From contig JAGBFQ010000032.1 in NCBI GenBank assembly GCA_017936385.1, positions 1 through 64,000 of the forward strand: a stretch of 64,000 nt of DNA, in the 5' to 3' direction. A program made the position numbers and the translations under genes. Below are positions 1 through 64,000 of the stretch, one piece after another; within the stretch, counting starts at the first letter, position 1, and every line of letters begins with the position of its first letter. The notes beneath the pieces were generated by a model, which was given only the letters and a program-made list of their open reading frames with translations, did no database searches and was not told the origin of the DNA. Origin of the DNA: Rikenellaceae bacterium (GTDB lineage Bacteria > Bacteroidota > Bacteroidia > Bacteroidales > Rikenellaceae).

Positions 1-109
1 ACTACTCTGCATATACCCCGCGTGGGTATATGCAGAGTAGTTAAACCCCCGGTCTGCGGGTCATTTTTTGGTTCTTTTTGATGACTCAAAAAGAACATAC
101 CCCCTCAAA
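1..109 (-). repeat. Palindromic 3'-end element, copy 1 (cut by window edge)
   Basis: Read on the minus strand this starts with TTTGAGGGGG, whose TGA is the stop codon of the lipoprotein gene upstream. A hairpin GTTCTTTTTG/CAAAAAGAAC follows, then a spacer with CCGCAGACCGGGGG, then a large palindrome (plus 1-42) with arms of about 19 bp. The spacer and palindrome match copy 2 at 6433-6495 essentially base for base, in inverted orientation. The far flank lies outside the window. Confidence 0.85.
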
Positions 110-830
110 TGCCCTTAATTGGCACTATTCGTGGGCGGGAGTTTCGGAGGTAGAGAATTCCGTGTAGTGTTAGGGGAGTGGTGGGTATGGTGTCGTGTGC
201 GAATGTTGCATAGGGGTTTGTTTCGACCCACAGGGTGTCGCCCTCGATGTCGCGGAATGGACGAATGCCGCCCCATGTAGAGGTGCAGTGGTCGGCGAGA
301 GTCACATGTTCGATGCGAACAAACTGCCCAAGCAGATGGGTGAACTCCTCGCCCGGATTAAACGGCGTGGGTTCGACCTTTTGGATATTGTCGCCCATGG
401 TCACGAATTGTCGCCACAAGGGAGCACTTCCGAAGGGTTGCGGTGTGGGTGAGGTGCCTGAAGTGGAGGGTAGCCCTACGCGCAAAACACCTCCGTCGGT
501 GTCGATGGCAAGACCTTGCAGCCGCACGGCTAAAGGTGTTCCCACGGGTATGGTGAGATAGTTGTCGTAGAGTCCGCTCAGCAACTCGGCACCGCCCGAA
601 GGGTCGACGATAACCATACTGCGAAAGAAGTTACCCGTGCTGTCGCTTGATGCCACGTGCCCGGTGATTGTCAGGTCGCGTTCGACGATGTGATAACCTG
701 CGTCGGCCATCGACCTCACTTGGGCAATGGTGATGTTGGCCGTCGGGAAAATTTTGGGATGTTCCACTTCGGGACGGGAGCAGGCGCACACAGCCCAACT
801 TATAACACATGCAACAAACAATCTAATCAT
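105..830 (-). CDS. DUF5689-type lipoprotein
   Basis: 241 residues. The N-terminus MIRLFVACVISWAVCACS is a lipoprotein signal peptide with a lipobox ending at Cys17, so the product should be anchored in a membrane, probably the outer membrane facing the periplasm or surface. The rest resembles the DUF5689 family of Bacteroidetes, which is predicted to form OB-like beta folds and is usually encoded behind a barrel protein. That is the arrangement here: its ATG overlaps the stop of the outer-membrane protein gene (ATGA), so the two are translationally coupled. Its own stop codon lies inside the first motif of a dispersed palindromic repeat. Family assignment comes from sequence style and context; the molecular function is unknown. 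Confidence 0.7.
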   Translation of the reverse strand: MIRLFVACVISWAVCACSRPEVEHPKIFPTANITIAQVRSMADAGYHIVERDLTITGHVASSDSTGNFFRSMVIVDPSGGAELLSGLYDNYLTIPVGTPLAVRLQGLAIDTDGGVLRVGLPSTSGTSPTPQPFGSAPLWRQFVTMGDNIQKVEPTPFNPGEEFTHLLGQFVRIEHVTLADHCTSTWGGIRPFRDIEGDTLWVETNPYATFAHDTIPTTPLTLHGILYLRNSRPRIVPIKGI

Positions 831-3208
831 AGTGTATAGGATATTGAAATCACCGCCGTTACGGGCATGGAGTATAGTCGTTTGAGAGGTGCGGCGGTGT
901 AACCCACCTCGGAACTTCGCAGTCGCATCTGCTCGTAGGCATAGTATGTTTTGTCGCCTGCCACAAGAGCGTCGACGGACATCGAAACCGCCACTCCCGA
1001 GCGTTCGAATATTTTGGAGAGGTTAACACCTACGCCCAACGTATTGTCCAGCCGTTTTTGGCGGCTGAGTTTGGCGTAGCTTTCGGGTGAGGCCATGTAT
1101 ATTTTGGTTCTCTCCATGCGGTAAAGCGGGTTGGGCTCGATGAAACGTCCTCCGAATCCCACAACCGAACCACTCAAACGCCAACCCTCAGGCAATCGTC
1201 CCGAAACTTCGCATAGAGCCGTGAACTCAGGGGTACAACCTGTGCGCAAACCCTTCAGGGCACTTCGATTGTTTTCTGACAAGACCTCGCCATCGATATC
1301 CCTAAAGAGAGTCACCGAGGGGTTCGACAAATAGACGTCGCGTAGCCACGAGGCTGCCACCGACACGTTCCACCGTTCACTCAACCGACCCTCCACAGAC
1401 AGGTCAATTCCACAGCGAAGGCTCGATAGGTCGGTCACCGCCATGTCGGAGTAACACTCCTCGATGTCGTCGTAGTAGCGGTAGACCTCCATCCCGTTGT
1501 GACTTTTTGCTACGTGTGCTACCACCCGAGCACTGAATGCACTGCTGCAAAACAAGTAGCTTAGTTGAATACCTCGGTCGACGGTGCCGGTGGGGTGGGA
1601 GATTGCCTCCGAGGAGTTTTCGGGCGAGAGGTAAAGGTTGCGATACTCCGGAGGCAGGATTGCTGCCCACACCTTGGCTTCGGCCGTGTGGACGCTCCAT
1701 GTGCGCCTTAGTGCAAGGTCGAGAGCGCAATCGGCAAACAGATGCACCTTCGAAGAACCGTAGCCCTCCGTGCGCGAACTCTTCTGCCACAATCCCGTAC
1801 GCGACAGAGTACCCAAGCCACACTTGAAATCAATATTGGCGTGCCATCCATAACGGCTCCACTTTATATCTCCGTCGAGTGAGGCGGCCAAACGGTTGAT
1901 GACAAAGTTGTAGTCCGAGCGGTCACCTACACCGAGCCTTTTCCCGACCGCCCCGACGTCGTTGTGCACCACTTGCCCGACGGATAGTTCCGACTCGAAG
2001 TAGTCGATGTTTAGGGCGTGCGATGCGTCGAGCAAATCGTCAATTTGTTTGTAAAGAGCCGAGTTGTCCCAACGAAACTCTGTACCCACACGATAGGAGC
2101 ACTCTCCGCGACTACCCGACAGACCAACCCTGCCGCCGAGCGTGGCTACGCGCTCGACTTGCGAGGCTACCACATACATTGCATGGCCGTTTGCGCGGTT
2201 GATTTGGCGCAACGAGGCCCAATCAACTCCCGTGACATCGGGTGCTCCGACTCGCCACAACTCGCGCAACTTGTCGGCAGCCCAACTGCTCTTCATGCCA
2301 CTCGGCAAGGCACGATAGTGGTCGGGGTAGGGAGATAGTCCGTTGTACCAATCCAACCCCGAACGTGACGCAGCTCCGTAACGACCCATTGCGGCAATGT
2401 TTAACCTTAGGTCTTGCCCGAGAGCCGCATCGTATTTTGCAATCAGTGTCGGAATGTACTCCTTGCGTATGCGAGCATTGCGCAACCGTCCGCCATCCCA
2501 TCCCGTCGAAGGGTTGTAGAGAGTTCGTCCCGACAGTTCGAAGGCCTCGTCGGTCGTGGCTGTTCGACATCCCGCCGCCGAAGGAGCCACGGCTAACAGA
2601 AACGACAACCCACCGGTGCTGACCGTTGTCGAAAGAAATCCACCGTAACTGTCGATTCCCGAACCATATAGGCTTGGACCTCCATGTAGTTTGAGGTTTA
2701 TATGGTAACTTACACCTCGGTGCTTGGCTGCCAGACGTCCATTGACGCCGCCGCTGTATTTACCAGCCAAGGCCACAGCCCCAATACGACGAATCTCTCT
2801 TTGTACGGCAAACGGATTGAGGGCGTAGTTGCGCCGACCGTATAGCTCCTCTCCGGCCATTAATAACGTGTCGGACGGATAACCCGCCGTTCGCAGTCGA
2901 AGTGCAACGGAACTGACAGTTGCGCGGTTGATTCCGTCTGCCACATCGAAACCCGCCACCATCACTCGGTGGTCGCGTCGGCCGTGAAAGGCGTAGCCTA
3001 CGGGCATGTATCCGCTGCGTATTTGTTCGTATGTAGAGTAGAGGTTGTGTCCGATTTCGAAGAGTTCGTATCGACTCGGGTCGGGCAGTTCGTCACTGCG
3101 CAGGTCATAGGTCGATATTTCGGATGATATGTTTTGTGCTGCCACATCGCAAGTGGCCGACACCATCCCGCAGACCAATAGCAAAACGTATAGTCCGAAA
3201 GATTTCAT
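827..3208 (-). CDS. TonB-receptor-like outer-membrane beta-barrel protein
   Basis: 793 residues with a Sec signal peptide (about 1-25, ending DVAAQN). The body has alternating hydrophobic/polar strands with many Gly, Tyr and Arg, and ends in ISISYTL, a typical C-terminal outer-membrane beta signal. It resembles the TonB-dependent receptor-like proteins that Bacteroidetes encode next to DUF5689 lipoproteins. I see no N-terminal carboxypeptidase-like domain and no clear TonB box; residues 60-160 may be a reduced plug. It is the middle gene of an operon with a PAP2 phosphatase (16-bp gap upstream) and the lipoprotein (4-bp overlap downstream). The substrate is unknown; pairing with a lipid phosphatase hints at envelope lipid or surface-glycan work, which is inference only. 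Confidence 0.65.
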   Translation of the reverse strand: MKSFGLYVLLLVCGMVSATCDVAAQNISSEISTYDLRSDELPDPSRYELFEIGHNLYSTYEQIRSGYMPVGYAFHGRRDHRVMVAGFDVADGINRATVSSVALRLRTAGYPSDTLLMAGEELYGRRNYALNPFAVQREIRRIGAVALAGKYSGGVNGRLAAKHRGVSYHINLKLHGGPSLYGSGIDSYGGFLSTTVSTGGLSFLLAVAPSAAGCRTATTDEAFELSGRTLYNPSTGWDGGRLRNARIRKEYIPTLIAKYDAALGQDLRLNIAAMGRYGAASRSGLDWYNGLSPYPDHYRALPSGMKSSWAADKLRELWRVGAPDVTGVDWASLRQINRANGHAMYVVASQVERVATLGGRVGLSGSRGECSYRVGTEFRWDNSALYKQIDDLLDASHALNIDYFESELSVGQVVHNDVGAVGKRLGVGDRSDYNFVINRLAASLDGDIKWSRYGWHANIDFKCGLGTLSRTGLWQKSSRTEGYGSSKVHLFADCALDLALRRTWSVHTAEAKVWAAILPPEYRNLYLSPENSSEAISHPTGTVDRGIQLSYLFCSSAFSARVVAHVAKSHNGMEVYRYYDDIEECYSDMAVTDLSSLRCGIDLSVEGRLSERWNVSVAASWLRDVYLSNPSVTLFRDIDGEVLSENNRSALKGLRTGCTPEFTALCEVSGRLPEGWRLSGSVVGFGGRFIEPNPLYRMERTKIYMASPESYAKLSRQKRLDNTLGVGVNLSKIFERSGVAVSMSVDALVAGDKTYYAYEQMRLRSSEVGYTAAPLKRLYSMPVTAVISISYTL

Positions 3209-3224
3209 GTTACCCGGTAGAATC

Positions 3225-4049
3225 TTAAAATACCATGTTCAAAGAGGCACCTCCACTGCGGCCGTCATACCATGGTGAGGCTTGAACCACCAGATTTCGT
3301 TTGGGTGTTCCATCTTTGCGCACGCCGTAAATCAATCTCTGAAGCGGCGGGAACAACCAATAAGCAACCTGTACACTTAGTATGCCCACACCCGCACCGG
3401 CAATCACATCACTTGTCCAGTGGCGGTTGTTCAGCACTCGGCTCACACCCACGGTGGTGGCAAAAGCGTAGCCCATCACACCAATCCACGGATGAGTGTC
3501 CCAATACTCGCGTCGTAAGAATTCCGCACCCATGAAGGCCGTTGCCGTGTGACCCGAAACGAAAGATTTGCGGTTGGAGCCGTCGGGTCGGAATCGACGC
3601 ACCGAGTATTTGGTGGCGTTGACAATCACACCCATTGTCGCCCACGAGGTGGCCAAAATCACCGTTGCATCCAGATATCTGTGTTTGCCCTTGAGTCCTG
3701 CCACGTTCAGTGCATAAGCTGTCACGGCGGGGACATATTGCAAATAATCACCTATTGGTTCCTCAGCCAGGCCCATGTTTAAGACCTTCTCTCTGACTGG
3801 TCGGTCGATTGCTTTGTGAAGTTTCGGTACGGCCATAATGGTTGCACCGGCACCGATGAACACGATGGGTGCCACAAGTTGTTCGACATGAAACTTGCTT
3901 GCTCGTTCGTTGTAGTTGACGTAACGAGCCTGCCAATGTCTTGTTTTGGAGGTTGTGTCCACAGAACCGTTTTGAGCATAACTGCAAAGTTGCGCACTCG
4001 CAAACCAAATGGCAATCAGCAATAGACGTATATATTGGGTCGTGGTCAT
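3225..4049 (-). CDS. PAP2-family membrane-associated phosphatase
   Basis: 274 residues. All three phosphatase motifs are visible: KYSVRRFRP (motif 1), SFVSGHTA (motif 2, a variant of PSGH) and SRVLNNRHWTSD (motif 3, with the catalytic His and Asp). Family members remove phosphate from lipid phosphates such as phosphatidate, undecaprenyl pyrophosphate or lipid A; the substrate here cannot be told. I chose the ATG at 4049 (MTTTQYIRLLL) because it opens a good signal peptide ending near SYAQ and sits just 8 bp after a consensus -7 box. An in-frame upstream ATG at 4130 would place the start in front of that promoter. First gene of the operon with the barrel protein and the DUF5689 lipoprotein. 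Confidence 0.85.
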   Translation of the reverse strand: MTTTQYIRLLLIAIWFASAQLCSYAQNGSVDTTSKTRHWQARYVNYNERASKFHVEQLVAPIVFIGAGATIMAVPKLHKAIDRPVREKVLNMGLAEEPIGDYLQYVPAVTAYALNVAGLKGKHRYLDATVILATSWATMGVIVNATKYSVRRFRPDGSNRKSFVSGHTATAFMGAEFLRREYWDTHPWIGVMGYAFATTVGVSRVLNNRHWTSDVIAGAGVGILSVQVAYWLFPPLQRLIYGVRKDGTPKRNLVVQASPWYDGRSGGASLNMVF

Positions 4050-4057
4050 AGTTGTTA

Positions 4058-4065
4058 CAAAGGTA
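4058..4065 (-). promoter_or_regulatory. -7 box (TACCTTTG) of the PAP2 operon
   Basis: On the minus strand the sequence TACCTTTG matches the Bacteroidetes sigma-70-type -7 element TAnnTTTG. Only 8 bp separate it from the chosen ATG at 4049, so the transcript should begin at or almost at the start codon. No clear -33 TTTG is visible. Confidence 0.6.
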
Positions 4066-4256
4066 ATATTTTTTGTCGAAAAAGTCGCAGAAACCGTCAT
4101 TATATTGGCGTTACCATAAAAAACATTCACCGCAAATATCTTTTTGTTAAATTTTTTGAATGCGTAAAAAATACCGCTGGGAGTGGCTGGAAGGTGAATT
4201 TGAGAGTGAGGAGCACACCAAAAACATAAAAAAATGAAAAATATTTCTTTAAAATA

Positions 4257-4288
4257 TTTGTTTTTAAAGTTTTATTTCCTTATGTTTA
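4257..4288 (+). promoter_or_regulatory. Possible promoter for the candidate small RNA
   Basis: TTTG (4257-4260), exactly 20 bp, then TATGTTTA (4281-4288). This matches the Bacteroidetes -33/-7 layout except for the last base of the -7 box (A instead of G). Transcription would start near 4290-4295. Confidence 0.35.
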
Positions 4289-4289
4289 C

Positions 4290-4425
4290 ATTAGAAATGG
4301 TTAGCAAACCTTTCTAAAATTAAGACTTGTTCCTATTCAGCAAGAGGAAGAGTAATTATAGTAGTGTTGTTTTTTCGGCTTCGGCCGGGAGGATTGTCGG
4401 GTGCATAGCCCGACAATTTTCTTTT
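4290..4425 (+). ncRNA. Candidate structured small RNA
   Basis: About 135 nt with no reading frame. Structures in order: hairpin TTAGAAA-t-GGTT/AACC-TTTCTAA (4291-4317); a region with two mutually exclusive pairings, CTTG/CAAG or TTCCT/AGGAA (4326-4349); a small hairpin CGGC-TTCG-GCCG with a UUCG tetraloop (4376-4387); and a 9-bp intrinsic terminator (4393-4417) followed by TTTTCTTTT. A weak promoter lies just upstream. No plus-strand gene precedes the terminator, so it must end some other transcript. It does not match an RNA family I recognise; I considered SRP RNA and preQ1 riboswitch and saw no conserved core of either. Whether it is transcribed is inference. Confidence 0.4.
4393..4425 (+). 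terminator. Intrinsic terminator
   Basis: Stem ATTGTCGGG/CCCGACAAT (4393-4401 and 4409-4417), loop TGCATAG, then TTTTCTTTT. The T tract on the plus strand sets the direction. It lies upstream of the promoter of the DUF4834 gene and has no protein gene in front of it. Confidence 0.75.
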
Positions 4426-4543
4426 CTCCCCCCCTCGACCTTTTACCGGCACTCTTCAAAATAAAAATCCTACCTTTTACGTTATTGACAAAGGGAGTAC
4501 ATTTCCGAATAAAAAACATATTCGGGAATTCCCCAAAAATTTG

Positions 4544-4551
4544 TATCTTTG
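4544..4551 (+). promoter_or_regulatory. -7 box (TATCTTTG) of the DUF4834-mla operon
   Basis: Exact TAnnTTTG match with 36 bp between it and the ATG at 4588. It would drive the small DUF4834 gene and probably the two ABC transporter genes behind it. No good -33 TTTG at 19-21 bp. Confidence 0.65.
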
Positions 4552-4587
4552 CGCGTGAATTAAACAGAGAATAGAAACTAACATAAT

Positions 4588-4809
4588 ATGATGCGTTTTT
4601 TTGCCATACTGTTCCTCGTGATAATCGTTTGGCACACCTACAAAATGTTCCGCGATATTCTGAACGGGACAAAAGGAGTGCGACAGGGTTCGCACGAAAC
4701 ACAGCGAGAGGGACACGTCACAATACACAAAACTCAAAATACACCTCCCAAGAAAGTTAACGACGACGTGGGCGAGTATGTCGATTTCAAGGAAATCAAA
4801 GACAAGTAA
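4588..4809 (+). CDS. DUF4834-type small membrane protein
   Basis: 73 residues: one N-terminal membrane segment (about 2-18, MRFFAILFLVIIVW), then a charged soluble tail ending in GEYVDFKEIKDK. This composition and the acidic VDFKEIKD ending are typical of the Bacteroidetes DUF4834 family, whose function is unknown. A strong -7 box lies 36 bp upstream, and the codon use and position before mlaE support a real gene despite its size. An ATG pair (ATGATG, 4588/4591) leaves the exact start open by one codon. Probably cotranscribed with the lipid ABC transporter pair 84 bp downstream. Confidence 0.75.
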   Translation: MMRFFAILFLVIIVWHTYKMFRDILNGTKGVRQGSHETQREGHVTIHKTQNTPPKKVNDDVGEYVDFKEIKDK

Positions 4810-4893
4810 TCCACAACGCACGTACTACTTCAACCATACAACCCGCCGCCAGGCTGAAACCTCCCGACGGATGTTCAATCAAAAACAACAGAA

Positions 4894-5637
4894 ATGAACT
4901 TCTTAAAAACACTCGGTCAGTATTTCATACTTATGGGCAAGGTCTTTTCGCGCCCCGAGAAGGCTCGCATATACTACCGACGCACGATGTTTGAGATGGA
5001 GGCTCTCGGCTTCAACTCAATTGTCATCACGGCCATCATATCGTTCTTCATCGGAGCGGTAATCACCATCCAGATGGCAATTAACCTCGAGTCGCCTTTT
5101 ATCCCGCCGATGATGATTGGATACACCACACGTGAAACAATGGTTTTGGAGTTTGCCTCGACCGTTACCGCGCTGATTTTGGCCGGTAAGGTGGGCTCGA
5201 GCATCGCCTCCGAAATCGGAACCATGCGAATCACCGAGCAAATTGACGCGCTCGAAATCATGGGTGTCAACTCGGCAAGCTATCTGATTCTGCCTAAGGT
5301 GGCGGCGTCGATGATTTTCTTCCCGTTGCTCACCGTGTTGAGTATCTTTGTGGGTGTGGTTGGCGGCTACATAATGTGTATGTTTGGCGGAGTTTGCGCA
5401 CCGGAGGACTATCTGACCGGCTTGTACTTCGACTTCCGCCCCTACTCCATAACCTACACACTGCTCAAGATGGTGGTCTTTGCCTACATCATAACCTCGG
5501 TGTCGGCATTCTACGGCTACAACGCTCGCGGCAACTCGCTCGAAGTGGGACGCGCAAGCACCAAAGCCGTGGTAATCAGCTGTATTGTAATCCTGCTCAT
5601 GGACCTTGTAATGACTCAATTAATGTTGCTGCGATGA
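4894..5637 (+). CDS. mlaE: MlaE-family lipid ABC transporter permease
   Basis: 247 residues with about five hydrophobic segments. It carries the family signature EIGTMRITEQIDALE near residue 110, the cytoplasmic coupling region that contacts the ATPase, followed by GVNSASYLILPK. MlaE-type permeases work with an MlaF ATPase and an MCE substrate-binding protein to move phospholipids between inner and outer membrane. The matching ATPase overlaps the stop codon (ATGA). No MCE (MlaD) gene follows; the next gene is nadC, behind a repeat element. The symbol is by homology only. Confidence 0.88.
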   Translation: MNFLKTLGQYFILMGKVFSRPEKARIYYRRTMFEMEALGFNSIVITAIISFFIGAVITIQMAINLESPFIPPMMIGYTTRETMVLEFASTVTALILAGKVGSSIASEIGTMRITEQIDALEIMGVNSASYLILPKVAASMIFFPLLTVLSIFVGVVGGYIMCMFGGVCAPEDYLTGLYFDFRPYSITYTLLKMVVFAYIITSVSAFYGYNARGNSLEVGRASTKAVVISCIVILLMDLVMTQLMLLR

Positions 5638-6386
5638 TACGTGCCGAACATATAACCAAAAGTTTCGAGGGAAGAACCGTGCTGAACGACATCTCGGCAA
5701 CCTTCGAGAAGGGTAAAACAAACCTTATTATCGGCCGAAGCGGCTCGGGTAAGACCGTGTTTCTGAAGAGCTTGGTCGGCCTGCACCCCGTGGATTCGGG
5801 CGAAATATACTATGGCGACACCTGTTTCACGCGACTCGGATTCCGTGAATTAAAGGCCATTCGCCGCGACATGGGAATGATTTTTCAGGGCGGAGCGTTG
5901 CTCGACAGCTCGAGCGTCGAAGAGAACGTCAAATTGCCGCTCGACCTGTTCACCACCCAAAGTGAACACGAAAAAATGGAGCGCGTGAACTTCTGTCTGG
6001 AGCGCGTAAATCTACACGGCGCAAACCACCTATACCCCTCGGAACTGAGTGGCGGTATGGTTAAACGTGTGGCTATTGCACGAGCCATTGTGTTGAACCC
6101 CAAGTACCTGTTCTGTGATGAACCCAACTCGGGACTCGACCCCATGACCTCGGTGGTGATTGACCACCTTATTCAGGAGATTACCAAGGAGTACAACATA
6201 ACAACCATCATCAACACCCACGACATGAACTCGGTGATGGGTATTGGTGAGAAAATTATATACATTCACGAGGGACGCAAGTGGTGGGAAGGCTCGTCGG
6301 CCGACATCCTGACCTCGACGAATAAAGAACTAAACGAATTCGTCTTTGCATCCGAGTTGGCAAAGGCAGCAAGAGCAAAGTTATAA
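5634..6386 (+). CDS. mlaF: MlaF-type ABC transporter ATP-binding protein
   Basis: 250 residues. Walker A is GRSGSGKT (about residue 37), the ABC signature is LSGGMVKRVAIARA, and Walker B is YLFCDEPNSGLDP, with a switch His in NTHDMNSV. The PNSGLDP form is characteristic of MlaF-like ATPases. I start it at the ATG at 5634, which overlaps the permease stop. The frame stays open further upstream to 5376, but that extension is a shadow of mlaE. Energises the permease for phospholipid transport. The gene ends 2 bp before a palindromic repeat element. Confidence 0.88.
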   Translation: MIRAEHITKSFEGRTVLNDISATFEKGKTNLIIGRSGSGKTVFLKSLVGLHPVDSGEIYYGDTCFTRLGFRELKAIRRDMGMIFQGGALLDSSSVEENVKLPLDLFTTQSEHEKMERVNFCLERVNLHGANHLYPSELSGGMVKRVAIARAIVLNPKYLFCDEPNSGLDPMTSVVIDHLIQEITKEYNITTIINTHDMNSVMGIGEKIIYIHEGRKWWEGSSADILTSTNKELNEFVFASELAKAARAKL

Positions 6387-6388
6387 GG

Positions 6389-6550
6389 TTTGAGGGGTTA
6401 TGTTCTTTTGTATCGACAAAAGAACCAAAAACGACCCGCAGACCGGGGGTTTAACTACTCTGCATATACCCACGCGGGGTATATGCAGAGTAGTTATAAG
6501 AACCACGGCTGGGATTATTTTGATTCAGTTGACGTTTCAAAAAAGAACAT
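6389..6550 (+). repeat. Palindromic 3'-end element, copy 2 (complete)
   Basis: Starts 2 bp after the mlaF stop. Modules in order: TTTGAGGGG; hairpin GTTCTTTTG/CAAAAGAAC (6402-6425); spacer CCGCAGACCGGGGG; a 20-bp-stem palindrome (6452-6471 with 6477-6496, loop ACGCG); and a right flank TTTTGATTCAGTTGA (6519-6533) followed by TTCAAAAAAGAAC. The spacer plus palindrome is identical to copy 1 in inverted orientation. The right flank is shared with copy 3. Another short hairpin CTTTTTG/CAAAAAG lies at 6571-6590. Confidence 0.85.
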
Positions 6551-6624
6551 AACAAAAGTGACATTGCCACCTTTTTGTCGACACAAAAAGTACATAAAGA
6601 AAAAACTTAAAACAATATAAAATT

Positions 6625-7479
6625 ATGAAACCCGAGTACAAGACTTTTGTAGATGATTTGATTGAATTGGCTATTCGTGAGGATATTGGCGATGGTGACC
6701 ACACATCGTTGGCAAGTGTCCCCGAGAGCACGCGCGGCCGCATGCGCTTGTTGGTAAAGCAACCCGGAATTCTGGCAGGTGTCGAGATTGCCGAGATGGT
6801 GTTCCGTCGCTTGGATGCCGAGGTGACTTTCGAGAAACTGCTGGACGATGGTGCAAAGGTTGAGCCGGGTGACGTGGCGTTCTACGTCGAGGGCAAGGAG
6901 CGCACGATGTTGCAGGCCGAGCGTATCGTATTGAATATCATGCAACGTATGACGGGCGTGGCCACACAGACCGCCAAATATGTTGAACGTATTGCGGGCA
7001 CGGGCTGCCGTGTGCTGGATACGCGCAAAACCACTCCGGGTATGAGAGTGCTGGATAAGATGGCCGTTAAGATTGGCGGCGGCGAGAACCACCGTATTGG
7101 CCTGTTCGATATGGTGCTGTTGAAGGACAACCACATTGACTTCTGTGGTGGCGTGGCAAAGGCTATTCGTCAGGTGCACGAGTACTTGGAGGCTAAGGGC
7201 AAGAAACTCCCTATCGAGGTTGAGGTTCGTTCGATGGAGGATATCGACGAAGCTCTGGGCGTGGGAGGTATCGACCGCATCATGCTCGACAACTTCTCGG
7301 TGGAGCAAACTCGCGAGGCGGTGGCCAAGATTGCAGGCCGCGTAGAGGTTGAGTCGTCGGGCGGTATCACTTTCGATACGATTCGTGACTATGCCGAGTG
7401 TGGGGTTGACTTTATTTCGGTGGGTGCGCTGACCCACCAAATCAAGAGTGTTGATTTGAGCCTTAAAGCGTGTGAGTAA
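6625..7479 (+). CDS. nadC: Nicotinate-nucleotide pyrophosphorylase (carboxylating)
   Basis: 284 residues, the usual length. Converts quinolinate and PRPP to nicotinate mononucleotide, CO2 and pyrophosphate in de novo NAD synthesis, in the cytoplasm. Diagnostic segments are DTRKTTPGMR (132-141), GGGENHR (151-157), LLKDNHI (165-171) and the barrel-end VESSGGI. The ATG at 6625 follows an A/T-rich leader. No nadA or nadB is adjacent; the next gene overlaps by one base (TAATG), so nadC is coupled to a secreted peptidase with no obvious metabolic link. No -7 box is visible between the repeat element and the start. Confidence 0.95.
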   Translation: MKPEYKTFVDDLIELAIREDIGDGDHTSLASVPESTRGRMRLLVKQPGILAGVEIAEMVFRRLDAEVTFEKLLDDGAKVEPGDVAFYVEGKERTMLQAERIVLNIMQRMTGVATQTAKYVERIAGTGCRVLDTRKTTPGMRVLDKMAVKIGGGENHRIGLFDMVLLKDNHIDFCGGVAKAIRQVHEYLEAKGKKLPIEVEVRSMEDIDEALGVGGIDRIMLDNFSVEQTREAVAKIAGRVEVESSGGITFDTIRDYAECGVDFISVGALTHQIKSVDLSLKACE

Positions 7480-9584
7480 TGAAGAGATATTTGACCCTGT
7501 TGGCGGCCGCAGTGATGGTTGCAACCGATATGTTCGGATTCGATTATAACGATATAGCTCGCGGCAAGTTCTCGTCGCGTAGCGTCTATGGCGTGCGTTC
7601 GATGGCCGATGGCCTGCACTACACCTCGTCGAAGGGCGGCAAGGTGATTAAATATGCCTATGTCGATGGCTCGGAGGTGGATACACTCTACCGTGGAGGT
7701 GTGGCGTTCTCGTCGTACCAACTGCTGGAAGGCGAGAGCAAAATCCTGCTCGAGAGCGATGCTAAGTATATCTATCGCCGTTCGCATACGGCACGTTATT
7801 GGCTGCACGACATTGCTTCGGGTGTGACTACCGAGCTGATTCCCGAGGTTGAGGGTAAACGTGACCTGAGTATCGCGGGTGGCCGCGTGGCTTTTGCGTC
7901 GGAGAACAACCTTTATGTCTATACGCTCGACGGCAAACAACTTTTCAAGACCACCGACGGAGAGTTCAACAAGATAATCAATGGAACCACCGATTGGGTG
8001 TACGAGGAGGAGTTCGGATTTACGAAGGCCTACGCTCTGTCGCCCGATGCGGGGAAGGTTGCGTGGATTCGTTTCGACGAGAGCCACGTCAAGGAGTATC
8101 ACATGAACCGCTTTGACGGCGAGTTGTATCCCACGGTCTACTCGTTCAAATATCCCAAGGCGGGCGAACGCAACTCGGTGGTGGAACTGATGGTGGCCGA
8201 CCTTGCTACGGGCGAGGTGGTGCGTATGGATAAGGGGGCAGATACGGAGTATATTGCACGTTTGGGCTGGACTCCTTCTGGAGAGCTCTACTTCTTCCGC
8301 TTAAACCGTCTGCAAAACCACTTTGAGGTTGTGTTGGCCGACGCCGACAAGAGCCGTGTGGTCTATACCGAAACATCGCCCCGCTATGTTGACCGCGTGG
8401 ACGACGGCACGGTACGTTGGCTGCCCGATGGCGACCGCTTTATCGTTCAGAACGAAACTGCGGCAGGATATTCGCATCTCTACCTGTATAGCCTCAGCAA
8501 AGGCTTTTTGAACGCCATTACCGAGGGCGAATGGGAGGTTACGGCCGTTAATGCCATCACCAAAGACCGAATTTACTACACCTCGACCGAGGGTTCGCCC
8601 TTGACTCGCGGCTTTTATAGCGTAAAACTCAACGGCAAGGGTAAAAAGACCATCCTCGAGCCGAAAGGTATGCTGTCCGTAGCTGCGGGTGCGGGCGCAA
8701 AGTACTTCCTGAGCTACTACACCGATGCCAAGACCCCCAACATTGTGACCCTGCACAAGGGCTCGGGCGAGGTTATCCGCGTGTTGGAGGACAACGCCGC
8801 GCTGCGCCAAATGATTGTCGATGAGAAGATTCCTACCAAGGAGTTCTTCACGTTTGAGAATCCCGTGGGAGTGACCTTGAATGGTTATTTCAAGAAACCC
8901 GTCGACTTCGACCCCAACAAAAAGTACCCCGTGCTGATGACCCAATACAGCGGCCCCGGCTCGCAACAGGTGACCAACTCATGGAGCGTTGGCTGGGAGG
9001 ATGTGCTGGTACAGAATGGCTACGTGGTGGCTTGTGTCGATGGACGCGGCACGGGTTATCGTGGCGAGGAGTTCAAAAAGTGCACCTATCGCAACTTGGG
9101 TAAATTGGAGGTAGAGGACCAAATTTCGGCTGCTCGCTATTTTGGCACTCTGCCGTGGGTTGACTCGTCACGTATCGGAATCTACGGTTGGAGTTTCGGT
9201 GGCTTTATGGCCCTGAACTGCATCCTCAAAGGTGCCGACGTATTCAAGATGGCGATTGCCGTTGCGCCTGTGACCTCGTGGCGTTACTACGACACCATCT
9301 ATACCGAGGTCTACAATGGTCTGCCCCAAGACAACGCCGAAGGTTACGATGACCCGTCGCCCATCAACCACGCCGACAAACTCAAAGGCAAACTGCTCAT
9401 TTGTCACGGCTCGGCCGACGACAACGTTCACCCCCAAAACGCCATCGAAATGGTGCGTGCGCTGGGTAAGGCGGGCAAACTGTTCGATATGATGTACTAC
9501 CCCGATGCCAACCACAGCATGGTTCCCGGTTTCGGCCACGCGGTACGTCAAAAAATGGTGGACTACACGCTGACCAACCTGTAA
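7479..9584 (+). CDS. S9 prolyl oligopeptidase family, dipeptidyl-peptidase IV type
   Basis: 701 residues with a signal peptide (MKRYLTLLAAAVMVATDMFG), so exported to the periplasm or surface. The N-terminal part (about 30-460) is a DPP-IV beta-propeller containing WVYEEEFGF, with the paired Glu that binds the substrate amino terminus. The C-terminal alpha/beta-hydrolase has the nucleophile in GWSFGG (about residue 571), the Asp in SADDNVH (about 647) and the His in DANHSM (about 680). Expected to release X-Pro or X-Ala dipeptides from peptides. The start codon shares one base with the nadC stop. Confidence 0.92.
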   Translation: MKRYLTLLAAAVMVATDMFGFDYNDIARGKFSSRSVYGVRSMADGLHYTSSKGGKVIKYAYVDGSEVDTLYRGGVAFSSYQLLEGESKILLESDAKYIYRRSHTARYWLHDIASGVTTELIPEVEGKRDLSIAGGRVAFASENNLYVYTLDGKQLFKTTDGEFNKIINGTTDWVYEEEFGFTKAYALSPDAGKVAWIRFDESHVKEYHMNRFDGELYPTVYSFKYPKAGERNSVVELMVADLATGEVVRMDKGADTEYIARLGWTPSGELYFFRLNRLQNHFEVVLADADKSRVVYTETSPRYVDRVDDGTVRWLPDGDRFIVQNETAAGYSHLYLYSLSKGFLNAITEGEWEVTAVNAITKDRIYYTSTEGSPLTRGFYSVKLNGKGKKTILEPKGMLSVAAGAGAKYFLSYYTDAKTPNIVTLHKGSGEVIRVLEDNAALRQMIVDEKIPTKEFFTFENPVGVTLNGYFKKPVDFDPNKKYPVLMTQYSGPGSQQVTNSWSVGWEDVLVQNGYVVACVDGRGTGYRGEEFKKCTYRNLGKLEVEDQISAARYFGTLPWVDSSRIGIYGWSFGGFMALNCILKGADVFKMAIAVAPVTSWRYYDTIYTEVYNGLPQDNAEGYDDPSPINHADKLKGKLLICHGSADDNVHPQNAIEMVRALGKAGKLFDMMYYPDANHSMVPGFGHAVRQKMVDYTLTNL

Positions 9585-9668
9585 CCCGACCAACAAAAAA
9601 TATAACCACGACAACCCAATAAAAACATAGGGAGTAACACTCACAAAGCAAACAGACAGACATAAACG

Positions 9669-12179
9669 ATGTTGAAAAGAGCTTTACTCTTACTGATGAT
9701 TGCGGGCGGACTGGGACTTTCGACCGCCCGCGCGACCAACAACACACTCTCGACCAACTCAACACTTCAATCCGAACAACAACCCTCCGTTACGGGACAG
9801 GTTGTTGACGCTCAGGGGCGCCCCATACCTTATGCCAACGTCAGTGTTCGCAAGGCTTCGGGCGAGGTACTGGCCAAGGTGGGAACCATTACCGACGACA
9901 AAGGTATGTTCTCGCTCCCAAAACTGCCCACAGGCGAATATGTGGCCGTGGTTGCATTTCTGGGTTACCAAAGCGCCGAAAAACCTTTCGCGGCAGGTTC
10001 GCGCACAGCAACACTCGGAGTCATAACACTCAAAGAAGATGCACAAGCCATCGATAAGGTGGAGGTCACTGGCGTGCGCTCGCAGATGCAGTTCGACATC
10101 GACAAAAAGGTGTTCAACGTCGACCAAAACATCGCCTCGACGGGTGGCTCGGCAAGCGATATCCTCAATAACATCCCCTCGGTGGAGGTGGATGGCGATG
10201 GTGAGGTGAGCCTGCGCGGAAACTCCTCGGTGACGGTGTGGATTAATGGCAAGGAGTCGGGTATCACGGCCGACAACCGTGCCCAAATCCTCGAACAGAT
10301 GCCTGCAGAAAGTATCGACAAGATTGAGGTTATCACCAACCCGTCGGCCAAGTTCAGCCCCGAAGGTACGTCGGGTATCATCAACATTGTACTCAAAGAG
10401 AACCGCTCGTCGGGCTACTACGGAGGTGTGAATGCCACCATCGATTCGAAGTTGGGCGGCAACGTGGGTGCCAATATCAACTATACCAGCAGCGTGGCCG
10501 ACTTTTATGTCAATATGGGCTATCGCCGCCACGTGAGGGACAATGGTTCGACAACCTTGCGCCGCAACCTCGATGAGTCGGGTAATGAACTATCGTGGTT
10601 AAGGTCGGTTACGGATGGCGATGGCGCGGGCAACAACGGCTTTGCGCGCTTGGGCGCAACGTTCCACCTCACCAAGAAGGATGACTTGGGTTTTGCAGGT
10701 TTCGGTATGCTGGGCGGACGCTCCAACGACGAGACGGTTAAATATACCAGCACTGTCCCGGGCTCATATACCTCGGCTGTTCGTCGCACCGACGGAGGCC
10801 ATAAGATGATGGGCGGCCACCTCGAACTGAACTATCGCCACAAATTTGGCACGGACCACACGCTGGATGCGATTGTGGCCTACGACGTGTGGGATATGGA
10901 TAACGGTTCGGACTACACGCAAACATCCTATTTCCCGACCGACACCACGCGCTCGCTGCAACGTCAACATAGTGATATGCGCAATGGCGGCTGGACGGCG
11001 CAAATCGACTATCTGAACAAACTCAACGAAAATCACCGCATTGAGGCTGGTTACAAGGGTACGCTCAACAGCGAGAACAGCCCCACTGTCTACTCGGCGG
11101 GCACCTCGGTCGACGACCTTGCGCCACTCTACGCGCTCTACAACGATTTCTACTACAAGCAGGATGTTCACGCACTCTACTTCAACTATGCGGGTAAGGT
11201 ACGTCGCTTTGGTTATCAAGTGGGTCTGCGTGGCGAGCACACCTCGATGCGTACCCGTTCGCTGGGCTACCAACCCACAGCTGCACAGCAGGAGTGGTAC
11301 ACCAATCAATACTTCAAGGTGTTCCCCAGCGTGTTTGTGTCCTACTCCTTCCCGGGTGACCACGAATTACAGGTCAACTACACGCGACGTATTCAGCGCC
11401 CGCGCGGACACCAACTAAACTCGTTCCGCAACATGAGCGACTCACTCAACGTGTCGTATGGTAACCCCATGCTCGACCCGCAAAATGCCAACGCCTTTGA
11501 GCTGAACTACATCAAGAGTTGGGAAAATCACATCCTTTCGGCATCGGCTTACTATCGCTCCACGGATGATGTTATTCAACGCATCAGCTACTTGGATGGC
11601 GGCGTGATGATGAGCACTTTTGCCAACGTTACGCGTAGCCAATCGGCGGGTGTCGAGCTGGTGTCGAAGAACAAACTCTGGACACGACTCGACCTTACAA
11701 CCACCCTGAATCTCTACTACTCGTCGATGTCGGGATTCACCTATCGTCCCCCTGTCGAGGGAGCCGAGGTGGTTACGGGCGAGGGGAACAGCAACTTCTC
11801 GTGGGACATTCGCATGGTTGCCAACGTGACCCTGCCGTTGGGCTTCTCGGTGCAGGCTACGGGTGGTTACAACTCGCGCAGAGTGGTGGCTCAGGGTTAC
11901 TCGCTGGGCAACTACTTTGTGGATGCCGGTGTGCGCAAGTCGTTCGAGGGAGGATGGTCGGTGGCTCTCAATTGCCGCGATATCTTCAACTCGCGCGGTC
12001 GCCACAGTGTAACCGAGGGCAAAGGATTTATCCAAGACTCGGAGCGTTGGTGGGGAGGTCGCCGATTCCGCCTCACCGCATCGTACTCGTTCGGCAACAT
12101 GAAACCTATCCGTCCCAAGAACTCGGCAGCCATGTCCGAGGCAGGTGACATGGGAGGTTATGGCATGGGTGAGGAGTAA
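9669..12179 (+). CDS. TonB-dependent-receptor-like protein (outer-membrane barrel family)
   Basis: 836 residues. Signal peptide about 1-22; a carboxypeptidase-regulatory-like beta domain about 40-120 (VTGQVVDAQGRPIPYANVSV); then a plug-like region with NIPSVEVDGDGEVSLRGN (about 165-185) and IDKIEVITNPSAKFSPEG; and a C-terminal barrel. This is the layout of the family in which the barrel resembles the TonB receptor fold but no SusD partner is encoded. Lies 84 bp behind the DPP-IV-type peptidase, so uptake or binding of peptides is possible but unproven. A strong bidirectional terminator follows. Confidence 0.85.
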   Translation: MLKRALLLLMIAGGLGLSTARATNNTLSTNSTLQSEQQPSVTGQVVDAQGRPIPYANVSVRKASGEVLAKVGTITDDKGMFSLPKLPTGEYVAVVAFLGYQSAEKPFAAGSRTATLGVITLKEDAQAIDKVEVTGVRSQMQFDIDKKVFNVDQNIASTGGSASDILNNIPSVEVDGDGEVSLRGNSSVTVWINGKESGITADNRAQILEQMPAESIDKIEVITNPSAKFSPEGTSGIINIVLKENRSSGYYGGVNATIDSKLGGNVGANINYTSSVADFYVNMGYRRHVRDNGSTTLRRNLDESGNELSWLRSVTDGDGAGNNGFARLGATFHLTKKDDLGFAGFGMLGGRSNDETVKYTSTVPGSYTSAVRRTDGGHKMMGGHLELNYRHKFGTDHTLDAIVAYDVWDMDNGSDYTQTSYFPTDTTRSLQRQHSDMRNGGWTAQIDYLNKLNENHRIEAGYKGTLNSENSPTVYSAGTSVDDLAPLYALYNDFYYKQDVHALYFNYAGKVRRFGYQVGLRGEHTSMRTRSLGYQPTAAQQEWYTNQYFKVFPSVFVSYSFPGDHELQVNYTRRIQRPRGHQLNSFRNMSDSLNVSYGNPMLDPQNANAFELNYIKSWENHILSASAYYRSTDDVIQRISYLDGGVMMSTFANVTRSQSAGVELVSKNKLWTRLDLTTTLNLYYSSMSGFTYRPPVEGAEVVTGEGNSNFSWDIRMVANVTLPLGFSVQATGGYNSRRVVAQGYSLGNYFVDAGVRKSFEGGWSVALNCRDIFNSRGRHSVTEGKGFIQDSERWWGGRRFRLTASYSFGNMKPIRPKNSAAMSEAGDMGGYGMGEE

Positions 12180-12200
12180 CGCTCATACCTTATAATATTA

Positions 12201-12237
12201 AGAGAGGTGTTCCATCGCGCGGAACACCTCTCTTTTG
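12201..12237. terminator. Bidirectional terminator between convergent genes
   Basis: A 13-bp perfect stem AGAGAGGTGTTCC/GGAACACCTCTCT (12201-12213 and 12221-12233), loop ATCGCGC. TTTTGTTGT follows on the plus strand; on the minus strand TTAATATT follows. Serves the receptor gene and the DUF4923 gene. Confidence 0.85.
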
Positions 12238-12255
12238 TTGTATAAATAGGTTGCC

Positions 12256-12969
12256 TTACTTGGTGAACGAGAAACCAATCATCATTCCGTCGTAGCCCGA
12301 AACCAACGAACCGATGGTCGAAAGAGTCGAGTTCTTGCTGGTCGAGATGGTGGTTTGAATCAGTTTCAGAAGTTTGTCGGCGTTGCTCACCAGGTCGATG
12401 TTGTTACCCGTTTTGGTCAGCGTCATGGTGAGTTTTGCGATGTTCAGGTCGAGCTTGCCCGAGCCGAAGTTCAGTGTAACCTCCTTGGTTTCGTTGTCAA
12501 GTTCATAGGTACCCTTGACGGTGCGTTTGCCGATAACCATCTCGAAGCTCTTGTCCTCGTTGAAGGTGTACTTCATGACGCCCTCTTTGACGCCGATTTT
12601 GCCCAAACCCTCGGCCAATTTCTCCTCGACAACCGATGCTGCAGCCACGCCACCAGCCTTTTTGAGAAGGTCCTCGGTGGTGAACTGAACAGCAGGTTTC
12701 GTATAGGTCCACGTACCAACAATGCTCTCCTGAGTCACTTGAGTACCCAGCACCGAGCCGATTAACGAACTTGCCAAATTACCCAACACACTTGCAGTGC
12801 TGTTGCTTGCCGGAGGTGTCGCCGTTTCGGTAGTTGTGGTGGTAGTTGTGGTGGTTGCTTGTGTCGCAGCTTTAGTAGCTGCTTTCTTGAGTGCGTCTTT
12901 CCAGCTTTGCGCCTCGGCGGTTGCCACCGAGCAAATCAGCGCAGCCGCAATAATCATCAATTTCTTCAT
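12256..12969 (-). CDS. DUF4923-type secreted protein
   Basis: 237 residues with a signal peptide (MKKLMIIAAALICSVATAEAQ). A low-complexity stretch with nine consecutive threonines (about 40-49) links it to a lipocalin-like beta domain (WTYTKPAVQF onward, with GTYELDNE and a C-terminal strand GMMIGFSFTK). This fits the Bacteroidetes DUF4923 family, which is predicted to be lipocalin-like and has no known ligand. It sits 60 bp behind transketolase, with a terminator hairpin between; no -7 box is visible, so it may depend on readthrough or an unrecognised promoter. Confidence 0.75.
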   Translation of the reverse strand: MKKLMIIAAALICSVATAEAQSWKDALKKAATKAATQATTTTTTTTTETATPPASNSTASVLGNLASSLIGSVLGTQVTQESIVGTWTYTKPAVQFTTEDLLKKAGGVAAASVVEEKLAEGLGKIGVKEGVMKYTFNEDKSFEMVIGKRTVKGTYELDNETKEVTLNFGSGKLDLNIAKLTMTLTKTGNNIDLVSNADKLLKLIQTTISTSKNSTLSTIGSLVSGYDGMMIGFSFTK

Positions 12970-12987
12970 TGTTTGCTTTTTTTAGAA

Positions 12988-13012
12988 AGGGTCGTCCCGC
13001 AGGAACGACCCT
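12988..13012 (-). terminator. Terminator behind transketolase
   Basis: Arms AGGGTCGTCC and GGAACGACCCT, loop CGCA. On the minus strand the stem is followed by TTCTAAAAAAAG, a weak T tract. It lies between the tkt stop and the DUF4923 start. Confidence 0.6.
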
Positions 13013-13029
13013 CGTTATTTATTTACTTT

Positions 13030-15090
13030 CTACTTACCAAGGAACTCTTTAACCTCACGATAAACCACCTCGCCCGAGTATCCGAACTCCTGCTCCAGAC
13101 GTTTGGCCGGAGCCGAGTAACCGAAGTGGTCGAGGCTGTGGATGCGACCCTTGTCGCCCACCAGACCGCGAATGGTCGATGCAATACCCGAGGTCATACC
13201 ATAGCGGATGATACCGTCGGGCAGCACGCTTTGTTGGTACTCCTCCGGTTGGTCGCGGAACAGACCCTCCGACGGAGCCGATACTACGCGGCACTTAATA
13301 CCATCGGCAGCCAACATTCCGGCACCCTCAACCAGGTGACCAACATCCGAACCGTTACCAACCAGCACGATGTCGGGTGTTCCCTCGCAGTCATACACCA
13401 CATAAGCACCTTTGGCAACGCCTTTGGCAACCTCCTTACGCGACAAACCTCCTTGTGCGGGCAGGTCGTTCACATTCTGACGGGTGCAGAGCAGAGCCAC
13501 GGGACGCTCCTCGGAGTAGGCAATCTTCCAAGCCTCGATGGTCTCGGCGGTGTCGGCGGGACGCAACACAACCATCGAGCGTTCGCCACGGTGGTTACGC
13601 ACTTGCTCCATCAGACGGACCTGAGCCTCGTGCTCGATAGGTTGGTGGGTAGGACCGTCCTCGCCCACGCGGAACGAGTCGTGCGACCACACATACACAA
13701 CGTGTTTGCGCATCAGAGCCGACATACGGAACACGGGCTTCATGTAGTCCGAGAACACGAAGAACGTTCCGCACGCGGGAAGAATACCTCCATACAGAGC
13801 CAAACCGTTCATCACGCAAGCCATGGTAAACTCGCTAACGCCTGCTTGGAGGAATCCGCCACGGAAGTCGCCTTTGGTGAAGGCCGAACTCTTCTTGAGG
13901 AAACCGTCGGTCTTGTCGGAGTTGCTCAGGTCGGCCGACGAAACAATCATATTATCAACCGTTTCGGCCAATTTACCCAGCACCGCAGCCGAAGCTACAC
14001 GGGTAGCGCAGTTGGCGGGAGCCTCAATCGAATCCCAATCCACCTCGGGCATTTTGCCTGCGAAGTACGAGTCGAGTTTGGCCCATTGCTCGGGGTTGGC
14101 AGCACGCAATTCGGCGTCAATCTTCTCCTGCTCGGCAGCCCAAGCACGCAGCTCCTCGCGGCGAGCGTCAAACAGAGCTTTAACCTCGGGGAAGATGGTG
14201 AAAGGATTCTCGGGGTCGCCACCCAAATTCTTGATAGTTGCGGCAACATCCGCGCCCGCAGCCGACATAGGTTGACCGTGGGTCGAAACCTTATTCTCGA
14301 AACACTCGCCGTTGGGGCCCACAGCACCGCAACCCATGATGGTGCGGCCGATAATCAGCACGGGGCGCTCCTCCTCGGCATTTGCCTCGGTCAGTGCGTT
14401 GTAGATTTGCATAATATCCGAGCCGTCGATGCTGATAACCTTCCAGCCCCACGCCTCGTATTTGGCTGCCACGTCCTCGGTGTCGACAAAGTCAACGGTT
14501 GTCGAGAGTTGGACGTTGTTGGCGTCGTAGTACATGATGAAGTTGTTCAATCCCAGGTGGCCTGCGATACGACCCACACCGGCCGAAACCTCCTCTTGGA
14601 TACCACCGTCCGAGATGTAGGCGTAGATTTTGTGCGCTTTGCCACCGCGAGCCGCCATAAAGCGTTCGCCGATTGCTGCGCCCAAAGCCATTGCGTGACC
14701 CTGACCCAAAGGACCCGACGAGTTCTCGACACCGCGAGCAAAATCAACCTCGGGGTGACCCGGAGTTACGGTGCCCCATTGACGGAAGTTCTGCAACTCC
14801 TCCATCGAGTAGAAACCCGCCAGCGACAGCACGCCATAGAGCATGGGCGACATGTGGCCCGGGTCGAGATACATGCGGTCCCTCCACGGATAGGTCATAT
14901 TATAGGGATTGTAGCGGAGAAAACAGCCATAGAGCACGCTCACAAAGTCGGCACCACCCATAGCGCCGCCGGGGTGACCCGATTTAGCCTTTTCCACCAT
15001 CGAGACCGACAAGATACGGATATTGTCGGCCGCCTTTTTCAGCGCCGCCACGGGAACAGCAGCGGTAGCCTTGTTGTTTGTTTGGTTCAT
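13030..15090 (-). CDS. tkt: Transketolase
   Basis: 686 residues, slightly longer than E. coli TktA. Thiamine-diphosphate enzyme of the pentose phosphate pathway that transfers two-carbon ketol units. Visible signatures: KSGHPGGAMG near residue 37 (substrate and phosphate contacts), the ThDP motif in the form ISDGGIQEE (about 160; SDG instead of the common GDG), and VGEDGPTHQPIEH (about 475) in the pyrimidine domain. Single-chain form, not split. Lies 33 bp behind clpX in the same direction. Strong codon bias leaves a 759-codon antisense frame open, which is not a gene. Confidence 0.95.
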   Translation of the reverse strand: MNQTNNKATAAVPVAALKKAADNIRILSVSMVEKAKSGHPGGAMGGADFVSVLYGCFLRYNPYNMTYPWRDRMYLDPGHMSPMLYGVLSLAGFYSMEELQNFRQWGTVTPGHPEVDFARGVENSSGPLGQGHAMALGAAIGERFMAARGGKAHKIYAYISDGGIQEEVSAGVGRIAGHLGLNNFIMYYDANNVQLSTTVDFVDTEDVAAKYEAWGWKVISIDGSDIMQIYNALTEANAEEERPVLIIGRTIMGCGAVGPNGECFENKVSTHGQPMSAAGADVAATIKNLGGDPENPFTIFPEVKALFDARREELRAWAAEQEKIDAELRAANPEQWAKLDSYFAGKMPEVDWDSIEAPANCATRVASAAVLGKLAETVDNMIVSSADLSNSDKTDGFLKKSSAFTKGDFRGGFLQAGVSEFTMACVMNGLALYGGILPACGTFFVFSDYMKPVFRMSALMRKHVVYVWSHDSFRVGEDGPTHQPIEHEAQVRLMEQVRNHRGERSMVVLRPADTAETIEAWKIAYSEERPVALLCTRQNVNDLPAQGGLSRKEVAKGVAKGAYVVYDCEGTPDIVLVGNGSDVGHLVEGAGMLAADGIKCRVVSAPSEGLFRDQPEEYQQSVLPDGIIRYGMTSGIASTIRGLVGDKGRIHSLDHFGYSAPAKRLEQEFGYSGEVVYREVKEFLGK

Positions 15091-15123
15091 ATCGTTTTAG
15101 TTTGTTTTGTTATCTCTCTTTTT

Positions 15124-16422
15124 TCAGCTTGCTTGTAGGGCGTCCGACACGGCTGCCAGTGCCGATTTCTCGAACTTCGAGCGGGCATACTCTTCCGTGA
15201 CGCAATACTCCGTGCAGTCGCCAACCGACGGAAGGTCATACATGGCGTCCATCATGATGGTTTCGCAAATGCCCCTCAGTCCGCGTGCTCCGAGTTTGTA
15301 CTCCACAGCCTTGTCGACAATATAGTCGAAAACCTCGGGCTCGAACGACAATCGCACGCCATCCAGTGCGAACAACTGTTCGTACTGCTTGATGATGGCA
15401 TTTTGCGGCTCTGTTAGAATACTCCTCAGTGCCTCTCTGTCCAGCGGGTCCATATATGTCAGCACCGGCAGACGACCAATCAACTCGGGAATAAGTCCAA
15501 AGCTCTTCAAGTCCTGCGGCATGATATATTTGAGCAGGTTGTTGCGGTCAATCTGCTTGCCGTCATCCCTGCGTCCATAGCCCACGGCGTGGGTATTAAG
15601 ACGGGCGGCTATCTTGCGCTCGATGCCGTCGAAAGCACCGCCGCAAATAAACAAAATGTTGCTGGTGTTGACCTGAATAAACTTCTGTTCGGGGTGTTTG
15701 CGTCCTCCCTGAGGCGGCACGTTTACGGTTGTACCCTCCAGCAGTTTGAGCAGTGCCTGTTGCACACCCTCACCCGACACATCGCGCGTGATTGAGGGGT
15801 TGTCACCCTTGCGTGCAATTTTGTCAATCTCGTCGATAAACACGATTCCGCGTTCGGCCTTGGCAACGTCGTAGTCGGCAACCTGCAACAGACGCGACAG
15901 GATACTCTCGACATCCTCGCCCACGTAGCCCGCCTCGGTCAGCACCGTTGCGTCCACAATCGTAAAGGGCACGTCAAGCAGTTTGGCGATGGTACGCGCC
16001 AACAGGGTTTTACCCGTACCCGTCGGGCCTACGATGACGATGTTGCTCTTGTCAATTTCGACATCACCGCCATCGTGTTTATTAAGCAGTCGCTTGTAGT
16101 GGTTGTAAACAGCCACCGAAATATATCGTTTCGAAGCCTCTTGACCGATGACATAACGGTCCAAGAACTCCTTTATTTGTGCCGGTTTGAGCAATTTCGA
16201 ACGGTCGAAACCCACGTCCGCCTTCTTTACCGCTCCCCCCATCTGTCCTGCGGCCTCCATCAAAATCGCGTGGCCGTGTTCGATACATTTGTTACAGATG
16301 TTGGCGCCGCCCTGTCCGTTGAACAACAGTTCGACGTCGGCACGTTCAGCACCACAGAACCAACAGCGTTCCATATCGCCGCCGGCTCCCCCGCCTCCTC
16401 TGGTATTTCTTTTATTGGCCAT
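15124..16422 (-). CDS. clpX: ATP-dependent Clp protease, ATP-binding subunit ClpX
   Basis: 432 residues. N-terminal zinc-binding domain with CWFCG...CNKC (about 20-50). AAA+ module with Walker A GPTGTGKT (about 131-138), Walker [11 protein letters not shown] (about 192) and the sensor region [19 protein letters not shown]-terminal small domain completes it. Unfolds tagged substrates and feeds them to ClpP. Its start lies within the last codons of clpP (11-bp overlap), giving the conserved clpP-clpX order. Cotranscription from the clpP promoter is likely. Confidence 0.96.
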
Positions 16423-17110
16423 TGTTGCGTTCGGTATTTGCGTTACGTTTGGTCAGCACCTCGTCGATGAGTCCGTACTCCTTGGCCTCGTCGGCACGCA
16501 GCCAGTAGTCGCGGTCGGCGTCGGCGGCAATCTTCTCAATCGCCACTCCCGAGTGTTGAGCCAGAATTTCGTACAGTTCTTGTTTGGTGCGCATGATTTC
16601 GCGTGCGGTGATTTCGATGTCCGAGGCTTGGCCCTGAACGCCACCGAGCGGTTGGTGAATCATGATGCGCGAGTGAGGCAGCGCTGCACGTTTGCCCGCA
16701 GTACCCGCCGTCAGCAACACAGCGCCCATGCTTGCCGCCAAACCCGTGCAGATGGTAGCCACATCGGGCGCGATGAGTTGCATGGTGTCGTAGATACCCA
16801 AACCTGCGCTCACCGAGCCACCCGGCGAGTTGATATAGATTTGGATGTCACGTTCGGGGTCTGCCGTTTCGAGGAACAGCAGTTGGGCCTGTATAATATT
16901 AGCCACGTCATCATTGATGGGTGCGCCGAGGAAGATGATACGGTCCATCATCAATCTCGAAAAAACATCCATCTGTGCGACGTTGAGTTGTCGCTCTTCG
17001 ATAATTGTGGGAGATACGTATGCTGATTGCAGATTGGCATAGTCATGCACTGCCGCTGAGGAGATTCGGCGTGTGTTGTAAGCGAATTTTTCGAACTCTT
17101 TGTTAATCAT
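16412..17110 (-). CDS. clpP: ATP-dependent Clp protease proteolytic subunit
   Basis: 232 residues from the ATG at 17110 ([12 protein letters not shown]); an in-frame ATG at 17167 would add 19 residues that do not look like ClpP. The catalytic triad is visible: Ser in [11 protein letters not shown], His in [10 protein letters not shown] and Asp in [12 protein letters not shown]. ClpP forms the double-heptamer chamber that degrades proteins delivered by ClpX, whose gene overlaps the 3' end. A -7 box lies 86 bp upstream, so there is a moderately long untranslated leader. No trigger-factor gene is adjacent. Confidence 0.95.
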
Positions 17111-17196
17111 CTTGTTGTGTTTGTTTGGCGAGTTATGCGGTGTGCATTGGTTCAAACTTCGCGCCAAACACCCGCAGCCTTTACTGCTCGCGGAGT

Positions 17197-17204
17197 CAAA
17201 GATA
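17197..17204 (-). promoter_or_regulatory. -7 box (TATCTTTG) of clpPX
   Basis: Exact TAnnTTTG on the minus strand. A TTG lies 21 bp upstream, inside the heptamer array at 17214-17241, so the array provides or overlaps the -33 region. The leader to the clpP ATG is about 80 nt. Confidence 0.65.
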
Positions 17205-17213
17205 CGAATTTTA

Positions 17214-17241
17214 ATTCACAATTCACAATTCACTATTCACA
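17214..17241. repeat. Heptamer array, four units of ATTCAC(A/T)
   Basis: ATTCACA, ATTCACA, ATTCACT, ATTCACA in tandem. It is the reverse complement of the unit found at 17354-17381 and 24745-24772. Overlaps the upstream part of the clpP promoter. Confidence 0.85.
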
Positions 17242-17247
17242 ATTTTT

Positions 17248-17332
17248 ATCAAAGACATAAGAATTGCACGACAGTTCGGCTCAATTCACTTTTTCATCAA
17301 AGAAATATGATTTGCACGAAAGTTCGGCTCAA
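17248..17332 (+). repeat. Direct duplication, two 37-bp units at a 48-bp period
   Basis: Units 17248-17284 and 17296-17332 agree at 33 of 37 positions, both beginning ATCAAAGA and ending AGTTCGGCTCAA. They lie between two inverted heptamer arrays, in the gap between manA and clpP. No coding potential is evident. Confidence 0.85.
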
Positions 17333-17353
17333 AACAAAATGAATTCACAATCA

Positions 17354-17381
17354 ATTGTGAATTGTGCATTGTGCATTGTGA
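17354..17381. repeat. Heptamer array, four units of ATTGTG(A/C)
   Basis: ATTGTGA, ATTGTGC, ATTGTGC, ATTGTGA, ending 2 bp before the manA stop codon. Complementary to the array at 17214-17241, so the pair could close a long hairpin around the 48-bp duplication. A small palindrome AATTCACAAT/ATTGTGAATT also forms at 17342-17363. Confidence 0.85.
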
Positions 17382-17383
17382 AT

Positions 17384-18352
17384 TTAACAATACGACTCAA
17401 GCAGAGTGAGATTGCCTTCGAAGCGGATGGATTGTTCGATGGCGGGAACCAGATAGACGTCCCCTTTGGAAAGTTTTACCTTGCCGTCCGAGTAGTACAT
17501 TTCGCCCTCGCCTTCGGTGCAGATGTAGATGACAAACGAGGGCAGCCATGCCAGGTCGCGCACAAAACGCTCCTCGACACGAATCAGGTTGGTCGTAAAG
17601 TGCGTGCAGTCGACCAACTCCACAACCTCGCCCGCAATGCTCGGCTTGGTACGCACGTACTCAACGTCGGACGAGAAGCGAATGGCCTGCAAAGCCAACT
17701 CGGGATTCAGCTCGCGCATCTGACCGTTCGAATCAACGCGCTCCCAATCGTATATACGATAAGTAATATCGCTTGTTTGTTGAATTTCAAATAGTTTGAT
17801 GCCGCCGCAAATGCAGTGGATTGTACCCGCAGGAATGTAGAACGAATCACCCGGATGAACGGTATAGCGGTTGAGCAGGTCGGGCAGTGTGCCGTTCGAC
17901 AGAGCTGCGGCAAACTTCTCGGGCGTTGTGCCCTCCTTGAGTCCGACCAGAATTTCGGCCCCCTCCTCGCACTCGGTGATATACCACATCTCGCTCTTGC
18001 CCCATGCGTTGTGCAGTCGTGCGGCCTGGGCATTTCCGGGATGCACCTGAATCGAGAGCAACTCCTCGGCATCCATATACTTAACCAACAGCGGGAATTC
18101 GGTTCCGAACTTGTTGTACACCTCATCGCCCACCAGCTCACCCATGAAAACCTCCATCAGTTCGCCAATGGTATTATCCTTGAGTCGTCCTTCGGACACG
18201 ACCGACATCTCGTCCTCGAAGCCCGAAATTTCCCAACTTTCGCCGATTCTCACGTCCTCTCCTTTGCGCGACGCAGGCAGTCGGTCGCACAGCTCGGTGC
18301 CGCCCCAGATACGCTCTTTGAGCAGGGGTTTGAATTTGAGAGGATAAAGCAT
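17384..18352 (-). CDS. manA: Class I mannose-6-phosphate isomerase
   Basis: 322 residues from the ATG at 18352 (MLYPLKFKPLLKERIWGG). The longer frame to 18469 runs past the promoter and is not used. Interconverts fructose-6-phosphate and mannose-6-phosphate. The zinc-site segments are visible: SIQVHPGN (about 98-105, Gln and His), KSEMWYI with the metal Glu, and IPAGTIHCICGG with the second His. The short Bacteroidetes/Firmicutes type of the family. Monocistronic with its own -7 box 31 bp upstream; it ends next to a heptamer array. Confidence 0.93.
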   Translation of the reverse strand: MLYPLKFKPLLKERIWGGTELCDRLPASRKGEDVRIGESWEISGFEDEMSVVSEGRLKDNTIGELMEVFMGELVGDEVYNKFGTEFPLLVKYMDAEELLSIQVHPGNAQAARLHNAWGKSEMWYITECEEGAEILVGLKEGTTPEKFAAALSNGTLPDLLNRYTVHPGDSFYIPAGTIHCICGGIKLFEIQQTSDITYRIYDWERVDSNGQMRELNPELALQAIRFSSDVEYVRTKPSIAGEVVELVDCTHFTTNLIRVEERFVRDLAWLPSFVIYICTEGEGEMYYSDGKVKLSKGDVYLVPAIEQSIRFEGNLTLLESYC

Positions 18353-18383
18353 AGTTTTGGTGTACTTTTCGTATAAAATTACG

Positions 18384-18391
18384 CAAAGATA
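18384..18391 (-). promoter_or_regulatory. -7 box (TATCTTTG) of manA
   Basis: Exact TAnnTTTG on the minus strand, with 31 bp between it and the chosen ATG at 18352. It decides between that ATG and the upstream in-frame ATG at 18469. Confidence 0.65.
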
Positions 18392-18464
18392 GTTAAAAAA
18401 TCGTAGGATGCAATATTTTTTGCACGATATTAGTCGCAAAGGCACTTTACACAAGAGTGTATTT

Positions 18465-18492
18465 GGCAAACCGAAATAAAAACGTATCTTTG
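18465..18492 (+). promoter_or_regulatory. Promoter of the YihY gene (TTTG-N~19-TATCTTTG)
   Basis: The -7 box TATCTTTG is at 18485-18492, with a TTTG about 19 bp upstream, the ideal Bacteroidetes spacing. Only 6 bp separate the box from the ATG at 18499, so the message would be leaderless or use a later start. Confidence 0.7.
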
Positions 18493-18498
18493 TGGGGT

Positions 18499-19800
18499 AT
18501 GTCTAAATGGTTTAACATATTCGGCCGACACTCCGAAGGGGGCAAACGAGCCGCAATGTCGACGCACGGAGCGAATCTGCCACGTGGCGTCAAACTTATC
18601 ATCTACACCATCCGTGGAGTCGACCGACACCAAACAATGGTGCGTTCGGCAGCGTTGTCGTTCTATACGGTGCTGTCGCTGGTTCCGATTTTGGCTCTGG
18701 TATTTGCAATCTTCAAAGGTTTCGGCATGGACGCGGGCTTTATCAACGAACTGCACACCCGTTTCCCGGAATACACCGACCTGCTCGACACACTGCTGGA
18801 GTTCGCCGAGAACATCCTCGCCCGAACTCGCGGTGGAGTAGTTGCCATCGGAGGTGTGATATTCTTGATATGGGCTGTGGCGCAGGTGTTTGGAGGTGTG
18901 GAATCGGCTTTCAATGCCATCTGGGAGGTTAAGCGACGTCGCAGTCTGGCTCGCTCGGTGACCGACTATATTGCCGTTATATTCATCGTGCCCGTACTGC
19001 TGTTGTTGCTCAACGGAGCGCTGGTCGAAACGAAAGCGGCGTTTGCCGAGTTGGTGGGTGCGTTTGTGGCCGAAGTGGTCTACCTGCCCACATCGCTATT
19101 GGGTGTGTGGATTTGTGTGTTGTTGCTCTACTACCTGCTGCCCAATACCAAGGTTCACTTCCGTCCGTCGGCTATTGCGGCTTTGGTGGCTTCGGTGGTT
19201 TTTCTGATATTCCAAGAGGGCTATTTCTATATCCAACACGCGCTGAATACCTACAACGCCATCTACGGAACTTTTGCCGCCGTGCCGCTGCTGTTGGTAT
19301 TCGTTCAGGCGAGCTGGATGATTCTGCTGTTGGGCGGCGAGTTGTCGTATGCCATTCAGAACGTGCGCAACTTCGAACGCGACGAGGAGAGCATGCACAT
19401 CGGCCCGGGTAACCGCAAACGTATCGCTGTGGCTGTTATGGCTGTTGTGGCGCGACGCTACACTGCATCACCCATGACCACCACCTCGGCCGAAGATATA
19501 GCCTCGGAGTTGGAGCTTCCCATACGTATTGTGAGCGATGTGCTGTTTGAACTCGAGACCGCTCGGTTTGTGATGGCCGTGGCGGGTGCCGACGACACAA
19601 AGCGTACGGGTTACCTGCCCGCACGTGACGTACACTCGCTGTCGATTGCCGACGTGACGCACGGACTCAACCGCTATGATGATGACTCCATTGACTTGGA
19701 ACGCAATCAGTTGTTGCAAAACGTGGGCGACCGTTTCAATAAAATAGAGGCTATCGTTGCCGCCTCGCCCGTAAATGCCAAAATCATGGACCTGCTATGA
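18499..19800 (+). CDS. YihY/BrkB family inner-membrane protein
   Basis: 433 residues from ATG 18499. Six hydrophobic segments between about residues 45 and 290 form the YihY/virulence factor BrkB domain, including FYTVLSLVPILALVFAIFKG and the conserved FxxxPN-like LLPNTKVHFRPSA. A soluble C-terminal part (about 310-433) looks like a winged-helix region (EDIASELELPIRIVSDVLFELE). The family was once thought to be RNase BN; no catalytic role is established. An alternative start is ATG 18556, because the promoter lies so close to the first ATG. The next gene overlaps by 4 bp. Confidence 0.88.
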   Translation: MSKWFNIFGRHSEGGKRAAMSTHGANLPRGVKLIIYTIRGVDRHQTMVRSAALSFYTVLSLVPILALVFAIFKGFGMDAGFINELHTRFPEYTDLLDTLLEFAENILARTRGGVVAIGGVIFLIWAVAQVFGGVESAFNAIWEVKRRRSLARSVTDYIAVIFIVPVLLLLLNGALVETKAAFAELVGAFVAEVVYLPTSLLGVWICVLLLYYLLPNTKVHFRPSAIAALVASVVFLIFQEGYFYIQHALNTYNAIYGTFAAVPLLLVFVQASWMILLLGGELSYAIQNVRNFERDEESMHIGPGNRKRIAVAVMAVVARRYTASPMTTTSAEDIASELELPIRIVSDVLFELETARFVMAVAGADDTKRTGYLPARDVHSLSIADVTHGLNRYDDDSIDLERNQLLQNVGDRFNKIEAIVAASPVNAKIMDLL

Positions 19801-20549
19801 CACGTGTAGTTATCATCGGAAGTGGCGCCGTGGCCGAGGCGCTGTGTGTTGGCTTGGCCGAGAGAGTCATCGCTGTTGTAGCCCGCAACGAGAGCCGTGG
19901 CCGTGAACTCGCCGCGCTGTGTGGTGCCGAGTGGAGTGCCGAGTGTATTCCCGTTGCCGACCTGTATCTTATCTCGGTCAGCGACCGTGCCATTGGCGAG
20001 GTGTCGGAGAGTTGGCAGTTCCCCGAAGATGCGGTGGTGGCTCACACGGCAGGGTGCCCCACGCTCGATACGCTTTCGGAGCGGATACGCCACCGAGCGG
20101 TGTTCTACCCGATGCAGACCTTCACCCGTGGCCGAAGGGTCGATTGGCGCGAAATTCCCATCTTTGTGGAGGGCGCTACGGAGCACGCGCTGAAGGTTGT
20201 GCAAGGGCTTGCTTGTGAGATTTCGGAGCACGTCGAACAGGCCGACAGCACACGCCGCAGCCGCCTGCATCTGGGTGCTACGTGGGTGTGCAATTTTGTA
20301 AATATGATGTTTGTGGCAGGAAGTCGTGCTGCCGACACCGAACTTACGACCTATCGCCCGCTGGTCGAAGAGTGCGTGCGCAAGGCCATGACTCTCGGAC
20401 CGCAAAACTGCCAAACGGGAGTGGCCATTCGCGGCGACGTCGAGATGCAACAGCGACACGCCCAAATGCTCCACGATGTGACTCCCGAATTTGAAGAACT
20501 TTACAAACAGATAAGCAAAACGATATGGGAAACTTTAAGGAAGATATAG
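19797..20549 (+). CDS. DUF2520 Rossmann-fold oxidoreductase-like protein
   Basis: 250 residues. The N-terminal dinucleotide-binding motif VVIIGSGAVAEAL (3-15) is followed by LYLISVSDRAIGEV and VVAHTAGCPTLDTL, as in NADP-dependent F420-reductase/ProC-like folds. The C-terminal helical half (about 120-250) fits the DUF2520 domain that follows this Rossmann domain in Bacteroidetes. Substrate unknown. ATGA overlap with the YihY gene and a 25-bp overlap with the downstream phosphatase show tight coupling. Confidence 0.8.
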   Translation: MTRVVIIGSGAVAEALCVGLAERVIAVVARNESRGRELAALCGAEWSAECIPVADLYLISVSDRAIGEVSESWQFPEDAVVAHTAGCPTLDTLSERIRHRAVFYPMQTFTRGRRVDWREIPIFVEGATEHALKVVQGLACEISEHVEQADSTRRSRLHLGATWVCNFVNMMFVAGSRAADTELTTYRPLVEECVRKAMTLGPQNCQTGVAIRGDVEMQQRHAQMLHDVTPEFEELYKQISKTIWETLRKI

Positions 20550-21058
20550 CCCGCGTCAAGGCTTTCGTTTTTGACGTCGACGGCGTATTCACCGACGGCA
20601 GTATCACCCCCACGGCCGACGGCGATTTTCTGAGAACCTACTACGCCCAAGACGGCTATGCCGTAGCCTATGCCATACAGCAGGGATTCCGCGTGTGCGT
20701 GATTTCGGGAGGCCGCGGCGCACTGCTGGCCCGCCGTTTCGAGATGCTCAAGGTCGAGGATACCTACTTCAATTGCGCCGACAAGGAGCGTGCACTCGAG
20801 GAGTTTATGGCCAAATACCAGCTCTCGCCCGACGAGATTGTCTATATGGGTGACGATGTACCCGATTTGGGTGTGATGCGTCGTGTGGGAATCCCCGTAT
20901 GTCCGTCGGACGCCTGCTCGGATGTGTTGGAGGTTGCCCGCTACGTGTCGGAATTTGCGGGTGGTCGCGGTGCCGTGCGCGACATCGTAGAACAGGTGTT
21001 GCGCGCGCAGGAGTGCTGGGCTCTGCACACAAAAGGACCAACTTGCGTATCGAATTAA
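20525..21058 (+). CDS. HAD phosphatase, KdsC type (Kdo-8-phosphate phosphatase)
   Basis: 177 residues, the length of single-domain KdsC. The HAD motif I is FDVDGVFTDGS (about 16-26), with the two Asp nucleophile positions; motif III/IV are seen in YMGDDVPDLGVM (about 100-111). KdsC removes phosphate from Kdo-8-phosphate in lipopolysaccharide core synthesis and works as a tetramer without a cap domain. The conserved end region RGAVRDIVEQVL supports the family. No kdsA or kdsB is adjacent. Starts 25 bp inside the DUF2520 gene. Confidence 0.88.
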   Translation: MGNFKEDIARVKAFVFDVDGVFTDGSITPTADGDFLRTYYAQDGYAVAYAIQQGFRVCVISGGRGALLARRFEMLKVEDTYFNCADKERALEEFMAKYQLSPDEIVYMGDDVPDLGVMRRVGIPVCPSDACSDVLEVARYVSEFAGGRGAVRDIVEQVLRAQECWALHTKGPTCVSN

Positions 21059-21069
21059 GGAAACTTTGC

Positions 21070-21077
21070 TACCTTTG
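21070..21077 (+). promoter_or_regulatory. -7 box (TACCTTTG) of murB
   Basis: Exact TAnnTTTG with 8 bp between it and the murB ATG at 21086. The predicted transcript start is within 1-2 nt of the start codon. It lies just behind the stop of the KdsC-type gene, so murB can be transcribed independently. Confidence 0.65.
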
Positions 21078-21085
21078 CCCCAAGT

Positions 21086-22099
21086 ATGAAGATAGTTGAA
21101 AACATAGACCTCGCACCTTACAACAGTTTTGGTGTGAGCGTAAGGGCCGCCCGCTATGCCGAGGTGACCACGGCCGAGGATGCCGCCGAGTTGTTTGCCC
21201 GCCCCGAGGTGGTGGAGCAGGGATGGATGGCCCTGGGCGACGGCTGTAACGTGCTGTTTACGGGCGACTACGCAGGAACGATTGTGCGCGTAGCCAACCG
21301 CCAAATCACCGTCGAAAGCGAGGATTCGGAACGTGCTGTGGTGCTCGTCGGAGGAGGCGTTGAGTGGGATGACCTTGTGGAGTGGTGCGTGAACCACGAA
21401 CTGTGGGGCGTCGAAAACCTGTCGCTTATTCCGGGCACGGTGGGAGCCTGCCCCGTTCAAAATATCGGAGCTTATGGTGCCGAAGTTGCCGACACAATCC
21501 GCGAAGTGGAGATTTGGGACACGGCCGAAGGTTGCGCTCGGGTGCTGAGTGCCGAAGAGTGTAAGTTTGGCTACCGCGAGAGCGTGTTCAAACACGAATG
21601 GAAGGGGCGTGCGCTGGTGTTGGCCGTGCGTTTTGAGTTCGGCAAAAAGCCCAATCCCCGCTTGGATTATGGCGACGTGAGAGCAAAGGTCGAAGCTCTG
21701 GGAGGAGCTACATTGCGCAACATCCGCACCGCAGTGATAGAGATTCGCCGCGCCAAACTGCCCGACCATAAGGTTGTGGGCAACGCCGGAAGTTTCTTCA
21801 AAAACCCCGTGGTCGACAACTCCGTGGCCGAACGTATCAAAGCCGAGTGGCCCGACGCACCGACCTATCCAACACCCCACGAAGGGATGACAAAGTTGGC
21901 AGCCGGATGGCTGATTGACAAGTGTGGCTGGAAGGGTCGTTCGCTGGGACGCGCCGGTGTACACGACCGCCAAGCCTTGGTGTTGATTAACTGCGGAGGA
22001 GCCACTGCTGAAGAGGTTATCACCTTGGCGCAAACCATTCGCCGCGATGTGGCCGCAAAGTTCGGAGTCACAATCGACCCCGAGGTTAATATTATATAA
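21086..22099 (+). CDS. murB: UDP-N-acetylenolpyruvoylglucosamine reductase
   Basis: 337 residues. FAD enzyme that reduces UDP-GlcNAc-enolpyruvate to UDP-MurNAc. Visible family segments: LAPYNSFGV at the N-terminus, GDGCNVLFTGDY (about 51-62), IPGTVGACPVQNIGAYG (about 118-134), the type I (E. coli-like) YRESVFKHEWKG (about 166-177), and GNAGSFFKNP (about 232-241) with the catalytic Ser. The C-terminal FAD domain ends with AAKFGVTIDPEV. Followed after 4 bp by tilS. Confidence 0.95.
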   Translation: MKIVENIDLAPYNSFGVSVRAARYAEVTTAEDAAELFARPEVVEQGWMALGDGCNVLFTGDYAGTIVRVANRQITVESEDSERAVVLVGGGVEWDDLVEWCVNHELWGVENLSLIPGTVGACPVQNIGAYGAEVADTIREVEIWDTAEGCARVLSAEECKFGYRESVFKHEWKGRALVLAVRFEFGKKPNPRLDYGDVRAKVEALGGATLRNIRTAVIEIRRAKLPDHKVVGNAGSFFKNPVVDNSVAERIKAEWPDAPTYPTPHEGMTKLAAGWLIDKCGWKGRSLGRAGVHDRQALVLINCGGATAEEVITLAQTIRRDVAAKFGVTIDPEVNII

Positions 22100-22103
22100 T
22101 AAT

Positions 22104-23456
22104 ATGAGCGAAAGTTTACTCGAAAGATTTATACGTTACATACGCGAGAAGGAGCTGTTCACCCTCTCGGACCGCATACTGCTGACCGTCAGCGGCGGTG
22201 TGGACTCAATGGTGATGATGAACCTTATGGTTGAGGCCGGTTACTCGGTGGGTGTGGCACACTGCAACTTCCAACTGCGCGGTCAGGAGGCCGTTGAGGA
22301 CGAGGAGTTGGTGGCACAAAGAGCCGAGGTACTGGGCATTCCTCACTACAACAAGCGTTTCGACACCGCGGGCGAGATGGAACGCACGGGTGAATCTGTG
22401 CAGATTGCAGCCCGACGCCTGCGCTATGAGTGGTTCGACGAGTTGTGCCGCCAGCACGGCTACACGGTGGTCGCCATTGCACATCAGGCCGACGACTCCA
22501 TCGAAACCTTCTTTATCAACCTGTTCCGTGGCACGGGACTCAAGGGACTTACCGGTATCAGTGTTCACCGCGACCGCATTGTGCGACCTCTGCTGTTCGC
22601 CCCTCGCAAGGAAATCAGCGAGTATGCCTTGGCGCACAAGATTCCCTTCCGCGAGGATTCGTCGAACAAAACCACCAAATACCTGCGCAACAAAATTCGT
22701 TTGGGACTTGTGCCGCGAATCCGCGAAATCAATCCCAAATTCACCGAACTTATGCGCACCAACCTCGGACGATTGATTGATGCACAAAGGTTTATCGACG
22801 GAACCATCGAGCGTATGCGAAGTTCCGTACAGGAAAAGTCGGGCGAGGATTACATAATCTATCCCGACCGTATTCCCGAGGATTTGCCGTTGAACTTTGT
22901 GGTCTACGAGTTGTTGAACTCGTCGTTCGGATTCAAGGGCGACGTGGTGGAGGCTATGTGCAGGGCGTTGCGCCATGGCTCGCAATCGGGCAAACGTTTC
23001 TACTCGAGGGACAAGGTGGCATGCATCGACCGAGGACGAATCATCATCTCACCCATTGACGATGGCGACAGTTGCGAAGTACGTGTCGAGAAGTTTGCCA
23101 CACGCGCCTATTGCGGCAACTCGGTGCTCTACATGGAGTGGCTGGATGTCGACAATGTGGGTTCGTTGCAGGTTCCCGACAATGTGGCTTTGGTGGATGC
23201 CGACCGCTTGGAGTTTCCGCTTACACTGCGCCGTTGGAACGAGGGCGACGCCTTCATTCCGTTGGGCATGTCGGGACGCAAGAAGGTTAGCGACTACCTC
23301 ATCGACCACAAGGTGGCTCTGCCGGCCAAGAAACGACAATTCGTCATGACCTCGGGCGAAAACATCGTGTGGCTCATAGGTCAACGTGCAGACGACCGCT
23401 ACAAAATCACGCCGCACACCGAGAATGTTCTCAAAATAACACGCGAAATAATCTAA
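22104..23456 (+). CDS. tilS: tRNA(Ile)-lysidine synthetase
   Basis: 450 residues from the ATG at 22104 (MSESLLERFIRYI). The N-type ATP-pyrophosphatase P-loop is VSGGVDSM (about 29-36). The following segments AHCNFQLRG and HQADDSIETFFINLFRGTGLKGL are the TilS hallmarks. Attaches lysine to C34 of the AUA-reading tRNA-Ile. The C-terminal TilS domains are present (LRRWNEGDAFIPLGMSGRKKVSDYLID). A frame reaching further upstream overlaps murB and is discarded. Downstream holA is 15 bp away. Confidence 0.94.
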   Translation: MSESLLERFIRYIREKELFTLSDRILLTVSGGVDSMVMMNLMVEAGYSVGVAHCNFQLRGQEAVEDEELVAQRAEVLGIPHYNKRFDTAGEMERTGESVQIAARRLRYEWFDELCRQHGYTVVAIAHQADDSIETFFINLFRGTGLKGLTGISVHRDRIVRPLLFAPRKEISEYALAHKIPFREDSSNKTTKYLRNKIRLGLVPRIREINPKFTELMRTNLGRLIDAQRFIDGTIERMRSSVQEKSGEDYIIYPDRIPEDLPLNFVVYELLNSSFGFKGDVVEAMCRALRHGSQSGKRFYSRDKVACIDRGRIIISPIDDGDSCEVRVEKFATRAYCGNSVLYMEWLDVDNVGSLQVPDNVALVDADRLEFPLTLRRWNEGDAFIPLGMSGRKKVSDYLIDHKVALPAKKRQFVMTSGENIVWLIGQRADDRYKITPHTENVLKITREII

Positions 23457-23471
23457 TCCGACACCACCATT

Positions 23472-24548
23472 ATGGCCAAAGGGGGAGCAACATTCAAAAA
23501 CTGCGTGGTGGAGTTCGACCGCATAATGAGCGACATCCGCGCACAGAGCTACAAACCTGTCTATCTGTTGATGGGCGAGGAGGGCTTCTTCATTGACGCC
23601 ATCTCGGGCCTTATCGAAGAGAGCGCGTTGGATGAGGTCGAGCGCTCGTTCTGTCAGACGGTGATTTACGGCAAGGATGCGCGGGCGGGTGAGATTGTCG
23701 ACCTGGCGCGTCAGGTGCCCATGATGGGTTCGCGCAGCGTGGTTATTGTCCGCGAGGCACAGCAACTGTCGGCTTTCGAAGAGCTGGACAGCTACGCCAA
23801 GGCGCCAAACCCGAGCACCATACTTGTGTTGTGTTACAAAAAAGAGAAGGGTTTGGACAAGCGTTCGGCGGTCTACAAACATTTGGCAGCTGTGGGCGAG
23901 GTTTTCGAGTCGGTGCGTCCCCGAGATTACGAGATGAAGGATTGGCTCAGAGGTTTTGTCGAGCGCAAAGGCATGAAGATGGAGCAGAAGGGCGTCGAAA
24001 TGATTGTTGACCACGTGGGAACCGACATCGCCAAGATTTCCAACGAGTTGGATAAACTTCTGGTAGCTCTGCCCGAGGGTACACGCATCATAACTCCCGA
24101 CCACATCGAAGAGCACATCGGCATCAGCAAGGACTTCAACGTCTATGAGCTCAACCGCGCCGTCATGGCACGCGACGCGGCACGTGCACTCACCATTGCC
24201 GACTACATGTCGCGCAACCCAAAGAGCAACCCGCTGGTGGTCATCATAATGACGATGTTCGGTCAATTCAAACAGGTGTTCCTCTACAACTACTACAAGT
24301 GGTTGGTGGCACGCAAGGGGCAGACAATGCCCTCGGATATGGAGATGTGTCGCATCTTGGGAGTACCCGCACCCTTCTTTGTCAATGAGGTCAGAGCCTC
24401 CGCAGCACTCTACCCCAATAAGGTGACTTTTAAGATTTTAGGGATTATACGTGAGTACGACGCACGCAGCAAAGGTATCGACACGGGAGGCGTCTCCGAC
24501 GGCGAACTCCTCCGCGAAATGATACTCAAAATAGTGACAGCGAGTTAA
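23472..24548 (+). CDS. holA: DNA polymerase III subunit delta
   Basis: 358 residues. Clamp-loader wrench subunit. The N-terminal segment YKPVYLLMGEEGFFIDAI and the second conserved block MGSRSVVIVREAQQL (about 78-92) are typical of HolA, as is FNVYELNRAVMARDAARAL (about 216-234) in the middle domain. Opens the beta clamp during loading. It ends the run that begins with murB. A palindromic repeat element begins immediately after the stop. Confidence 0.92.
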   Translation: MAKGGATFKNCVVEFDRIMSDIRAQSYKPVYLLMGEEGFFIDAISGLIEESALDEVERSFCQTVIYGKDARAGEIVDLARQVPMMGSRSVVIVREAQQLSAFEELDSYAKAPNPSTILVLCYKKEKGLDKRSAVYKHLAAVGEVFESVRPRDYEMKDWLRGFVERKGMKMEQKGVEMIVDHVGTDIAKISNELDKLLVALPEGTRIITPDHIEEHIGISKDFNVYELNRAVMARDAARALTIADYMSRNPKSNPLVVIIMTMFGQFKQVFLYNYYKWLVARKGQTMPSDMEMCRILGVPAPFFVNEVRASAALYPNKVTFKILGIIREYDARSKGIDTGGVSDGELLREMILKIVTAS

Positions 24549-24700
24549 GGGAGGGGACTGTTCTTTTTGAGCCATCAAAAAGAACCAAAAAATGGGTCGC
24601 AGACCGACGGTGTAATTCCTACTAATAACCATTGTGGTTATTAGTAGGAATTATATAGACGGAGGCGACTAATTTTGATTCAGTTGAGGATTCAAAGAGA
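24549..24700 (+). repeat. Palindromic 3'-end element, copy 3 (different palindrome)
   Basis: Begins at the holA stop with GGGAGGGG. The hairpin GTTCTTTTTG/CAAAAAGAAC (24560-24584) and spacer CGCAGACCG match copies 1 and 2. The large palindrome is a different sequence: 19-bp perfect arms at 24613-24631 and 24635-24653 with a TTG loop. The right flank AATTTTGATTCAGTTGA again matches copy 2. Confidence 0.85.
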
Positions 24701-24744
24701 AAAGCACACCTCCGAAACTCCCTATTATCACGATTTTAATAAAA

Positions 24745-24772
24745 ATTGTGCATTGTGCATTGTGCATTGTGA
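24745..24772 (+). repeat. Heptamer array, four units of ATTGTG(C/A)
   Basis: ATTGTGC three times, then ATTGTGA, then ATT. Same unit as the arrays beside manA and clpP. It ends 9 bp before the ATG of the next gene, so it forms most of that gene's leader. Confidence 0.85.
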
Positions 24773-24781
24773 ATTTAAAGA

Positions 24782-25543
24782 ATGTTTAAGGACGCGATAT
24801 ATATTGATGGACGTATGGTGCGTTCGGTGGAGGATTCCGTCGGGCTTCAGGTGTTGCAGTCACCCTATGTCTATCGCACGGTGAGGACTTCAGGGTACGC
24901 CGTTGAGCAGGCCAAGAACGAAACCCAAGCGCTGAACTGCGCTTTTGGCGAGGTTTTTGGCGGCGTTGCAACCCTCGAAACGGAGCAACTGACACGTGCC
25001 GTGGAACAGATACTGACCCGCAATCACTACCCTTCGCAACAGATTGCCAACGTCGAGGTACGATTGCATGCCACAGAGGGTCGCGCCGTGCTGTGCGTTG
25101 TGGGCGGACAGGTGCTGATGCAGGAGCATTACGAACTTTCGGTGATTCGCCCAACAGGCAAAGAGTGTGTGACGGAAATGCCTAAGCCCGAGCATTTTAC
25201 AAGTTTCGGGCGACAGGTTCTGGAACTTACTCCGGCAAGTGCAAAAGAGGTGCGACTTGTGCGCCAAGCGGGACGCTTGGTGGCATGCGAAGGATTCCCG
25301 TTGTGGGGTGTCGAGGAGCGACGTGTAGTGCGGTTGACACCGTGGGAGAGTCTCGAAAGTCAACGCGCCGAGGAGGTGTTCCGTAGAGCGGGCATAGAGT
25401 TCGAACAAGCCGCCGAAGTCGACGAATCGCGTCTGTGTGAATTGTTCTTTTTCGGCACCAACGAATTGGTGTCGTTGAGTCGTGCCTTGGGTCGTGCAAT
25501 GGAGCCTTTCGTGGCATTCCGTCTTGCGGACTATCTGTTTTAG
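24782..25543 (+). CDS. Degenerate class IV aminotransferase-like protein (possible DUF3822-type)
   Basis: 253 residues, not firmly recognised. The second half follows the fold IV aminotransferase plan: a KEVRLVRQAGRLVACEGFP block (about 155-173) aligns by eye with the DEALLLDEDGxVTEGSxSN region, keeping the Glu-Gly; SLESQRAEEVFRRAGIEFE resembles GVTRxxVLELAxxxGIxVE; and ELFFFGTNELVSLSRA resembles EAFLTGTxxxVxPV. The place where the PLP lysine would be (about residues 135-145) reads HFTSFGRQV and has no lysine, so it is probably not a PLP enzyme. DUF3822-like proteins are an alternative reading. It has a heptamer-array leader and converges on the acyltransferase, sharing stop-codon bases. Confidence 0.45.
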   Translation: MFKDAIYIDGRMVRSVEDSVGLQVLQSPYVYRTVRTSGYAVEQAKNETQALNCAFGEVFGGVATLETEQLTRAVEQILTRNHYPSQQIANVEVRLHATEGRAVLCVVGGQVLMQEHYELSVIRPTGKECVTEMPKPEHFTSFGRQVLELTPASAKEVRLVRQAGRLVACEGFPLWGVEERRVVRLTPWESLESQRAEEVFRRAGIEFEQAAEVDESRLCELFFFGTNELVSLSRALGRAMEPFVAFRLADYLF

Positions 25544-26352
25544 CCGCAATAAGCTCGGAGTCTTTCCACTTCGTCGCGCACCAATTGAGTACTTTTTTGC
25601 GGCGAGCCTTCGGAGGCCAAAATCTCCCAAGCAATGGGCGAGCCGAACACTATGCGAAAGTGCTTGCCGCGCTGTGCAAAAAGTTCGGACGGCAACAATA
25701 TCATCTCAATATTCTGTTTGATTCCCAAACTCTTACGCAACTTAGCCAGGGCATAGAAACGCCTTGACAATCGTCCCTCAACCCACACCGGAATGATGTC
25801 ACGGTGGGCTGCGGCGGCACGCTTTATGAATCCCGTTTTCCAAGGCAGGTCACGCACCCGTCCACCACTCCTGCGCGAGCACACCCCGGCCGGAAACGTG
25901 ACAATCGGAACATCCCCTCCAAAGACGCGCGAGAATCCTCCAACCGCACTGTCGCTTTGTCGTCCGTGTTTGTTGATAGGCAGAAATATCGGACGCAGTG
26001 GCGCAAGATACATCAGCAGGTCGTTGACCCCAATTCGCACGTCGCCGAAACGTCGCCCCACGCAGTGCCCGAGCATCAACCCATCCATGCCTCCAAACGG
26101 GTGATTGGCGGCAAATACGTAACGTCCCGGCCGAGGTTCGTCCTCCCAGATTCCTTCGTAGGTTATTCCGAGCCTCTCAAGACAGGCGTCGATAAACTCC
26201 AAAGGCGGCATGCCGTCGCCCATACGCAGCAACTCCTCGATTTGGTCGATGCAGAGCAGCCGTTCGAGTGCAGTTACGGCAAAGTCGGGCAACCTTGCGT
26301 CGAGCCCCGGATTTTTGGCCCGTAAAATATGTCTTACAGATAGTTTTCGCAT
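25540..26352 (-). CDS. Lysophospholipid acyltransferase family protein (PlsC/hemolysin-like)
   Basis: 270 residues. The acyltransferase motif I is ANHPFGGMDG (His and Asp separated by five residues, as in hemolysin-like acyltransferases) near residue 81, and a later motif is TFPAGVCSRR (about 150). Transfers acyl chains to a lyso-lipid at the inner membrane. A candidate specific role is the O-acyltransferase (GlsA-like) of Bacteroidetes glycine lipids, since those enzymes share this hemolysin-like layout; this is inference. It stands alone, diverging from rsmH and converging with the upstream-numbered gene by a 4-bp overlap. Confidence 0.82.
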   Translation of the reverse strand: MRKLSVRHILRAKNPGLDARLPDFAVTALERLLCIDQIEELLRMGDGMPPLEFIDACLERLGITYEGIWEDEPRPGRYVFAANHPFGGMDGLMLGHCVGRRFGDVRIGVNDLLMYLAPLRPIFLPINKHGRQSDSAVGGFSRVFGGDVPIVTFPAGVCSRRSGGRVRDLPWKTGFIKRAAAAHRDIIPVWVEGRLSRRFYALAKLRKSLGIKQNIEMILLPSELFAQRGKHFRIVFGSPIAWEILASEGSPQKSTQLVRDEVERLRAYCG

Positions 26353-26400
26353 AGTCCGAAAAATAATTTTGCAAAATTTGTGCCCTATGTGGCGCGAGCC

Positions 26401-26432
26401 TTTGTAAAACCGAGGTAAAATTTATAATTTTA
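26401..26432 (+). promoter_or_regulatory. Possible promoter of the dcw cluster
   Basis: TTTG at 26401-26404, then 20 bp, then TAATTTTA at 26425-26432, one base off TAnnTTTG. The position is right for rsmH (29 bp to the ATG at 26462). Weak but well spaced. Confidence 0.4.
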
Positions 26433-26461
26433 CACCCTAATTGACACTACCCACCAGAAGT

Positions 26462-27364
26462 ATGACCACTTACCACGTACCCGTAATGCTCGAGGAGTCG
26501 CTTGAACTGCTTGCGATTAAGCCCGATGGAGTCTACGTCGACCTCACCTTTGGAGGCGGCGGACACTCGTCGCACATCGTTCAAAGACTCTCGCCCAAAG
26601 GACACCTCTACTCGTTCGACCAAGACGCCGACGCCGAGGCAAACGCCTTTGCGGACGAACGATTCACCTTTGTCCGTAGCAACTTCCGCTTTATGCGGGG
26701 ACACCTGCGTTGGAGAGGCGTGGAGCATGTGGATGGTGTGTTTGCCGACTTGGGCGTGTCGTCACACCACTTCGATGCTACGGAGCGTGGATTCTCGTTC
26801 CGCGGTGACGCTCCCCTCGATATGCGTATGAACCGCCGAGGTGGACGCACCGCCGCCGATGTCGTAAACGGCTACGACGTGGAGCAACTGACCCGAATAC
26901 TCAAAAACTACGGCGAGTTGGATGGCGCGGCACGTGTGGCACGATGCATCGAGTCGGCACGCAGCGCGGCTCCGCTGACAACCACCTTCGAGTTGGTCGA
27001 GGCGGTCAAACGCGTCACCCCGCCCAGAGATGAGTCGAAGTTTCTGTCGAAACTGTTTCAGGCAATCCGCATCGAGGTCAATGGCGAGATGGAGGCGTTG
27101 CAGATGGCTCTTGAACAGAGCCTTCGAATGTTGCGCCCGGGTGGAAGGCTGGTTGTGATGTCGTACCACTCGCTGGAGGATAGGATGGTCAAGAACTTTA
27201 TGCGTAGCGGTTCGGTTGACGGCCAGGTCGAGAAGGACTTTTTTGGTCGCACCAGCACACCGTTCGAAATTGTTACGCGCAAGGTTGTTGTGCCCACCGA
27301 CGAGGAGATTGAGCGCAACCCTCGCAGCCGCAGTGCCAAGATGCGCGCCGCAATAAAACTTTAG
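26462..27364 (+). CDS. rsmH: 16S rRNA (cytosine(1402)-N(4))-methyltransferase
   Basis: 300 residues from ATG 26462 (MTTYHVPVMLEESL); the HVPVML start is characteristic. SAM-binding VDLTFGGGGHSSHI (about 28-41), GVFADLGVSSHHFD (about 90-103), RGFSFRGDAPLDMRM and the C-terminal VMSYHSLEDRMVKNFM (about 234-249) are all present. Methylates N4 of C1402 in the ribosomal P site. First gene of the dcw cluster here; mraZ, which usually precedes it, is absent, and an acyltransferase diverges instead. Confidence 0.95.
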   Translation: MTTYHVPVMLEESLELLAIKPDGVYVDLTFGGGGHSSHIVQRLSPKGHLYSFDQDADAEANAFADERFTFVRSNFRFMRGHLRWRGVEHVDGVFADLGVSSHHFDATERGFSFRGDAPLDMRMNRRGGRTAADVVNGYDVEQLTRILKNYGELDGAARVARCIESARSAAPLTTTFELVEAVKRVTPPRDESKFLSKLFQAIRIEVNGEMEALQMALEQSLRMLRPGGRLVVMSYHSLEDRMVKNFMRSGSVDGQVEKDFFGRTSTPFEIVTRKVVVPTDEEIERNPRSRSAKMRAAIKL

Positions 27365-27373
27365 TTAAGCACC

Positions 27374-27991
27374 ATGAGCAGTTACGACCCCGAAATAGAC
27401 CCTTCAATCCGCCAAGAGGAGGAGGAATTGTTGCGTTTGCAGGAGGAGGAGCAGGCCGAACAGGCTCGCCGCCTCGAAATGGAGCGCACCATAAACGAGA
27501 TTCTGGACCGACGTGAACAACGCGCCGCAGAGTCTGTGCGCTCGCGTGTGACCAACCGCCGCGAACGCTTCAGCAACCCTGCGCAACAGGCCGAACAAAA
27601 CGTCCAAATGGATGAACAATCGGCCGAGGAGCCGTCTGAGGAGTCGCGCAGAGGCAAGGCCAAACGCTTGGCCGGTGAGGGCAAGGGTTTTCTGGCAAGG
27701 ATGTTCTCGGGAAGTTTTCTGGACACCCCGTGGATGAGGGAACACTACTCCTACTTGGTGAGTGGCGTGGTGCTGTTGCTGATATACTTGATGTGTTCGT
27801 TCAGCGTCCAGAGGTTACACCACACCCGTCAGGTGCTTGAACGCCAGCTCCACGACACCCGAACCGACGCGGTGAATATGTCGCGTAATGCCAAGAGCGT
27901 GTCGGGACGTAGTGCTGTAACAAAACGCGTCAAAGAGATGGGGCTCAACCTTGAGGAGTCCCTTGAACCCGTTAAAGTGATTGAAGAGTAA
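27374..27991 (+). CDS. ftsL: FtsL-like cell division protein with long N-terminal extension
   Basis: 205 residues. Identified mainly by position between rsmH and ftsI and by architecture: one membrane segment (about 127-145, YLVSGVVLLLIYLMCSFSV) followed by a short periplasmic coil (RLHHTRQVLERQLHDTRTDA). Unusually, about 125 cytoplasmic residues precede the membrane segment: an acidic Glu/Gln coil (about 14-50), an Arg-rich stretch and an SAEEPSEE linker. Typical FtsL has a short N-terminus. In other bacteria FtsL forms a complex with FtsB and FtsQ that activates FtsW/FtsI. One-base overlap (TAATG) with ftsI. Confidence 0.72.
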   Translation: MSSYDPEIDPSIRQEEEELLRLQEEEQAEQARRLEMERTINEILDRREQRAAESVRSRVTNRRERFSNPAQQAEQNVQMDEQSAEEPSEESRRGKAKRLAGEGKGFLARMFSGSFLDTPWMREHYSYLVSGVVLLLIYLMCSFSVQRLHHTRQVLERQLHDTRTDAVNMSRNAKSVSGRSAVTKRVKEMGLNLEESLEPVKVIEE

Positions 27992-30261
27992 TGGCAGACG
28001 ATAAGAGAAAACAACAAGCCCCAATCAAGAGCTCGATTCGCCACAGAGTGCAGTGGATATACTTCACCATGTTGTTTGTGGGCCTGCTCATATTGGGTAA
28101 GATTGTCTACATACAGTACGGCCCCGATGGTGAAAAATATCGCAAGGAGGGTCGTAAGGCCAACTTCGGCTACTTCCGCGAAGAGGCCATGAGAGGTGAC
28201 ATCTACTCGAAGGATATGCAACTGATAGCCACCTCACAGAAACGCTACTTCGTGGGACTCGACTTCGGCGTGGACAGCATCGCCAAGAGCAAAAAAGGAA
28301 CCCGCGAATTGCTGAAAAACATTCCAATACTGTCGCGTCAGTTGGGCGAGATGTTCGGCATGCCGGCTCAATACTTCGAAAGCAAAATACGCGGAGCCTA
28401 CAACAAGCACTTGGCAGGCTCGAAGGTTCGTTACGTACGCCTGACACCGCGCAGTATCTCAAAGGATGAACTTATGCGTATCCGCACCTTTGCACAACTC
28501 AACCTTCCGGCCAACCGAGGAGGTCGCAGCGAGGAGGCAACCATCGTGCGCGTACGCCCGTTCGGAAAGCTGGCGGCACACACCATCGGACTCACCTCGA
28601 CCAAAATGGACACCGTTACCCTTCCGTCATCCATTGCCGACAGCATCGTGCGTCAACAGAGAATCCACTCGTTGCGCCCGTTGACGGGACTCGAGCACTC
28701 TTTCCATGACCAACTTGAAGGCGTGAGCGGAGTACAGTTCAAACAACGTATCAACAGCAAATTTTGGGAACCCCTCGACAGCCCGCACAATATCACCCCG
28801 CAGGATGGTTGCGATGTGGTGACAACGCTCGACATGGATATTCAGGATATAGCCGAAACTATGCTCGAAAAACAATTGCTGCAATATAAGGCCGATTGGG
28901 GAACGGTGGTGGTGATGGAAACAGCCACGGGCGACATCCGCGCAATGGCCAACCTGACACGCTACGACGACGAGTGTATCGAGGACCGCAACTACGCCCT
29001 GGGACGATACGAACCGGGTTCGACCATCAAGTTGGCGTCGTTGTTGGCACTGTTCGAGAATAGTTCACTGCAACTCACCGACTCGGTGGATGTCAACTTC
29101 GGAAAGGCCGTTGTTTTTAATGGCAAAAGCTACAAGGACGACCACGGATACAAAACCCAATACCTGACCGTAAAGGATATGTTTGCGCAATCATCCAACA
29201 TCGGTTTCGTACGCCAAGTCAGGGATGTGTTCGGCGATGACCCCGAGGAGTACACCGACTTTCTGATTGAAAAACTCGGATTCCGCGACTCCATAGACAT
29301 CTGTCTTAACGGCGAGGCCAAACCCAGAATGTGGACCCCCCGCGACCGAGGTGACTATCAGTGGGGCAAACTGACACTTCAGCAGATGGCCTACGGCTAC
29401 TCGTTCGAGGTTACCCCCCTGCATACGCTGTCGATGTTCAACGCCGTGGCTAATGGCGGTGCAATGGTTCGCCCGAGGTTGGTGACGGGAATCAGCCGCT
29501 ACGGCGAGATGATTGAGGAGTTCCCTGTAACCTACATCAACGAACGAATCTGCTCGGACGAAACCTTGGCCAAGGTTAGGGAGTGTCTGGAGAGCGTTGT
29601 CGACGTCGGTACGGGCAAGGTGCTCAAGAGCCCCTACTACACGGCGGCGGCTAAGACGGGTACGGCGCAGATGTTGATTGGCGGAAGATATGCCGACGAG
29701 CGCGGACGACGACAATATCTGGCGACGATGGTGGGTTACTTTCCCGCCGACAAGCCCAAATACTCGATTATCGTGTGCATGAAGTGTTTTACGGGCAATA
29801 CGGGCAATATCTATGGCGCATCGCTGTCGGGTCCCGTGTTCCGTGCCGTGGCCGACCGACTCTACGCCGCCCACACCGAGTGGCAACCAACCATCGAGGA
29901 GAAGGTCAAGGCCGACACCATCCAAAGGGTACTTCGTCCGGCTCCCATCAAGGGTGGCTACTATGACGATGTCTATCGCGTCGCCCGAGAGCTCGACGTG
30001 CCGTTGGAGAGCCATGTCGAGTCCGAGGAGTGGGTGCGCACCAACAGAGATACGGCAGCTGTGAAGCTCGATGATTTGAAAACTCAACAAGGTTTGGTTC
30101 CGAATGTGATAGGCATGGGCGCCGCAGACGCTCTCTATATGTTGGAGAGCCGCGGTATGCGTGTCGAACTGAATGGATGCGGAGTGGTGACGCGCCAATC
30201 CGTGATGCCGGGTTCACAGATACAGAAGGGGCAAACCGTAACTTTAACACTTAAGAGATGA
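27991..30261 (+). CDS. ftsI: Septal peptidoglycan transpeptidase (PBP) with PASTA domain
   Basis: 756 residues. Membrane segment about 15-35; dimerisation domain; transpeptidase with GSTIK (about 343, nucleophile Ser), SSN (about 399) and KTG in AAKTGTAQM (about 553). A single C-terminal PASTA domain (about 685-756, LVPNVIGMGAADALYML) ends with VTLTLKR. Cross-links septal peptidoglycan together with FtsW. The preceding gene is ftsL and the following murE overlaps by 4 bp (ATGA). Confidence 0.93.
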   Translation: MADDKRKQQAPIKSSIRHRVQWIYFTMLFVGLLILGKIVYIQYGPDGEKYRKEGRKANFGYFREEAMRGDIYSKDMQLIATSQKRYFVGLDFGVDSIAKSKKGTRELLKNIPILSRQLGEMFGMPAQYFESKIRGAYNKHLAGSKVRYVRLTPRSISKDELMRIRTFAQLNLPANRGGRSEEATIVRVRPFGKLAAHTIGLTSTKMDTVTLPSSIADSIVRQQRIHSLRPLTGLEHSFHDQLEGVSGVQFKQRINSKFWEPLDSPHNITPQDGCDVVTTLDMDIQDIAETMLEKQLLQYKADWGTVVVMETATGDIRAMANLTRYDDECIEDRNYALGRYEPGSTIKLASLLALFENSSLQLTDSVDVNFGKAVVFNGKSYKDDHGYKTQYLTVKDMFAQSSNIGFVRQVRDVFGDDPEEYTDFLIEKLGFRDSIDICLNGEAKPRMWTPRDRGDYQWGKLTLQQMAYGYSFEVTPLHTLSMFNAVANGGAMVRPRLVTGISRYGEMIEEFPVTYINERICSDETLAKVRECLESVVDVGTGKVLKSPYYTAAAKTGTAQMLIGGRYADERGRRQYLATMVGYFPADKPKYSIIVCMKCFTGNTGNIYGASLSGPVFRAVADRLYAAHTEWQPTIEEKVKADTIQRVLRPAPIKGGYYDDVYRVARELDVPLESHVESEEWVRTNRDTAAVKLDDLKTQQGLVPNVIGMGAADALYMLESRGMRVELNGCGVVTRQSVMPGSQIQKGQTVTLTLKR

Positions 30262-31724
30262 CAACGGAAAGTAACATAACGGCATTGCTGGCCGACGTCG
30301 ATGTTCGACGTGTGGTTGGCCCGAGCGACGGAACAATCAATGATATGACCTTCGACTCGCGCAGCGTTGCACAGGGGGATGTCTTTTTTGCCATCAGAGG
30401 CGAAAAGACCGACGGCCACAACTACATTGCAGGAGCTGTCGACAAGGGTGCACGCATGGTGGTGTGTGAGAGTATCCCCGAACAGACCTCCCAGGGAGTG
30501 TGCTACGTCGAGGTCGAAGATACCAATGTGGCCATGGGACGCATGGCGTCGACCTATTGGGGACACCCTTCGCGCGGATTGACGCTGGTGGGTGTGACGG
30601 GAACCAACGGCAAGACCACAACCGCCACGCTGCTCTATAATCTGATGCGTGCATTGGGCTACCGTGCGGGATTGATTTCGACGGTTCGCTATGTGGTCGA
30701 CACTCGCTCGGTGGAGTCGACGCATACCACACCCGATGCACTGCGTTTGAACCGTATGCTGGCCGAGATGGTCGAGGCGGGCTGCGACTACTGTTTTATG
30801 GAGGTCAGCTCGCATAGTATCGTTCAGCACCGCATCGAAGGTTTGCGATTCCGCGGGGCGCTGTTTACCAACATCACCCACGACCACTTGGATTACCACA
30901 AAACCTTCGCCGACTACATCAAGGCCAAAAAAGGTCTGTTCGACGGTCTGGATAAACGCGCCTTTGCGATTGTCAACGCCGACGACCGCAACGGACAGGT
31001 GATGGTGCAGAATTGCAAGGCGAAGATTCGCACTCTGTCGCGCCGCAGCATGGCCGACTACCGTTGCCGCGTGGTGGAGATGGGCTTCGAGGGTATGCAG
31101 TTGGAGATGGATGGCGTGGAGTTTTGGACACCGCTCACGGGAGAGTTCAACGCCAGCAACCTGCTGGGAGTCTATGCCACGGCCGTAGAGTTGGGTTTCG
31201 ACAAGAGCGAGGTTTTGATGCACTTGAGCACGCTCTGTTCGGTAGACGGACGTTTCGAGACCCTGCACTCCGAGGGTGGTATAACAGCTATTGTCGACTA
31301 CGCCCACACGCCCGACGCGCTGGAGAATGTACTCAATACCATCAATGCCATCCGCACCGAAGAGCAAAAACTCTATGTTGTGGTGGGATGCGGTGGCGAC
31401 CGCGACGCAACCAAACGTCCCGAGATGGCTCGTATAGCTGCCGACGGAGCGTCGATGGTGATTCTCACTTCGGACAACCCGCGCACCGAGGACCCCGAGG
31501 CGATTTTGGCTCAGATGCGCGAAGGACTCAATTCAAGTGACCGCTATGTGAGCGTAGTGAACCGCGCCGAGGCTATTCGCACGGCTGTGATGCTTGCAGA
31601 CAGGGGTGACATCATCCTGCTTGCGGGCAAGGGCCACGAAACTTATCAGATTATCGGCACCGAGAAGCACCACTTCGATGACCGCGAACAGGTGGCTGCG
31701 GCGTTCAAGGAGTTGGGAAAGTAG
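30258..31724 (+). CDS. murE: UDP-N-acetylmuramoyl-tripeptide synthetase, meso-DAP adding
   Basis: 488 residues. ATP motif GTNGKTTTATLLYNL (about 115-129), the central MEVSSHSIVQHRI, and the C-terminal YAHTPDALENVL. The signature SDNPRTEDP (about 407) contains DNPR, which marks MurE enzymes that add meso-diaminopimelate rather than lysine. Starts within the ftsI stop codon. 146 bp separate it from mraY, the largest gap in the cluster. Confidence 0.94.
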   Translation: MTTESNITALLADVDVRRVVGPSDGTINDMTFDSRSVAQGDVFFAIRGEKTDGHNYIAGAVDKGARMVVCESIPEQTSQGVCYVEVEDTNVAMGRMASTYWGHPSRGLTLVGVTGTNGKTTTATLLYNLMRALGYRAGLISTVRYVVDTRSVESTHTTPDALRLNRMLAEMVEAGCDYCFMEVSSHSIVQHRIEGLRFRGALFTNITHDHLDYHKTFADYIKAKKGLFDGLDKRAFAIVNADDRNGQVMVQNCKAKIRTLSRRSMADYRCRVVEMGFEGMQLEMDGVEFWTPLTGEFNASNLLGVYATAVELGFDKSEVLMHLSTLCSVDGRFETLHSEGGITAIVDYAHTPDALENVLNTINAIRTEEQKLYVVVGCGGDRDATKRPEMARIAADGASMVILTSDNPRTEDPEAILAQMREGLNSSDRYVSVVNRAEAIRTAVMLADRGDIILLAGKGHETYQIIGTEKHHFDDREQVAAAFKELGK

Positions 31725-31831
31725 TTTCTTATCAGCCGTTAGCAAAAAGGGGAAAGGGAAACACACACATAAGATAAACTGATATTAGTTAACAGAAGAT
31801 TGGACTTTACTTCGTAAGTTATTAGTACACC

Positions 31832-31867
31832 AAAAGGAAAAACTATTTAAAAAGGAAAAACTATTTA
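31832..31867 (+). repeat. Tandem 18-bp duplication in front of mraY
   Basis: AAAAGGAAAAACTATTTA occurs twice without a break (31832-31849 and 31850-31867) and ends 3 bp before the mraY ATG. Each unit has an AAAGGA-like purine run, and the second places it 15 bp from the start codon. Confidence 0.9.
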
Positions 31868-31870
31868 AAA

Positions 31871-33091
31871 ATGCTATATTCACTTGTTAAATATTTGGAC
31901 CGCATGTGGGATATTCCCGGAGCAGGTATGTTTCAATATTTGTCGTTCCGCGCTGCAGCTGCGGTAATCATCGCCCTGCTGATAGGTATGATTTTCGGCG
32001 GACGCATTATCAACGCCCTGCGCCGCGCGCAAATCGGCGAAACGGTGCGCGACCTGGGGCTTGCAGGCCAACTCGAAAAGAAGGGAACCCCCACAATGGG
32101 CGGATTGATTATCATCGCCTCGATTCTGATTCCCGTGCTGCTGGTGGGCGATTTGAGTAACGTCTATATGCAGTTGATGATATTCTCGACGTTGTGGCTT
32201 GGCGGCTTGGGCTTCGCCGACGACTTTATCAAGGTGTTCCGCAAGGATAAGGACGGACTGAAGGGAATCTTCAAGATTATCGGTCAGGTGGGCCTCGGAG
32301 TGATTGTGGGAACTACCATGTGGCTGCACACCGACATCGTGATGAAGGATGTGCCCAAAGGTATCAGCCGCGATAACACGCAGAATGAGCAAATCATTCA
32401 GACCGAGGGCGAAAAGGCAGCCAAAACAACCATCCCTTTTGTCAAAGGCAATGAGTTCGACTACGGTTGCGTTGTGGGCCAAAAGGAGAATAACGGCTTG
32501 GCAACATGGTTGCTGTATATGGCCGTTGCCGTGCTGGTAATTACTGCGGTGTCGAACAGCGCCAACCTGACGGACGGAATAGATGGCTTGGCAACGGGCG
32601 TCTCGGTACCGATAGTGCTGGTATTGGGTGCTTTTGCATGGCTGTCAGGTAACATTATCTATGCAGGATACCTGAATTTCATGTATATACCGGGCAGTGG
32701 AGAACTGCTGGTCTATGCGGCAGCCATGGCAGGTGCACTGCTGGGCTTCCTGTGGTACAACTGCTTCCCGGCGCAAGTGTTCATGGGTGACACGGGAAGT
32801 TTGGCCATCGGAGGTGTAATAGCCGTGTTCGCACTGCTGATTCGCAAGGAGCTGCTGTTGCCCATTCTGTGCGGAATATTCTTGGTAGAGAGCCTGTCGG
32901 TGATTATCCAAAGGTCGTATTTCAAGTACACCAAGAAGAAATACGGTGAGGGCAGACGTGTGTTCCTTATGTCGCCCATCCACCACCACTACCAGAAACG
33001 CGGATTCCATGAGTCCAAAATCGTGGTTCGCGCCATCATCATAGGAATATTGTTGGCAGCCATCACGCTGTCGACACTCAAGGTTCGCTAA
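31871..33091 (+). CDS. mraY: Phospho-N-acetylmuramoyl-pentapeptide transferase
   Basis: 406 residues with about ten membrane segments. Makes lipid I from UDP-MurNAc-pentapeptide and undecaprenyl phosphate. Visible motifs: [10 protein letters not shown] (about 74-83), the Mg-binding FADDFIKV (about 116), [16 protein letters not shown] (about 227-242), [12 protein letters not shown] (about 304-315) and the C-terminal [14 protein letters not shown] (about 370-383). About 45 residues between two membrane segments (about 155-205) enlarge it over E. coli MraY (360 residues). The ATG at 31871 follows the tandem 18-bp repeat. Confidence 0.95.
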
Positions 33092-33118
33092 CCCCAAAAT
33101 GCAAGGAGGACGAAAACA

Positions 33119-34465
33119 ATGAATACGAACAAACGAATAGTTGTACTTGGCGGCGGTATCAGCGGATACGGCTCGGCAATATTGGCCAAAAAAGAGGGCT
33201 TCGAGGTTCTGTTGTCGGATAGCGGACGCATCGCCGACCGCTACAAAGCACGCCTCGACGAATGGAGCGTTCCCTACGAAGAGGGAGGTCACTCGGAGGA
33301 GTATATCCTCGGCGCGACGGAGGTTATCAAAAGCCCCGGAATACCCGACAAAGCCCCTATCGTGCAGAAAATCCGCCAGCAAGGAATCCCCGTAATCTCG
33401 GAGATGGAGTTCGCGTCGCGCTACTCGTCGGCTCGCACCGTGTGCATCACAGGCTCCAACGGCAAGACAACCACCACGTCGCTCATCTACAAAATCCTGC
33501 GCGACGGTGGAGTGAACGTAGGCTTGGGAGGTAACATCGGCGAGAGCTATGCCTATCAGGTAGCCACCGAGCAGTTCGATTGGTATGTGTTGGAGTTGAG
33601 CAGTTTTCAGTTGGACGGTATGTTCCGTTTCAAGGCCGACGTGGGTGTGCTGATGAACATCACCCCCGACCACCTCGACCGCTATGACTACAAGTTCGAA
33701 AACTACGCGGCCAGCAAAATGCGTATCACGCAAAATCAAACCTCCGCCGAGCAGTTTATCTATATGCACGACGACCGTGTCATTGCCGACCAAATGGCTC
33801 AACACCCCGTAGCGTCGCACCTGCTGCCCTTCTCGGCACACACTCCGCAAAGCGAAGGAGCGTGGATTGAGGGCGAACAAATCTACGTTAAGGCCCTGGG
33901 CCGTGAACTGTGCCTCGATACCCGCCGAATGCAAATCAAGGGCATACACAACTGCTATAACGCAATGGCGGCAGCCATGGCGGCAGTGGCTGTGGGCGTT
34001 TCGGAAGAGAGCATTGTGCGCAGTATCGAAAACTTCGGCGGCGTAGAACACCGTCTGGAGAGTGCTGGCGAAATCGACGGTGTGGAGTGGATAAACGACT
34101 CGAAGGCTACCAATGTCGATTCGGTGTGGTACGCCTTGGAGAGCATGACCCGCCCCGTGGTGTGGATTGCAGGCGGAACGGACAAGGGTAACGACTACAC
34201 TCCGCTCATGGAGTTTGCCCGTGCCAAGGTTCATACGCTGGTGTGCATGGGCTTGGATAATGCCAAATTACAGAGGTCGTTCGAAGGTGTGGTTCCTACC
34301 ATCATCAGCACCGACTCGCTGGAGGCAGCCATGACGGCGGCCCGCAAGGCGGCACACTCGGGAGATGCGGTGTTGTTGTCGCCTGCGTGCGCGAGCTTCG
34401 ACCTGTTTAAGAACTACGAACACCGCGGCGAAATGTTCAAACAATGGGTCGCCGACCATAAATAA
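33119..34465 (+). CDS. murD: UDP-N-acetylmuramoylalanine-D-glutamate ligase
   Basis: 448 residues. N-terminal Rossmann motif VVLGGGISGYGSAILAKK; KSPGIP (about 78-83); ATP motif GSNGKTTTTSLIYKIL (about 115-130); central NITPDHLDRY; and the C-terminal NDSKATNVDSVWYALE (about 323-338). Adds D-Glu to UDP-MurNAc-L-Ala in the cytoplasm. Between mraY (27-bp gap) and ftsW (12-bp gap) in the standard cluster order. Confidence 0.95.
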   Translation: MNTNKRIVVLGGGISGYGSAILAKKEGFEVLLSDSGRIADRYKARLDEWSVPYEEGGHSEEYILGATEVIKSPGIPDKAPIVQKIRQQGIPVISEMEFASRYSSARTVCITGSNGKTTTTSLIYKILRDGGVNVGLGGNIGESYAYQVATEQFDWYVLELSSFQLDGMFRFKADVGVLMNITPDHLDRYDYKFENYAASKMRITQNQTSAEQFIYMHDDRVIADQMAQHPVASHLLPFSAHTPQSEGAWIEGEQIYVKALGRELCLDTRRMQIKGIHNCYNAMAAAMAAVAVGVSEESIVRSIENFGGVEHRLESAGEIDGVEWINDSKATNVDSVWYALESMTRPVVWIAGGTDKGNDYTPLMEFARAKVHTLVCMGLDNAKLQRSFEGVVPTIISTDSLEAAMTAARKAAHSGDAVLLSPACASFDLFKNYEHRGEMFKQWVADHK

Positions 34466-34477
34466 CGAAAACGGAGT

Positions 34478-35767
34478 ATGGCAGAGCAGAAAGATAACAA
34501 ACCGAACTTCTGGCAGAGGTTCAAAATAGGTGGCGACAAACCGTTGTGGATAGTCTATGTGCTGTTCTCGGTGCTGTCGATTTTTGTGGTCTACTCGTCG
34601 ACCACCTCGTCGCTCTACGAGGCCACAACCTCGGAGCACCACATCACACGATTCATCAAACAGATGGCCTATCTGTTGGCGGGTCTTGGTGCGGTGTGGG
34701 CGATTCACCGTTGCAATTACCAGACCTATGGCCGAGCAGCCAAAGCAGCTTATGCCATGTCATTGATTTTCATGGTGCTGGTGATGTTCTTCGGAGTGAA
34801 CAAGTTTGGTGCACAGCGTTGGCTCAAGATTCCCATTGTGGGCATTACGTTTCAACCCTCCGACTTGTTGAAAGTCACCACCGTGGTGTTGTTGTCGCTG
34901 CAACTTGCCCGACGCCAAAAGATTATCGAAAAGGTAAACCTGCTGCCAACATTCCGACAATTGCGCTATGACCCGCTCAAAGCACGCGAGATAATTCGTA
35001 CACATAGCCTGCCCGTGTTTGGAATTATTCTGCTGTCGTGCGGATTCATTGTGCCCGAGAATATGTCGACAGCACTGTTGATGGGTGCCACGTGCGTGGT
35101 TATGCTGATTATCGGTCGCGTCAAGTGGAGTGATATTGGGCGTTTTATGGTTGTTACGGCGGTATTTGGCAGTGTCATGCTGGGCGGAATGTCGGTTATG
35201 AAAAGCTTTACGGGCGGCGAAAACCGAACCGGAACATGGAAGAAACGTATCACAGCTTTCGTGGCCCCCGACAAGGTGGATGACGACTATATGTACCAAC
35301 CTCGCCAAGCCCGAATCGCCATCGCCATGGGAGAACTTACGGGTCGAGGTGTGGGCAACAGCGCACAACGACACATGTTGCCAAAGGCCGAATCGGACTA
35401 CGCCTTCGCTTTCTTGGTCGAAGAGTGGGGCTTGCTGGGTGCGGTGCTTGCCGTGGCTCTGTACCTGTGGATATTCTATCGGGCGATTGTCATTTTCAAC
35501 AACTGCGGAACGGCCTTCCCATGCCTGCTGGTGCTGGGTCTGGCATTTTTGATTACGTTCCAGGGACTGCTGCACATGATGGTTTCCACGGGACTGATGT
35601 TTCAGACAGGTCTGGTGTTGCCACTCATCAGCCAGGGAGGTTCGGCCGAGCTGTTTACGTCGATGGCCATCGGTATGATACTCGGTGTGAGCCGCCAAGT
35701 TGAGGAGAGAACGCTGTCAACACCCAAGAGCGAGTCGATGTTGGAGAGTGGTACACGTAAAAAATAG
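34478..35767 (+). CDS. ftsW: FtsW-type peptidoglycan glycosyltransferase (SEDS)
   Basis: 429 residues, about ten membrane segments. SEDS family features: FGAQRWLKIPIVGITFQPSDLLK (split across about 107-129), AFAFLVEEWGLLGAV near residue 310, and the C-terminal HMMVSTGLMFQTGLVLPLISQGGSA region. Polymerises lipid II at the septum together with the transpeptidase encoded upstream. Followed 5 bp later by murG. Confidence 0.93.
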   Translation: MAEQKDNKPNFWQRFKIGGDKPLWIVYVLFSVLSIFVVYSSTTSSLYEATTSEHHITRFIKQMAYLLAGLGAVWAIHRCNYQTYGRAAKAAYAMSLIFMVLVMFFGVNKFGAQRWLKIPIVGITFQPSDLLKVTTVVLLSLQLARRQKIIEKVNLLPTFRQLRYDPLKAREIIRTHSLPVFGIILLSCGFIVPENMSTALLMGATCVVMLIIGRVKWSDIGRFMVVTAVFGSVMLGGMSVMKSFTGGENRTGTWKKRITAFVAPDKVDDDYMYQPRQARIAIAMGELTGRGVGNSAQRHMLPKAESDYAFAFLVEEWGLLGAVLAVALYLWIFYRAIVIFNNCGTAFPCLLVLGLAFLITFQGLLHMMVSTGLMFQTGLVLPLISQGGSAELFTSMAIGMILGVSRQVEERTLSTPKSESMLESGTRKK

Positions 35768-35772
35768 AACCT

Positions 35773-36891
35773 ATGAACAGACAAAAAACATATAAGTTAA
35801 TACTCAGCGGCGGCGGAACCGGAGGCCACATCTACCCGGCCGTGGCTACCGCCGAAGCACTTAAACGTGCTCTGGGAGATAGAGTCGAATTGCTGTTTGT
35901 CGGCGCCGAGGGCAAGATGGAGATGGAGAAGATTCCAGCCCTTGGCTATCGCATCGAGGGACTGCCCGTGGCAGGTCTGCAACGACGCCTGACGTTGGAC
36001 AATCTGGCTCTGCCCGTGAAAGTCGTGCGCAGTGTGCGCCGTGCGCGGAGGGTGATTCGTGAGTTCGGAGCCGACTGCGTGGTGGGCTTTGGCGGCTATG
36101 CAAGCGCCCCCGTGCTGTGGGCGGCCCAGCGTATGGGCATACCGACGGTGATTCAGGAACAAAACTCCTATGCGGGAGTGACTAACAAGATTTTGTCGCG
36201 CCGCGCAAAACGAATCTGTGTGGCCTACCATGGCATGGAGCGTTTCTTCCCTGCCGACCGTATTGTGATGACGGGCAATCCGCTCCGAGGTTCGTTCTCA
36301 CCCGACGCTGTAGACCGTGCGGCGGCATTGGAGTACTTCGGATTTGTAGCCGAGAAACCCGTGATTTTGGTTGTTGGAGGAAGCCTCGGAACACGCACCT
36401 TCAACGAGATGATGAAGGCCGGAGTGGATGAAATTGTACGTCGCGGCGAGGTGCAGGTCATTTGGCAGACGGGCAAATATTATAGCGCCGAGATGGACGC
36501 CTTTATGGAGGGCCGTTCTTCGGAGGGCGTGTGGCGTGGAGCCTTCATCGAACGTATGGACTATGCCTATGCTGCGGCCGACCTTGTGGTGTCGCGTAGC
36601 GGGGCATGCACCGTGTCGGAGTTGTGCCTGATGGGCAAGCCAACACTCTTTGTCCCCTCGCCCAACGTGGCCGAAGACCACCAAACCATGAACGCCCGTG
36701 CGCTGGCTGACCGCGGTGCTGCCGAGATGATACGCGATGCGGAGGCCGTAGCCCGAGGGCTCAACCGCGCACAGGAACTTGTGAAAGATAAAAACCGACT
36801 TAACGAATTGAAGAACAATATCTTGCAACTCGCAATCGCCGACTCGGCCGACCGCGTGGCAAGATACGTAATAAACGAATTAGGAGAATGA
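35773..36891 (+). CDS. murG: UDP-GlcNAc:lipid I N-acetylglucosaminyltransferase
   Basis: 372 residues. Glycosyltransferase family 28 with SGGGTGGHIYPAVA (about 12-25), GFGGYASAPVLWAA (about 102-115), IQEQNSYAGVTNKILSR (about 126-142) and the C-terminal donor site SRSGACTVSELCLMGKP (about 275-291) plus EDHQTMNARAL. Converts lipid I to lipid II at the inner face of the membrane. The stop overlaps the murC start (ATGA). Confidence 0.95.
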   Translation: MNRQKTYKLILSGGGTGGHIYPAVATAEALKRALGDRVELLFVGAEGKMEMEKIPALGYRIEGLPVAGLQRRLTLDNLALPVKVVRSVRRARRVIREFGADCVVGFGGYASAPVLWAAQRMGIPTVIQEQNSYAGVTNKILSRRAKRICVAYHGMERFFPADRIVMTGNPLRGSFSPDAVDRAAALEYFGFVAEKPVILVVGGSLGTRTFNEMMKAGVDEIVRRGEVQVIWQTGKYYSAEMDAFMEGRSSEGVWRGAFIERMDYAYAAADLVVSRSGACTVSELCLMGKPTLFVPSPNVAEDHQTMNARALADRGAAEMIRDAEAVARGLNRAQELVKDKNRLNELKNNILQLAIADSADRVARYVINELGE

Positions 36892-38282
36892 AAAAGAACG
36901 TATATTTCATAGGCATTGGCGGAATCGGAATGAGCGCCCTTGCACGATACTTTATGCACGAAGGCGCACACGTAGCCGGATATGACCTCACCGAAAGCGA
37001 ACTGACTCGCGCTCTGGAGAGTGAGGGTGCCGACATCCACTACGAGGACTCGGTGGAGGCTATCCCCGAAGCGATGCGTTCGGACAAGAGTACGTTGGTG
37101 GTTTATACCCCAGCCGTGCCTTCGACGCATAGCGAACTCTGTTGGTTCCGAGAGCAGGGTTACGAGGTGCTCAAACGTTCCGAAATTCTGGGACACCTGA
37201 CCGAAGGAAAGTTTGTTATGGCTGTGTCGGGAACCCACGGCAAGACCTCGACCACCACGATGGTTGCGTGGTTGAACCGTGTGACAACGGGTGGCGGAAG
37301 TGCTTTTCTGGGCGGTCTGTCCAAGAACTTTGATGGCAATATCGTCATTGGCGGCGGCAAGCGAATGGCTGTCGAGGCCGATGAGTTCGACCGCTCGTTC
37401 CTGCGTTTGAATCCCGATGTAGCGGTTGTGACCTCGGCCGACGCCGACCACTTGGATATTTACGGCACGCACGAGGCTGTCAAGGAGGCCTTTGCCCAGT
37501 TCGTGTCGCAGATTCGCAAGGGCGGTGCCGTCATCATGCGTCAGGGTGCAGGTGTGACGTTGCGCAACCCCGGAATCTCGAAATACTCCTACTCACTGGA
37601 CGGTGGTACGGACTTCTATGCCCAAAACCTCCGCTTGCAGGAGAACGGTCTGTTCCGCTACAACATCGTCTGCCCCGACCGCACAATCAAGGATTGCCTG
37701 CTGGGCGTGCCGGGACGTGTGAATGTCGAGAATAGTATTGCGGCAGTGGCTTCGGTGTGGTGCGCTTGCAAGTGCCGCGGCGAGGAGTTCTCGGAGGAGA
37801 AAGTAAAGAAGGCTTTGGAGAGTTTCTCGGGAGTCAAACGACGCTTCGATTTGCATATCAACCGCCCGGGATGCGTCTACATGGACGACTACGCACACCA
37901 CCCGGCCGAAATCATGGCTGCACTGAAGTCGGTCAAGGGAGCTTTCCCCGGACGACACATCACGGCAGTGTTCCAACCTCACCTCTACTCGCGCACCAAT
38001 GACTTCCATGCCGAGTTTGCGCAGGCTCTGTCGAATGCCGACAGCGTGGTGTTGCTGCCCATCTACCCTGCCCGTGAGCTGCCTATGGAGGGTGTCACCT
38101 CGGAGATGATAGCAAGGGATGTCACGGTACCGTGCGTGATGTCGACCCGCGAGGAGTTGCCCGGCGAAATTGTCGGCCGCAATACGGATGTTGTGATTAC
38201 GTTTGGTGCGGGCAACATCGACGCCTGCATCGAACCGCTCACCAGGGCACTGAACGAAAAATACGCCGAGCAAAATGCTTAA
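36888..38282 (+). CDS. murC: UDP-N-acetylmuramate-alanine ligase
   Basis: 464 residues. N-terminal IGIGGIGMSALARY (about 7-20), ATP motif GTHGKTSTTTMVAWL (about 115-129), VEADEFDRSFL (about 163-173), the YAHHPAEIMAAL block (about 332-343) and FQPHLYSRT. Adds the first L-Ala to UDP-MurNAc. The murC-ftsQ order with an 8-bp overlap is normal for the group. No murF is present in this cluster. Confidence 0.95.
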   Translation: MKKNVYFIGIGGIGMSALARYFMHEGAHVAGYDLTESELTRALESEGADIHYEDSVEAIPEAMRSDKSTLVVYTPAVPSTHSELCWFREQGYEVLKRSEILGHLTEGKFVMAVSGTHGKTSTTTMVAWLNRVTTGGGSAFLGGLSKNFDGNIVIGGGKRMAVEADEFDRSFLRLNPDVAVVTSADADHLDIYGTHEAVKEAFAQFVSQIRKGGAVIMRQGAGVTLRNPGISKYSYSLDGGTDFYAQNLRLQENGLFRYNIVCPDRTIKDCLLGVPGRVNVENSIAAVASVWCACKCRGEEFSEEKVKKALESFSGVKRRFDLHINRPGCVYMDDYAHHPAEIMAALKSVKGAFPGRHITAVFQPHLYSRTNDFHAEFAQALSNADSVVLLPIYPARELPMEGVTSEMIARDVTVPCVMSTREELPGEIVGRNTDVVITFGAGNIDACIEPLTRALNEKYAEQNA

Positions 38283-39357
38283 ACGAACCTTACATATCAT
38301 CCTGACCGTGGTGCTGTGGGTGGGTATTGCAGCCTACCTCACGGTGGCCTCGACACATGCCGTGCACAAAACGGCCGAAATCAAGGTCGACTCAATCCGC
38401 GTTGTGATTACCGATGCCGACCGCCTAAGCTCCGTAACCGAGCCTTTGGTGCGCAGTTGGGTGGCGCGTTCGGGGGTTAAGACCCTGGGCGAGAACATCA
38501 CCGATGTCAATGTGGCCGAGTTGCAACGTTTCGTTGGCGACCAAGTGCTGGTCAAGAAAGCTAATGTGTACGTCGATATGAACGGTGTGCTGAGCGTCGA
38601 GGTGAGTCAGCACAAGCCCGTGGCACGTGTCAAGACCTCGAACGGCTACGACTTCTACCTGACCGACGAGGCGTGGATTTTGCCCCCGACAACCAGCTAT
38701 GCGGCGCACGTTCCACTAATCACGGGCAATGTCAATTTGATGTTTCCCACCAAGTATTACGGCGATTATGAGCAGATTAAGGTTCGTATGGTGGATGAGT
38801 ATCGCACGACAATCAACAATATGGATTCGAACCTCATGCAACTGCGTGGCAGTATTGCAACTCTGAAAGGTCAACGTGCCGAGAAGAAGGCCGAACGTGC
38901 AGGTCGTTTCTGGCGCGAGGAGCGTCGCAAAATGTTCGAACAAGGTAAACAGGAACAGCTTCGCCGACTCAACGACGACATAGACAACTGCGAAAAACGT
39001 CTGGCCGAAATGGAGAAAAAACGTGTCGCAGTGGTCGAAAATCAAAAAAAATCGGCAAAAAGGTATTTATATTTGTATAAACTGCTTAACTTTGTGAAGT
39101 TTGTGGAAGATGATGACTTTTGGCATGCGCAAATCGTGCAGATAAATGTCACATCTTCCGAGGGTTACGACTCGCCGCAGGTGGAAATAGTCCCCCGCGT
39201 GGGTCGTCATGTTGCGTGCCTGGGTGAAATAGAACAGGCCGAGCAAAATCTCGACAAACTGATGCTCTTCTACCGCGAGGCTCTTGCCTGGGAGGGGTGG
39301 GATGAGTACAACTATATAGATTTGAGATATGAGAACCAAATAGTGTGTTCAAAATAG
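38275..39357 (+). CDS. ftsQ: FtsQ-like division protein with coiled-coil insertion
   Basis: 360 residues. Membrane segment about 7-25, then a POTRA-like part (about 35-115, with QVLVKKANVYVDMNGVLSVEVSQ split over 90-112), then the FtsQ beta region (HKPVARVKTSNGYDFYL onward). The family end block LLNFVKFVEDDDFW follows at about 270. Between them, about residues 168-265, is a long charged segment rich in Lys, Arg, Glu and Gln that reads as an antiparallel or long coiled coil. Bacteroidetes FtsQ proteins known to me are roughly 100 residues shorter and lack it. Identity rests on position (murC-ftsQ-ftsA) and the flanking conserved blocks. Scaffolds FtsL and other divisome members. Confidence 0.8.
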   Translation: MLKRTLHIILTVVLWVGIAAYLTVASTHAVHKTAEIKVDSIRVVITDADRLSSVTEPLVRSWVARSGVKTLGENITDVNVAELQRFVGDQVLVKKANVYVDMNGVLSVEVSQHKPVARVKTSNGYDFYLTDEAWILPPTTSYAAHVPLITGNVNLMFPTKYYGDYEQIKVRMVDEYRTTINNMDSNLMQLRGSIATLKGQRAEKKAERAGRFWREERRKMFEQGKQEQLRRLNDDIDNCEKRLAEMEKKRVAVVENQKKSAKRYLYLYKLLNFVKFVEDDDFWHAQIVQINVTSSEGYDSPQVEIVPRVGRHVACLGEIEQAEQNLDKLMLFYREALAWEGWDEYNYIDLRYENQIVCSK

Positions 39358-39360
39358 AGG

Positions 39361-41034
39361 ATGATGGAAAAGAAACAATACATAGTAGCTTTGGATTTGG
39401 GTGGCAGTAGCGTCAAAATCGCACTCGGCAGTGTGAACGACGACCTGCTGACCGTCGAGGATATTGTTTGCAAAGAGCTGGCCGCCAACGGCATGAACCG
39501 AGGCGCCATCAACAACCGTCAGGTGGTGAGCAATGCCATCCGTAATGCAGTCGACGAACTCGAACATCGTAACGGCATACGTATCTCGGATGTCCATACC
39601 GGCGTGTCCGACAAAGATATCAAGTGCGCAACACACGACTACCACGTCTATATCAGCCACAGCGACGGCGAAATCGCACGCGAAGATGTCAACAAACTCC
39701 ATGACGGAATGTATAACGTCACCGCCGAAAACAATGCGCGAATACTCGAACGAATTCCTCAGATTTATCGTGTCTATAAACCCGAAGGGGTGTCGGAGGT
39801 GAGTGACCCTGTGGGCTGCTTCGGTAAGAAACTCGGCGCAACGTTTACCTTTGTGCTGGGTAACGACAATATGATTGTCCGTTATGAGAACACGCTGGCG
39901 GGACTTAGCCCGAAATTGTCGGCTCGTACGCTGACGGCAGGTCCTATGTTTGCCGTGCAGGCGACAGCCATCGAGGACGAAATCGAAATGGGTGTTGTGG
40001 TACTCGACATCGGACGCGACACCACCGACCTGTGTATCTGCAAGGATGGAATCGTGCGTTATGTGCGAACCATTCCCATCGGTTCGGGTGACATCAATAC
40101 CGATATTCGAGGTTTCGGAATCCCCGAAAGCAAGGTCGAAAGCATCAAACGCAATCACGGTCAAGCGCTGGCCGACGAAATAAAGGAGGATGCTACGATT
40201 AAGGCCGGTCCCAGCCGCAAACAATCCATCTCCATCAGCCGCAAGGCTCTGGCTACCATTATCGAGTACCGACTCAAGGATATTGTCAGATACGTCAAAG
40301 AGGAGATTCGTGACTCGGGATATATGGACAAACTTCAATGCGGAGTGCTGCTGACCGGTGGCGGTGCCAACCTTGTCAATATAGACAAAATGTTTGAGCG
40401 CGAACTGGGTATGGAGGTGCGCGTTGCACAACCCAACCTGCATGTGGTTACGCCCGAGGGCAAGGAGGAGTTGCTCGAAAAACCGGAGTTTGCAACGGTG
40501 ATTGGTATGTTGCACAACGCTAAGGCCAAGGCGCTGTATAACAGTGTCGAGGTAATTCGCTCGATGCAACCCGTTGTAACCCCTGCCGTTCAAGAGGAGG
40601 AGGTTGTGCGCCCCGTTGAGAGCAAACCCACGGTTGAGGTAAAGCCCAAGCCCGTGACTCCGAGCCACCCCGTAGAAAAGAGTCCCGTAGTGGAGAAACC
40701 CGTGGTGGAAAAGCCTATCGAGCAACCTAAAGTCGAGCAGCCTAAGGAGGAGGTGAAGGAGCAAGCGACAGACGAGCCGAGTGCTGCAACGACACACAAT
40801 AGTGAGTCGCCCAAGAATCCGATTGTCGACTCTATCCGCGGCAAAGTCAACGAACTGCGCGGAGGAGGTTCGTCGGAGAGTGCCGAAGAAAGCCATGATG
40901 AAGAACAAAAACAGGAGGAATCGGATGAGGACAAAAACTCGTGGAGGGGCCGCCTGCGTCATTGGCGTGACAAAATCCGCGACGCCGTGTTCCCCGAAAC
41001 GGTTGAGGATGACGATATAAGCAGTTTCCACTAA
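39361..41034 (+). CDS. ftsA: Cell division protein FtsA with long C-terminal extension
   Basis: 557 residues (556 if the second ATG at 39364 is used). Actin-like ATPase: phosphate 1 VALDLGGSSVKIALG (about 9-23), connect and phosphate 2 VVLDIGRDTTDLCI (about 215), adenosine motif GVLLTGGGANLVNID (about 328-342). Usual FtsA would end near residue 400. Here a Pro/Glu/Lys/Val-rich linker with EKP and QPK repeats runs from about 403 to 520, and then a basic amphipathic helix WRGRLRHWRDKIRD (about 528-541) can act as the membrane anchor. Tethers FtsZ to the membrane. Confidence 0.92.
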   Translation: MMEKKQYIVALDLGGSSVKIALGSVNDDLLTVEDIVCKELAANGMNRGAINNRQVVSNAIRNAVDELEHRNGIRISDVHTGVSDKDIKCATHDYHVYISHSDGEIAREDVNKLHDGMYNVTAENNARILERIPQIYRVYKPEGVSEVSDPVGCFGKKLGATFTFVLGNDNMIVRYENTLAGLSPKLSARTLTAGPMFAVQATAIEDEIEMGVVVLDIGRDTTDLCICKDGIVRYVRTIPIGSGDINTDIRGFGIPESKVESIKRNHGQALADEIKEDATIKAGPSRKQSISISRKALATIIEYRLKDIVRYVKEEIRDSGYMDKLQCGVLLTGGGANLVNIDKMFERELGMEVRVAQPNLHVVTPEGKEELLEKPEFATVIGMLHNAKAKALYNSVEVIRSMQPVVTPAVQEEEVVRPVESKPTVEVKPKPVTPSHPVEKSPVVEKPVVEKPIEQPKVEQPKEEVKEQATDEPSAATTHNSESPKNPIVDSIRGKVNELRGGGSSESAEESHDEEQKQEESDEDKNSWRGRLRHWRDKIRDAVFPETVEDDDISSFH

Positions 41035-41050
41035 ACCACAACAGACACAC

Positions 41051-42379
41051 ATGAATAACGACATTATAGACAGCCTCCGAGTTGAGGAAATCACCCATAG
41101 CGACATCATGGTTGTGGGCGTGGGAGGTGCAGGCGGAAATGCTCTCAACAACATGATTGAAAGCAAAATCTACAACGTCACCTTCATGGCTTGTAACACG
41201 GACCAGGATGCGCTCGAAAACAGCAAGGCCGAATTGCGCCTGCAACTCGGCAACGGCAAGGGAGCAGGCAACAACCCGGCCAAAGGTCGTGATATGGCCG
41301 TCGAGAGTTTGAGCGACATCTGCGATATGTTGCGCGCTTCGGGAGCCAAGATGATTTTCTTCACTGCCGGAATGGGCGGAGGTACGGGTACGGGTGCTAC
41401 ACCCGTGATTGCTCGTGCCGCACGCGACATGCATGAGAAACTTGTGCAGGAGGACGAGAACTCTCTGGGTATCCTCACCGTGGCGGTCGTGACAACGCCT
41501 TTTACCAACGAGGGTCCCACGCGCGTGAAACAGGCACGCGAGGGTATCGAAGAGTTGCGTAAGTGGGTGGACGCCATTCTGGTCATCAACAACGACAGCC
41601 TGGTGGATATGTGTGGCAACCTGCCCGATGACGAGGCGATGAAGGTTTTGGATGGAATCCTAACCTCGGCGGTTAAAGGTATGGCCGAGATTATCACGTT
41701 AGTGGGTAAGGTCAATATAGACATCGCCGACGCCAATACGGTGCTCAAGAATAGCGGAAATGTGTTGATGGGTACGGGCCGTGCCAGCGGTGTTGACCGT
41801 GTGAAAGCGGTGGTGGACCAATGTTTCAACTCGCCGTTGTTTGAGAACCGCGACATCTATGGCGCCAAACACATCCTGCTGGACATCCATTATAGCAGCA
41901 GCAACCCCATTACGATGAACGAGTCGAGCCTGATTCGTGACATGTTGCAGGAGAAGGCCGGAGGTGCGGCCAACTTGATTTGGGGAAACTGCGTTAAGGA
42001 CGAGTTGGGTGACAATATCGAGATTGTGGTTGTTGCGAGTGACTTTGACACACCCGAACAGCCTGCCGAGAGTGTAGCCGCAGAGGTACAGTCCGAGGTA
42101 AAGGACGACGAGAAGAGCGATACCGCAGCTGCCAAAGAGCAGCTTAAGGGTGGCGAACCCGTGGTTGAGGAGGAGGCTCAGGAGGTGATTCGCTTCCGTG
42201 GTGTGAACCGTTACGACAACATGGCGGATATTTACAACACGCCGGCCATCAAGCGTTATGGCGGTTCGTATGAGGAGTTGCGCCCCTCGGCATCGTCCAA
42301 AAAGACGGTGGTTGTGCAACAGAGCGAGCAACCTGCCACAAACGAGAGCGAACTCGGCGGAGAGGGAACTCTGTTTTAG
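41051..42379 (+). CDS. ftsZ: Cell division protein FtsZ
   Basis: 442 residues. Tubulin-like GTPase: VVGVGGAGGNALNNMI (about 20-35), the tubulin signature GGGTGTGATPVIA (about 109-121), the T7 loop region ADANTVLKNSGNVLMGTGRASG (around 225-245). The C-terminal tail (about 335-442) is acidic and unstructured, and holds the segment EVIRFRGVNRYDN; the final residues NESELGGEGTLF may be a partner-binding peptide. Last gene of the dcw cluster, 16 bp behind ftsA. Confidence 0.96.
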   Translation: MNNDIIDSLRVEEITHSDIMVVGVGGAGGNALNNMIESKIYNVTFMACNTDQDALENSKAELRLQLGNGKGAGNNPAKGRDMAVESLSDICDMLRASGAKMIFFTAGMGGGTGTGATPVIARAARDMHEKLVQEDENSLGILTVAVVTTPFTNEGPTRVKQAREGIEELRKWVDAILVINNDSLVDMCGNLPDDEAMKVLDGILTSAVKGMAEIITLVGKVNIDIADANTVLKNSGNVLMGTGRASGVDRVKAVVDQCFNSPLFENRDIYGAKHILLDIHYSSSNPITMNESSLIRDMLQEKAGGAANLIWGNCVKDELGDNIEIVVVASDFDTPEQPAESVAAEVQSEVKDDEKSDTAAAKEQLKGGEPVVEEEAQEVIRFRGVNRYDNMADIYNTPAIKRYGGSYEELRPSASSKKTVVVQQSEQPATNESELGGEGTLF

Positions 42380-42438
42380 GGTGGAGCGCACAACAGAAGA
42401 GATGCGCACACGACAGAAAAATCTAAAATAAAAAGACT

Positions 42439-43749
42439 TTGATAGAAATCATTGAACATAGTTTTGCGTCGCCCGAAATCTTGATACTGCTGATTTGCGT
42501 AGTGGTATTGTTGTGTTGTTCGGGTTTCATTTCAGGCTCCGAGACAGCACTGTTCTCGTTGTCGCCTTCGGACTTGGATAAGGTGAAGGAGCGAGCCAAA
42601 GAGCGTCATTCGGGTGCCGAAGCGGTGCTCGACCTGGTGGGAAACAGCGAGTACACGCTGGCAACCATATTGATGCTCAATAATATGGTTAACATTCTCA
42701 TCACATTGTTGTCGACACGAATCATCGACCGCACGATGGAGTTTTCGTCTGCGGCGGCGGAGTTTGCTTTTGTGTCGGTATTCGTCACCTTCTTGCTGTT
42801 GCTGTTTGGCGAGGTGCTCCCCAAGGTTTTTGCGTCACACTATGCGATGAACTTTGCAATGTTTGGTGCACCGATATTGAGGGTTTTGCGAAAGGTTACA
42901 CATCCGCTGGCCGTGGTTCTTGTAAGGTCGGGCAGCAAGGTGGGCGAACTCTCGGAGTCGACACGCGACAATCTCTCGTTGGACGAACTCTCGGAGGCTA
43001 TCGACATCACGCAGACACGCAACGACGAGGAGCGACAGATGTTGAGCGGTGTGGTAAACTTTGCCGACACCGAGGTAGAGAGCATCATGTGCCCGAGGGT
43101 GGATATCGTGGCGCTGGAGGAGAGCGTGGGTTTCGACGTGGTGAAGAGAACCTTCATCAGTTCGGGTTTTTCGCGTATTCCGATTTACCGAAGTTCGCTG
43201 GACGAAGTGTGTGGTGTGCTGTATGTCAAGGATGTGTTCTCGCATATGGACGAGGCGGATGACTTCAATTGGATGGGGCTGGTGCGTTCGGCGCACTTCG
43301 TGGCGGAACATAAGAAGATTGCCGAGCTGTTGGAGGAGTTTCGCACCAAACGTGTCCACATGGCTATTGTGGTCGACGAGTATGGTTCGACACTTGGTTT
43401 GGTGTCGCTGGAGGATATTCTGGAGGAGGTCGTGGGCGAGATTTCGGATGAGTCGGATATTGACGAGGCGCAGTGTTACGAAAAGGTGGCCGATGGCGTG
43501 TGGATTTTTGACGCCAAGACGCACATCGGCGACATGGCCAAAATCATTGACGTCGACGAGGAGATTTTCGACCGCGTGAAGGGCAACGCCGAGACCATTG
43601 CCGGAATGATGCTTGAGTATAAACGACGTTTCCTGCGCAAGGGCGACACGCTCAAGGTTGGGGATGTTAAGCTGACCGTTACCGAGGCTCAAGCACGTAA
43701 GGTCAACCGCATCAAAATCGAGAGAGATGAACTCACAACTGCTCATTAG
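42439..43749 (+). CDS. gldE: GldE-type CNNM/CBS membrane protein (HlyC/CorC family)
   Basis: 436 residues. N-terminal CNNM (DUF21) domain with four hydrophobic segments (about 12-180, containing CSGFISGSETALFSLSPSDL), a CBS pair (about 210-335, VMCPRVDIVALEE and GSTLGLVSLEDILEEVVGEI), and a C-terminal CorC_HlyC domain (about 350-430). Bacteroidetes members are called GldE even in non-gliding species; related proteins act in metal-ion export. The start must be the TTG at 42439, because no in-frame ATG lies nearby upstream or within the first membrane segment. The 3' end overlaps the next gene by 23 bp. Confidence 0.85.
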   Translation: MIEIIEHSFASPEILILLICVVVLLCCSGFISGSETALFSLSPSDLDKVKERAKERHSGAEAVLDLVGNSEYTLATILMLNNMVNILITLLSTRIIDRTMEFSSAAAEFAFVSVFVTFLLLLFGEVLPKVFASHYAMNFAMFGAPILRVLRKVTHPLAVVLVRSGSKVGELSESTRDNLSLDELSEAIDITQTRNDEERQMLSGVVNFADTEVESIMCPRVDIVALEESVGFDVVKRTFISSGFSRIPIYRSSLDEVCGVLYVKDVFSHMDEADDFNWMGLVRSAHFVAEHKKIAELLEEFRTKRVHMAIVVDEYGSTLGLVSLEDILEEVVGEISDESDIDEAQCYEKVADGVWIFDAKTHIGDMAKIIDVDEEIFDRVKGNAETIAGMMLEYKRRFLRKGDTLKVGDVKLTVTEAQARKVNRIKIERDELTTAH

Positions 43750-44323
43750 AGCCATTCCCCCATACACCGAGGCGTTGAGCCGAGCCACAGAACAGGAAAA
43801 GGTGGAGGCCATAGCGCGTTTTTCGACCGAGAGCCGACGTGCCGAATGGCTTACATGGCGAAGCGTGGTAAGGGAGATTGCAGGCGACCAGGTTCGAATT
43901 GAGTATAACCCTTGTGGGGCACCCGAGGGACATTCCGAGAATCATATATTATATATAGGTGTGTCGCATTGTCGTGGCCGTGTGGCTGTGGCGGTGTCGG
44001 AGCGTCCGTGTGGCGTCGACATCGAGTGGAGCGACCGCAACTTCGAACGTGCGGCGACAAAATACCTTTCGAACGAGGAGCGAGCAATGGAACGCATACA
44101 CCCCGAACGTATGTGCGGTGCGGTGTGGTGCGCCAAGGAGGCAGTCTACAAATACTTCTCGGCACAGGGGCGCAAGTACCCCGATTTTCTGAATGATATA
44201 CGTGTAATATCGAGCGAGCTTGCTGCGGGGCGAATGTACGTTGCGGCAGGCGATGAACCCATCGTCGAGGTTCACATAGAGTGGAGTGACGAGGGCTTAA
44301 TCGTGGCTTCGACGGGAATCTAA
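43727..44323 (+). CDS. 4'-phosphopantetheinyl transferase superfamily protein
   Basis: 198 residues. Transfers phosphopantetheine from CoA to carrier proteins. The Mg/CoA motifs are visible: CGVDIEWSDRN (about 96-106), with the VDIE Asp, and WCAKEAVYKYFS (about 126-137), matching WxxKEAxxK. The N-terminal half contains an SHCRGRVAVAVS segment like the Sfp-type family. Overlaps gldE by 23 bp at its start and converges with the MATE gene, overlapping 27 bp at its end. Confidence 0.85.
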   Translation: MNSQLLIRAIPPYTEALSRATEQEKVEAIARFSTESRRAEWLTWRSVVREIAGDQVRIEYNPCGAPEGHSENHILYIGVSHCRGRVAVAVSERPCGVDIEWSDRNFERAATKYLSNEERAMERIHPERMCGAVWCAKEAVYKYFSAQGRKYPDFLNDIRVISSELAAGRMYVAAGDEPIVEVHIEWSDEGLIVASTGI

Positions 44324-45679
44324 GCGGCGCAAGCGGCGGATTTCGAAGAAGAGCAAAACAGCCGCCAACAACGAAGCCGTACCATCGGCAATCGGCATGC
44401 TTATCCACACACCATCGGTGCCGTAAATGGGTGGCAGCACAATCAACAACGGAACAAGGAACAATAACTGACGCGTGGTCGACAACAGGATTGCGCGTTT
44501 GGCGCGTTTGATGTATTGGAAGAAGTTGGACGCCACAATCTGGAAACCCACAATCGGGAATATCACCATCACCGTGCGCATGGCGCGTGCGGCAATTTCG
44601 ACAAGTTGCGGACCGTCGGGGTCATCCTCACCAACGAACAGTCCCGCAATGCGGTCGGGAATGGTTTGGCTCAACACGCAAGCCACGGTCATCAGTGCAA
44701 CGGCACATCCCACGGTGACCCACAGAGCGCGTTGCACACGGTCGTAGCGTCGTGCACCGTAGTTGTAGCCCACGATGGGTTGCATACCCTGATTGAAGCC
44801 ACCAACCATCATAATAAACAGCATCACAATTCGATTGACGATTCCGTAGGCACCCACGTAGATATCTCCGCCATAGGTCAACAGCGCCTTGTTGATAAAA
44901 ATAACCACAATGCAGGTACAGAGGTTCATCAGCAGAGGAGCCGTTCCGATGGAGAGCACGTCGCGGGCAATGTAGCCTCGTGGGCGGAAAATTCCCCGTT
45001 TGAAGTGCAGGTAGCTTTTCGAATTGCAGTAGTGGAACATCTCAACCGCCAGAGCCGTACATTGCGCCAACACGGTGGCCAAAGCCGAACCCGTCACACC
45101 CCACTTAAAGACAAAGATAAACAACGGATTAAGACACACGTTCACACCCACGGCCGTGAGCATTACACTCATCGAGCGCATCGGATAACCCGAAGCCCGC
45201 AACACCTCGTTCAATCCGAGGTAGAGGTGCGTCACCACGTTACCGGTCAGAATCACCCTCATAAAGTCGTGGGCGTAGGGCAATGTTGCCTCACTTGCAC
45301 CAAACAGCACCAGAATTTCGTCCAGAAAAGCTATGCCCAGCAGCGACAACAACACACCGATGGTGACGTTCATAAACACCAAGTTGCCCAAAATTCTGAA
45401 AGCCTCCTCCTTGCGCCCCTGACCCATACGGATTGAAATCATCGACGCCGAACCGATACCCACCATCGCACCAAACGCCGAGAGGATATTCATCAGCGGC
45501 ATGGCCACCGCCAAAGCCGAGAGAGCCATTGCCCCCACGCCGTGGCCGATAAAAACGCTATCGACAATGTTGAAGATACTCGACGAGGCCATTGCAATGA
45601 TGGCCGGTGTGGCGTATCCTGCAATGAGTCGTGGAATGGATGCTGTTCCGAGTCGTTCCTGTTCGGTGAGGTTTTTCAT
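44297..45679 (-). CDS. MATE family efflux transporter
   Basis: 460 residues with about twelve membrane segments in two homologous halves. The first half starts IPRLIAGYATPAIIAM and has SVFIGHGVGAMALSALAVAMPLMN; MNQGMQPIVGYNYGARRYDR (second half, about residues 285-305) is the typical mid-protein loop. Exports drugs or metabolites using Na+ or H+ gradients; substrate not predictable. Its 3' end overlaps the converging phosphopantetheinyl transferase gene by 27 bp. A near -7 box (GATATTTG) lies about 35 bp upstream. Confidence 0.92.
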   Translation of the reverse strand: MKNLTEQERLGTASIPRLIAGYATPAIIAMASSSIFNIVDSVFIGHGVGAMALSALAVAMPLMNILSAFGAMVGIGSASMISIRMGQGRKEEAFRILGNLVFMNVTIGVLLSLLGIAFLDEILVLFGASEATLPYAHDFMRVILTGNVVTHLYLGLNEVLRASGYPMRSMSVMLTAVGVNVCLNPLFIFVFKWGVTGSALATVLAQCTALAVEMFHYCNSKSYLHFKRGIFRPRGYIARDVLSIGTAPLLMNLCTCIVVIFINKALLTYGGDIYVGAYGIVNRIVMLFIMMVGGFNQGMQPIVGYNYGARRYDRVQRALWVTVGCAVALMTVACVLSQTIPDRIAGLFVGEDDPDGPQLVEIAARAMRTVMVIFPIVGFQIVASNFFQYIKRAKRAILLSTTRQLLFLVPLLIVLPPIYGTDGVWISMPIADGTASLLAAVLLFFEIRRLRRLDSRRSHD

Positions 45680-45741
45680 CTGTGAGTCATCTGTTTTTCG
45701 GATGCAAATATCCGAAATTGATTTCAGAATTCAAAATAAGA

Positions 45742-45776
45742 GGGGACGACTTGCATAAGGTTCGTCCCCACTATTA
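45742..45776 (-). terminator. Terminator of the DUF3857 gene pair
   Basis: Arms GGGGACGA (45742-45749) and TCGTCCCC (45762-45769), loop of 12. On the minus strand TCTTATTTTG follows the stem. Located between the DUF3857 gene stop at 45794 and the MATE start at 45679. Confidence 0.75.
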
Positions 45777-45793
45777 CGTATTGGATGGATGTG

Positions 45794-47392
45794 TTATTTG
45801 ACAAGCATTTTCAACGCTGCGGTCGAGTTGTGCAGAACCAGCAACTCACGCATCTGTTTCCACTCCGACGGCCACACGATGTTCTTGTCAACGCGCAGTG
45901 TGTGGGTTATAGTGGCCTTGTTACCATTGACAGCCACCTCCCACGAAGCACTACCCACGGCATTCGACACCGACTCGCGGGACGAGCGGGTGGCAAACTC
46001 ACCCTTCTCAAGGGTTACGGTGTAGACCTCGCTGTGGTCGATGGTGTTGTACAATTCGAAAGGCTCGGTGCGAACAGCCGCGAAGTTCGAGAATGTGTAA
46101 CCAAAACTCGGAATGTTGAGCGTGCGAACACCCTCAACCTCCTTGCCAAGCCAGAACTTGCGGGTTGTCTGCTCATCCTTTGCCACGCCATTGCCTTCGG
46201 CATCAACCGTAACCTCGACGTTGATATTAGCGACCTCGCCTTTGTGTTCAACCTCAACGGGGGCCATGGTCACCATCGACACCATCACATTGCGGTCGGC
46301 CCAGCGTTCAACGGGTGCTGCTTTGTCACCATTGGCCTCCAGCCAGATGGCTTTGCCGTCAACCTCGGTTTTGACAAGCACATTATCGAAACCCGAAAGG
46401 TTGTAAACGGGGCAATCCGCGGGGTAGTTCAGCAGGATGTCACACTCGAAGCCCTCGCCAAGCAGTGCCTTGTTGAGCATAAAAGCCTTGTCGAGCGTGC
46501 TTCCGTAGCAACGGGCATCAACCGTGCGTGCGGGTGCGTGGCGGTAGCCCACAAGCGACGCGGGAATATCTTTGAGGTCTACCATCTTGCGAACATAGTC
46601 ACAGACGGCATTCAGTAGCTGCTCGCCTTGCTTACCCTCGGTGCGCTTGGGGTCAACGCGGTACATATCGCGGGTGTCGTAGAATACGCGACCCGTAACA
46701 TCGGCCGTCGAAGGCAGCGTGGTTGCATACAGTCGGATTTTGCCCAAATATTTGGGGGCACCTGCCTCGCGGAAGAAGGGTTTTACCTTGTTCCAGGTCC
46801 AGGTGTGGCTACCCGTAAGGCTACGTTCGCCGGCGCACTTGCCATCGGCACCCACAACGCCATAGCGCAGGGTTTTACCCTCGGGCAGGTTGACCGTTAC
46901 GGTCATCTTGCGCACGTCGCGGGCATATTGCGAAACCACCTCGGTGAAGTCCAACTCGCCGCCCAGCATATCGGCCGACGAGGTGATGGTGTAGTCCAGG
47001 AATGCCGTTGCGCCCAACTCCAGACCCGTATGCGTTACAACCATCTCTTTGAGGTGGTTGTAGGCAGGAGCGTCAGCCGAGTGGCGAGGCAACACCTCGT
47101 TGAAGGCGTTGGCCGGAGCTTGGATGACGGTACCATCCACCTGACGGGTGTAGCACTCGTTGATGGTGAGGCGTTGGAACTCGGGGTTGTACTCGATGAA
47201 GGTTTCGCCGAACATCGAGAAGAACGAACTCATGGTGTTGTAGGTCAAACTACTGCGGACACGCAGTTCGGTCGAGCCGTCGGCCTTGAGCGTATAGGTT
47301 TTGTCCAGGTAGTTGTATGTTGCTTCGGGTTGTGCGGCGGCACCGAACACAAAGGCCGTCGTGGCCACCACCGAAAGAAGTATCTTTTTCAT
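45794..47392 (-). CDS. DUF3857/transglutaminase-like secreted protein, catalytic site lost
   Basis: 532 residues with a signal peptide (MKKILLSVVATTAFVFGAAAQ). The N-terminal half is a DUF3857-like beta domain. The second domain aligns with a transglutaminase-like fold, but at the nucleophile position it reads CYGSTLDKAFML (about 294-305) where the neighbour has CGVCKDKAALL, so Thr replaces the Cys. The His site reads GFDNVLVKT where the neighbour has FNHCVTVVK. It is therefore probably not an active thiol enzyme. Follows its paralogue after 14 bp in one operon and ends before a clear terminator. Function unknown. Confidence 0.72.
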   Translation of the reverse strand: MKKILLSVVATTAFVFGAAAQPEATYNYLDKTYTLKADGSTELRVRSSLTYNTMSSFFSMFGETFIEYNPEFQRLTINECYTRQVDGTVIQAPANAFNEVLPRHSADAPAYNHLKEMVVTHTGLELGATAFLDYTITSSADMLGGELDFTEVVSQYARDVRKMTVTVNLPEGKTLRYGVVGADGKCAGERSLTGSHTWTWNKVKPFFREAGAPKYLGKIRLYATTLPSTADVTGRVFYDTRDMYRVDPKRTEGKQGEQLLNAVCDYVRKMVDLKDIPASLVGYRHAPARTVDARCYGSTLDKAFMLNKALLGEGFECDILLNYPADCPVYNLSGFDNVLVKTEVDGKAIWLEANGDKAAPVERWADRNVMVSMVTMAPVEVEHKGEVANINVEVTVDAEGNGVAKDEQTTRKFWLGKEVEGVRTLNIPSFGYTFSNFAAVRTEPFELYNTIDHSEVYTVTLEKGEFATRSSRESVSNAVGSASWEVAVNGNKATITHTLRVDKNIVWPSEWKQMRELLVLHNSTAALKMLVK

Positions 47393-47406
47393 ATCTTATG
47401 TGAAGG

Positions 47407-49377
47407 CTATTTGGTGAATATTAAGGTTTGGTTGGCCGAGTAGTAGGTCTGAAGCGACTTGCGAACGTCACCCCAATCCTCGGCTTCGTAGACACGTTTG
47501 CCCATTCTCAGTGTGTTGCTGATAGCGGCTGCCGAGCCTTGGGCCTCGATGCTCACCGAGCAACTTGCTGCCTCGCCCTCGTAGCTACCCTCGATTGCTC
47601 CTCCGCTCAGGGTGTAACCCTTGGGTGCGGTGATGGTTTCGGTAAGTTCCAACAGACGCGAGCACGAGTCCTTGAAACCGTATTTGCGCTCCTCAATCGA
47701 AGTGTCGAAACGGCTGAAGGTGCGGACCTGCGAATACAGACCGCTCATAATCATCGGCTGACACATAATCACTCCGTCGGCTACGGTGGCGTAGTCGGGG
47801 ATTTCGAAGGTCATGGTGATATTGAACGGACCGTTTTGGTATTGGTCGGGGTTCTTGACGGTGGTGTACTTAACCAGACGGGCACGAGGCGACACCTTGA
47901 GCAGTTCGGCCTCGACGCGAGTGCGAATTTGGCTCTTCAGTCCGGTAGTGAAGGGCGCGCGTGCTACCTTGTCGGTCTGTCCCTCTGCACTTACGGTGAG
48001 AGTTCCGCGCAGGGTGCCCTCGGCGTCGATGGTGCTTCGGATGTTCATACGCAGGTAGTGGTTCTCGGGAGCCGAAATGGGGGTCAGGCACAGGTCGCTA
48101 CCTTCGGGAATACCCGGCAGATAGTTTTGTTGCTGCTCGGCACTCGACCACAACTCGCGGCAGAAGGGAACCCAGGTTGGGTCCAGCGGCATATAGGTTC
48201 CGTTGGAGAGTTTAACCACCGTTACGCAGTGGTTGAAGTGGTCGGCGGCGATACTTTCGATACGCGAACCAGCCATGGTCATTGCAGGATAGGCCTCGAA
48301 ACCTGCCATACGCAACATCGAAATGAGCAGCGCAGCCTTATCTTTGCACACGCCGCAACGGTCGTCGAAGTTCATCTTGGTGTTGTGCAGTGTGTAGCCC
48401 TCGCCCTTGCCCATCGAGATACCTGAGTAGCGCATGTTGTCGGCTACCCAGTGGGTCAGGCGTGCGATTTTGTCCATATCGTCTTTGGCTCCTTTGATGA
48501 TTTGGTCGACCTTTTTCTGCGCGGGGGCGTAGGCCTCGAAGCTACCGTAGTCCTCGTTCACACCGTGGAACCACAGCGACTTGTCGCGCCACTCGGGGGT
48601 CGACGACATCATCAACTTGGGAGCCGCGTCGTAGAGGTCGACCATGCTGTTCTCGCGCACGGTGGGCAGGATGTAGTCCTTGCTGAACGAGAGGATTTTG
48701 CTGCCATTCTCGATGCGAATCGACGAACGACACTCACCCTGATAGAACTCATACTGCACGGGCTTGTGGGCGGGAACCTCCACCACGTAGCTCTTGTGCA
48801 GCGTGGGAACGCTCACCCAGAAGGGAACAATGTCATAGAACTCACCCCTCATGGGCGGTATGAATCGCTCCTCATCATCAGCCATCAATACGGCGTCACC
48901 CAGCAGAGCGTAGGTGAAACCACGTTTGCTGATTCGGTAGTCCAGCACATCACCCGGGTAGAGTCGTCCCACCTCAATCATGATTTGGCGTGCACCCCAA
49001 TAGATTTGGCGTGCAGGTGCGGCATAGTCTACGGCCGTTGCGGTGTCGATGTTCTCGACCGAGCCGTCGGCGCGATAGATTGTAACCTCGGTGAACTCCG
49101 CAAAAGCAGTCAGCGGGTCGTAGTCATACTTGATGATTCGGTTGCTCATGGCTCCGCGGTCGTCGCCAATGAGGATTGTTTTGCGGATTTCGAACTGTCC
49201 CGAACCTGTGTCGGCGACCTTGACACGTGTGCCGTCATACAGACACACGCTTTGAGCCGAGGTGTACTGTTTTCCGGCCCGTGCTGCTTGGTTTTTGTAG
49301 TCTTGCAGCCACTCCTGTGCCTGCACGCCCGAGATGGCGAACACTGCGACACAGAGCAATGTGAGTAGTCGTTTCAT
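47407..49377 (-). CDS. DUF3857 and transglutaminase-like secreted protein
   Basis: 656 residues from ATG 49377 (MKRLLTLLCVAVFAISGVQAQ, a good signal peptide); an in-frame upstream ATG at 49443 lies just inside the leader and adds no recognisable sequence. DUF3857 beta domain about 40-260, then a transglutaminase-like core with the full triad: Cys in DRCGVCKDKAALL (about 340), His in DHFNHCVTV (about 382), Asp in MPLDPTWVP (about 396). A DUF3858-like C-terminal beta domain follows. Such proteins are periplasmic or outer-membrane associated in Bacteroidetes; the substrate is not known. Transcribed from a -7 box at 49447-49454. Confidence 0.83.
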   Translation of the reverse strand: MKRLLTLLCVAVFAISGVQAQEWLQDYKNQAARAGKQYTSAQSVCLYDGTRVKVADTGSGQFEIRKTILIGDDRGAMSNRIIKYDYDPLTAFAEFTEVTIYRADGSVENIDTATAVDYAAPARQIYWGARQIMIEVGRLYPGDVLDYRISKRGFTYALLGDAVLMADDEERFIPPMRGEFYDIVPFWVSVPTLHKSYVVEVPAHKPVQYEFYQGECRSSIRIENGSKILSFSKDYILPTVRENSMVDLYDAAPKLMMSSTPEWRDKSLWFHGVNEDYGSFEAYAPAQKKVDQIIKGAKDDMDKIARLTHWVADNMRYSGISMGKGEGYTLHNTKMNFDDRCGVCKDKAALLISMLRMAGFEAYPAMTMAGSRIESIAADHFNHCVTVVKLSNGTYMPLDPTWVPFCRELWSSAEQQQNYLPGIPEGSDLCLTPISAPENHYLRMNIRSTIDAEGTLRGTLTVSAEGQTDKVARAPFTTGLKSQIRTRVEAELLKVSPRARLVKYTTVKNPDQYQNGPFNITMTFEIPDYATVADGVIMCQPMIMSGLYSQVRTFSRFDTSIEERKYGFKDSCSRLLELTETITAPKGYTLSGGAIEGSYEGEAASCSVSIEAQGSAAAISNTLRMGKRVYEAEDWGDVRKSLQTYYSANQTLIFTK

Positions 49378-49446
49378 GGTGTTTGGTTTATTACTTTTTT
49401 GGTTTGATAATTCGGTTTTTCGTGCGCGTGCGTGCGCACACAATCA

Positions 49447-49454
49447 CAAAGATA
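49447..49454 (-). promoter_or_regulatory. -7 box (TATCTTTG) of the DUF3857 operon
   Basis: Exact TAnnTTTG on the minus strand, with a TTTG 22 bp upstream. 69 bp separate it from the ATG at 49377. It faces the symporter promoter, and the two are arranged almost symmetrically. Confidence 0.7.
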
Positions 49455-49486
49455 CATTTTTTTGTCGAATAAAAAGCAAAAAAACG

Positions 49487-49494
49487 TATCTTTG
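49487..49494 (+). promoter_or_regulatory. -7 box (TATCTTTG) of the symporter gene
   Basis: Exact TAnnTTTG with a TTTG 22 bp upstream (49461-49464) and 33 bp to the ATG at 49528. It decides for that start, since the longer open frame begins upstream of the promoter. Confidence 0.7.
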
Positions 49495-49527
49495 TCTTTC
49501 AGTACAACCAAAAACCGCGCTTCGAAA

Positions 49528-50964
49528 ATGTCCCCTCTGAGTGTCGCTCTTGTTCTCGGTACCTATATCGGATTGTTGTTGGTCGTGGCGTGGCGTGCGT
49601 CGGGCCGTGGCGACAACTCCACCTTCTTTGCAGGCGGACACAACCAGAACGTGTGGACCGTGACCATGGGACGAATCAGCGCTTCGATGTCGGGCGTGAC
49701 CTTCGTGTCGGTACCCGGGATGGTTGTCCATCAAGATTTCACATACCTCCAGATGGCGCTCGGATTTGTGGCCGGACAGATGGTGATAGCCTTTGTGCTG
49801 GTGCCTCTGTATTTTCGTTTGCGCGTGGTGTCGATTTATGAATATCTCGAGAGTCGTTTCGGGCTCAGCGCGCGACGGAGCGGCGCGTGGCTCTTCTTTG
49901 TGAGCAAACTGTTGGGTACGGCCGTGCGACTGATGCTGGTGTGCGTGGTGTTGCAGAGCGTTATGTGGGATGTGCTGGGTGTTCCGTTTGCCGTGAATGT
50001 GGTGCTGACCGTGGCCGTCACGTGGCTCTATACGGTGCGGGGCGGAGTGAGCAGTGTGGTGTGGACGGATGTCATCAAAACCGCTATTCTGTTGGGTACG
50101 GTGGCTGTCATTGCCTCTCTTGTTGCTGGTTCGGCAGGTGTTCCGCTATGGCAGATGGCCGCCGACAGCGTGCGCGACAAACATATCATCGACTGCGATT
50201 GGAACTCCCCAACCCACTTCTTGAAACACTTCGTTGCAGGTGCACTCTCGGTGGTGGCAATGACCGGCCTGGACCAAGATATGATGCAACGCACGTTGGC
50301 GTGTCGTACGGCTCGTGATGCACAACGCAATGTGGTGATTTCCGGCGTGTTGCAATTTGCGGTGATTGCTCTGCTGCTGACCCTCGGAGCGATGATGGCA
50401 GAGTGGCTCATAGGGCAAGGCGGAGTGCTTCCCGAGGTGGGCGACGAACTATTCCCGATGGTTGCAGTGAGCGCAGGACTTCCCATTGTTGCGGGTGTGA
50501 TGTTCGTGCTGGGACTCGCCGCATCAAGTTTCTCATCGGCAGGTTCGGCGGTTACGGCACTCACAACTACCTTCTCGCTCGACATTTTGGGTGGTGAGGA
50601 GCGTTTCGGAATCGGCCTGAAACGCGTCAGAAGATGGGTTCACTCACTGCTGGCGATTGTGATAGCAACCCTTATAATTATACTTCATGGCGTGGGCAAT
50701 ATGAGTGCCATCGACACCGTTTTCCGTTTGGCGGCCTACACCTATGGCCCGCTGCTGGGTTTGTTCGTCTTCGGACTCGTCACAGAGCGGCGACCTCACC
50801 CCGTGGCAATCCCTGTGTTGTCCGTCGCGGCTCCCGCTTTGAGCCTTGCAGTGGCACGGATAACTCCCGTTTTGTTCGACGGATTCCACTTTGGACACGA
50901 TATTTTGATGGTGAACGCCATATTTATGTTTGTCGGACTTGCGTGTTTTTCGCAAAAAAAGTAA
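49528..50964 (+). CDS. Sodium:solute symporter family protein
   Basis: 478 residues with about thirteen membrane segments. The N-terminal region VVAWRASGRGDNSTFFAGGHNQN and MGRISASMSGVTFVSVPG match SSS transporters, as do YEYLESRFGLSARRSG and TGLDQDMMQRTLACRTARDAQ (about 250). Couples Na+ influx to uptake of a sugar, vitamin or amino acid; the substrate cannot be told. The ATG at 49528 is set by the promoter. Its stop codon lies inside the -7 box of the next gene. Confidence 0.9.
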   Translation: MSPLSVALVLGTYIGLLLVVAWRASGRGDNSTFFAGGHNQNVWTVTMGRISASMSGVTFVSVPGMVVHQDFTYLQMALGFVAGQMVIAFVLVPLYFRLRVVSIYEYLESRFGLSARRSGAWLFFVSKLLGTAVRLMLVCVVLQSVMWDVLGVPFAVNVVLTVAVTWLYTVRGGVSSVVWTDVIKTAILLGTVAVIASLVAGSAGVPLWQMAADSVRDKHIIDCDWNSPTHFLKHFVAGALSVVAMTGLDQDMMQRTLACRTARDAQRNVVISGVLQFAVIALLLTLGAMMAEWLIGQGGVLPEVGDELFPMVAVSAGLPIVAGVMFVLGLAASSFSSAGSAVTALTTTFSLDILGGEERFGIGLKRVRRWVHSLLAIVIATLIIILHGVGNMSAIDTVFRLAAYTYGPLLGLFVFGLVTERRPHPVAIPVLSVAAPALSLAVARITPVLFDGFHFGHDILMVNAIFMFVGLACFSQKK

Positions 50965-50969
50965 CTTTG
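50962..50969 (+). promoter_or_regulatory. -7 box (TAACTTTG) of yqeY
   Basis: Exact TAnnTTTG; the TAA is the stop codon of the symporter gene. A TTG lies 20 bp upstream. 19 bp to the ATG at 50989. Confidence 0.65.
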
Positions 50970-50988
50970 CCCTACAAAAATTATAATT

Positions 50989-51438
50989 ATGACTCTCGAA
51001 CAACAAATCAGCAAAGGTATTATGGAGGCCATGAAGGCCAAGGACACCGTCCGACTGATGGCTCTCCGAAATGTCAAGAAATATATCATCGAGGCCAAAA
51101 CCGCAACCACAGGACTCGCCGAACTGCCCGATGCCGACACCCTCAAAATCATCCAAAAACTCTGTAAACAAGGCACCGACTCGGCCGAAGTCTATAAATC
51201 AAGCGGACGCGACGACCTCGCCTCTGAAGAGCTGGCTCAAGTGGAAGTGCTCAAAGAGTTCCTGCCCGCACAGATGAGCGACGAAGAGCTGACCGACGCC
51301 GTGCGTGCAATCATCACCGAGGTGGGCGCGCAATCTATGAAGGATATGGGTCGCGTGATGGGTATAGCATCCAAAACCTTGGCCGGCAAGGCCGAGGGAC
51401 GCGCCATCTCCGACAAAGTGAAACAACTGTTAGGCTAA
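50989..51438 (+). CDS. GatB/YqeY domain protein
   Basis: 149 residues, the standard length of YqeY-like proteins. The helical domain contains MKAKDTVRLMALRNVKKYI (about 11-29), the conserved VEVLKEFLPAQMSDEELTDAV and the end KTLAGKAEGRAISDKVKQLL. The domain is homologous to the tail of GatB, but no gatC/gatA is nearby; the free-standing protein is of unknown role, possibly tRNA related. Own promoter; the next gene follows 13 bp later. Confidence 0.92.
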   Translation: MTLEQQISKGIMEAMKAKDTVRLMALRNVKKYIIEAKTATTGLAELPDADTLKIIQKLCKQGTDSAEVYKSSGRDDLASEELAQVEVLKEFLPAQMSDEELTDAVRAIITEVGAQSMKDMGRVMGIASKTLAGKAEGRAISDKVKQLLG

Positions 51439-51451
51439 TTACCCTCGGGCA

Positions 51452-52384
51452 ATGGGCGGATACGGACGAACAATAGCTATATTGTTGGCAATACTCCTTG
51501 GGGTGTTGTTTTACAAGGTATTGATGCCCATTACCTTCTTGATGCCGTATCTTATCTTCGTACTGCTGTTCATTCCGTTCTGCGGAGTGTCACCGCGACA
51601 AATGAAGTTCGGTAAACTGCACCTCTCGCTGGCTATATTTCAGGTTTTGGTGTGCGTTGCCACCTACTTCTTGGTGCGCCAATTCGACGAGATATTGGCC
51701 CAGGGTGCCATGATTTGCGTGCTCGCCCCAACCGCCACGGCCGCCGTGGTTATAGGCGCACTGCTGGGTGGACGGGTCGAAGTTATTGTGAGTTATACGG
51801 TGTTGATTAACTGTATAGTAGCGGTGGTTGCCCCGCTGATGTTTACCTACATCGGAGCTGTCGGTGAGGCGGTATCGTTCGGGGCTTTGTTGGTAGCGAT
51901 ATTGAAGCGTGTGATGCCCATATTGTTGCTGCCGCTGATTATGGCTCTCGTGCTGCGCAAGGTGTCGCTGAAAATCGCCTTGGAAGTCAATAAACTCAAG
52001 AGTTATACGTTCTACATTTGGCTGTTCTCGCTGACGCTGACCATGGCCTCGACGGTCGACTATATCGTCAAACGTGGCACCGACCATATCTCAGAATATA
52101 TCACGCTCGCCGCCGTGGCACTTGTTATAGCCGTGTCGCAATACCTCATCGGCTGGCACATCGGCAAACGCTACGGCCGACGAATCGAGGGTTGCCAACT
52201 GCTGGGGCAAAAGAATACCATCCTCACCATTTGGATGGCTCAAAACTTTCTGAACCCCCTTGCAAGCATTGCCCCCGCAGCCTACGTTCTGTGGCAAAAC
52301 ATCATCAATAGTATCGAACTCGGCATCGCCAAAGGAGGACACATCAACCCTCAAGACGACCCGAATCATGTTATTCCCGAATAA
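51452..52384 (+). CDS. Bile acid:sodium symporter-like (BASS) transporter
   Basis: 310 residues with about nine or ten hydrophobic segments, including FLMPYLIFVLLFIPFCGV, APTATAAVVIGALLGG (about 92-107, like the PTA(T)A motif of BASS proteins) and LLGQKNTILTIWMAQNFLNP near residue 260. BASS-type Na+-coupled transporters carry organic anions; many bacterial members have unknown substrates. Only 13 bp behind yqeY, so probably cotranscribed. The stop is followed by repeat material. Confidence 0.75.
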   Translation: MGGYGRTIAILLAILLGVLFYKVLMPITFLMPYLIFVLLFIPFCGVSPRQMKFGKLHLSLAIFQVLVCVATYFLVRQFDEILAQGAMICVLAPTATAAVVIGALLGGRVEVIVSYTVLINCIVAVVAPLMFTYIGAVGEAVSFGALLVAILKRVMPILLLPLIMALVLRKVSLKIALEVNKLKSYTFYIWLFSLTLTMASTVDYIVKRGTDHISEYITLAAVALVIAVSQYLIGWHIGKRYGRRIEGCQLLGQKNTILTIWMAQNFLNPLASIAPAAYVLWQNIINSIELGIAKGGHINPQDDPNHVIPE

Positions 52385-52426
52385 TGTTTGAGGGGGGAGT
52401 TGTTCTTTTGCATCAACACAATAAAG
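52385..52426 (+). repeat. Fragment of the palindromic 3'-end element (left module)
   Basis: Right behind the stop codon: TTTGAGGGGGG, then TTGTTCTTTTGCATCAACACAATAAAG, which keeps the first module and the left hairpin arm but has a decayed right arm. No spacer or large palindrome follows; a different hairpin element begins at 52427. Confidence 0.6.
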
Positions 52427-52544
52427 AAGTTGTCTAACAAGGTGATTTCTTCGTTACGCTCGCCCTCAAAATGCTCATTTACACCGAGTAAACTGAGCTT
52501 TTTCGGGCTTTGCAAGCCTTGAAATCCCTCTTGTTATACAACTT
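52427..52544. repeat. MITE-like long imperfect hairpin element
   Basis: 118 bp. Outer arms AAGTTGTCTAACAAG..GATTTC (52427-52449) and GAAATCCCTCTTGTTATACAACTT (arm 52521-52544, shown as parts) are imperfect inverted repeats. Inside, GCTCATTTAC/GTAAACTGAGC pair around ACCGA. No reading frame and no transposase. Confidence 0.7.
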
Positions 52545-52554
52545 CCGACAGAAA

Positions 52555-52590
52555 AGAGCATGTCCAAAAACTTGTTGGACACGCTCTTTA
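52555..52590. terminator. Bidirectional terminator between convergent operons
   Basis: Arms AGAGCATGTCC (52555-52565) and GGACACGCTCT (52577-52587), with one mismatch. TTAG follows on the plus strand and TTTTCTGTC on the minus strand. Separates the BASS gene from the M16 pair. Confidence 0.75.
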
Positions 52591-52633
52591 GTTAAACCAC
52601 GGCCTCAACTCACATTTCACCCCCCCCCTAAAC

Positions 52634-53899
52634 CTATTTGAGATTGCCTACTATGATGGTAGTCAGGGTTTCGGGATTGAGGTAGCGTTCGGCAAGGTCG
52701 CGGATGCGGGTGGGTGTTATGGTGCGGATTTCGTCCAGACTACGGGCGATGTAGTGGTTGTCGGTGCCGTTTTGGGTGGCCTCGATTGTGACATCCACCA
52801 AACCCATTGGCCCGTCCAAAATACGCATAAATTCACCGAACATAATGCGGCGCACGGTTTCGAGCTCCTCGGCCGAAACAAGCTCCTTACTCAAGCGTCC
52901 AACTTCGGCGCGAATCTCCTCGACGGCACGCTCCGAAAATTCACAACCCACATCCGTGGCAATGGCCATATAACCTGCATGACGCATATTAATCATCGAG
53001 GCAAAGACGCTGTATGTGAATCCGTTGCGCTCGCGGAGGTTCTCAATCAGTCGGCTGCCGAAATAGCCGCCAAGAATATACGTAACCACCTGCATACCCA
53101 CAAAATCGGGATGCTGACGACCAAACAACAGTTTGCCCACTCGGATGGAAGATTGCACGGCTTGGTCAACCTGCTCGAAGTCGTAGAGCGAGGGTGTTGG
53201 CGCAGGGATTTCGACGGGCGAGTAGCAGCCTGTCGAGGGGATTTGTTCGGCAAAACGCGCAATGCGTGCCAAGCGTTTGGGGTCATCGTCAAGGCTGCAT
53301 ACAACGAAACAGTTTTCGGCGGTGTAGCGTCGACGGTAGAACTCCTTCAAGTCGTTGTGCGTCAGGTCATCATAAAGATTTTCGTGATAACTTACGCCAT
53401 AGGGGTGTCCGTCGCCGAACAGCGCGTGGGCGAATCTTTCACGGGCCTTGGTGGCGGTTTTGCGACGTTCTATTTCGAGGCTCTGTTTGCGTTTCGAGGC
53501 GTAAATCGAAATCTCGTCGGGGGCATACAGCGGGTCGAGCAGAATCTCCTCGAAAGTGCCGATACTCTCCTCGAAAAAACGAGTCAGACAGCAGAACGTG
53601 ATGACCGAGTAGTCGCGGTCAAGACTCACCTCAAAGTAGGAGCCGTAGTAGTCCAATGCCTCGGCTATTTCGATGGCCGAATGGCGCGAACTACCCTCGC
53701 TCAGTAGATTTTGGGCACTCGATGCCACGAAGGGTTTGTGCTGAGTGGTGGTGCCCGCCTCGAACACAAAACTCAGTCGGACAACGTTTTGCCCGGGATT
53801 GGTGAGCGCCAACAGGCGAACTCCGTTGGCAAGTCGTTGTTCGGTAGGTTGCGCCACACGTATGGTTTGAGGGATGGTTATTGCGGGTGGTTGAATCAT
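52634..53899 (-). CDS. M16 family protein, non-catalytic subunit
   Basis: 421 residues with the two-domain M16 fold (LRLSFVFEAG-like start, RRRYTAENCFVVCSLDDDP in the middle, FGSRLIENLRERNGFTYSVFA near residue 280). The zinc motif HxxEH is missing: the aligned place reads ASSAQNLLSEG (about 60-70). It is the expected inactive partner that helps hold substrate, and it follows the active subunit by a 4-bp overlap. No signal peptide is evident, so cytoplasmic or attached via the partner. Confidence 0.88.
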   Translation of the reverse strand: MIQPPAITIPQTIRVAQPTEQRLANGVRLLALTNPGQNVVRLSFVFEAGTTTQHKPFVASSAQNLLSEGSSRHSAIEIAEALDYYGSYFEVSLDRDYSVITFCCLTRFFEESIGTFEEILLDPLYAPDEISIYASKRKQSLEIERRKTATKARERFAHALFGDGHPYGVSYHENLYDDLTHNDLKEFYRRRYTAENCFVVCSLDDDPKRLARIARFAEQIPSTGCYSPVEIPAPTPSLYDFEQVDQAVQSSIRVGKLLFGRQHPDFVGMQVVTYILGGYFGSRLIENLRERNGFTYSVFASMINMRHAGYMAIATDVGCEFSERAVEEIRAEVGRLSKELVSAEELETVRRIMFGEFMRILDGPMGLVDVTIEATQNGTDNHYIARSLDEIRTITPTRIRDLAERYLNPETLTTIIVGNLK

Positions 53900-55131
53900 T
53901 GTTTTGCGTAAATCAGGGTGGAACTTCTCTCGGGGCGGAAGATGTCGGCGGCTGCTGCGGCAATCTCCTCGCGGGTGATGCTGCGGAACAACTCGGCCTC
54001 GCGGTTGATGAGGGGCAGGTCGCCCAACATCGAGTAGTAGCCGAGATTCATGGCCTTGTTCATGATGTTCATTTCGCCGTAGGTCATCTCGGCCTCGAAT
54101 TTGTTTTTGATTTTGGTCAGCTCGTAGTCACTCGGGGCACTGTTGGCCAGCTCGCGCAACTCCTCCCATAGAGCTTGCTCGGCCTCGGCGACCGAGGTTT
54201 CGGGTAGCAGGTTGGCCGTCACGACAAGCAATCCGGGGTCTACGTCGCCCGTGATGTAGGCGTTGGTGGCACCCATCAATCGGCGACCCTTGACCAAACG
54301 CTGGTAGAGTCGTGCCGAGGTACCGCCTGCCAACACATCGGTCAGCATATCGCACAGATAGTAGCTCCGCGACAGGCGGTCGCCCATCGGGAAAGCTATC
54401 ATAATGGCCGTAGCGGGAACGTCTCTTACGACTTCGAGCCTGCGTGCCGAGGTTTGTGTGGGCTCGGCAGGTATCATGTCGCGCGTGAAACCCGTAGCAG
54501 GAATGTGGCCGAACCACTTTTCGGCAAGGGCGAAGATGTGTTCGGGGTCGTGGCCACTGCCCACCGAGAGGATGCAGTTCTCGGGCGAGTAGTAGCGGTC
54601 ATAAAAGCGGCGCACGGTAGCCATCGATGCATCGCGTATGTGGTCGGGCGTAAGTCCGATAGTGGGCCAGCGATAGGGGTGTGTGGTGTAGCACATTCCG
54701 CGCAGCAGCTTCCACATATCGCCATAGGGCTGGTTGAGGTAGCGTTGGTTATACTCCTCGAGTACCACCCGTTTTTCGGTTTCGAGCACCTCGTCCGAGA
54801 TGGCGAGCCCGCGCATGCGGTCGCTTTCGAGCCACAGGGCAGTTTCGATGTTATCTTTGGGCAGGGTGATGTAGTAGTCGGTGTAGTCGTTGTTGGTGAA
54901 TGCGTTGTTCTCGCCGCAAGCGAGTTGCAACGGAGCATCGAAGTCGGGCACGTTGCTGGTACCTCTAAACATCAGGTGCTCAAACAGATGGGCGAAACCA
55001 GTGCAGTCCGATGACTCGTTGCGTGCGCCCACTGCATAGAGCAGATTTACCGCCGCCATAGCCGAGTCGGAGTCGCGGTTTGCCACCACTCTCAAGCCAT
55101 TGCTCAGGGTATGTGATTCGTATGTAATCAT
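53896..55131 (-). CDS. M16 family zinc metallopeptidase, catalytic subunit
   Basis: 411 residues from ATG 55131 (MITYESHTLSNGLRVV); the longer frame to 55212 crosses the promoter. Zinc motif HLFEHLMF (HxxEH) at about residue 50-57, with the distal Glu expected about 75 residues on (ETEKRVVLEEYNQ, about 124). FYDRYYSPENCILSV is the usual M16 block. Degrades peptides; likely forms a heterodimer with the inactive subunit encoded next. Own -7 box 27 bp upstream. Confidence 0.92.
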   Translation of the reverse strand: MITYESHTLSNGLRVVANRDSDSAMAAVNLLYAVGARNESSDCTGFAHLFEHLMFRGTSNVPDFDAPLQLACGENNAFTNNDYTDYYITLPKDNIETALWLESDRMRGLAISDEVLETEKRVVLEEYNQRYLNQPYGDMWKLLRGMCYTTHPYRWPTIGLTPDHIRDASMATVRRFYDRYYSPENCILSVGSGHDPEHIFALAEKWFGHIPATGFTRDMIPAEPTQTSARRLEVVRDVPATAIMIAFPMGDRLSRSYYLCDMLTDVLAGGTSARLYQRLVKGRRLMGATNAYITGDVDPGLLVVTANLLPETSVAEAEQALWEELRELANSAPSDYELTKIKNKFEAEMTYGEMNIMNKAMNLGYYSMLGDLPLINREAELFRSITREEIAAAAADIFRPERSSTLIYAKQ

Positions 55132-55158
55132 AATTGCTGTTCTCTGTATTAAGAGCCA

Positions 55159-55166
55159 CAAAGGTA
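55159..55166 (-). promoter_or_regulatory. -7 box (TACCTTTG) of the M16 pair
   Basis: Exact TAnnTTTG on the minus strand, with 27 bp between it and the ATG at 55131. Divergent from the oxidoreductase promoter 61 bp away. Confidence 0.6.
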
Positions 55167-55204
55167 ACAATCCGCGCGGAGTTTTTAAAATATAGGTAAA
55201 ATTA

Positions 55205-55235
55205 TTGCTCAAACGGAGTATTTTTTGTACTTTTG
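55205..55235 (+). promoter_or_regulatory. Promoter of the pyruvate:ferredoxin oxidoreductase gene
   Basis: -7 box TACTTTTG at 55228-55235, with a TTG 20 bp upstream at 55205-55207. The 59-bp leader is A-rich (AACAATTAAAAATCAC), consistent with high translation in Bacteroidetes. Confidence 0.65.
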
Positions 55236-55294
55236 CCGGATAGTTTTGAATGCAGAAAACAATTAAAAATCACAATAACAAACAGATAGTTACT

Positions 55295-58200
55295 ATGAAA
55301 GAGAAAAAATTCATTACATGTGACGGTAACTATGCAGCTGCACACATCGCCTATATGTTCAGCGAGGTGGCTGCAATCTATCCTATCACACCTTCGTCGA
55401 CCATGGCCGAGCTGGTTGACGAGTGGGCGGCTTCGGGCCGAAAAAACATCTTTGGCGAGAAAGTCGAAGTTGTAGAGATGCAATCGGAGGCAGGTGCCGC
55501 AGGTGCACTTCACGGTTCGCTCCAAGCCGGCGCACTCAGCACAACCTTCACCGCTTCGCAAGGTCTGCTGCTGATGATTCCCAATATGTACAAAATCGCT
55601 GGTGAGCTGCTCCCCGGCGTAATGCACGTTTCGGCACGCGCCCTGGCTGCTCAAGCGTTGTCGATTTTCGGCGACCACCAAGACGTTATGGCTTGCCGCC
55701 AAACAGGTTTCGCTATGTTGGCAACCTCGTCGGTTCAAGAGGTTATGGACTTGGCCGGTATCGCACACTTGGTGTCGCTCAAGAGCCGCGTTCCCTTCCT
55801 GCACTTCTTTGACGGCTTCCGCACCTCGCACGAGATTCAAAAAGTCGAGCTGATGGAGCAAGAGGACCTCGAGCAACTGCTCGACAAGGAGGCTTTGGCA
55901 GGTTTCCGTTCGCGCGGACTGAACCCCGAGCACCCCGTAACCCGTGGTACTGCCCAAAACCCCGACATCTATTTCCAAACCCGTGAGGCAAGCAACAAAT
56001 TCTATGACGCTGTGCCCGACATGGTTGCCGAGGCTATGGCAAGCATTTCGAAAATCACCGGCCGTAGTTACAAACCCTTCACCTACTACGGTGCCGAGGA
56101 TGCCGAGCGCGTGGTTGTGGCTATGGGTTCGATTACCGAGACCCTCAAAGAGACAGTGGACTACCTGTGCGCCAAAGGCGAAAAGGTGGGTGTCGTAACC
56201 GTTCACCTGTATCGTCCCTTCTCGCCCAAATACCTGCTCGACGTTGTTCCTGCATCGGTTAAGAGAATCTGCGTTCTGGACCGTACCAAAGAGCCCGGAG
56301 CAGATGGCGAGCCTCTGTACCTCGACGTACGCAACGTATTCTACGGCAAGGAGAACGCCCCCGTTATCATCGGTGGCCGCTACGGCTTGTCGAGCAAAGA
56401 TACCACTCCCGCACAGATGATTGCCGTGTTCGAGAACTTGGCTGCGGCCGAGCCTCGCAACCGCTTCACCGTGGGTATCAACGACGACGTTACTATGTTG
56501 TCGCTGCCCGTGGGCGAGGAGATTTCGATGGCCAAAGAGGGCACTTTCGAGGCTTTGTTCTTCGGTCTGGGTGCCGACGGTACCGTGGGCGCCAACAAGA
56601 ACTCGATTAAGATTATCGGTGGCTCGACCAACAAGTACTGCCAAGCATACTTCTCGTATGACTCGAAGAAATCGGGCGGTTACACCTCGTCGCACTTGCG
56701 CTTCGGTGACAAACCCATCACTTCGCCCTACTTGGTGACCACTCCCGACTTTGTGGCTTGCCACGTTCCTTCGTATGTCGACAAATACGACGTGCTGAAG
56801 GGTCTGAAGAAGGGTGGCTCGTTCCTGCTCAACAGCATCCACGATGCCGAGAACACCTGCCGCACCCTGCCCGTGCACATGAAAAAGTACCTGGCCGAAA
56901 ACAATATCAACTTCTATATCATCAACGCAACCAAGATTGCTGCCGAGTTGGGTCTGGGCAACCGCACCAACACCATTATGCAGAGCGCATTCTTCAAGAT
57001 TTCGAACGTTATTCCGTTCGACGTAGCAGTTGAGGAGATGAAGAAAGCTATCCTCAAATCCTATGGCAAGAAGGGTGAGGATATCGTAAATATGAACTAC
57101 GCCGCAGTTGACGCAGGTGGCAATGCCGTAGAGCAAGTTGCCGTTCCCGCCGAGTGGGCATCGCTCACCGAGGAGCCCAAAGCCGAGTGCAACTGCACCA
57201 GCGCGAAACCTGAGTTCGTAACCAAGATTGTCGAGCCTATCAACGCGCTGAAGGGCGACGACCTCCCCGTGAGCGCATTCAACGGCCGCGAGGACGGTAC
57301 TTGGGACAATGGTACCGCCGCTTACGAGAAACGCGGTATCGCTACCAACATCCCCGAGTGGATTACCGATAACTGTATCCAATGTAACCAATGTTCGTTT
57401 GTGTGTCCTCACGCTGCAATCCGTCCGTTCCTCGCAACCGAGGAAGAGGCTGCCGCAGCTCCCGAGGGAACTTCGTTCAAACAAGGCTTGGGCGAGACCA
57501 AAGCTTACAAATTCCGCATCCAAGTGTCGCCGCTCGATTGTACCGGTTGCGGCAACTGTGTGGATGTTTGCCCCGCCAAAGAGAAGGCTCTTGTAATGAA
57601 ACCTTTGGATAGCCAAAAGGCGGAGGAGGCTCGCTGGGAGTATATGAACGGCACAGTAGGCTACAAAGAGAACGCTGTGGACAAAACCAAAACCGTCAAG
57701 AACAGCCAATTTGCTCAACCTCTGTTTGAGTTCTCGGGCGCTTGCGCAGGTTGCGGTGAGACCCCCTATGTTAAAGCCATTACCCAACTGTTCGGCGACC
57801 GTATGATGGTGGCCAACGCTACCGGTTGTAGCTCGATTTACTCGGGTTCGGCTCCCTCGACTCCCTACTGCACCAACGCACAAGGCCACGGTCCTGCTTG
57901 GGCTAACTCGCTGTTCGAGGATAACGCCGAGTTCGGTCTGGGTATGTATATCGCCGAGGAGAAACTCCGCGATAAGGTGCAAATCCTGATGGAGAAAGCT
58001 ATTGCCGAGTGCGAGTGCTGCTCGGAGGAGCTGAAAGGCGTGATGAAAGAGTGGATTGACGCCCGTTACAGCGCAAGCGGCAGCGCCGAGGTTTCGGCTC
58101 GCCTGATTCCTATGCTGGAGGCTTGTGGCTGCCAAACCTGCCAAGAGCTGCTGGCTCTGCGCCAACACTTCATCAAGAAGAGCCAATGGATTATCGGTGG

Positions 58201-58831
58201 TGACGGTTGGGGCTACGACATCGGCTTCGGTGGTTTGGACCACGTTTTGGCTTCGGGCAAGGACGTTAACGTTCTGATTATCGACACCGAGGTTTACTCG
58301 AACACCGGCGGTCAGTCGTCGAAGGCTACCCCCATTGGTGCTGTTGCTAAATTTGCCGCAAGCGGTAAACGTATCCGCAAGAAAGATATCGGTGCCATCG
58401 CAATGACCTATGGCTATGTTTACGTAGCTCAAGTTTCGATTGGTGCATCGCAGGCTCAATTGTTCAAGGTTCTCAAAGAGGCCGAGGCTTACAACGGTCC
58501 TTCGCTGATTATCGCCTACGCACCTTGTATCAACCACGGTATCAAGGGCGGTATGACCCGCACCCAAACCGTCGGCAAACAAGCTGTTGAGTGTGGTTAC
58601 TGGCACTTGTGGCACTTCAACCCCGAGTTGGAGGCCGAGGGCAAGAACCCGTTCGTGTATGACTCGAAGGAGCCCGATTGGAGCAAATTCCAAGACTTCT
58701 TGGCTAAGGAGGTTCGCTACACTTCGTTGTTGAAGACCTTCCCCGCCGAGGCTAAGGAGTTGTTCGCAGCAGCCGAGGAGAACGCTAAATGGCGTTACAA
58801 ATCGTACATGCGCCGCCTCAAAGAGGAGTAA
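55295..58831 (+). CDS. nifJ: Pyruvate:ferredoxin (flavodoxin) oxidoreductase
   Basis: 1178 residues, the full single-chain form. Oxidises pyruvate with CoA to acetyl-CoA, CO2 and reduced ferredoxin, a key anaerobic step. N-terminal YPITPSSTMAELVDEWA (about 29-45); ferredoxin-like domain with two 4Fe-4S motifs CIQCNQCSFVCP (about 694) and CTGCGNCVDVCP (about 749); C-terminal ThDP domain with cysteines CAGCGE, GDGWGYDIGFGGLDHV and NTGGQSSK. Start ATG 55295 fits the conserved KKFITCDGNYAAAHIAYM start. The heavy codon bias, the strong leader and the terminator suggest high expression. Confidence 0.97.
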   Translation: MKEKKFITCDGNYAAAHIAYMFSEVAAIYPITPSSTMAELVDEWAASGRKNIFGEKVEVVEMQSEAGAAGALHGSLQAGALSTTFTASQGLLLMIPNMYKIAGELLPGVMHVSARALAAQALSIFGDHQDVMACRQTGFAMLATSSVQEVMDLAGIAHLVSLKSRVPFLHFFDGFRTSHEIQKVELMEQEDLEQLLDKEALAGFRSRGLNPEHPVTRGTAQNPDIYFQTREASNKFYDAVPDMVAEAMASISKITGRSYKPFTYYGAEDAERVVVAMGSITETLKETVDYLCAKGEKVGVVTVHLYRPFSPKYLLDVVPASVKRICVLDRTKEPGADGEPLYLDVRNVFYGKENAPVIIGGRYGLSSKDTTPAQMIAVFENLAAAEPRNRFTVGINDDVTMLSLPVGEEISMAKEGTFEALFFGLGADGTVGANKNSIKIIGGSTNKYCQAYFSYDSKKSGGYTSSHLRFGDKPITSPYLVTTPDFVACHVPSYVDKYDVLKGLKKGGSFLLNSIHDAENTCRTLPVHMKKYLAENNINFYIINATKIAAELGLGNRTNTIMQSAFFKISNVIPFDVAVEEMKKAILKSYGKKGEDIVNMNYAAVDAGGNAVEQVAVPAEWASLTEEPKAECNCTSAKPEFVTKIVEPINALKGDDLPVSAFNGREDGTWDNGTAAYEKRGIATNIPEWITDNCIQCNQCSFVCPHAAIRPFLATEEEAAAAPEGTSFKQGLGETKAYKFRIQVSPLDCTGCGNCVDVCPAKEKALVMKPLDSQKAEEARWEYMNGTVGYKENAVDKTKTVKNSQFAQPLFEFSGACAGCGETPYVKAITQLFGDRMMVANATGCSSIYSGSAPSTPYCTNAQGHGPAWANSLFEDNAEFGLGMYIAEEKLRDKVQILMEKAIAECECCSEELKGVMKEWIDARYSASGSAEVSARLIPMLEACGCQTCQELLALRQHFIKKSQWIIGGDGWGYDIGFGGLDHVLASGKDVNVLIIDTEVYSNTGGQSSKATPIGAVAKFAASGKRIRKKDIGAIAMTYGYVYVAQVSIGASQAQLFKVLKEAEAYNGPSLIIAYAPCINHGIKGGMTRTQTVGKQAVECGYWHLWHFNPELEAEGKNPFVYDSKEPDWSKFQDFLAKEVRYTSLLKTFPAEAKELFAAAEENAKWRYKSYMRRLKEE

Positions 58832-58851
58832 GCACAACCCTCGTTAAAAGT

Positions 58852-58896
58852 AAACGGTGTTGTCCCGTGATGGGGCAACACCGTTTGCTTTTTTAA
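58852..58896 (+). terminator. Intrinsic terminator of nifJ
   Basis: Arms AAACGGTGTTGTCCC (58852-58866) and GGGGCAACACCGTTT (58872-58886) with one mismatch, followed by GCTTTTTT. Confidence 0.85.
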
Positions 58897-58980
58897 AGCT
58901 ATTGTTCTTTTGTATCGACAAAAAAAGCCACCCGCAGACTGCGGGCGGCAGGTCACATTTTTGGTGGCTCAGTCTCTATC
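58897..58980 (-). terminator. Variant palindromic element acting as the trxA terminator
   Basis: On the plus strand it opens with TTGTTCTTTTGTATCGACAAAA, the left module of the dispersed element (given as parts), and has CCCGCAGACTGCGGG as its palindrome. On the minus strand, behind the trxA stop, GGTGGCT/AGCCACC arms enclose the stem CCCGC/GCGGG and end in TGGCTTTTTTT, a good intrinsic terminator. Confidence 0.7.
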
Positions 58981-58986
58981 ACTCTT

Positions 58987-59301
58987 TTAGAGCAGAGCGT
59001 TGAGTTTCTCGGCGAGTTGTGCTTTGGTTGCGGCGCCGACATGTTTGTCCACCTGTTCGCCACCTTTGAAGAACAGAAGAGTAGGGATGTTACGGATTTT
59101 CATACGTTCGGCTATTTCGGCTTGTTCGTCGACGTTGCATTTGCCAATCAAGACCTTGCCGTCATACTCCGAGGCGAGTTCGTCAACGATGGGCGAAATC
59201 ATACGGCAGGGGCCACACCATACTGCCCAAAAGTCAATCATCAGGGGTTTGTTCGAGGTGATAAGTTCCTCGATGTTGGCGGTTGTTACTTCAATTTCCA
59301 T
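58987..59301 (-). CDS. trxA: Thioredoxin
   Basis: 104 residues from ATG 59301 (MEIEVTTANIEELI). Active site WCGPC at about 30-34 in DFWAVWCGPCRM, and the cis-Pro loop RNIPTLLFF (about 73-81). Cytoplasmic disulfide reductase. A longer frame to 59475 covers the dnaE 3' end and is discarded. 52 bp behind dnaE. It ends before a terminator formed by a repeat element. Confidence 0.95.
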   Translation of the reverse strand: MEIEVTTANIEELITSNKPLMIDFWAVWCGPCRMISPIVDELASEYDGKVLIGKCNVDEQAEIAERMKIRNIPTLLFFKGGEQVDKHVGAATKAQLAEKLNALL

Positions 59302-59353
59302 AATAGTTGATTTTTTTTGTTTATACTTGTTTCTCTTAAAACGTTTCGGAATA

Positions 59354-62300
59354 CTACGATATTGTGTATTTAATTTCATTCTCCTCGAGGAATCCGATAA
59401 GTTCGCTACTGAGTCGTACCCGCTTGGTGCGCGACACGAAACGTTGCGACACGCCACCTGCGTAGAGTGTAACACACAGAGCTACATGGCCGCGGCTTGC
59501 GTCGACCACTCGGGCGAAGTTGTCGGCCAAATCGCGGTCGACACTGCGAACAGGCATGGTCACGGTGAGTCTTTTAACCGAGTTGCGCTCCACATCTTCG
59601 AGTTTTTGTATTGAAGTTATGTTGAGCATTATTCGGTCGGGTGAGTACTTGGGAGGTTGCACCTTGCCTGTAATGTAGACGAAGTAGTTGACATAGAGTT
59701 TGTCGCGGAACTTCTCGAAATCCTTGTTGAACAGCATAATCTCGCACGCCGTGCCATCGTAACCCTCCAACTTGAAACGACAATACTCCTTGTCGCTCTT
59801 GTTGCGCAGAATTTGCACCGACGAGATGATACCCGCAAAGGTCACATCGCGCCCGTTGAGTTCGGGCAGGTTGTTGATTTGTTCGGGAGTGACGTTGCAC
59901 ATGTTTTGGATTATGACTCGGTAGTCGTCGAGCGGGTGTGCCGACAGATACATTCCGACGGCTATTTTTTCGTTTGCCAGGGTTTGCAGTCGTCCCCATT
60001 GTTCGGTTGCGGGGTCGTTGTATTCGGGCACCGAAGGTCGTTGTACTCCGGCCGAGTCGTCCTCCATTCCGAACAGACTCTGCTGTGAGTTTTCGCGCTC
60101 CTCGCGGTGGCGGTTGCCATACCTTACAAGCTCCTCCGAGAAGCTCATATCGCCACGTTTGACAAAGAACCTGTCCCTCGGAAAATCGATAATCTCGTCG
60201 AAAGCGCCGCCCATAGCCAAACAATCGATAACTTTGCGGTTGACGGCCGAAAGGTTGACCCTCTCCACAAAGTCATAAATATCCGTAAAACGTCCTCCGC
60301 GCTCCCTCTCGGCCACAATTTCGCGTACGGCACCGTCGCCCACTCCCTTGATGGCGGCCATACCGAAACGAACGTTGCCCTGCTTGTCGGCCGTAAAGAC
60401 GTTGTAGCTCTCATTGACATCGGGACCCATAACATTGATACCCATGCGTTTGCACTCCTGCATGTAGAGTGTCACGGTCTTGAGGTCCGTAAAGTTGCGG
60501 CTCAGCAGTGCCGCCATAAATTCGCTCGGGTAGTGAGCCTTCAGATAGCCCGTTTGATAAGCCACATAGGCGTAGCACGTAGCATGCGACTTGTTGAATG
60601 CATACGAAGCAAAAGCCTCCCAATCGGCCCACACCTTTTCGCACACTTTGGGGTCGTGTCCGCGTTCGGTAGCACCTTCGATGAATTTGGGTTTCATCTT
60701 GTCCAGCACCTCGCGCATCTTCTTACCCATGGCCTTACGCAGCGTGTCGGCCTCGCCACCGGTGAAACCTCCCAACTTCTGCGACAGCAACATCACCTGC
60801 TCTTGATAGACCGTAATGCCATAAGTATCACTCAGATACTCCTCCATGCCGTTCAAGTCATAGGTTACGGGTTGCAGGCCGTTTTTGCGGGCGATGAAGT
60901 CGGATATGTAGTCCATTGGGCCGGGACGATACAGCGCATTCATTGCAATCAGGTCCTCGAAACGGGTGGGTTTCAACTGACGCATGTACTTCTTCATACC
61001 CGCCGACTCGAATTGGAACAGACCCGTGGTGTCGCCGCGGCTGAACAGCTCGTATGTTTCGACATCATCCAACGGGACGCTGTCAATGTCGTACCAATAT
61101 CCCTTGGTTCGTTGCACGTTTTCGAGGGCGTCCTTGATGATTGACAGCGTGCGCAGACCCAAGAAGTCCATCTTGATAAGTCCCACGCTCTCAACCTGTT
61201 TACCCTCATACTGCACCACATTCTTGTACACCTCGTCCTTGCTCTCCTTGTCCTTGACCGAGGCCAGCGGAGCAAACAACTCGAGGTCGTCCTTGCCGAT
61301 AATCACACCGCAAGCGTGCACCCCCGTTTGGCGCACCTGACCCTCCAGTTGCTCGGCATATTTGAGTGTGTCGCGGATTACCTGGTCGCCCTCCTCGGCT
61401 TCGCGCTTGAACTCGGGCACGGTGCGGTAAACGGCATGGAACGGAGTTTCGCCCTTCTCCTTGTCGATACGGTCGGGCACCATCTTGGTCAAACGGTCGC
61501 TCTCGCTGATAGGCACACGCATCACACGCGCCACATCTTTTATGGCAAGTTTGGTAGCCATTGTTCCGTAGGTAACAATCTGAGCCACACGTTTTTTGCC
61601 GTATTTTTCGGTCACATAGTTGAGCACGTCGGCGCGTCCGTCCTCGTCGAAATCCACGTCGACATCAGGCAGCGAGATACGGTCGGGATTCAGAAAACGC
61701 TCAAACAGAAGGTGATATTTCAACGGGTCGATATTGGTGATTTTCAAAGCATAGGCCACCATAGAACCTGCGGCCGAACCACGACCCGGACCTACCGACA
61801 CGCCCATCTCGCGGGCAGCACGGATGAAGTCCCACACGATGAGGAAGTATCCCGGGAAACCCATCCTCTCAATGGTTGCCAACTCATACTCCAGACGTTT
61901 ACTCTCCTCGTCCGACAACTCGGGCTTCTCGTCCGAGCAGTAGCGGCGACGGCAACCCTCATAGGCCAGCGCACGCAGGTAGCAATACTGTTTGGCAACA
62001 TCCAGCAGTTCGACCTGTGCCTCACCCTCGGCCTTTACAAGTTCCTCGAGTTCGGTCAGCGAGCCTGCTCCCATGTATTTGGTTTTAAGAGCCTCGTCCT
62101 CGACCTTTTTGAGCATCGAACCACGCACCTCGTCCAAGTCTATATGGAAGTCGGGCGGAGGCGGGAAGTCGGGCATCAACGGAGCGTGAGTGATTTTGTA
62201 CTCCTCGACCTTGTCGGCTATGCGCACCGTATTCTCGAGTGCTTCGGCGTCGTCGGGAAACAACTCGGCCATCTCATCGGGGCTCTTCAGCCACTCCTGG

Positions 62301-63037
62301 AACGTATAACGCATGCGGTTCTCCTCGTCCACATAGCGGTTGGTGTTCAGACAGATGAGCAGGTCATGTGCCGCTGCATCATCCTTCATTACAAAGTGCA
62401 CGTCGTTCGAGCAGATGAGCGGTATGTTGTGTTTGGCGGCAAGTTTGCGCAGTTCGCGGTTGACTTCCAGCTGATTTTTGTAGACATTCTCGTCACGTTC
62501 GTCACCTGCCGGGTGGAGTTGCATCTCGAGGTAGTAGTCGTCGCCAAACATCTCGCGGAACTCCAGCACTGCGGCCTCGGCACCGGCCAAATCTCCGCGC
62601 ATAATAAATTGCGGAATCTCGCCACCCAGACACGCCGAACAGCAAATCAAACCCTCGCCATAGAGTCTTAAAAGTTCCTTGTCCACACGAGGTTTATAGT
62701 AAAATCCCTCGGTCCATGAGTACGACACAATCTTGCAAAGGTTCTGATAACCCTTTTTGTTCTTGGCCAGCAGCACCAGGTGGTCGCCTGTTTTTTCGTC
62801 CTTGTCCTTCTCGAAACGATTTTTCACCACGTAGACCTCGCAACCGAGAATCGGTTTGACGCCCGCTTTGGTAGCCACATCGTGGAACTCCTTGACACCG
62901 TACATATTACCGTGGTCTGTAATGGCAAGTGCGGGCATACCCAACTCTTTGGCGCGTGCGACAATCTTTTTGATGTCCGAAGCACCGTCGAGAATTGAGT
63001 ATTGTGTATGTACGTGCAGGTGAACGAATTGTGACAT
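59354..63037 (-). CDS. dnaE: DNA polymerase III subunit alpha
   Basis: 1227 residues. PHP domain at the N-terminus (FVHLHVHTQYSILDGA, about 3-18; ITDHGNMYG), polymerase core with SVGPGRGSAAGSMVAYAL (about 410-427) and catalytic Asp motif PDVDVDFDEDGR (about 455-466), the ARKNGLQ and MRQLKPTRFEDL fingers region, helix-hairpin-helix, and a C-terminal OB fold (DVTFAGIISSVQI onward). Replicative polymerase of the chromosome. -7 box 31 bp upstream of the ATG at 63037. Confidence 0.97.
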   Translation of the reverse strand: MSQFVHLHVHTQYSILDGASDIKKIVARAKELGMPALAITDHGNMYGVKEFHDVATKAGVKPILGCEVYVVKNRFEKDKDEKTGDHLVLLAKNKKGYQNLCKIVSYSWTEGFYYKPRVDKELLRLYGEGLICCSACLGGEIPQFIMRGDLAGAEAAVLEFREMFGDDYYLEMQLHPAGDERDENVYKNQLEVNRELRKLAAKHNIPLICSNDVHFVMKDDAAAHDLLICLNTNRYVDEENRMRYTFQEWLKSPDEMAELFPDDAEALENTVRIADKVEEYKITHAPLMPDFPPPPDFHIDLDEVRGSMLKKVEDEALKTKYMGAGSLTELEELVKAEGEAQVELLDVAKQYCYLRALAYEGCRRRYCSDEKPELSDEESKRLEYELATIERMGFPGYFLIVWDFIRAAREMGVSVGPGRGSAAGSMVAYALKITNIDPLKYHLLFERFLNPDRISLPDVDVDFDEDGRADVLNYVTEKYGKKRVAQIVTYGTMATKLAIKDVARVMRVPISESDRLTKMVPDRIDKEKGETPFHAVYRTVPEFKREAEEGDQVIRDTLKYAEQLEGQVRQTGVHACGVIIGKDDLELFAPLASVKDKESKDEVYKNVVQYEGKQVESVGLIKMDFLGLRTLSIIKDALENVQRTKGYWYDIDSVPLDDVETYELFSRGDTTGLFQFESAGMKKYMRQLKPTRFEDLIAMNALYRPGPMDYISDFIARKNGLQPVTYDLNGMEEYLSDTYGITVYQEQVMLLSQKLGGFTGGEADTLRKAMGKKMREVLDKMKPKFIEGATERGHDPKVCEKVWADWEAFASYAFNKSHATCYAYVAYQTGYLKAHYPSEFMAALLSRNFTDLKTVTLYMQECKRMGINVMGPDVNESYNVFTADKQGNVRFGMAAIKGVGDGAVREIVAERERGGRFTDIYDFVERVNLSAVNRKVIDCLAMGGAFDEIIDFPRDRFFVKRGDMSFSEELVRYGNRHREERENSQQSLFGMEDDSAGVQRPSVPEYNDPATEQWGRLQTLANEKIAVGMYLSAHPLDDYRVIIQNMCNVTPEQINNLPELNGRDVTFAGIISSVQILRNKSDKEYCRFKLEGYDGTACEIMLFNKDFEKFRDKLYVNYFVYITGKVQPPKYSPDRIMLNITSIQKLEDVERNSVKRLTVTMPVRSVDRDLADNFARVVDASRGHVALCVTLYAGGVSQRFVSRTKRVRLSSELIGFLEENEIKYTIS

Positions 63038-63068
63038 GGCTCAGCGATTTTGGTAATTACTCACGAAA

Positions 63069-63076
63069 CAAAAATA
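63069..63076 (-). promoter_or_regulatory. -7 box (TATTTTTG) of dnaE
   Basis: Exact TAnnTTTG on the minus strand, with 31 bp between it and the dnaE ATG. Divergent from the DUF2007 gene; no clear -33. Confidence 0.55.
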
Positions 63077-63130
63077 CGAAATAACTCTTGATTTTCCGCC
63101 CCCATCACCGCTTTTTCGACAAAAAAATTG

Positions 63131-63138
63131 TATCTTGC
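63131..63138 (+). promoter_or_regulatory. Possible -7 box (TATCTTGC) of the DUF2007 gene
   Basis: Resembles TAnnTTTG with two mismatches at the end; spacing to the ATG at 63161 is 22 bp, in the range of other promoters here. Confidence 0.3.
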
Positions 63139-63160
63139 GGCTACTAAAACTGCGACAACC

Positions 63161-63385
63161 ATGGATAGTAAAGATTTGACCGTAATACGTCGCTTCGGAA
63201 GCGAAGTGGAGTTGCGCATGGCACAGGCTCTGCTACGCTCGGCCGAAATCGAATGTTTCGCAACGAACGAGTACACCTCGTGGGTGATGCCGACAAGCGC
63301 GTTCTCCTTTGGACTGTGTGTCAAGGCCGAGGATGTTAGGCATGCTCTCGATGTTTTGGATTCGCAACCTGCCGAAAATCTATAA
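63161..63385 (+). CDS. DUF2007-domain small protein
   Basis: 74 residues from ATG 63161 (MDSKDLTVIRRFGSEVELRMAQ). The pattern of VIRRFGSEVEL, ALLRSAEIECFATNEY and FGLCVKAEDVRHALDVL is that of the DUF2007 family, short beta-alpha-beta proteins sometimes called putative signal-transducing proteins. Function unknown. Five bases separate it from the priA start. An upstream in-frame ATG at 63128 would overlap the promoter region. Confidence 0.8.
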   Translation: MDSKDLTVIRRFGSEVELRMAQALLRSAEIECFATNEYTSWVMPTSAFSFGLCVKAEDVRHALDVLDSQPAENL

Positions 63386-63390
63386 ATAAC

Positions 63391-64000
63391 GTGTACGCCG
63401 ACGTTGCATTACCCATCGCTCAGGAGCCGTTTACATTCGAGGTTCCCACGGCACTCGCCCCGAGCCTCGAGTGCGGTTGCATTGTGGCCGTAACTCTGGG
63501 TAAGCGTCGACGGGTCGGAGGTGTGGTGGTCGAACTGCACGACCGTCGCCCTGATTATCAGAATATAAAACCCGTCGAGGAGTTGCTCTTCGACAGACCG
63601 TTGGTGACGCGCCAGAGTCTAAAGTTGTGGCGTTGGATGGCCGACTATTATATGTGCACGATGGGTGAGGTGGTTCATGCCGCTTTGCCGTCGCTCATTA
63701 AGCCTGCGGGACTCGATGCAGGGGAGTTTGCCCAGAGTGTGTTCCGTCCGCGAAGTGTGGAGTTTCTGCGTCCGACGGGGGTGGGGGAGCTGCCGTCGAG
63801 GGCGAAGGCACAAATCAAAGCTCTCGAACGTCTGCGCGAATTGGCCCACGGAGCGGAGGTGCGACGTAGTGCGCTTATGGCCGAGGGAGTATCTGCCAAC
63901 ATCATACGAAAACTCGTAGAATCGGGAGTGGTCGAGAGTGTTTGGCGTACTGAGGCAGAGTCGCAACCCGCATTTGAGGTGAAGTGCCCTGTGTTGACCG
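63391..64000 (+). CDS. priA: Primosomal protein N' (PriA), 5' part
   Basis: First 203 codons; the rest lies beyond the window. It starts at GTG 63391 (VYADVALPIAQEPFTFEVP), 5 bp behind the DUF2007 stop; no in-frame ATG exists near that point. YADVxLP...FTFxVP and the block CGCIVAVTLGKRRRVGGVVVEL, followed by WRWMADYYMCTMGEVVHAALP, are the PriA 3'-DNA-binding domain and winged-helix region. PriA restarts stalled replication forks. The helicase domain cannot be checked. Confidence 0.9.
   Translation, partial: MYADVALPIAQEPFTFEVPTALAPSLECGCIVAVTLGKRRRVGGVVVELHDRRPDYQNIKPVEELLFDRPLVTRQSLKLWRWMADYYMCTMGEVVHAALPSLIKPAGLDAGEFAQSVFRPRSVEFLRPTGVGELPSRAKAQIKALERLRELAHGAEVRRSALMAEGVSANIIRKLVESGVVESVWRTEAESQPAFEVKCPVLT

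Follow-up and report, generated by a model that had tools for sequence, protein, structure and literature searches.

The Rikenellaceae genome examined here carries a real and lineage-restricted family of non-coding repeats, built of several hairpins and absolute in their position and orientation relative to genes. We put the probability at roughly two in three that this is a mobile repeat family, in kind like MITEs and REP-type elements, with its movement inferred from comparisons between copies and between genomes and any function putative. The family is young: close relatives still have empty sites, and its copies keep their structure even as their sequence is replaced.

Copies in the window

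The host genome (G000) comprises 1.84 Mb in 36 contigs and is 90.5% complete. The window, that is, the whole stretch of 64,000 nucleotides that was analysed, is G000:C15:1-64000. The element has two forms: an A unit alone, of about 130–190 bp, and an A unit together with an inverted B unit, about 480–600 bp in total, in which the A and B heads face inward. The preliminary description had named five places in the window with shared modules, and all five read as described, although the forms at 52385 and 58897 are degraded. The features are as follows.

1–109, minus strand: copy 1, A-type, cut by the contig end (95 bits), with hairpin H1 at 71–96, hairpin H2 at 48–60 and palindrome H3 at 1–43; its TGA, within TT-TGA-GGGG, is the stop codon of the minus-strand reading frame 105–830
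6389–~6542, plus strand: copy 2, complete
6389–6401, plus strand: copy 2, left edge TTTGAGGGG-TTAT, 2 bp past the TAA at 6384–6386
6402–6425, plus strand: copy 2, H1 hairpin GTTCTTTTG-TATCGA-CAAAAGAAC
6413–6415 and 6432–6434, plus strand: copy 2, pseudoknot with covariation, in which TCG of the H1 loop can pair with CGA
6435–6447, plus strand: copy 2, H2 hairpin CCCG-CAGAC-CGGG, loop conserved and stem covarying
6452–6496, plus strand: copy 2, H3, a perfect 20-bp palindrome (100% match) with a 5-nt loop, folding z −8.2
6518–6542, plus strand: copy 2, H4, an imperfect hairpin TTTTGATTC...GTTTCAAAA, which is the TTTTGATTCAGTTGA flank of the preliminary description
6543–6605, plus strand: remnant of a B-type outer module (GAACATAAC, GTGACATTGCCAC, CTTTTTGTCGACACAAAAAG), preceding the next ATG at 6625
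24549–24697, plus strand: copy 3, A-type, complete, abutting the TAA of holA (24546–24548), with H1 at 24560–24585, H2 at 24596–24608, H3 at 24612–24654 and H4 at 24674–24697
52387–52425, plus strand: degraded copy, TTTGAGGGG and a broken H1, behind the TAA of the reading frame 51452–52384
58904–58947, plus strand: degraded copy, decayed H1 and H2 (CCCGCAGACTGCGGG), about 72 bp past the stop codon of the reading frame 55250–58831

Contig C26 begins within copy 1, and the flank AGGGCATTTGAGGGGGTATG is common to both. The last copy had been said to lie behind a terminator, and a terminator-like hairpin is indeed present upstream of it.

A separate repeat family is also seen in the window. Short tandem repeats of the AATTGTG/CATTGTG type stand directly before start codons at 17353–17401 and 24740–24778, and again at loci L016, L070, L076 and L099; the number of repeats in a run varies between species.

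Helix architecture and covariation

Copies 1 to 3 share one order of modules: a left edge resembling TTTGAGGGG, H1 (GTTCTTTT(T)G...C(A)AAAAGAAC), an A-rich linker, GCAGACCG, the palindrome H3, and TTTTGATTCAGTTGA. This order agrees with the preliminary description, but the stretch there called a CCGCAGACCG spacer belongs to a second hairpin with covarying stems, of which it forms the loop and the 3′ arm. The element is thus a chain of helices: H1, whose loop pairs downstream, then H2 with a conserved loop, then a near-perfect 20-bp palindrome. In the long-form A unit the left edge GTTTGAGGGGTTAT recurs imperfectly, in inverted form, as the right edge AATAACCTCTAAAC; in most short copies these edges have decayed.

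The helix sequence varies by copy while complementarity stays. Contacts between the H1 loop and the bases downstream of the linker are TCA/TGA, CCA/TGG, TCG/CGA or CGT/ACG, depending on the copy. H2 has a 4-bp stem around the loop CAGAC/CAAAC, and the two arms of the stem change in concert (CCC/GGG, GCC/GGC, GGC/GCC, GTC/GAC, CTC/GAG). When 14 distinct heads are compared, 97.6% of cells pair, and two-sided changes occur in 33 cells, compared with 10.6 ± 2.9 in shuffled controls (0/500) and at most 6 with slid partners. For 21 whole A elements RNAalifold predicts 29 pairs; 18 of these have changed on both sides, mostly in the palindrome. The large palindrome is self-complementary in copies 1 to 3, as had been noted, but its sequence is common only to copies 1 and 2; that of copy 3 is different and still near-perfectly self-complementary.

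Single copies fold 7.5–8.9 standard deviations better than shuffled sequences (z −7.5 to −8.9), on either strand. Non-Watson-Crick pairs were tried as a means of telling an RNA from a DNA strand and gave no separation: G-U and A-C counts show no clear asymmetry between strands, so that the folded molecule may be either an RNA or a single strand of DNA. A search inside the elements for the Bacteroidota promoter consensus found none.

Hairpins at gene ends invite the explanation that these are ordinary intrinsic terminators which resemble one another. They lie where terminators lie, H2 is followed by a T-run when read antisense, and the same motif (a 4-bp stem and a T-run) occurs in the sense direction at the distal end of long forms. 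The short form, however, has no sense-strand terminator, the GC-rich stem and U-run of copy 2 being found only on the minus strand. Copies also occur within operons, between suf, pur and tRNA-ligase genes, and 120–600 bp of near-identical multi-helix sequence far exceeds what a terminator needs. We regard this explanation as hardly tenable.

Copy number and distribution

The H1 pattern matches 21 times on each strand of the whole genome (21+21), and a reversed control gives 0 matches. A covariance model (R1) was built from 21 copies, with a threshold of 95 bits for the A type. It gives 29 A-type matches above 95 bits in G000, corresponding to about 28 distinct copies, because one copy is split between C15 and C26. 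About 20 weaker matches are heads of the second, longer unit B. Numerous other contig starts and ends fall in or near copies, and the true copy number is therefore probably higher. At one locus (L018) A is present in the sister species but most of the B unit is missing, which shows that the two units are separable. The element is short, non-coding, multi-copy and intergenic.

Among named public genomes, true copies are found only in the sister species, Rikenellaceae bacterium RGIG4262, which is taken to be our genome G006, judged by matching contig coordinates. Twenty-two genome-contig stretches were considered, and all except those of RGIG4262 are chance pattern matches. The covariance model responds among 268 genomes of the family only in G000 and G006, with one weak match in G005, and the exact H1 motif is present in 2 of 11 genus members. 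Rfam, searched at curated and relaxed thresholds, holds no relevant family, with none above the gathering threshold. The phage and plasmid records searched gave no match, and the single match in viral contigs arose by chance and is not a copy.

The A-type matches are unevenly spread: 17 of the 29 lie on the 102 kb of contigs C21, C23, C26 and C34 (L077–L083), and 12 on the other 1.73 Mb. The genes of C23 and C26 map to a single stretch of about 70–110 kb of G005 contig C7, so the long forms are regionally clustered. There is also a third type of unit, left out of the copy counts (G000:C29:1-2235, which is L020, and L008 and L048). Its heads read GTTCTTTTGG...CCAAAAGAACCAAAAGGCTTTTTGCC, its inner hairpins are long, and its units are paired both in tandem and in inverted arrangement.

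Position and orientation relative to genes

The reading frame lying upstream of each A copy on the same strand was located, and the distance was taken from its stop codon to the first base of H1. The placement behind stop codons noted earlier in the window clearly holds when the profile search is extended to the whole genome and to the sister genome. In all 24 G000 copies behind an identifiable gene, H1 begins 3–25 bp past a same-strand stop codon (that of L074 lies about 19 bp past); the remaining G000 copies are at contig ends, or in one case (C21:5-140) behind a gene fragment. The sister genome gives 10 of 10 copies at 4–25 bp, in the same orientation, seven of these sites being orthologous to G000 copies. 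An intergenic position and orientation chosen at random falls equally close behind a stop codon of the same strand with a frequency of 6.8%, a figure based on rough gene calls with the elements not removed. Where a same-strand gene was detected downstream, the copies have one common direction (14/14).

At four copies (copy 1, uvrC, L019 and L022) the stop codon is a TGA in the element's own edge. Comparison with the G005 ortholog, whose UvrC ends in FFKDK-stop where the present one ends in FFKGV-TGA, with the TGA inside the element edge, indicates that the last codons of uvrC have been replaced. TAG ends 12 of the 24 genes in front of a copy and 24% of other genes (p = 0.007; this was one among several comparisons). 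Unrelated loci have TAGTTTGAGGGG or TAGGATTGTTC in common at the junction. The TAG excess and the shared TAG-containing junctions are suggestive, but only suggestive, of some further stop codons having come with the element.

Three candidate causes for these regularities were rejected. An A-rich leader at the right edge would favour one orientation, but its A content is 0.55, compared with 0.47 when reversed (p = 0.15), which gives the idea no support. Terminator polarity as a cause of orientation is contradicted by long forms within operons that have a terminator-like hairpin in the sense direction. A TTAA target as a source of stop codons fails in that about half of the left edges, judged by eye, have no TTAA.

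Filled and empty sites at orthologous junctions

The C-terminal ends of the upstream genes were searched for in relatives, and the DNA past their stop codons was compared. At 23 orthologous 3′ ends in G006, the A element is found at 7, and at 16 it is absent or another small element stands in its place. Thus about two thirds of the G000 sites are empty in the sister species, the genes being conserved; the site of copy 3 is one at which the G006 ortholog has no element. Gaps between the same gene pairs in G005 are mostly 5–28 bp and element-free (5 bp at L023 and L070, 6 at L011, 12 at L006, 13 at L073, 14 at L016, 15 at L018, 23 at L024 and 28 at L012), and the corresponding gaps in G001, G003 and G010 are also often a few base pairs. 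Sites L006, L070 and L016 date the gain, since G000 and G006 both have the element there and G005 does not. The host genes identified with family models are unrelated housekeeping genes: uvrC, purD, sufS, sufB, pheS, trpS, polA and holA. The empty, tight gaps in relatives imply that the elements were recently inserted between co-transcribed housekeeping genes. Tight operon gaps between essential genes have thereby been widened from about 10 to 180–600 bp, and co-expression may well be affected. No target-site duplication could be defined from the filled and empty pairs.

Two further observations concern single junctions. At L006 the sister species (L121, on G006:C28) is without the whole palindrome between CTAC and CCAC, with head and tail intact, suggesting that a palindrome can be cleanly lost. 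Some 230–320 bp past the element at L076 and at its G006 ortholog L124, the downstream gene opens ...AGGTATCTTTGACATTGACGG, a sequence resembling the site of programmed frameshifting in a release factor 2 gene.

An insertion anywhere in a gap of 5–28 bp is near a stop codon, and stop proximity is therefore largely forced. This is not the whole answer, since at L002, L022 and L075 the gaps are wide or convergent in relatives and the element is still within 12 bp of the stop codon. Nor does gap size offer any explanation of the strict orientation. Such stop-hugging, beyond what gap size demands, counts against the mobile-repeat explanation, and it favours instead a site-specific insertion at stop codons, in which a machinery would read features of gene ends in DNA or RNA (for example TAG followed by G-rich sequence), so that insertion and not selection would set position and orientation. 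The TAG excess and the junction sequences shared by unrelated loci point the same way. On the other hand, neither the distance (3–25 bp) nor the junction sequence is constant, and the TAG enrichment is modest and could stem from stop codons borne by the element. We know of no enzyme that acts in this manner, and consider such insertion very unlikely.

The same data bear on the possibility of a selected 3′-UTR element. Here the hairpins would be transcribed with the upstream gene, would block 3′ exonucleases, feed RNase III or stall ribosomes at the stop codon, and would be kept where useful. The strict orientation to the upstream gene, the spacing of 3–25 nt, the covarying pseudoknot and hairpins, and the strong folding all suit such a role; in E. 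coli, REPs situated no more than 15 nt past a stop codon stall ribosomes (PMC12306157), and ERIC has an orientation-dependent effect on upstream mRNA (PMC2229807). However, about two thirds of the sites lack the element in the sister species despite conserved genes, the host genes have no function in common, the antisense strand folds equally well, and there is no clear preference for G-U pairs over A-C pairs. We judge selection of this sort unlikely as the explanation. The preliminary description had offered both readings, and they fare differently: a bias of insertion or retention, above all in orientation, is supported by the empty sites and the orientation, whereas a terminator role is not supported, the short form having no sense-strand U-tract terminator. 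An RNA 3′-end role in a broader sense is possible but unproven.

Possible mechanism of spread

On the mobile-repeat reading, copies would insert, or survive, in tiny co-directional gaps, right behind the stop codon and in a single orientation to transcription. They would spread by copying of the whole unit, with the helices of resident copies exchanged through conversion or re-insertion. The position behind stop codons would be due for the most part to the small size of the gaps and to the harm that an insertion elsewhere would cause, with the left edge able to supply a stop codon. The single orientation would be maintained either through selection on how the neighbouring genes are expressed or by the way in which the element is copied.

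Two loci give some indication of how this might happen. At L076 and L016 all three helices differ between G000 and G006, while the outer flanks align and complementarity is kept; the G000 palindrome of L076 closely resembles a palindrome of the sister species at another locus (L042). Stepwise compensatory mutation accounts for these few cases less well than would the copying of whole units, gene conversion or repeated insertion. Replacement of helices with complementarity kept could also reflect selection on structure, and to that extent counts against the mobile-repeat explanation. In front of the copy at C21:5-140 (L009), in otherwise AT-rich DNA, lie about 33 bp belonging to the 3′ end of another gene, its TAG stop codon included; that gene is the one upstream of the copy at C34:5-140 (L024). 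In this single instance flanking DNA may have travelled with the element, or may have remained from a rearrangement.

The 90.5% complete genome gave 0 matches to the Y1 transposase (PF01797), for which five control genomes were positive, and no match to a DDE_1 transposase or a reverse transcriptase, which likewise counts against the mobile-repeat explanation. One may imagine a structural element that copies itself with no classical transposase, through template switching or gene conversion between nearby sites on folded single strands. Such an element would drag short gene-end flanks along, keep its helices but not their sequence, take over operon 3′ ends and spacers, and supply a stop codon and a downstream leader in fixed orientation. 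We consider this specific scheme distinctly unlikely.

Comparison with known repeats

ERIC/IRU, YPAL/RU-2, RUP and NEMIS/Correia are MITE-like small bacterial repeats, none of those in the review being from this phylum; YPAL has internal inverted repeats, and filled and empty sites between relatives (PMC2229807). The present family is like them in its length of 100–170 bp, in being non-coding, palindromic, intergenic and multi-copy, and in its filled and empty sites. It differs in having several covarying helices and a pseudoknot between loop and tail, in a palindrome whose sequence changes from copy to copy, and in its unvarying position past a stop codon, with a single orientation and no defined target duplication.

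The REP and BIME elements of E. coli and other bacteria are also similar, with palindromes close behind stop codons (PMC12306157), a possible stalling or stabilising role, and units in inverted pairs. The present element is much longer, however, its palindrome has no fixed sequence, and Y1 (RAYT) was not found in G000. The aligned palindromes contain no constant tetranucleotide corresponding to the GTAG/CGTC tag of REPs, and those of L026 and L044 hold neither form. By the features tested (Y1 and a constant tag), it is not a REP of the RAYT type.

Integron attC sites are recombination sites conserved in structure and variable in sequence, right behind stop codons in fixed orientation. The likeness lies in structure kept over sequence, stop-codon adjacency and orientation. 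An integron was rejected on gene content and synteny: the genes here are housekeeping genes of the chromosome, their order is conserved, their orthologs are free of the element, and there is no cassette array.

The family appears to be new and confined to one lineage, and of the same kind as the known small mobile palindromic repeats. It allows a test of whether the placement of repeats is due to the copying machinery or to selection, which is an old question for both REPs and MITEs.
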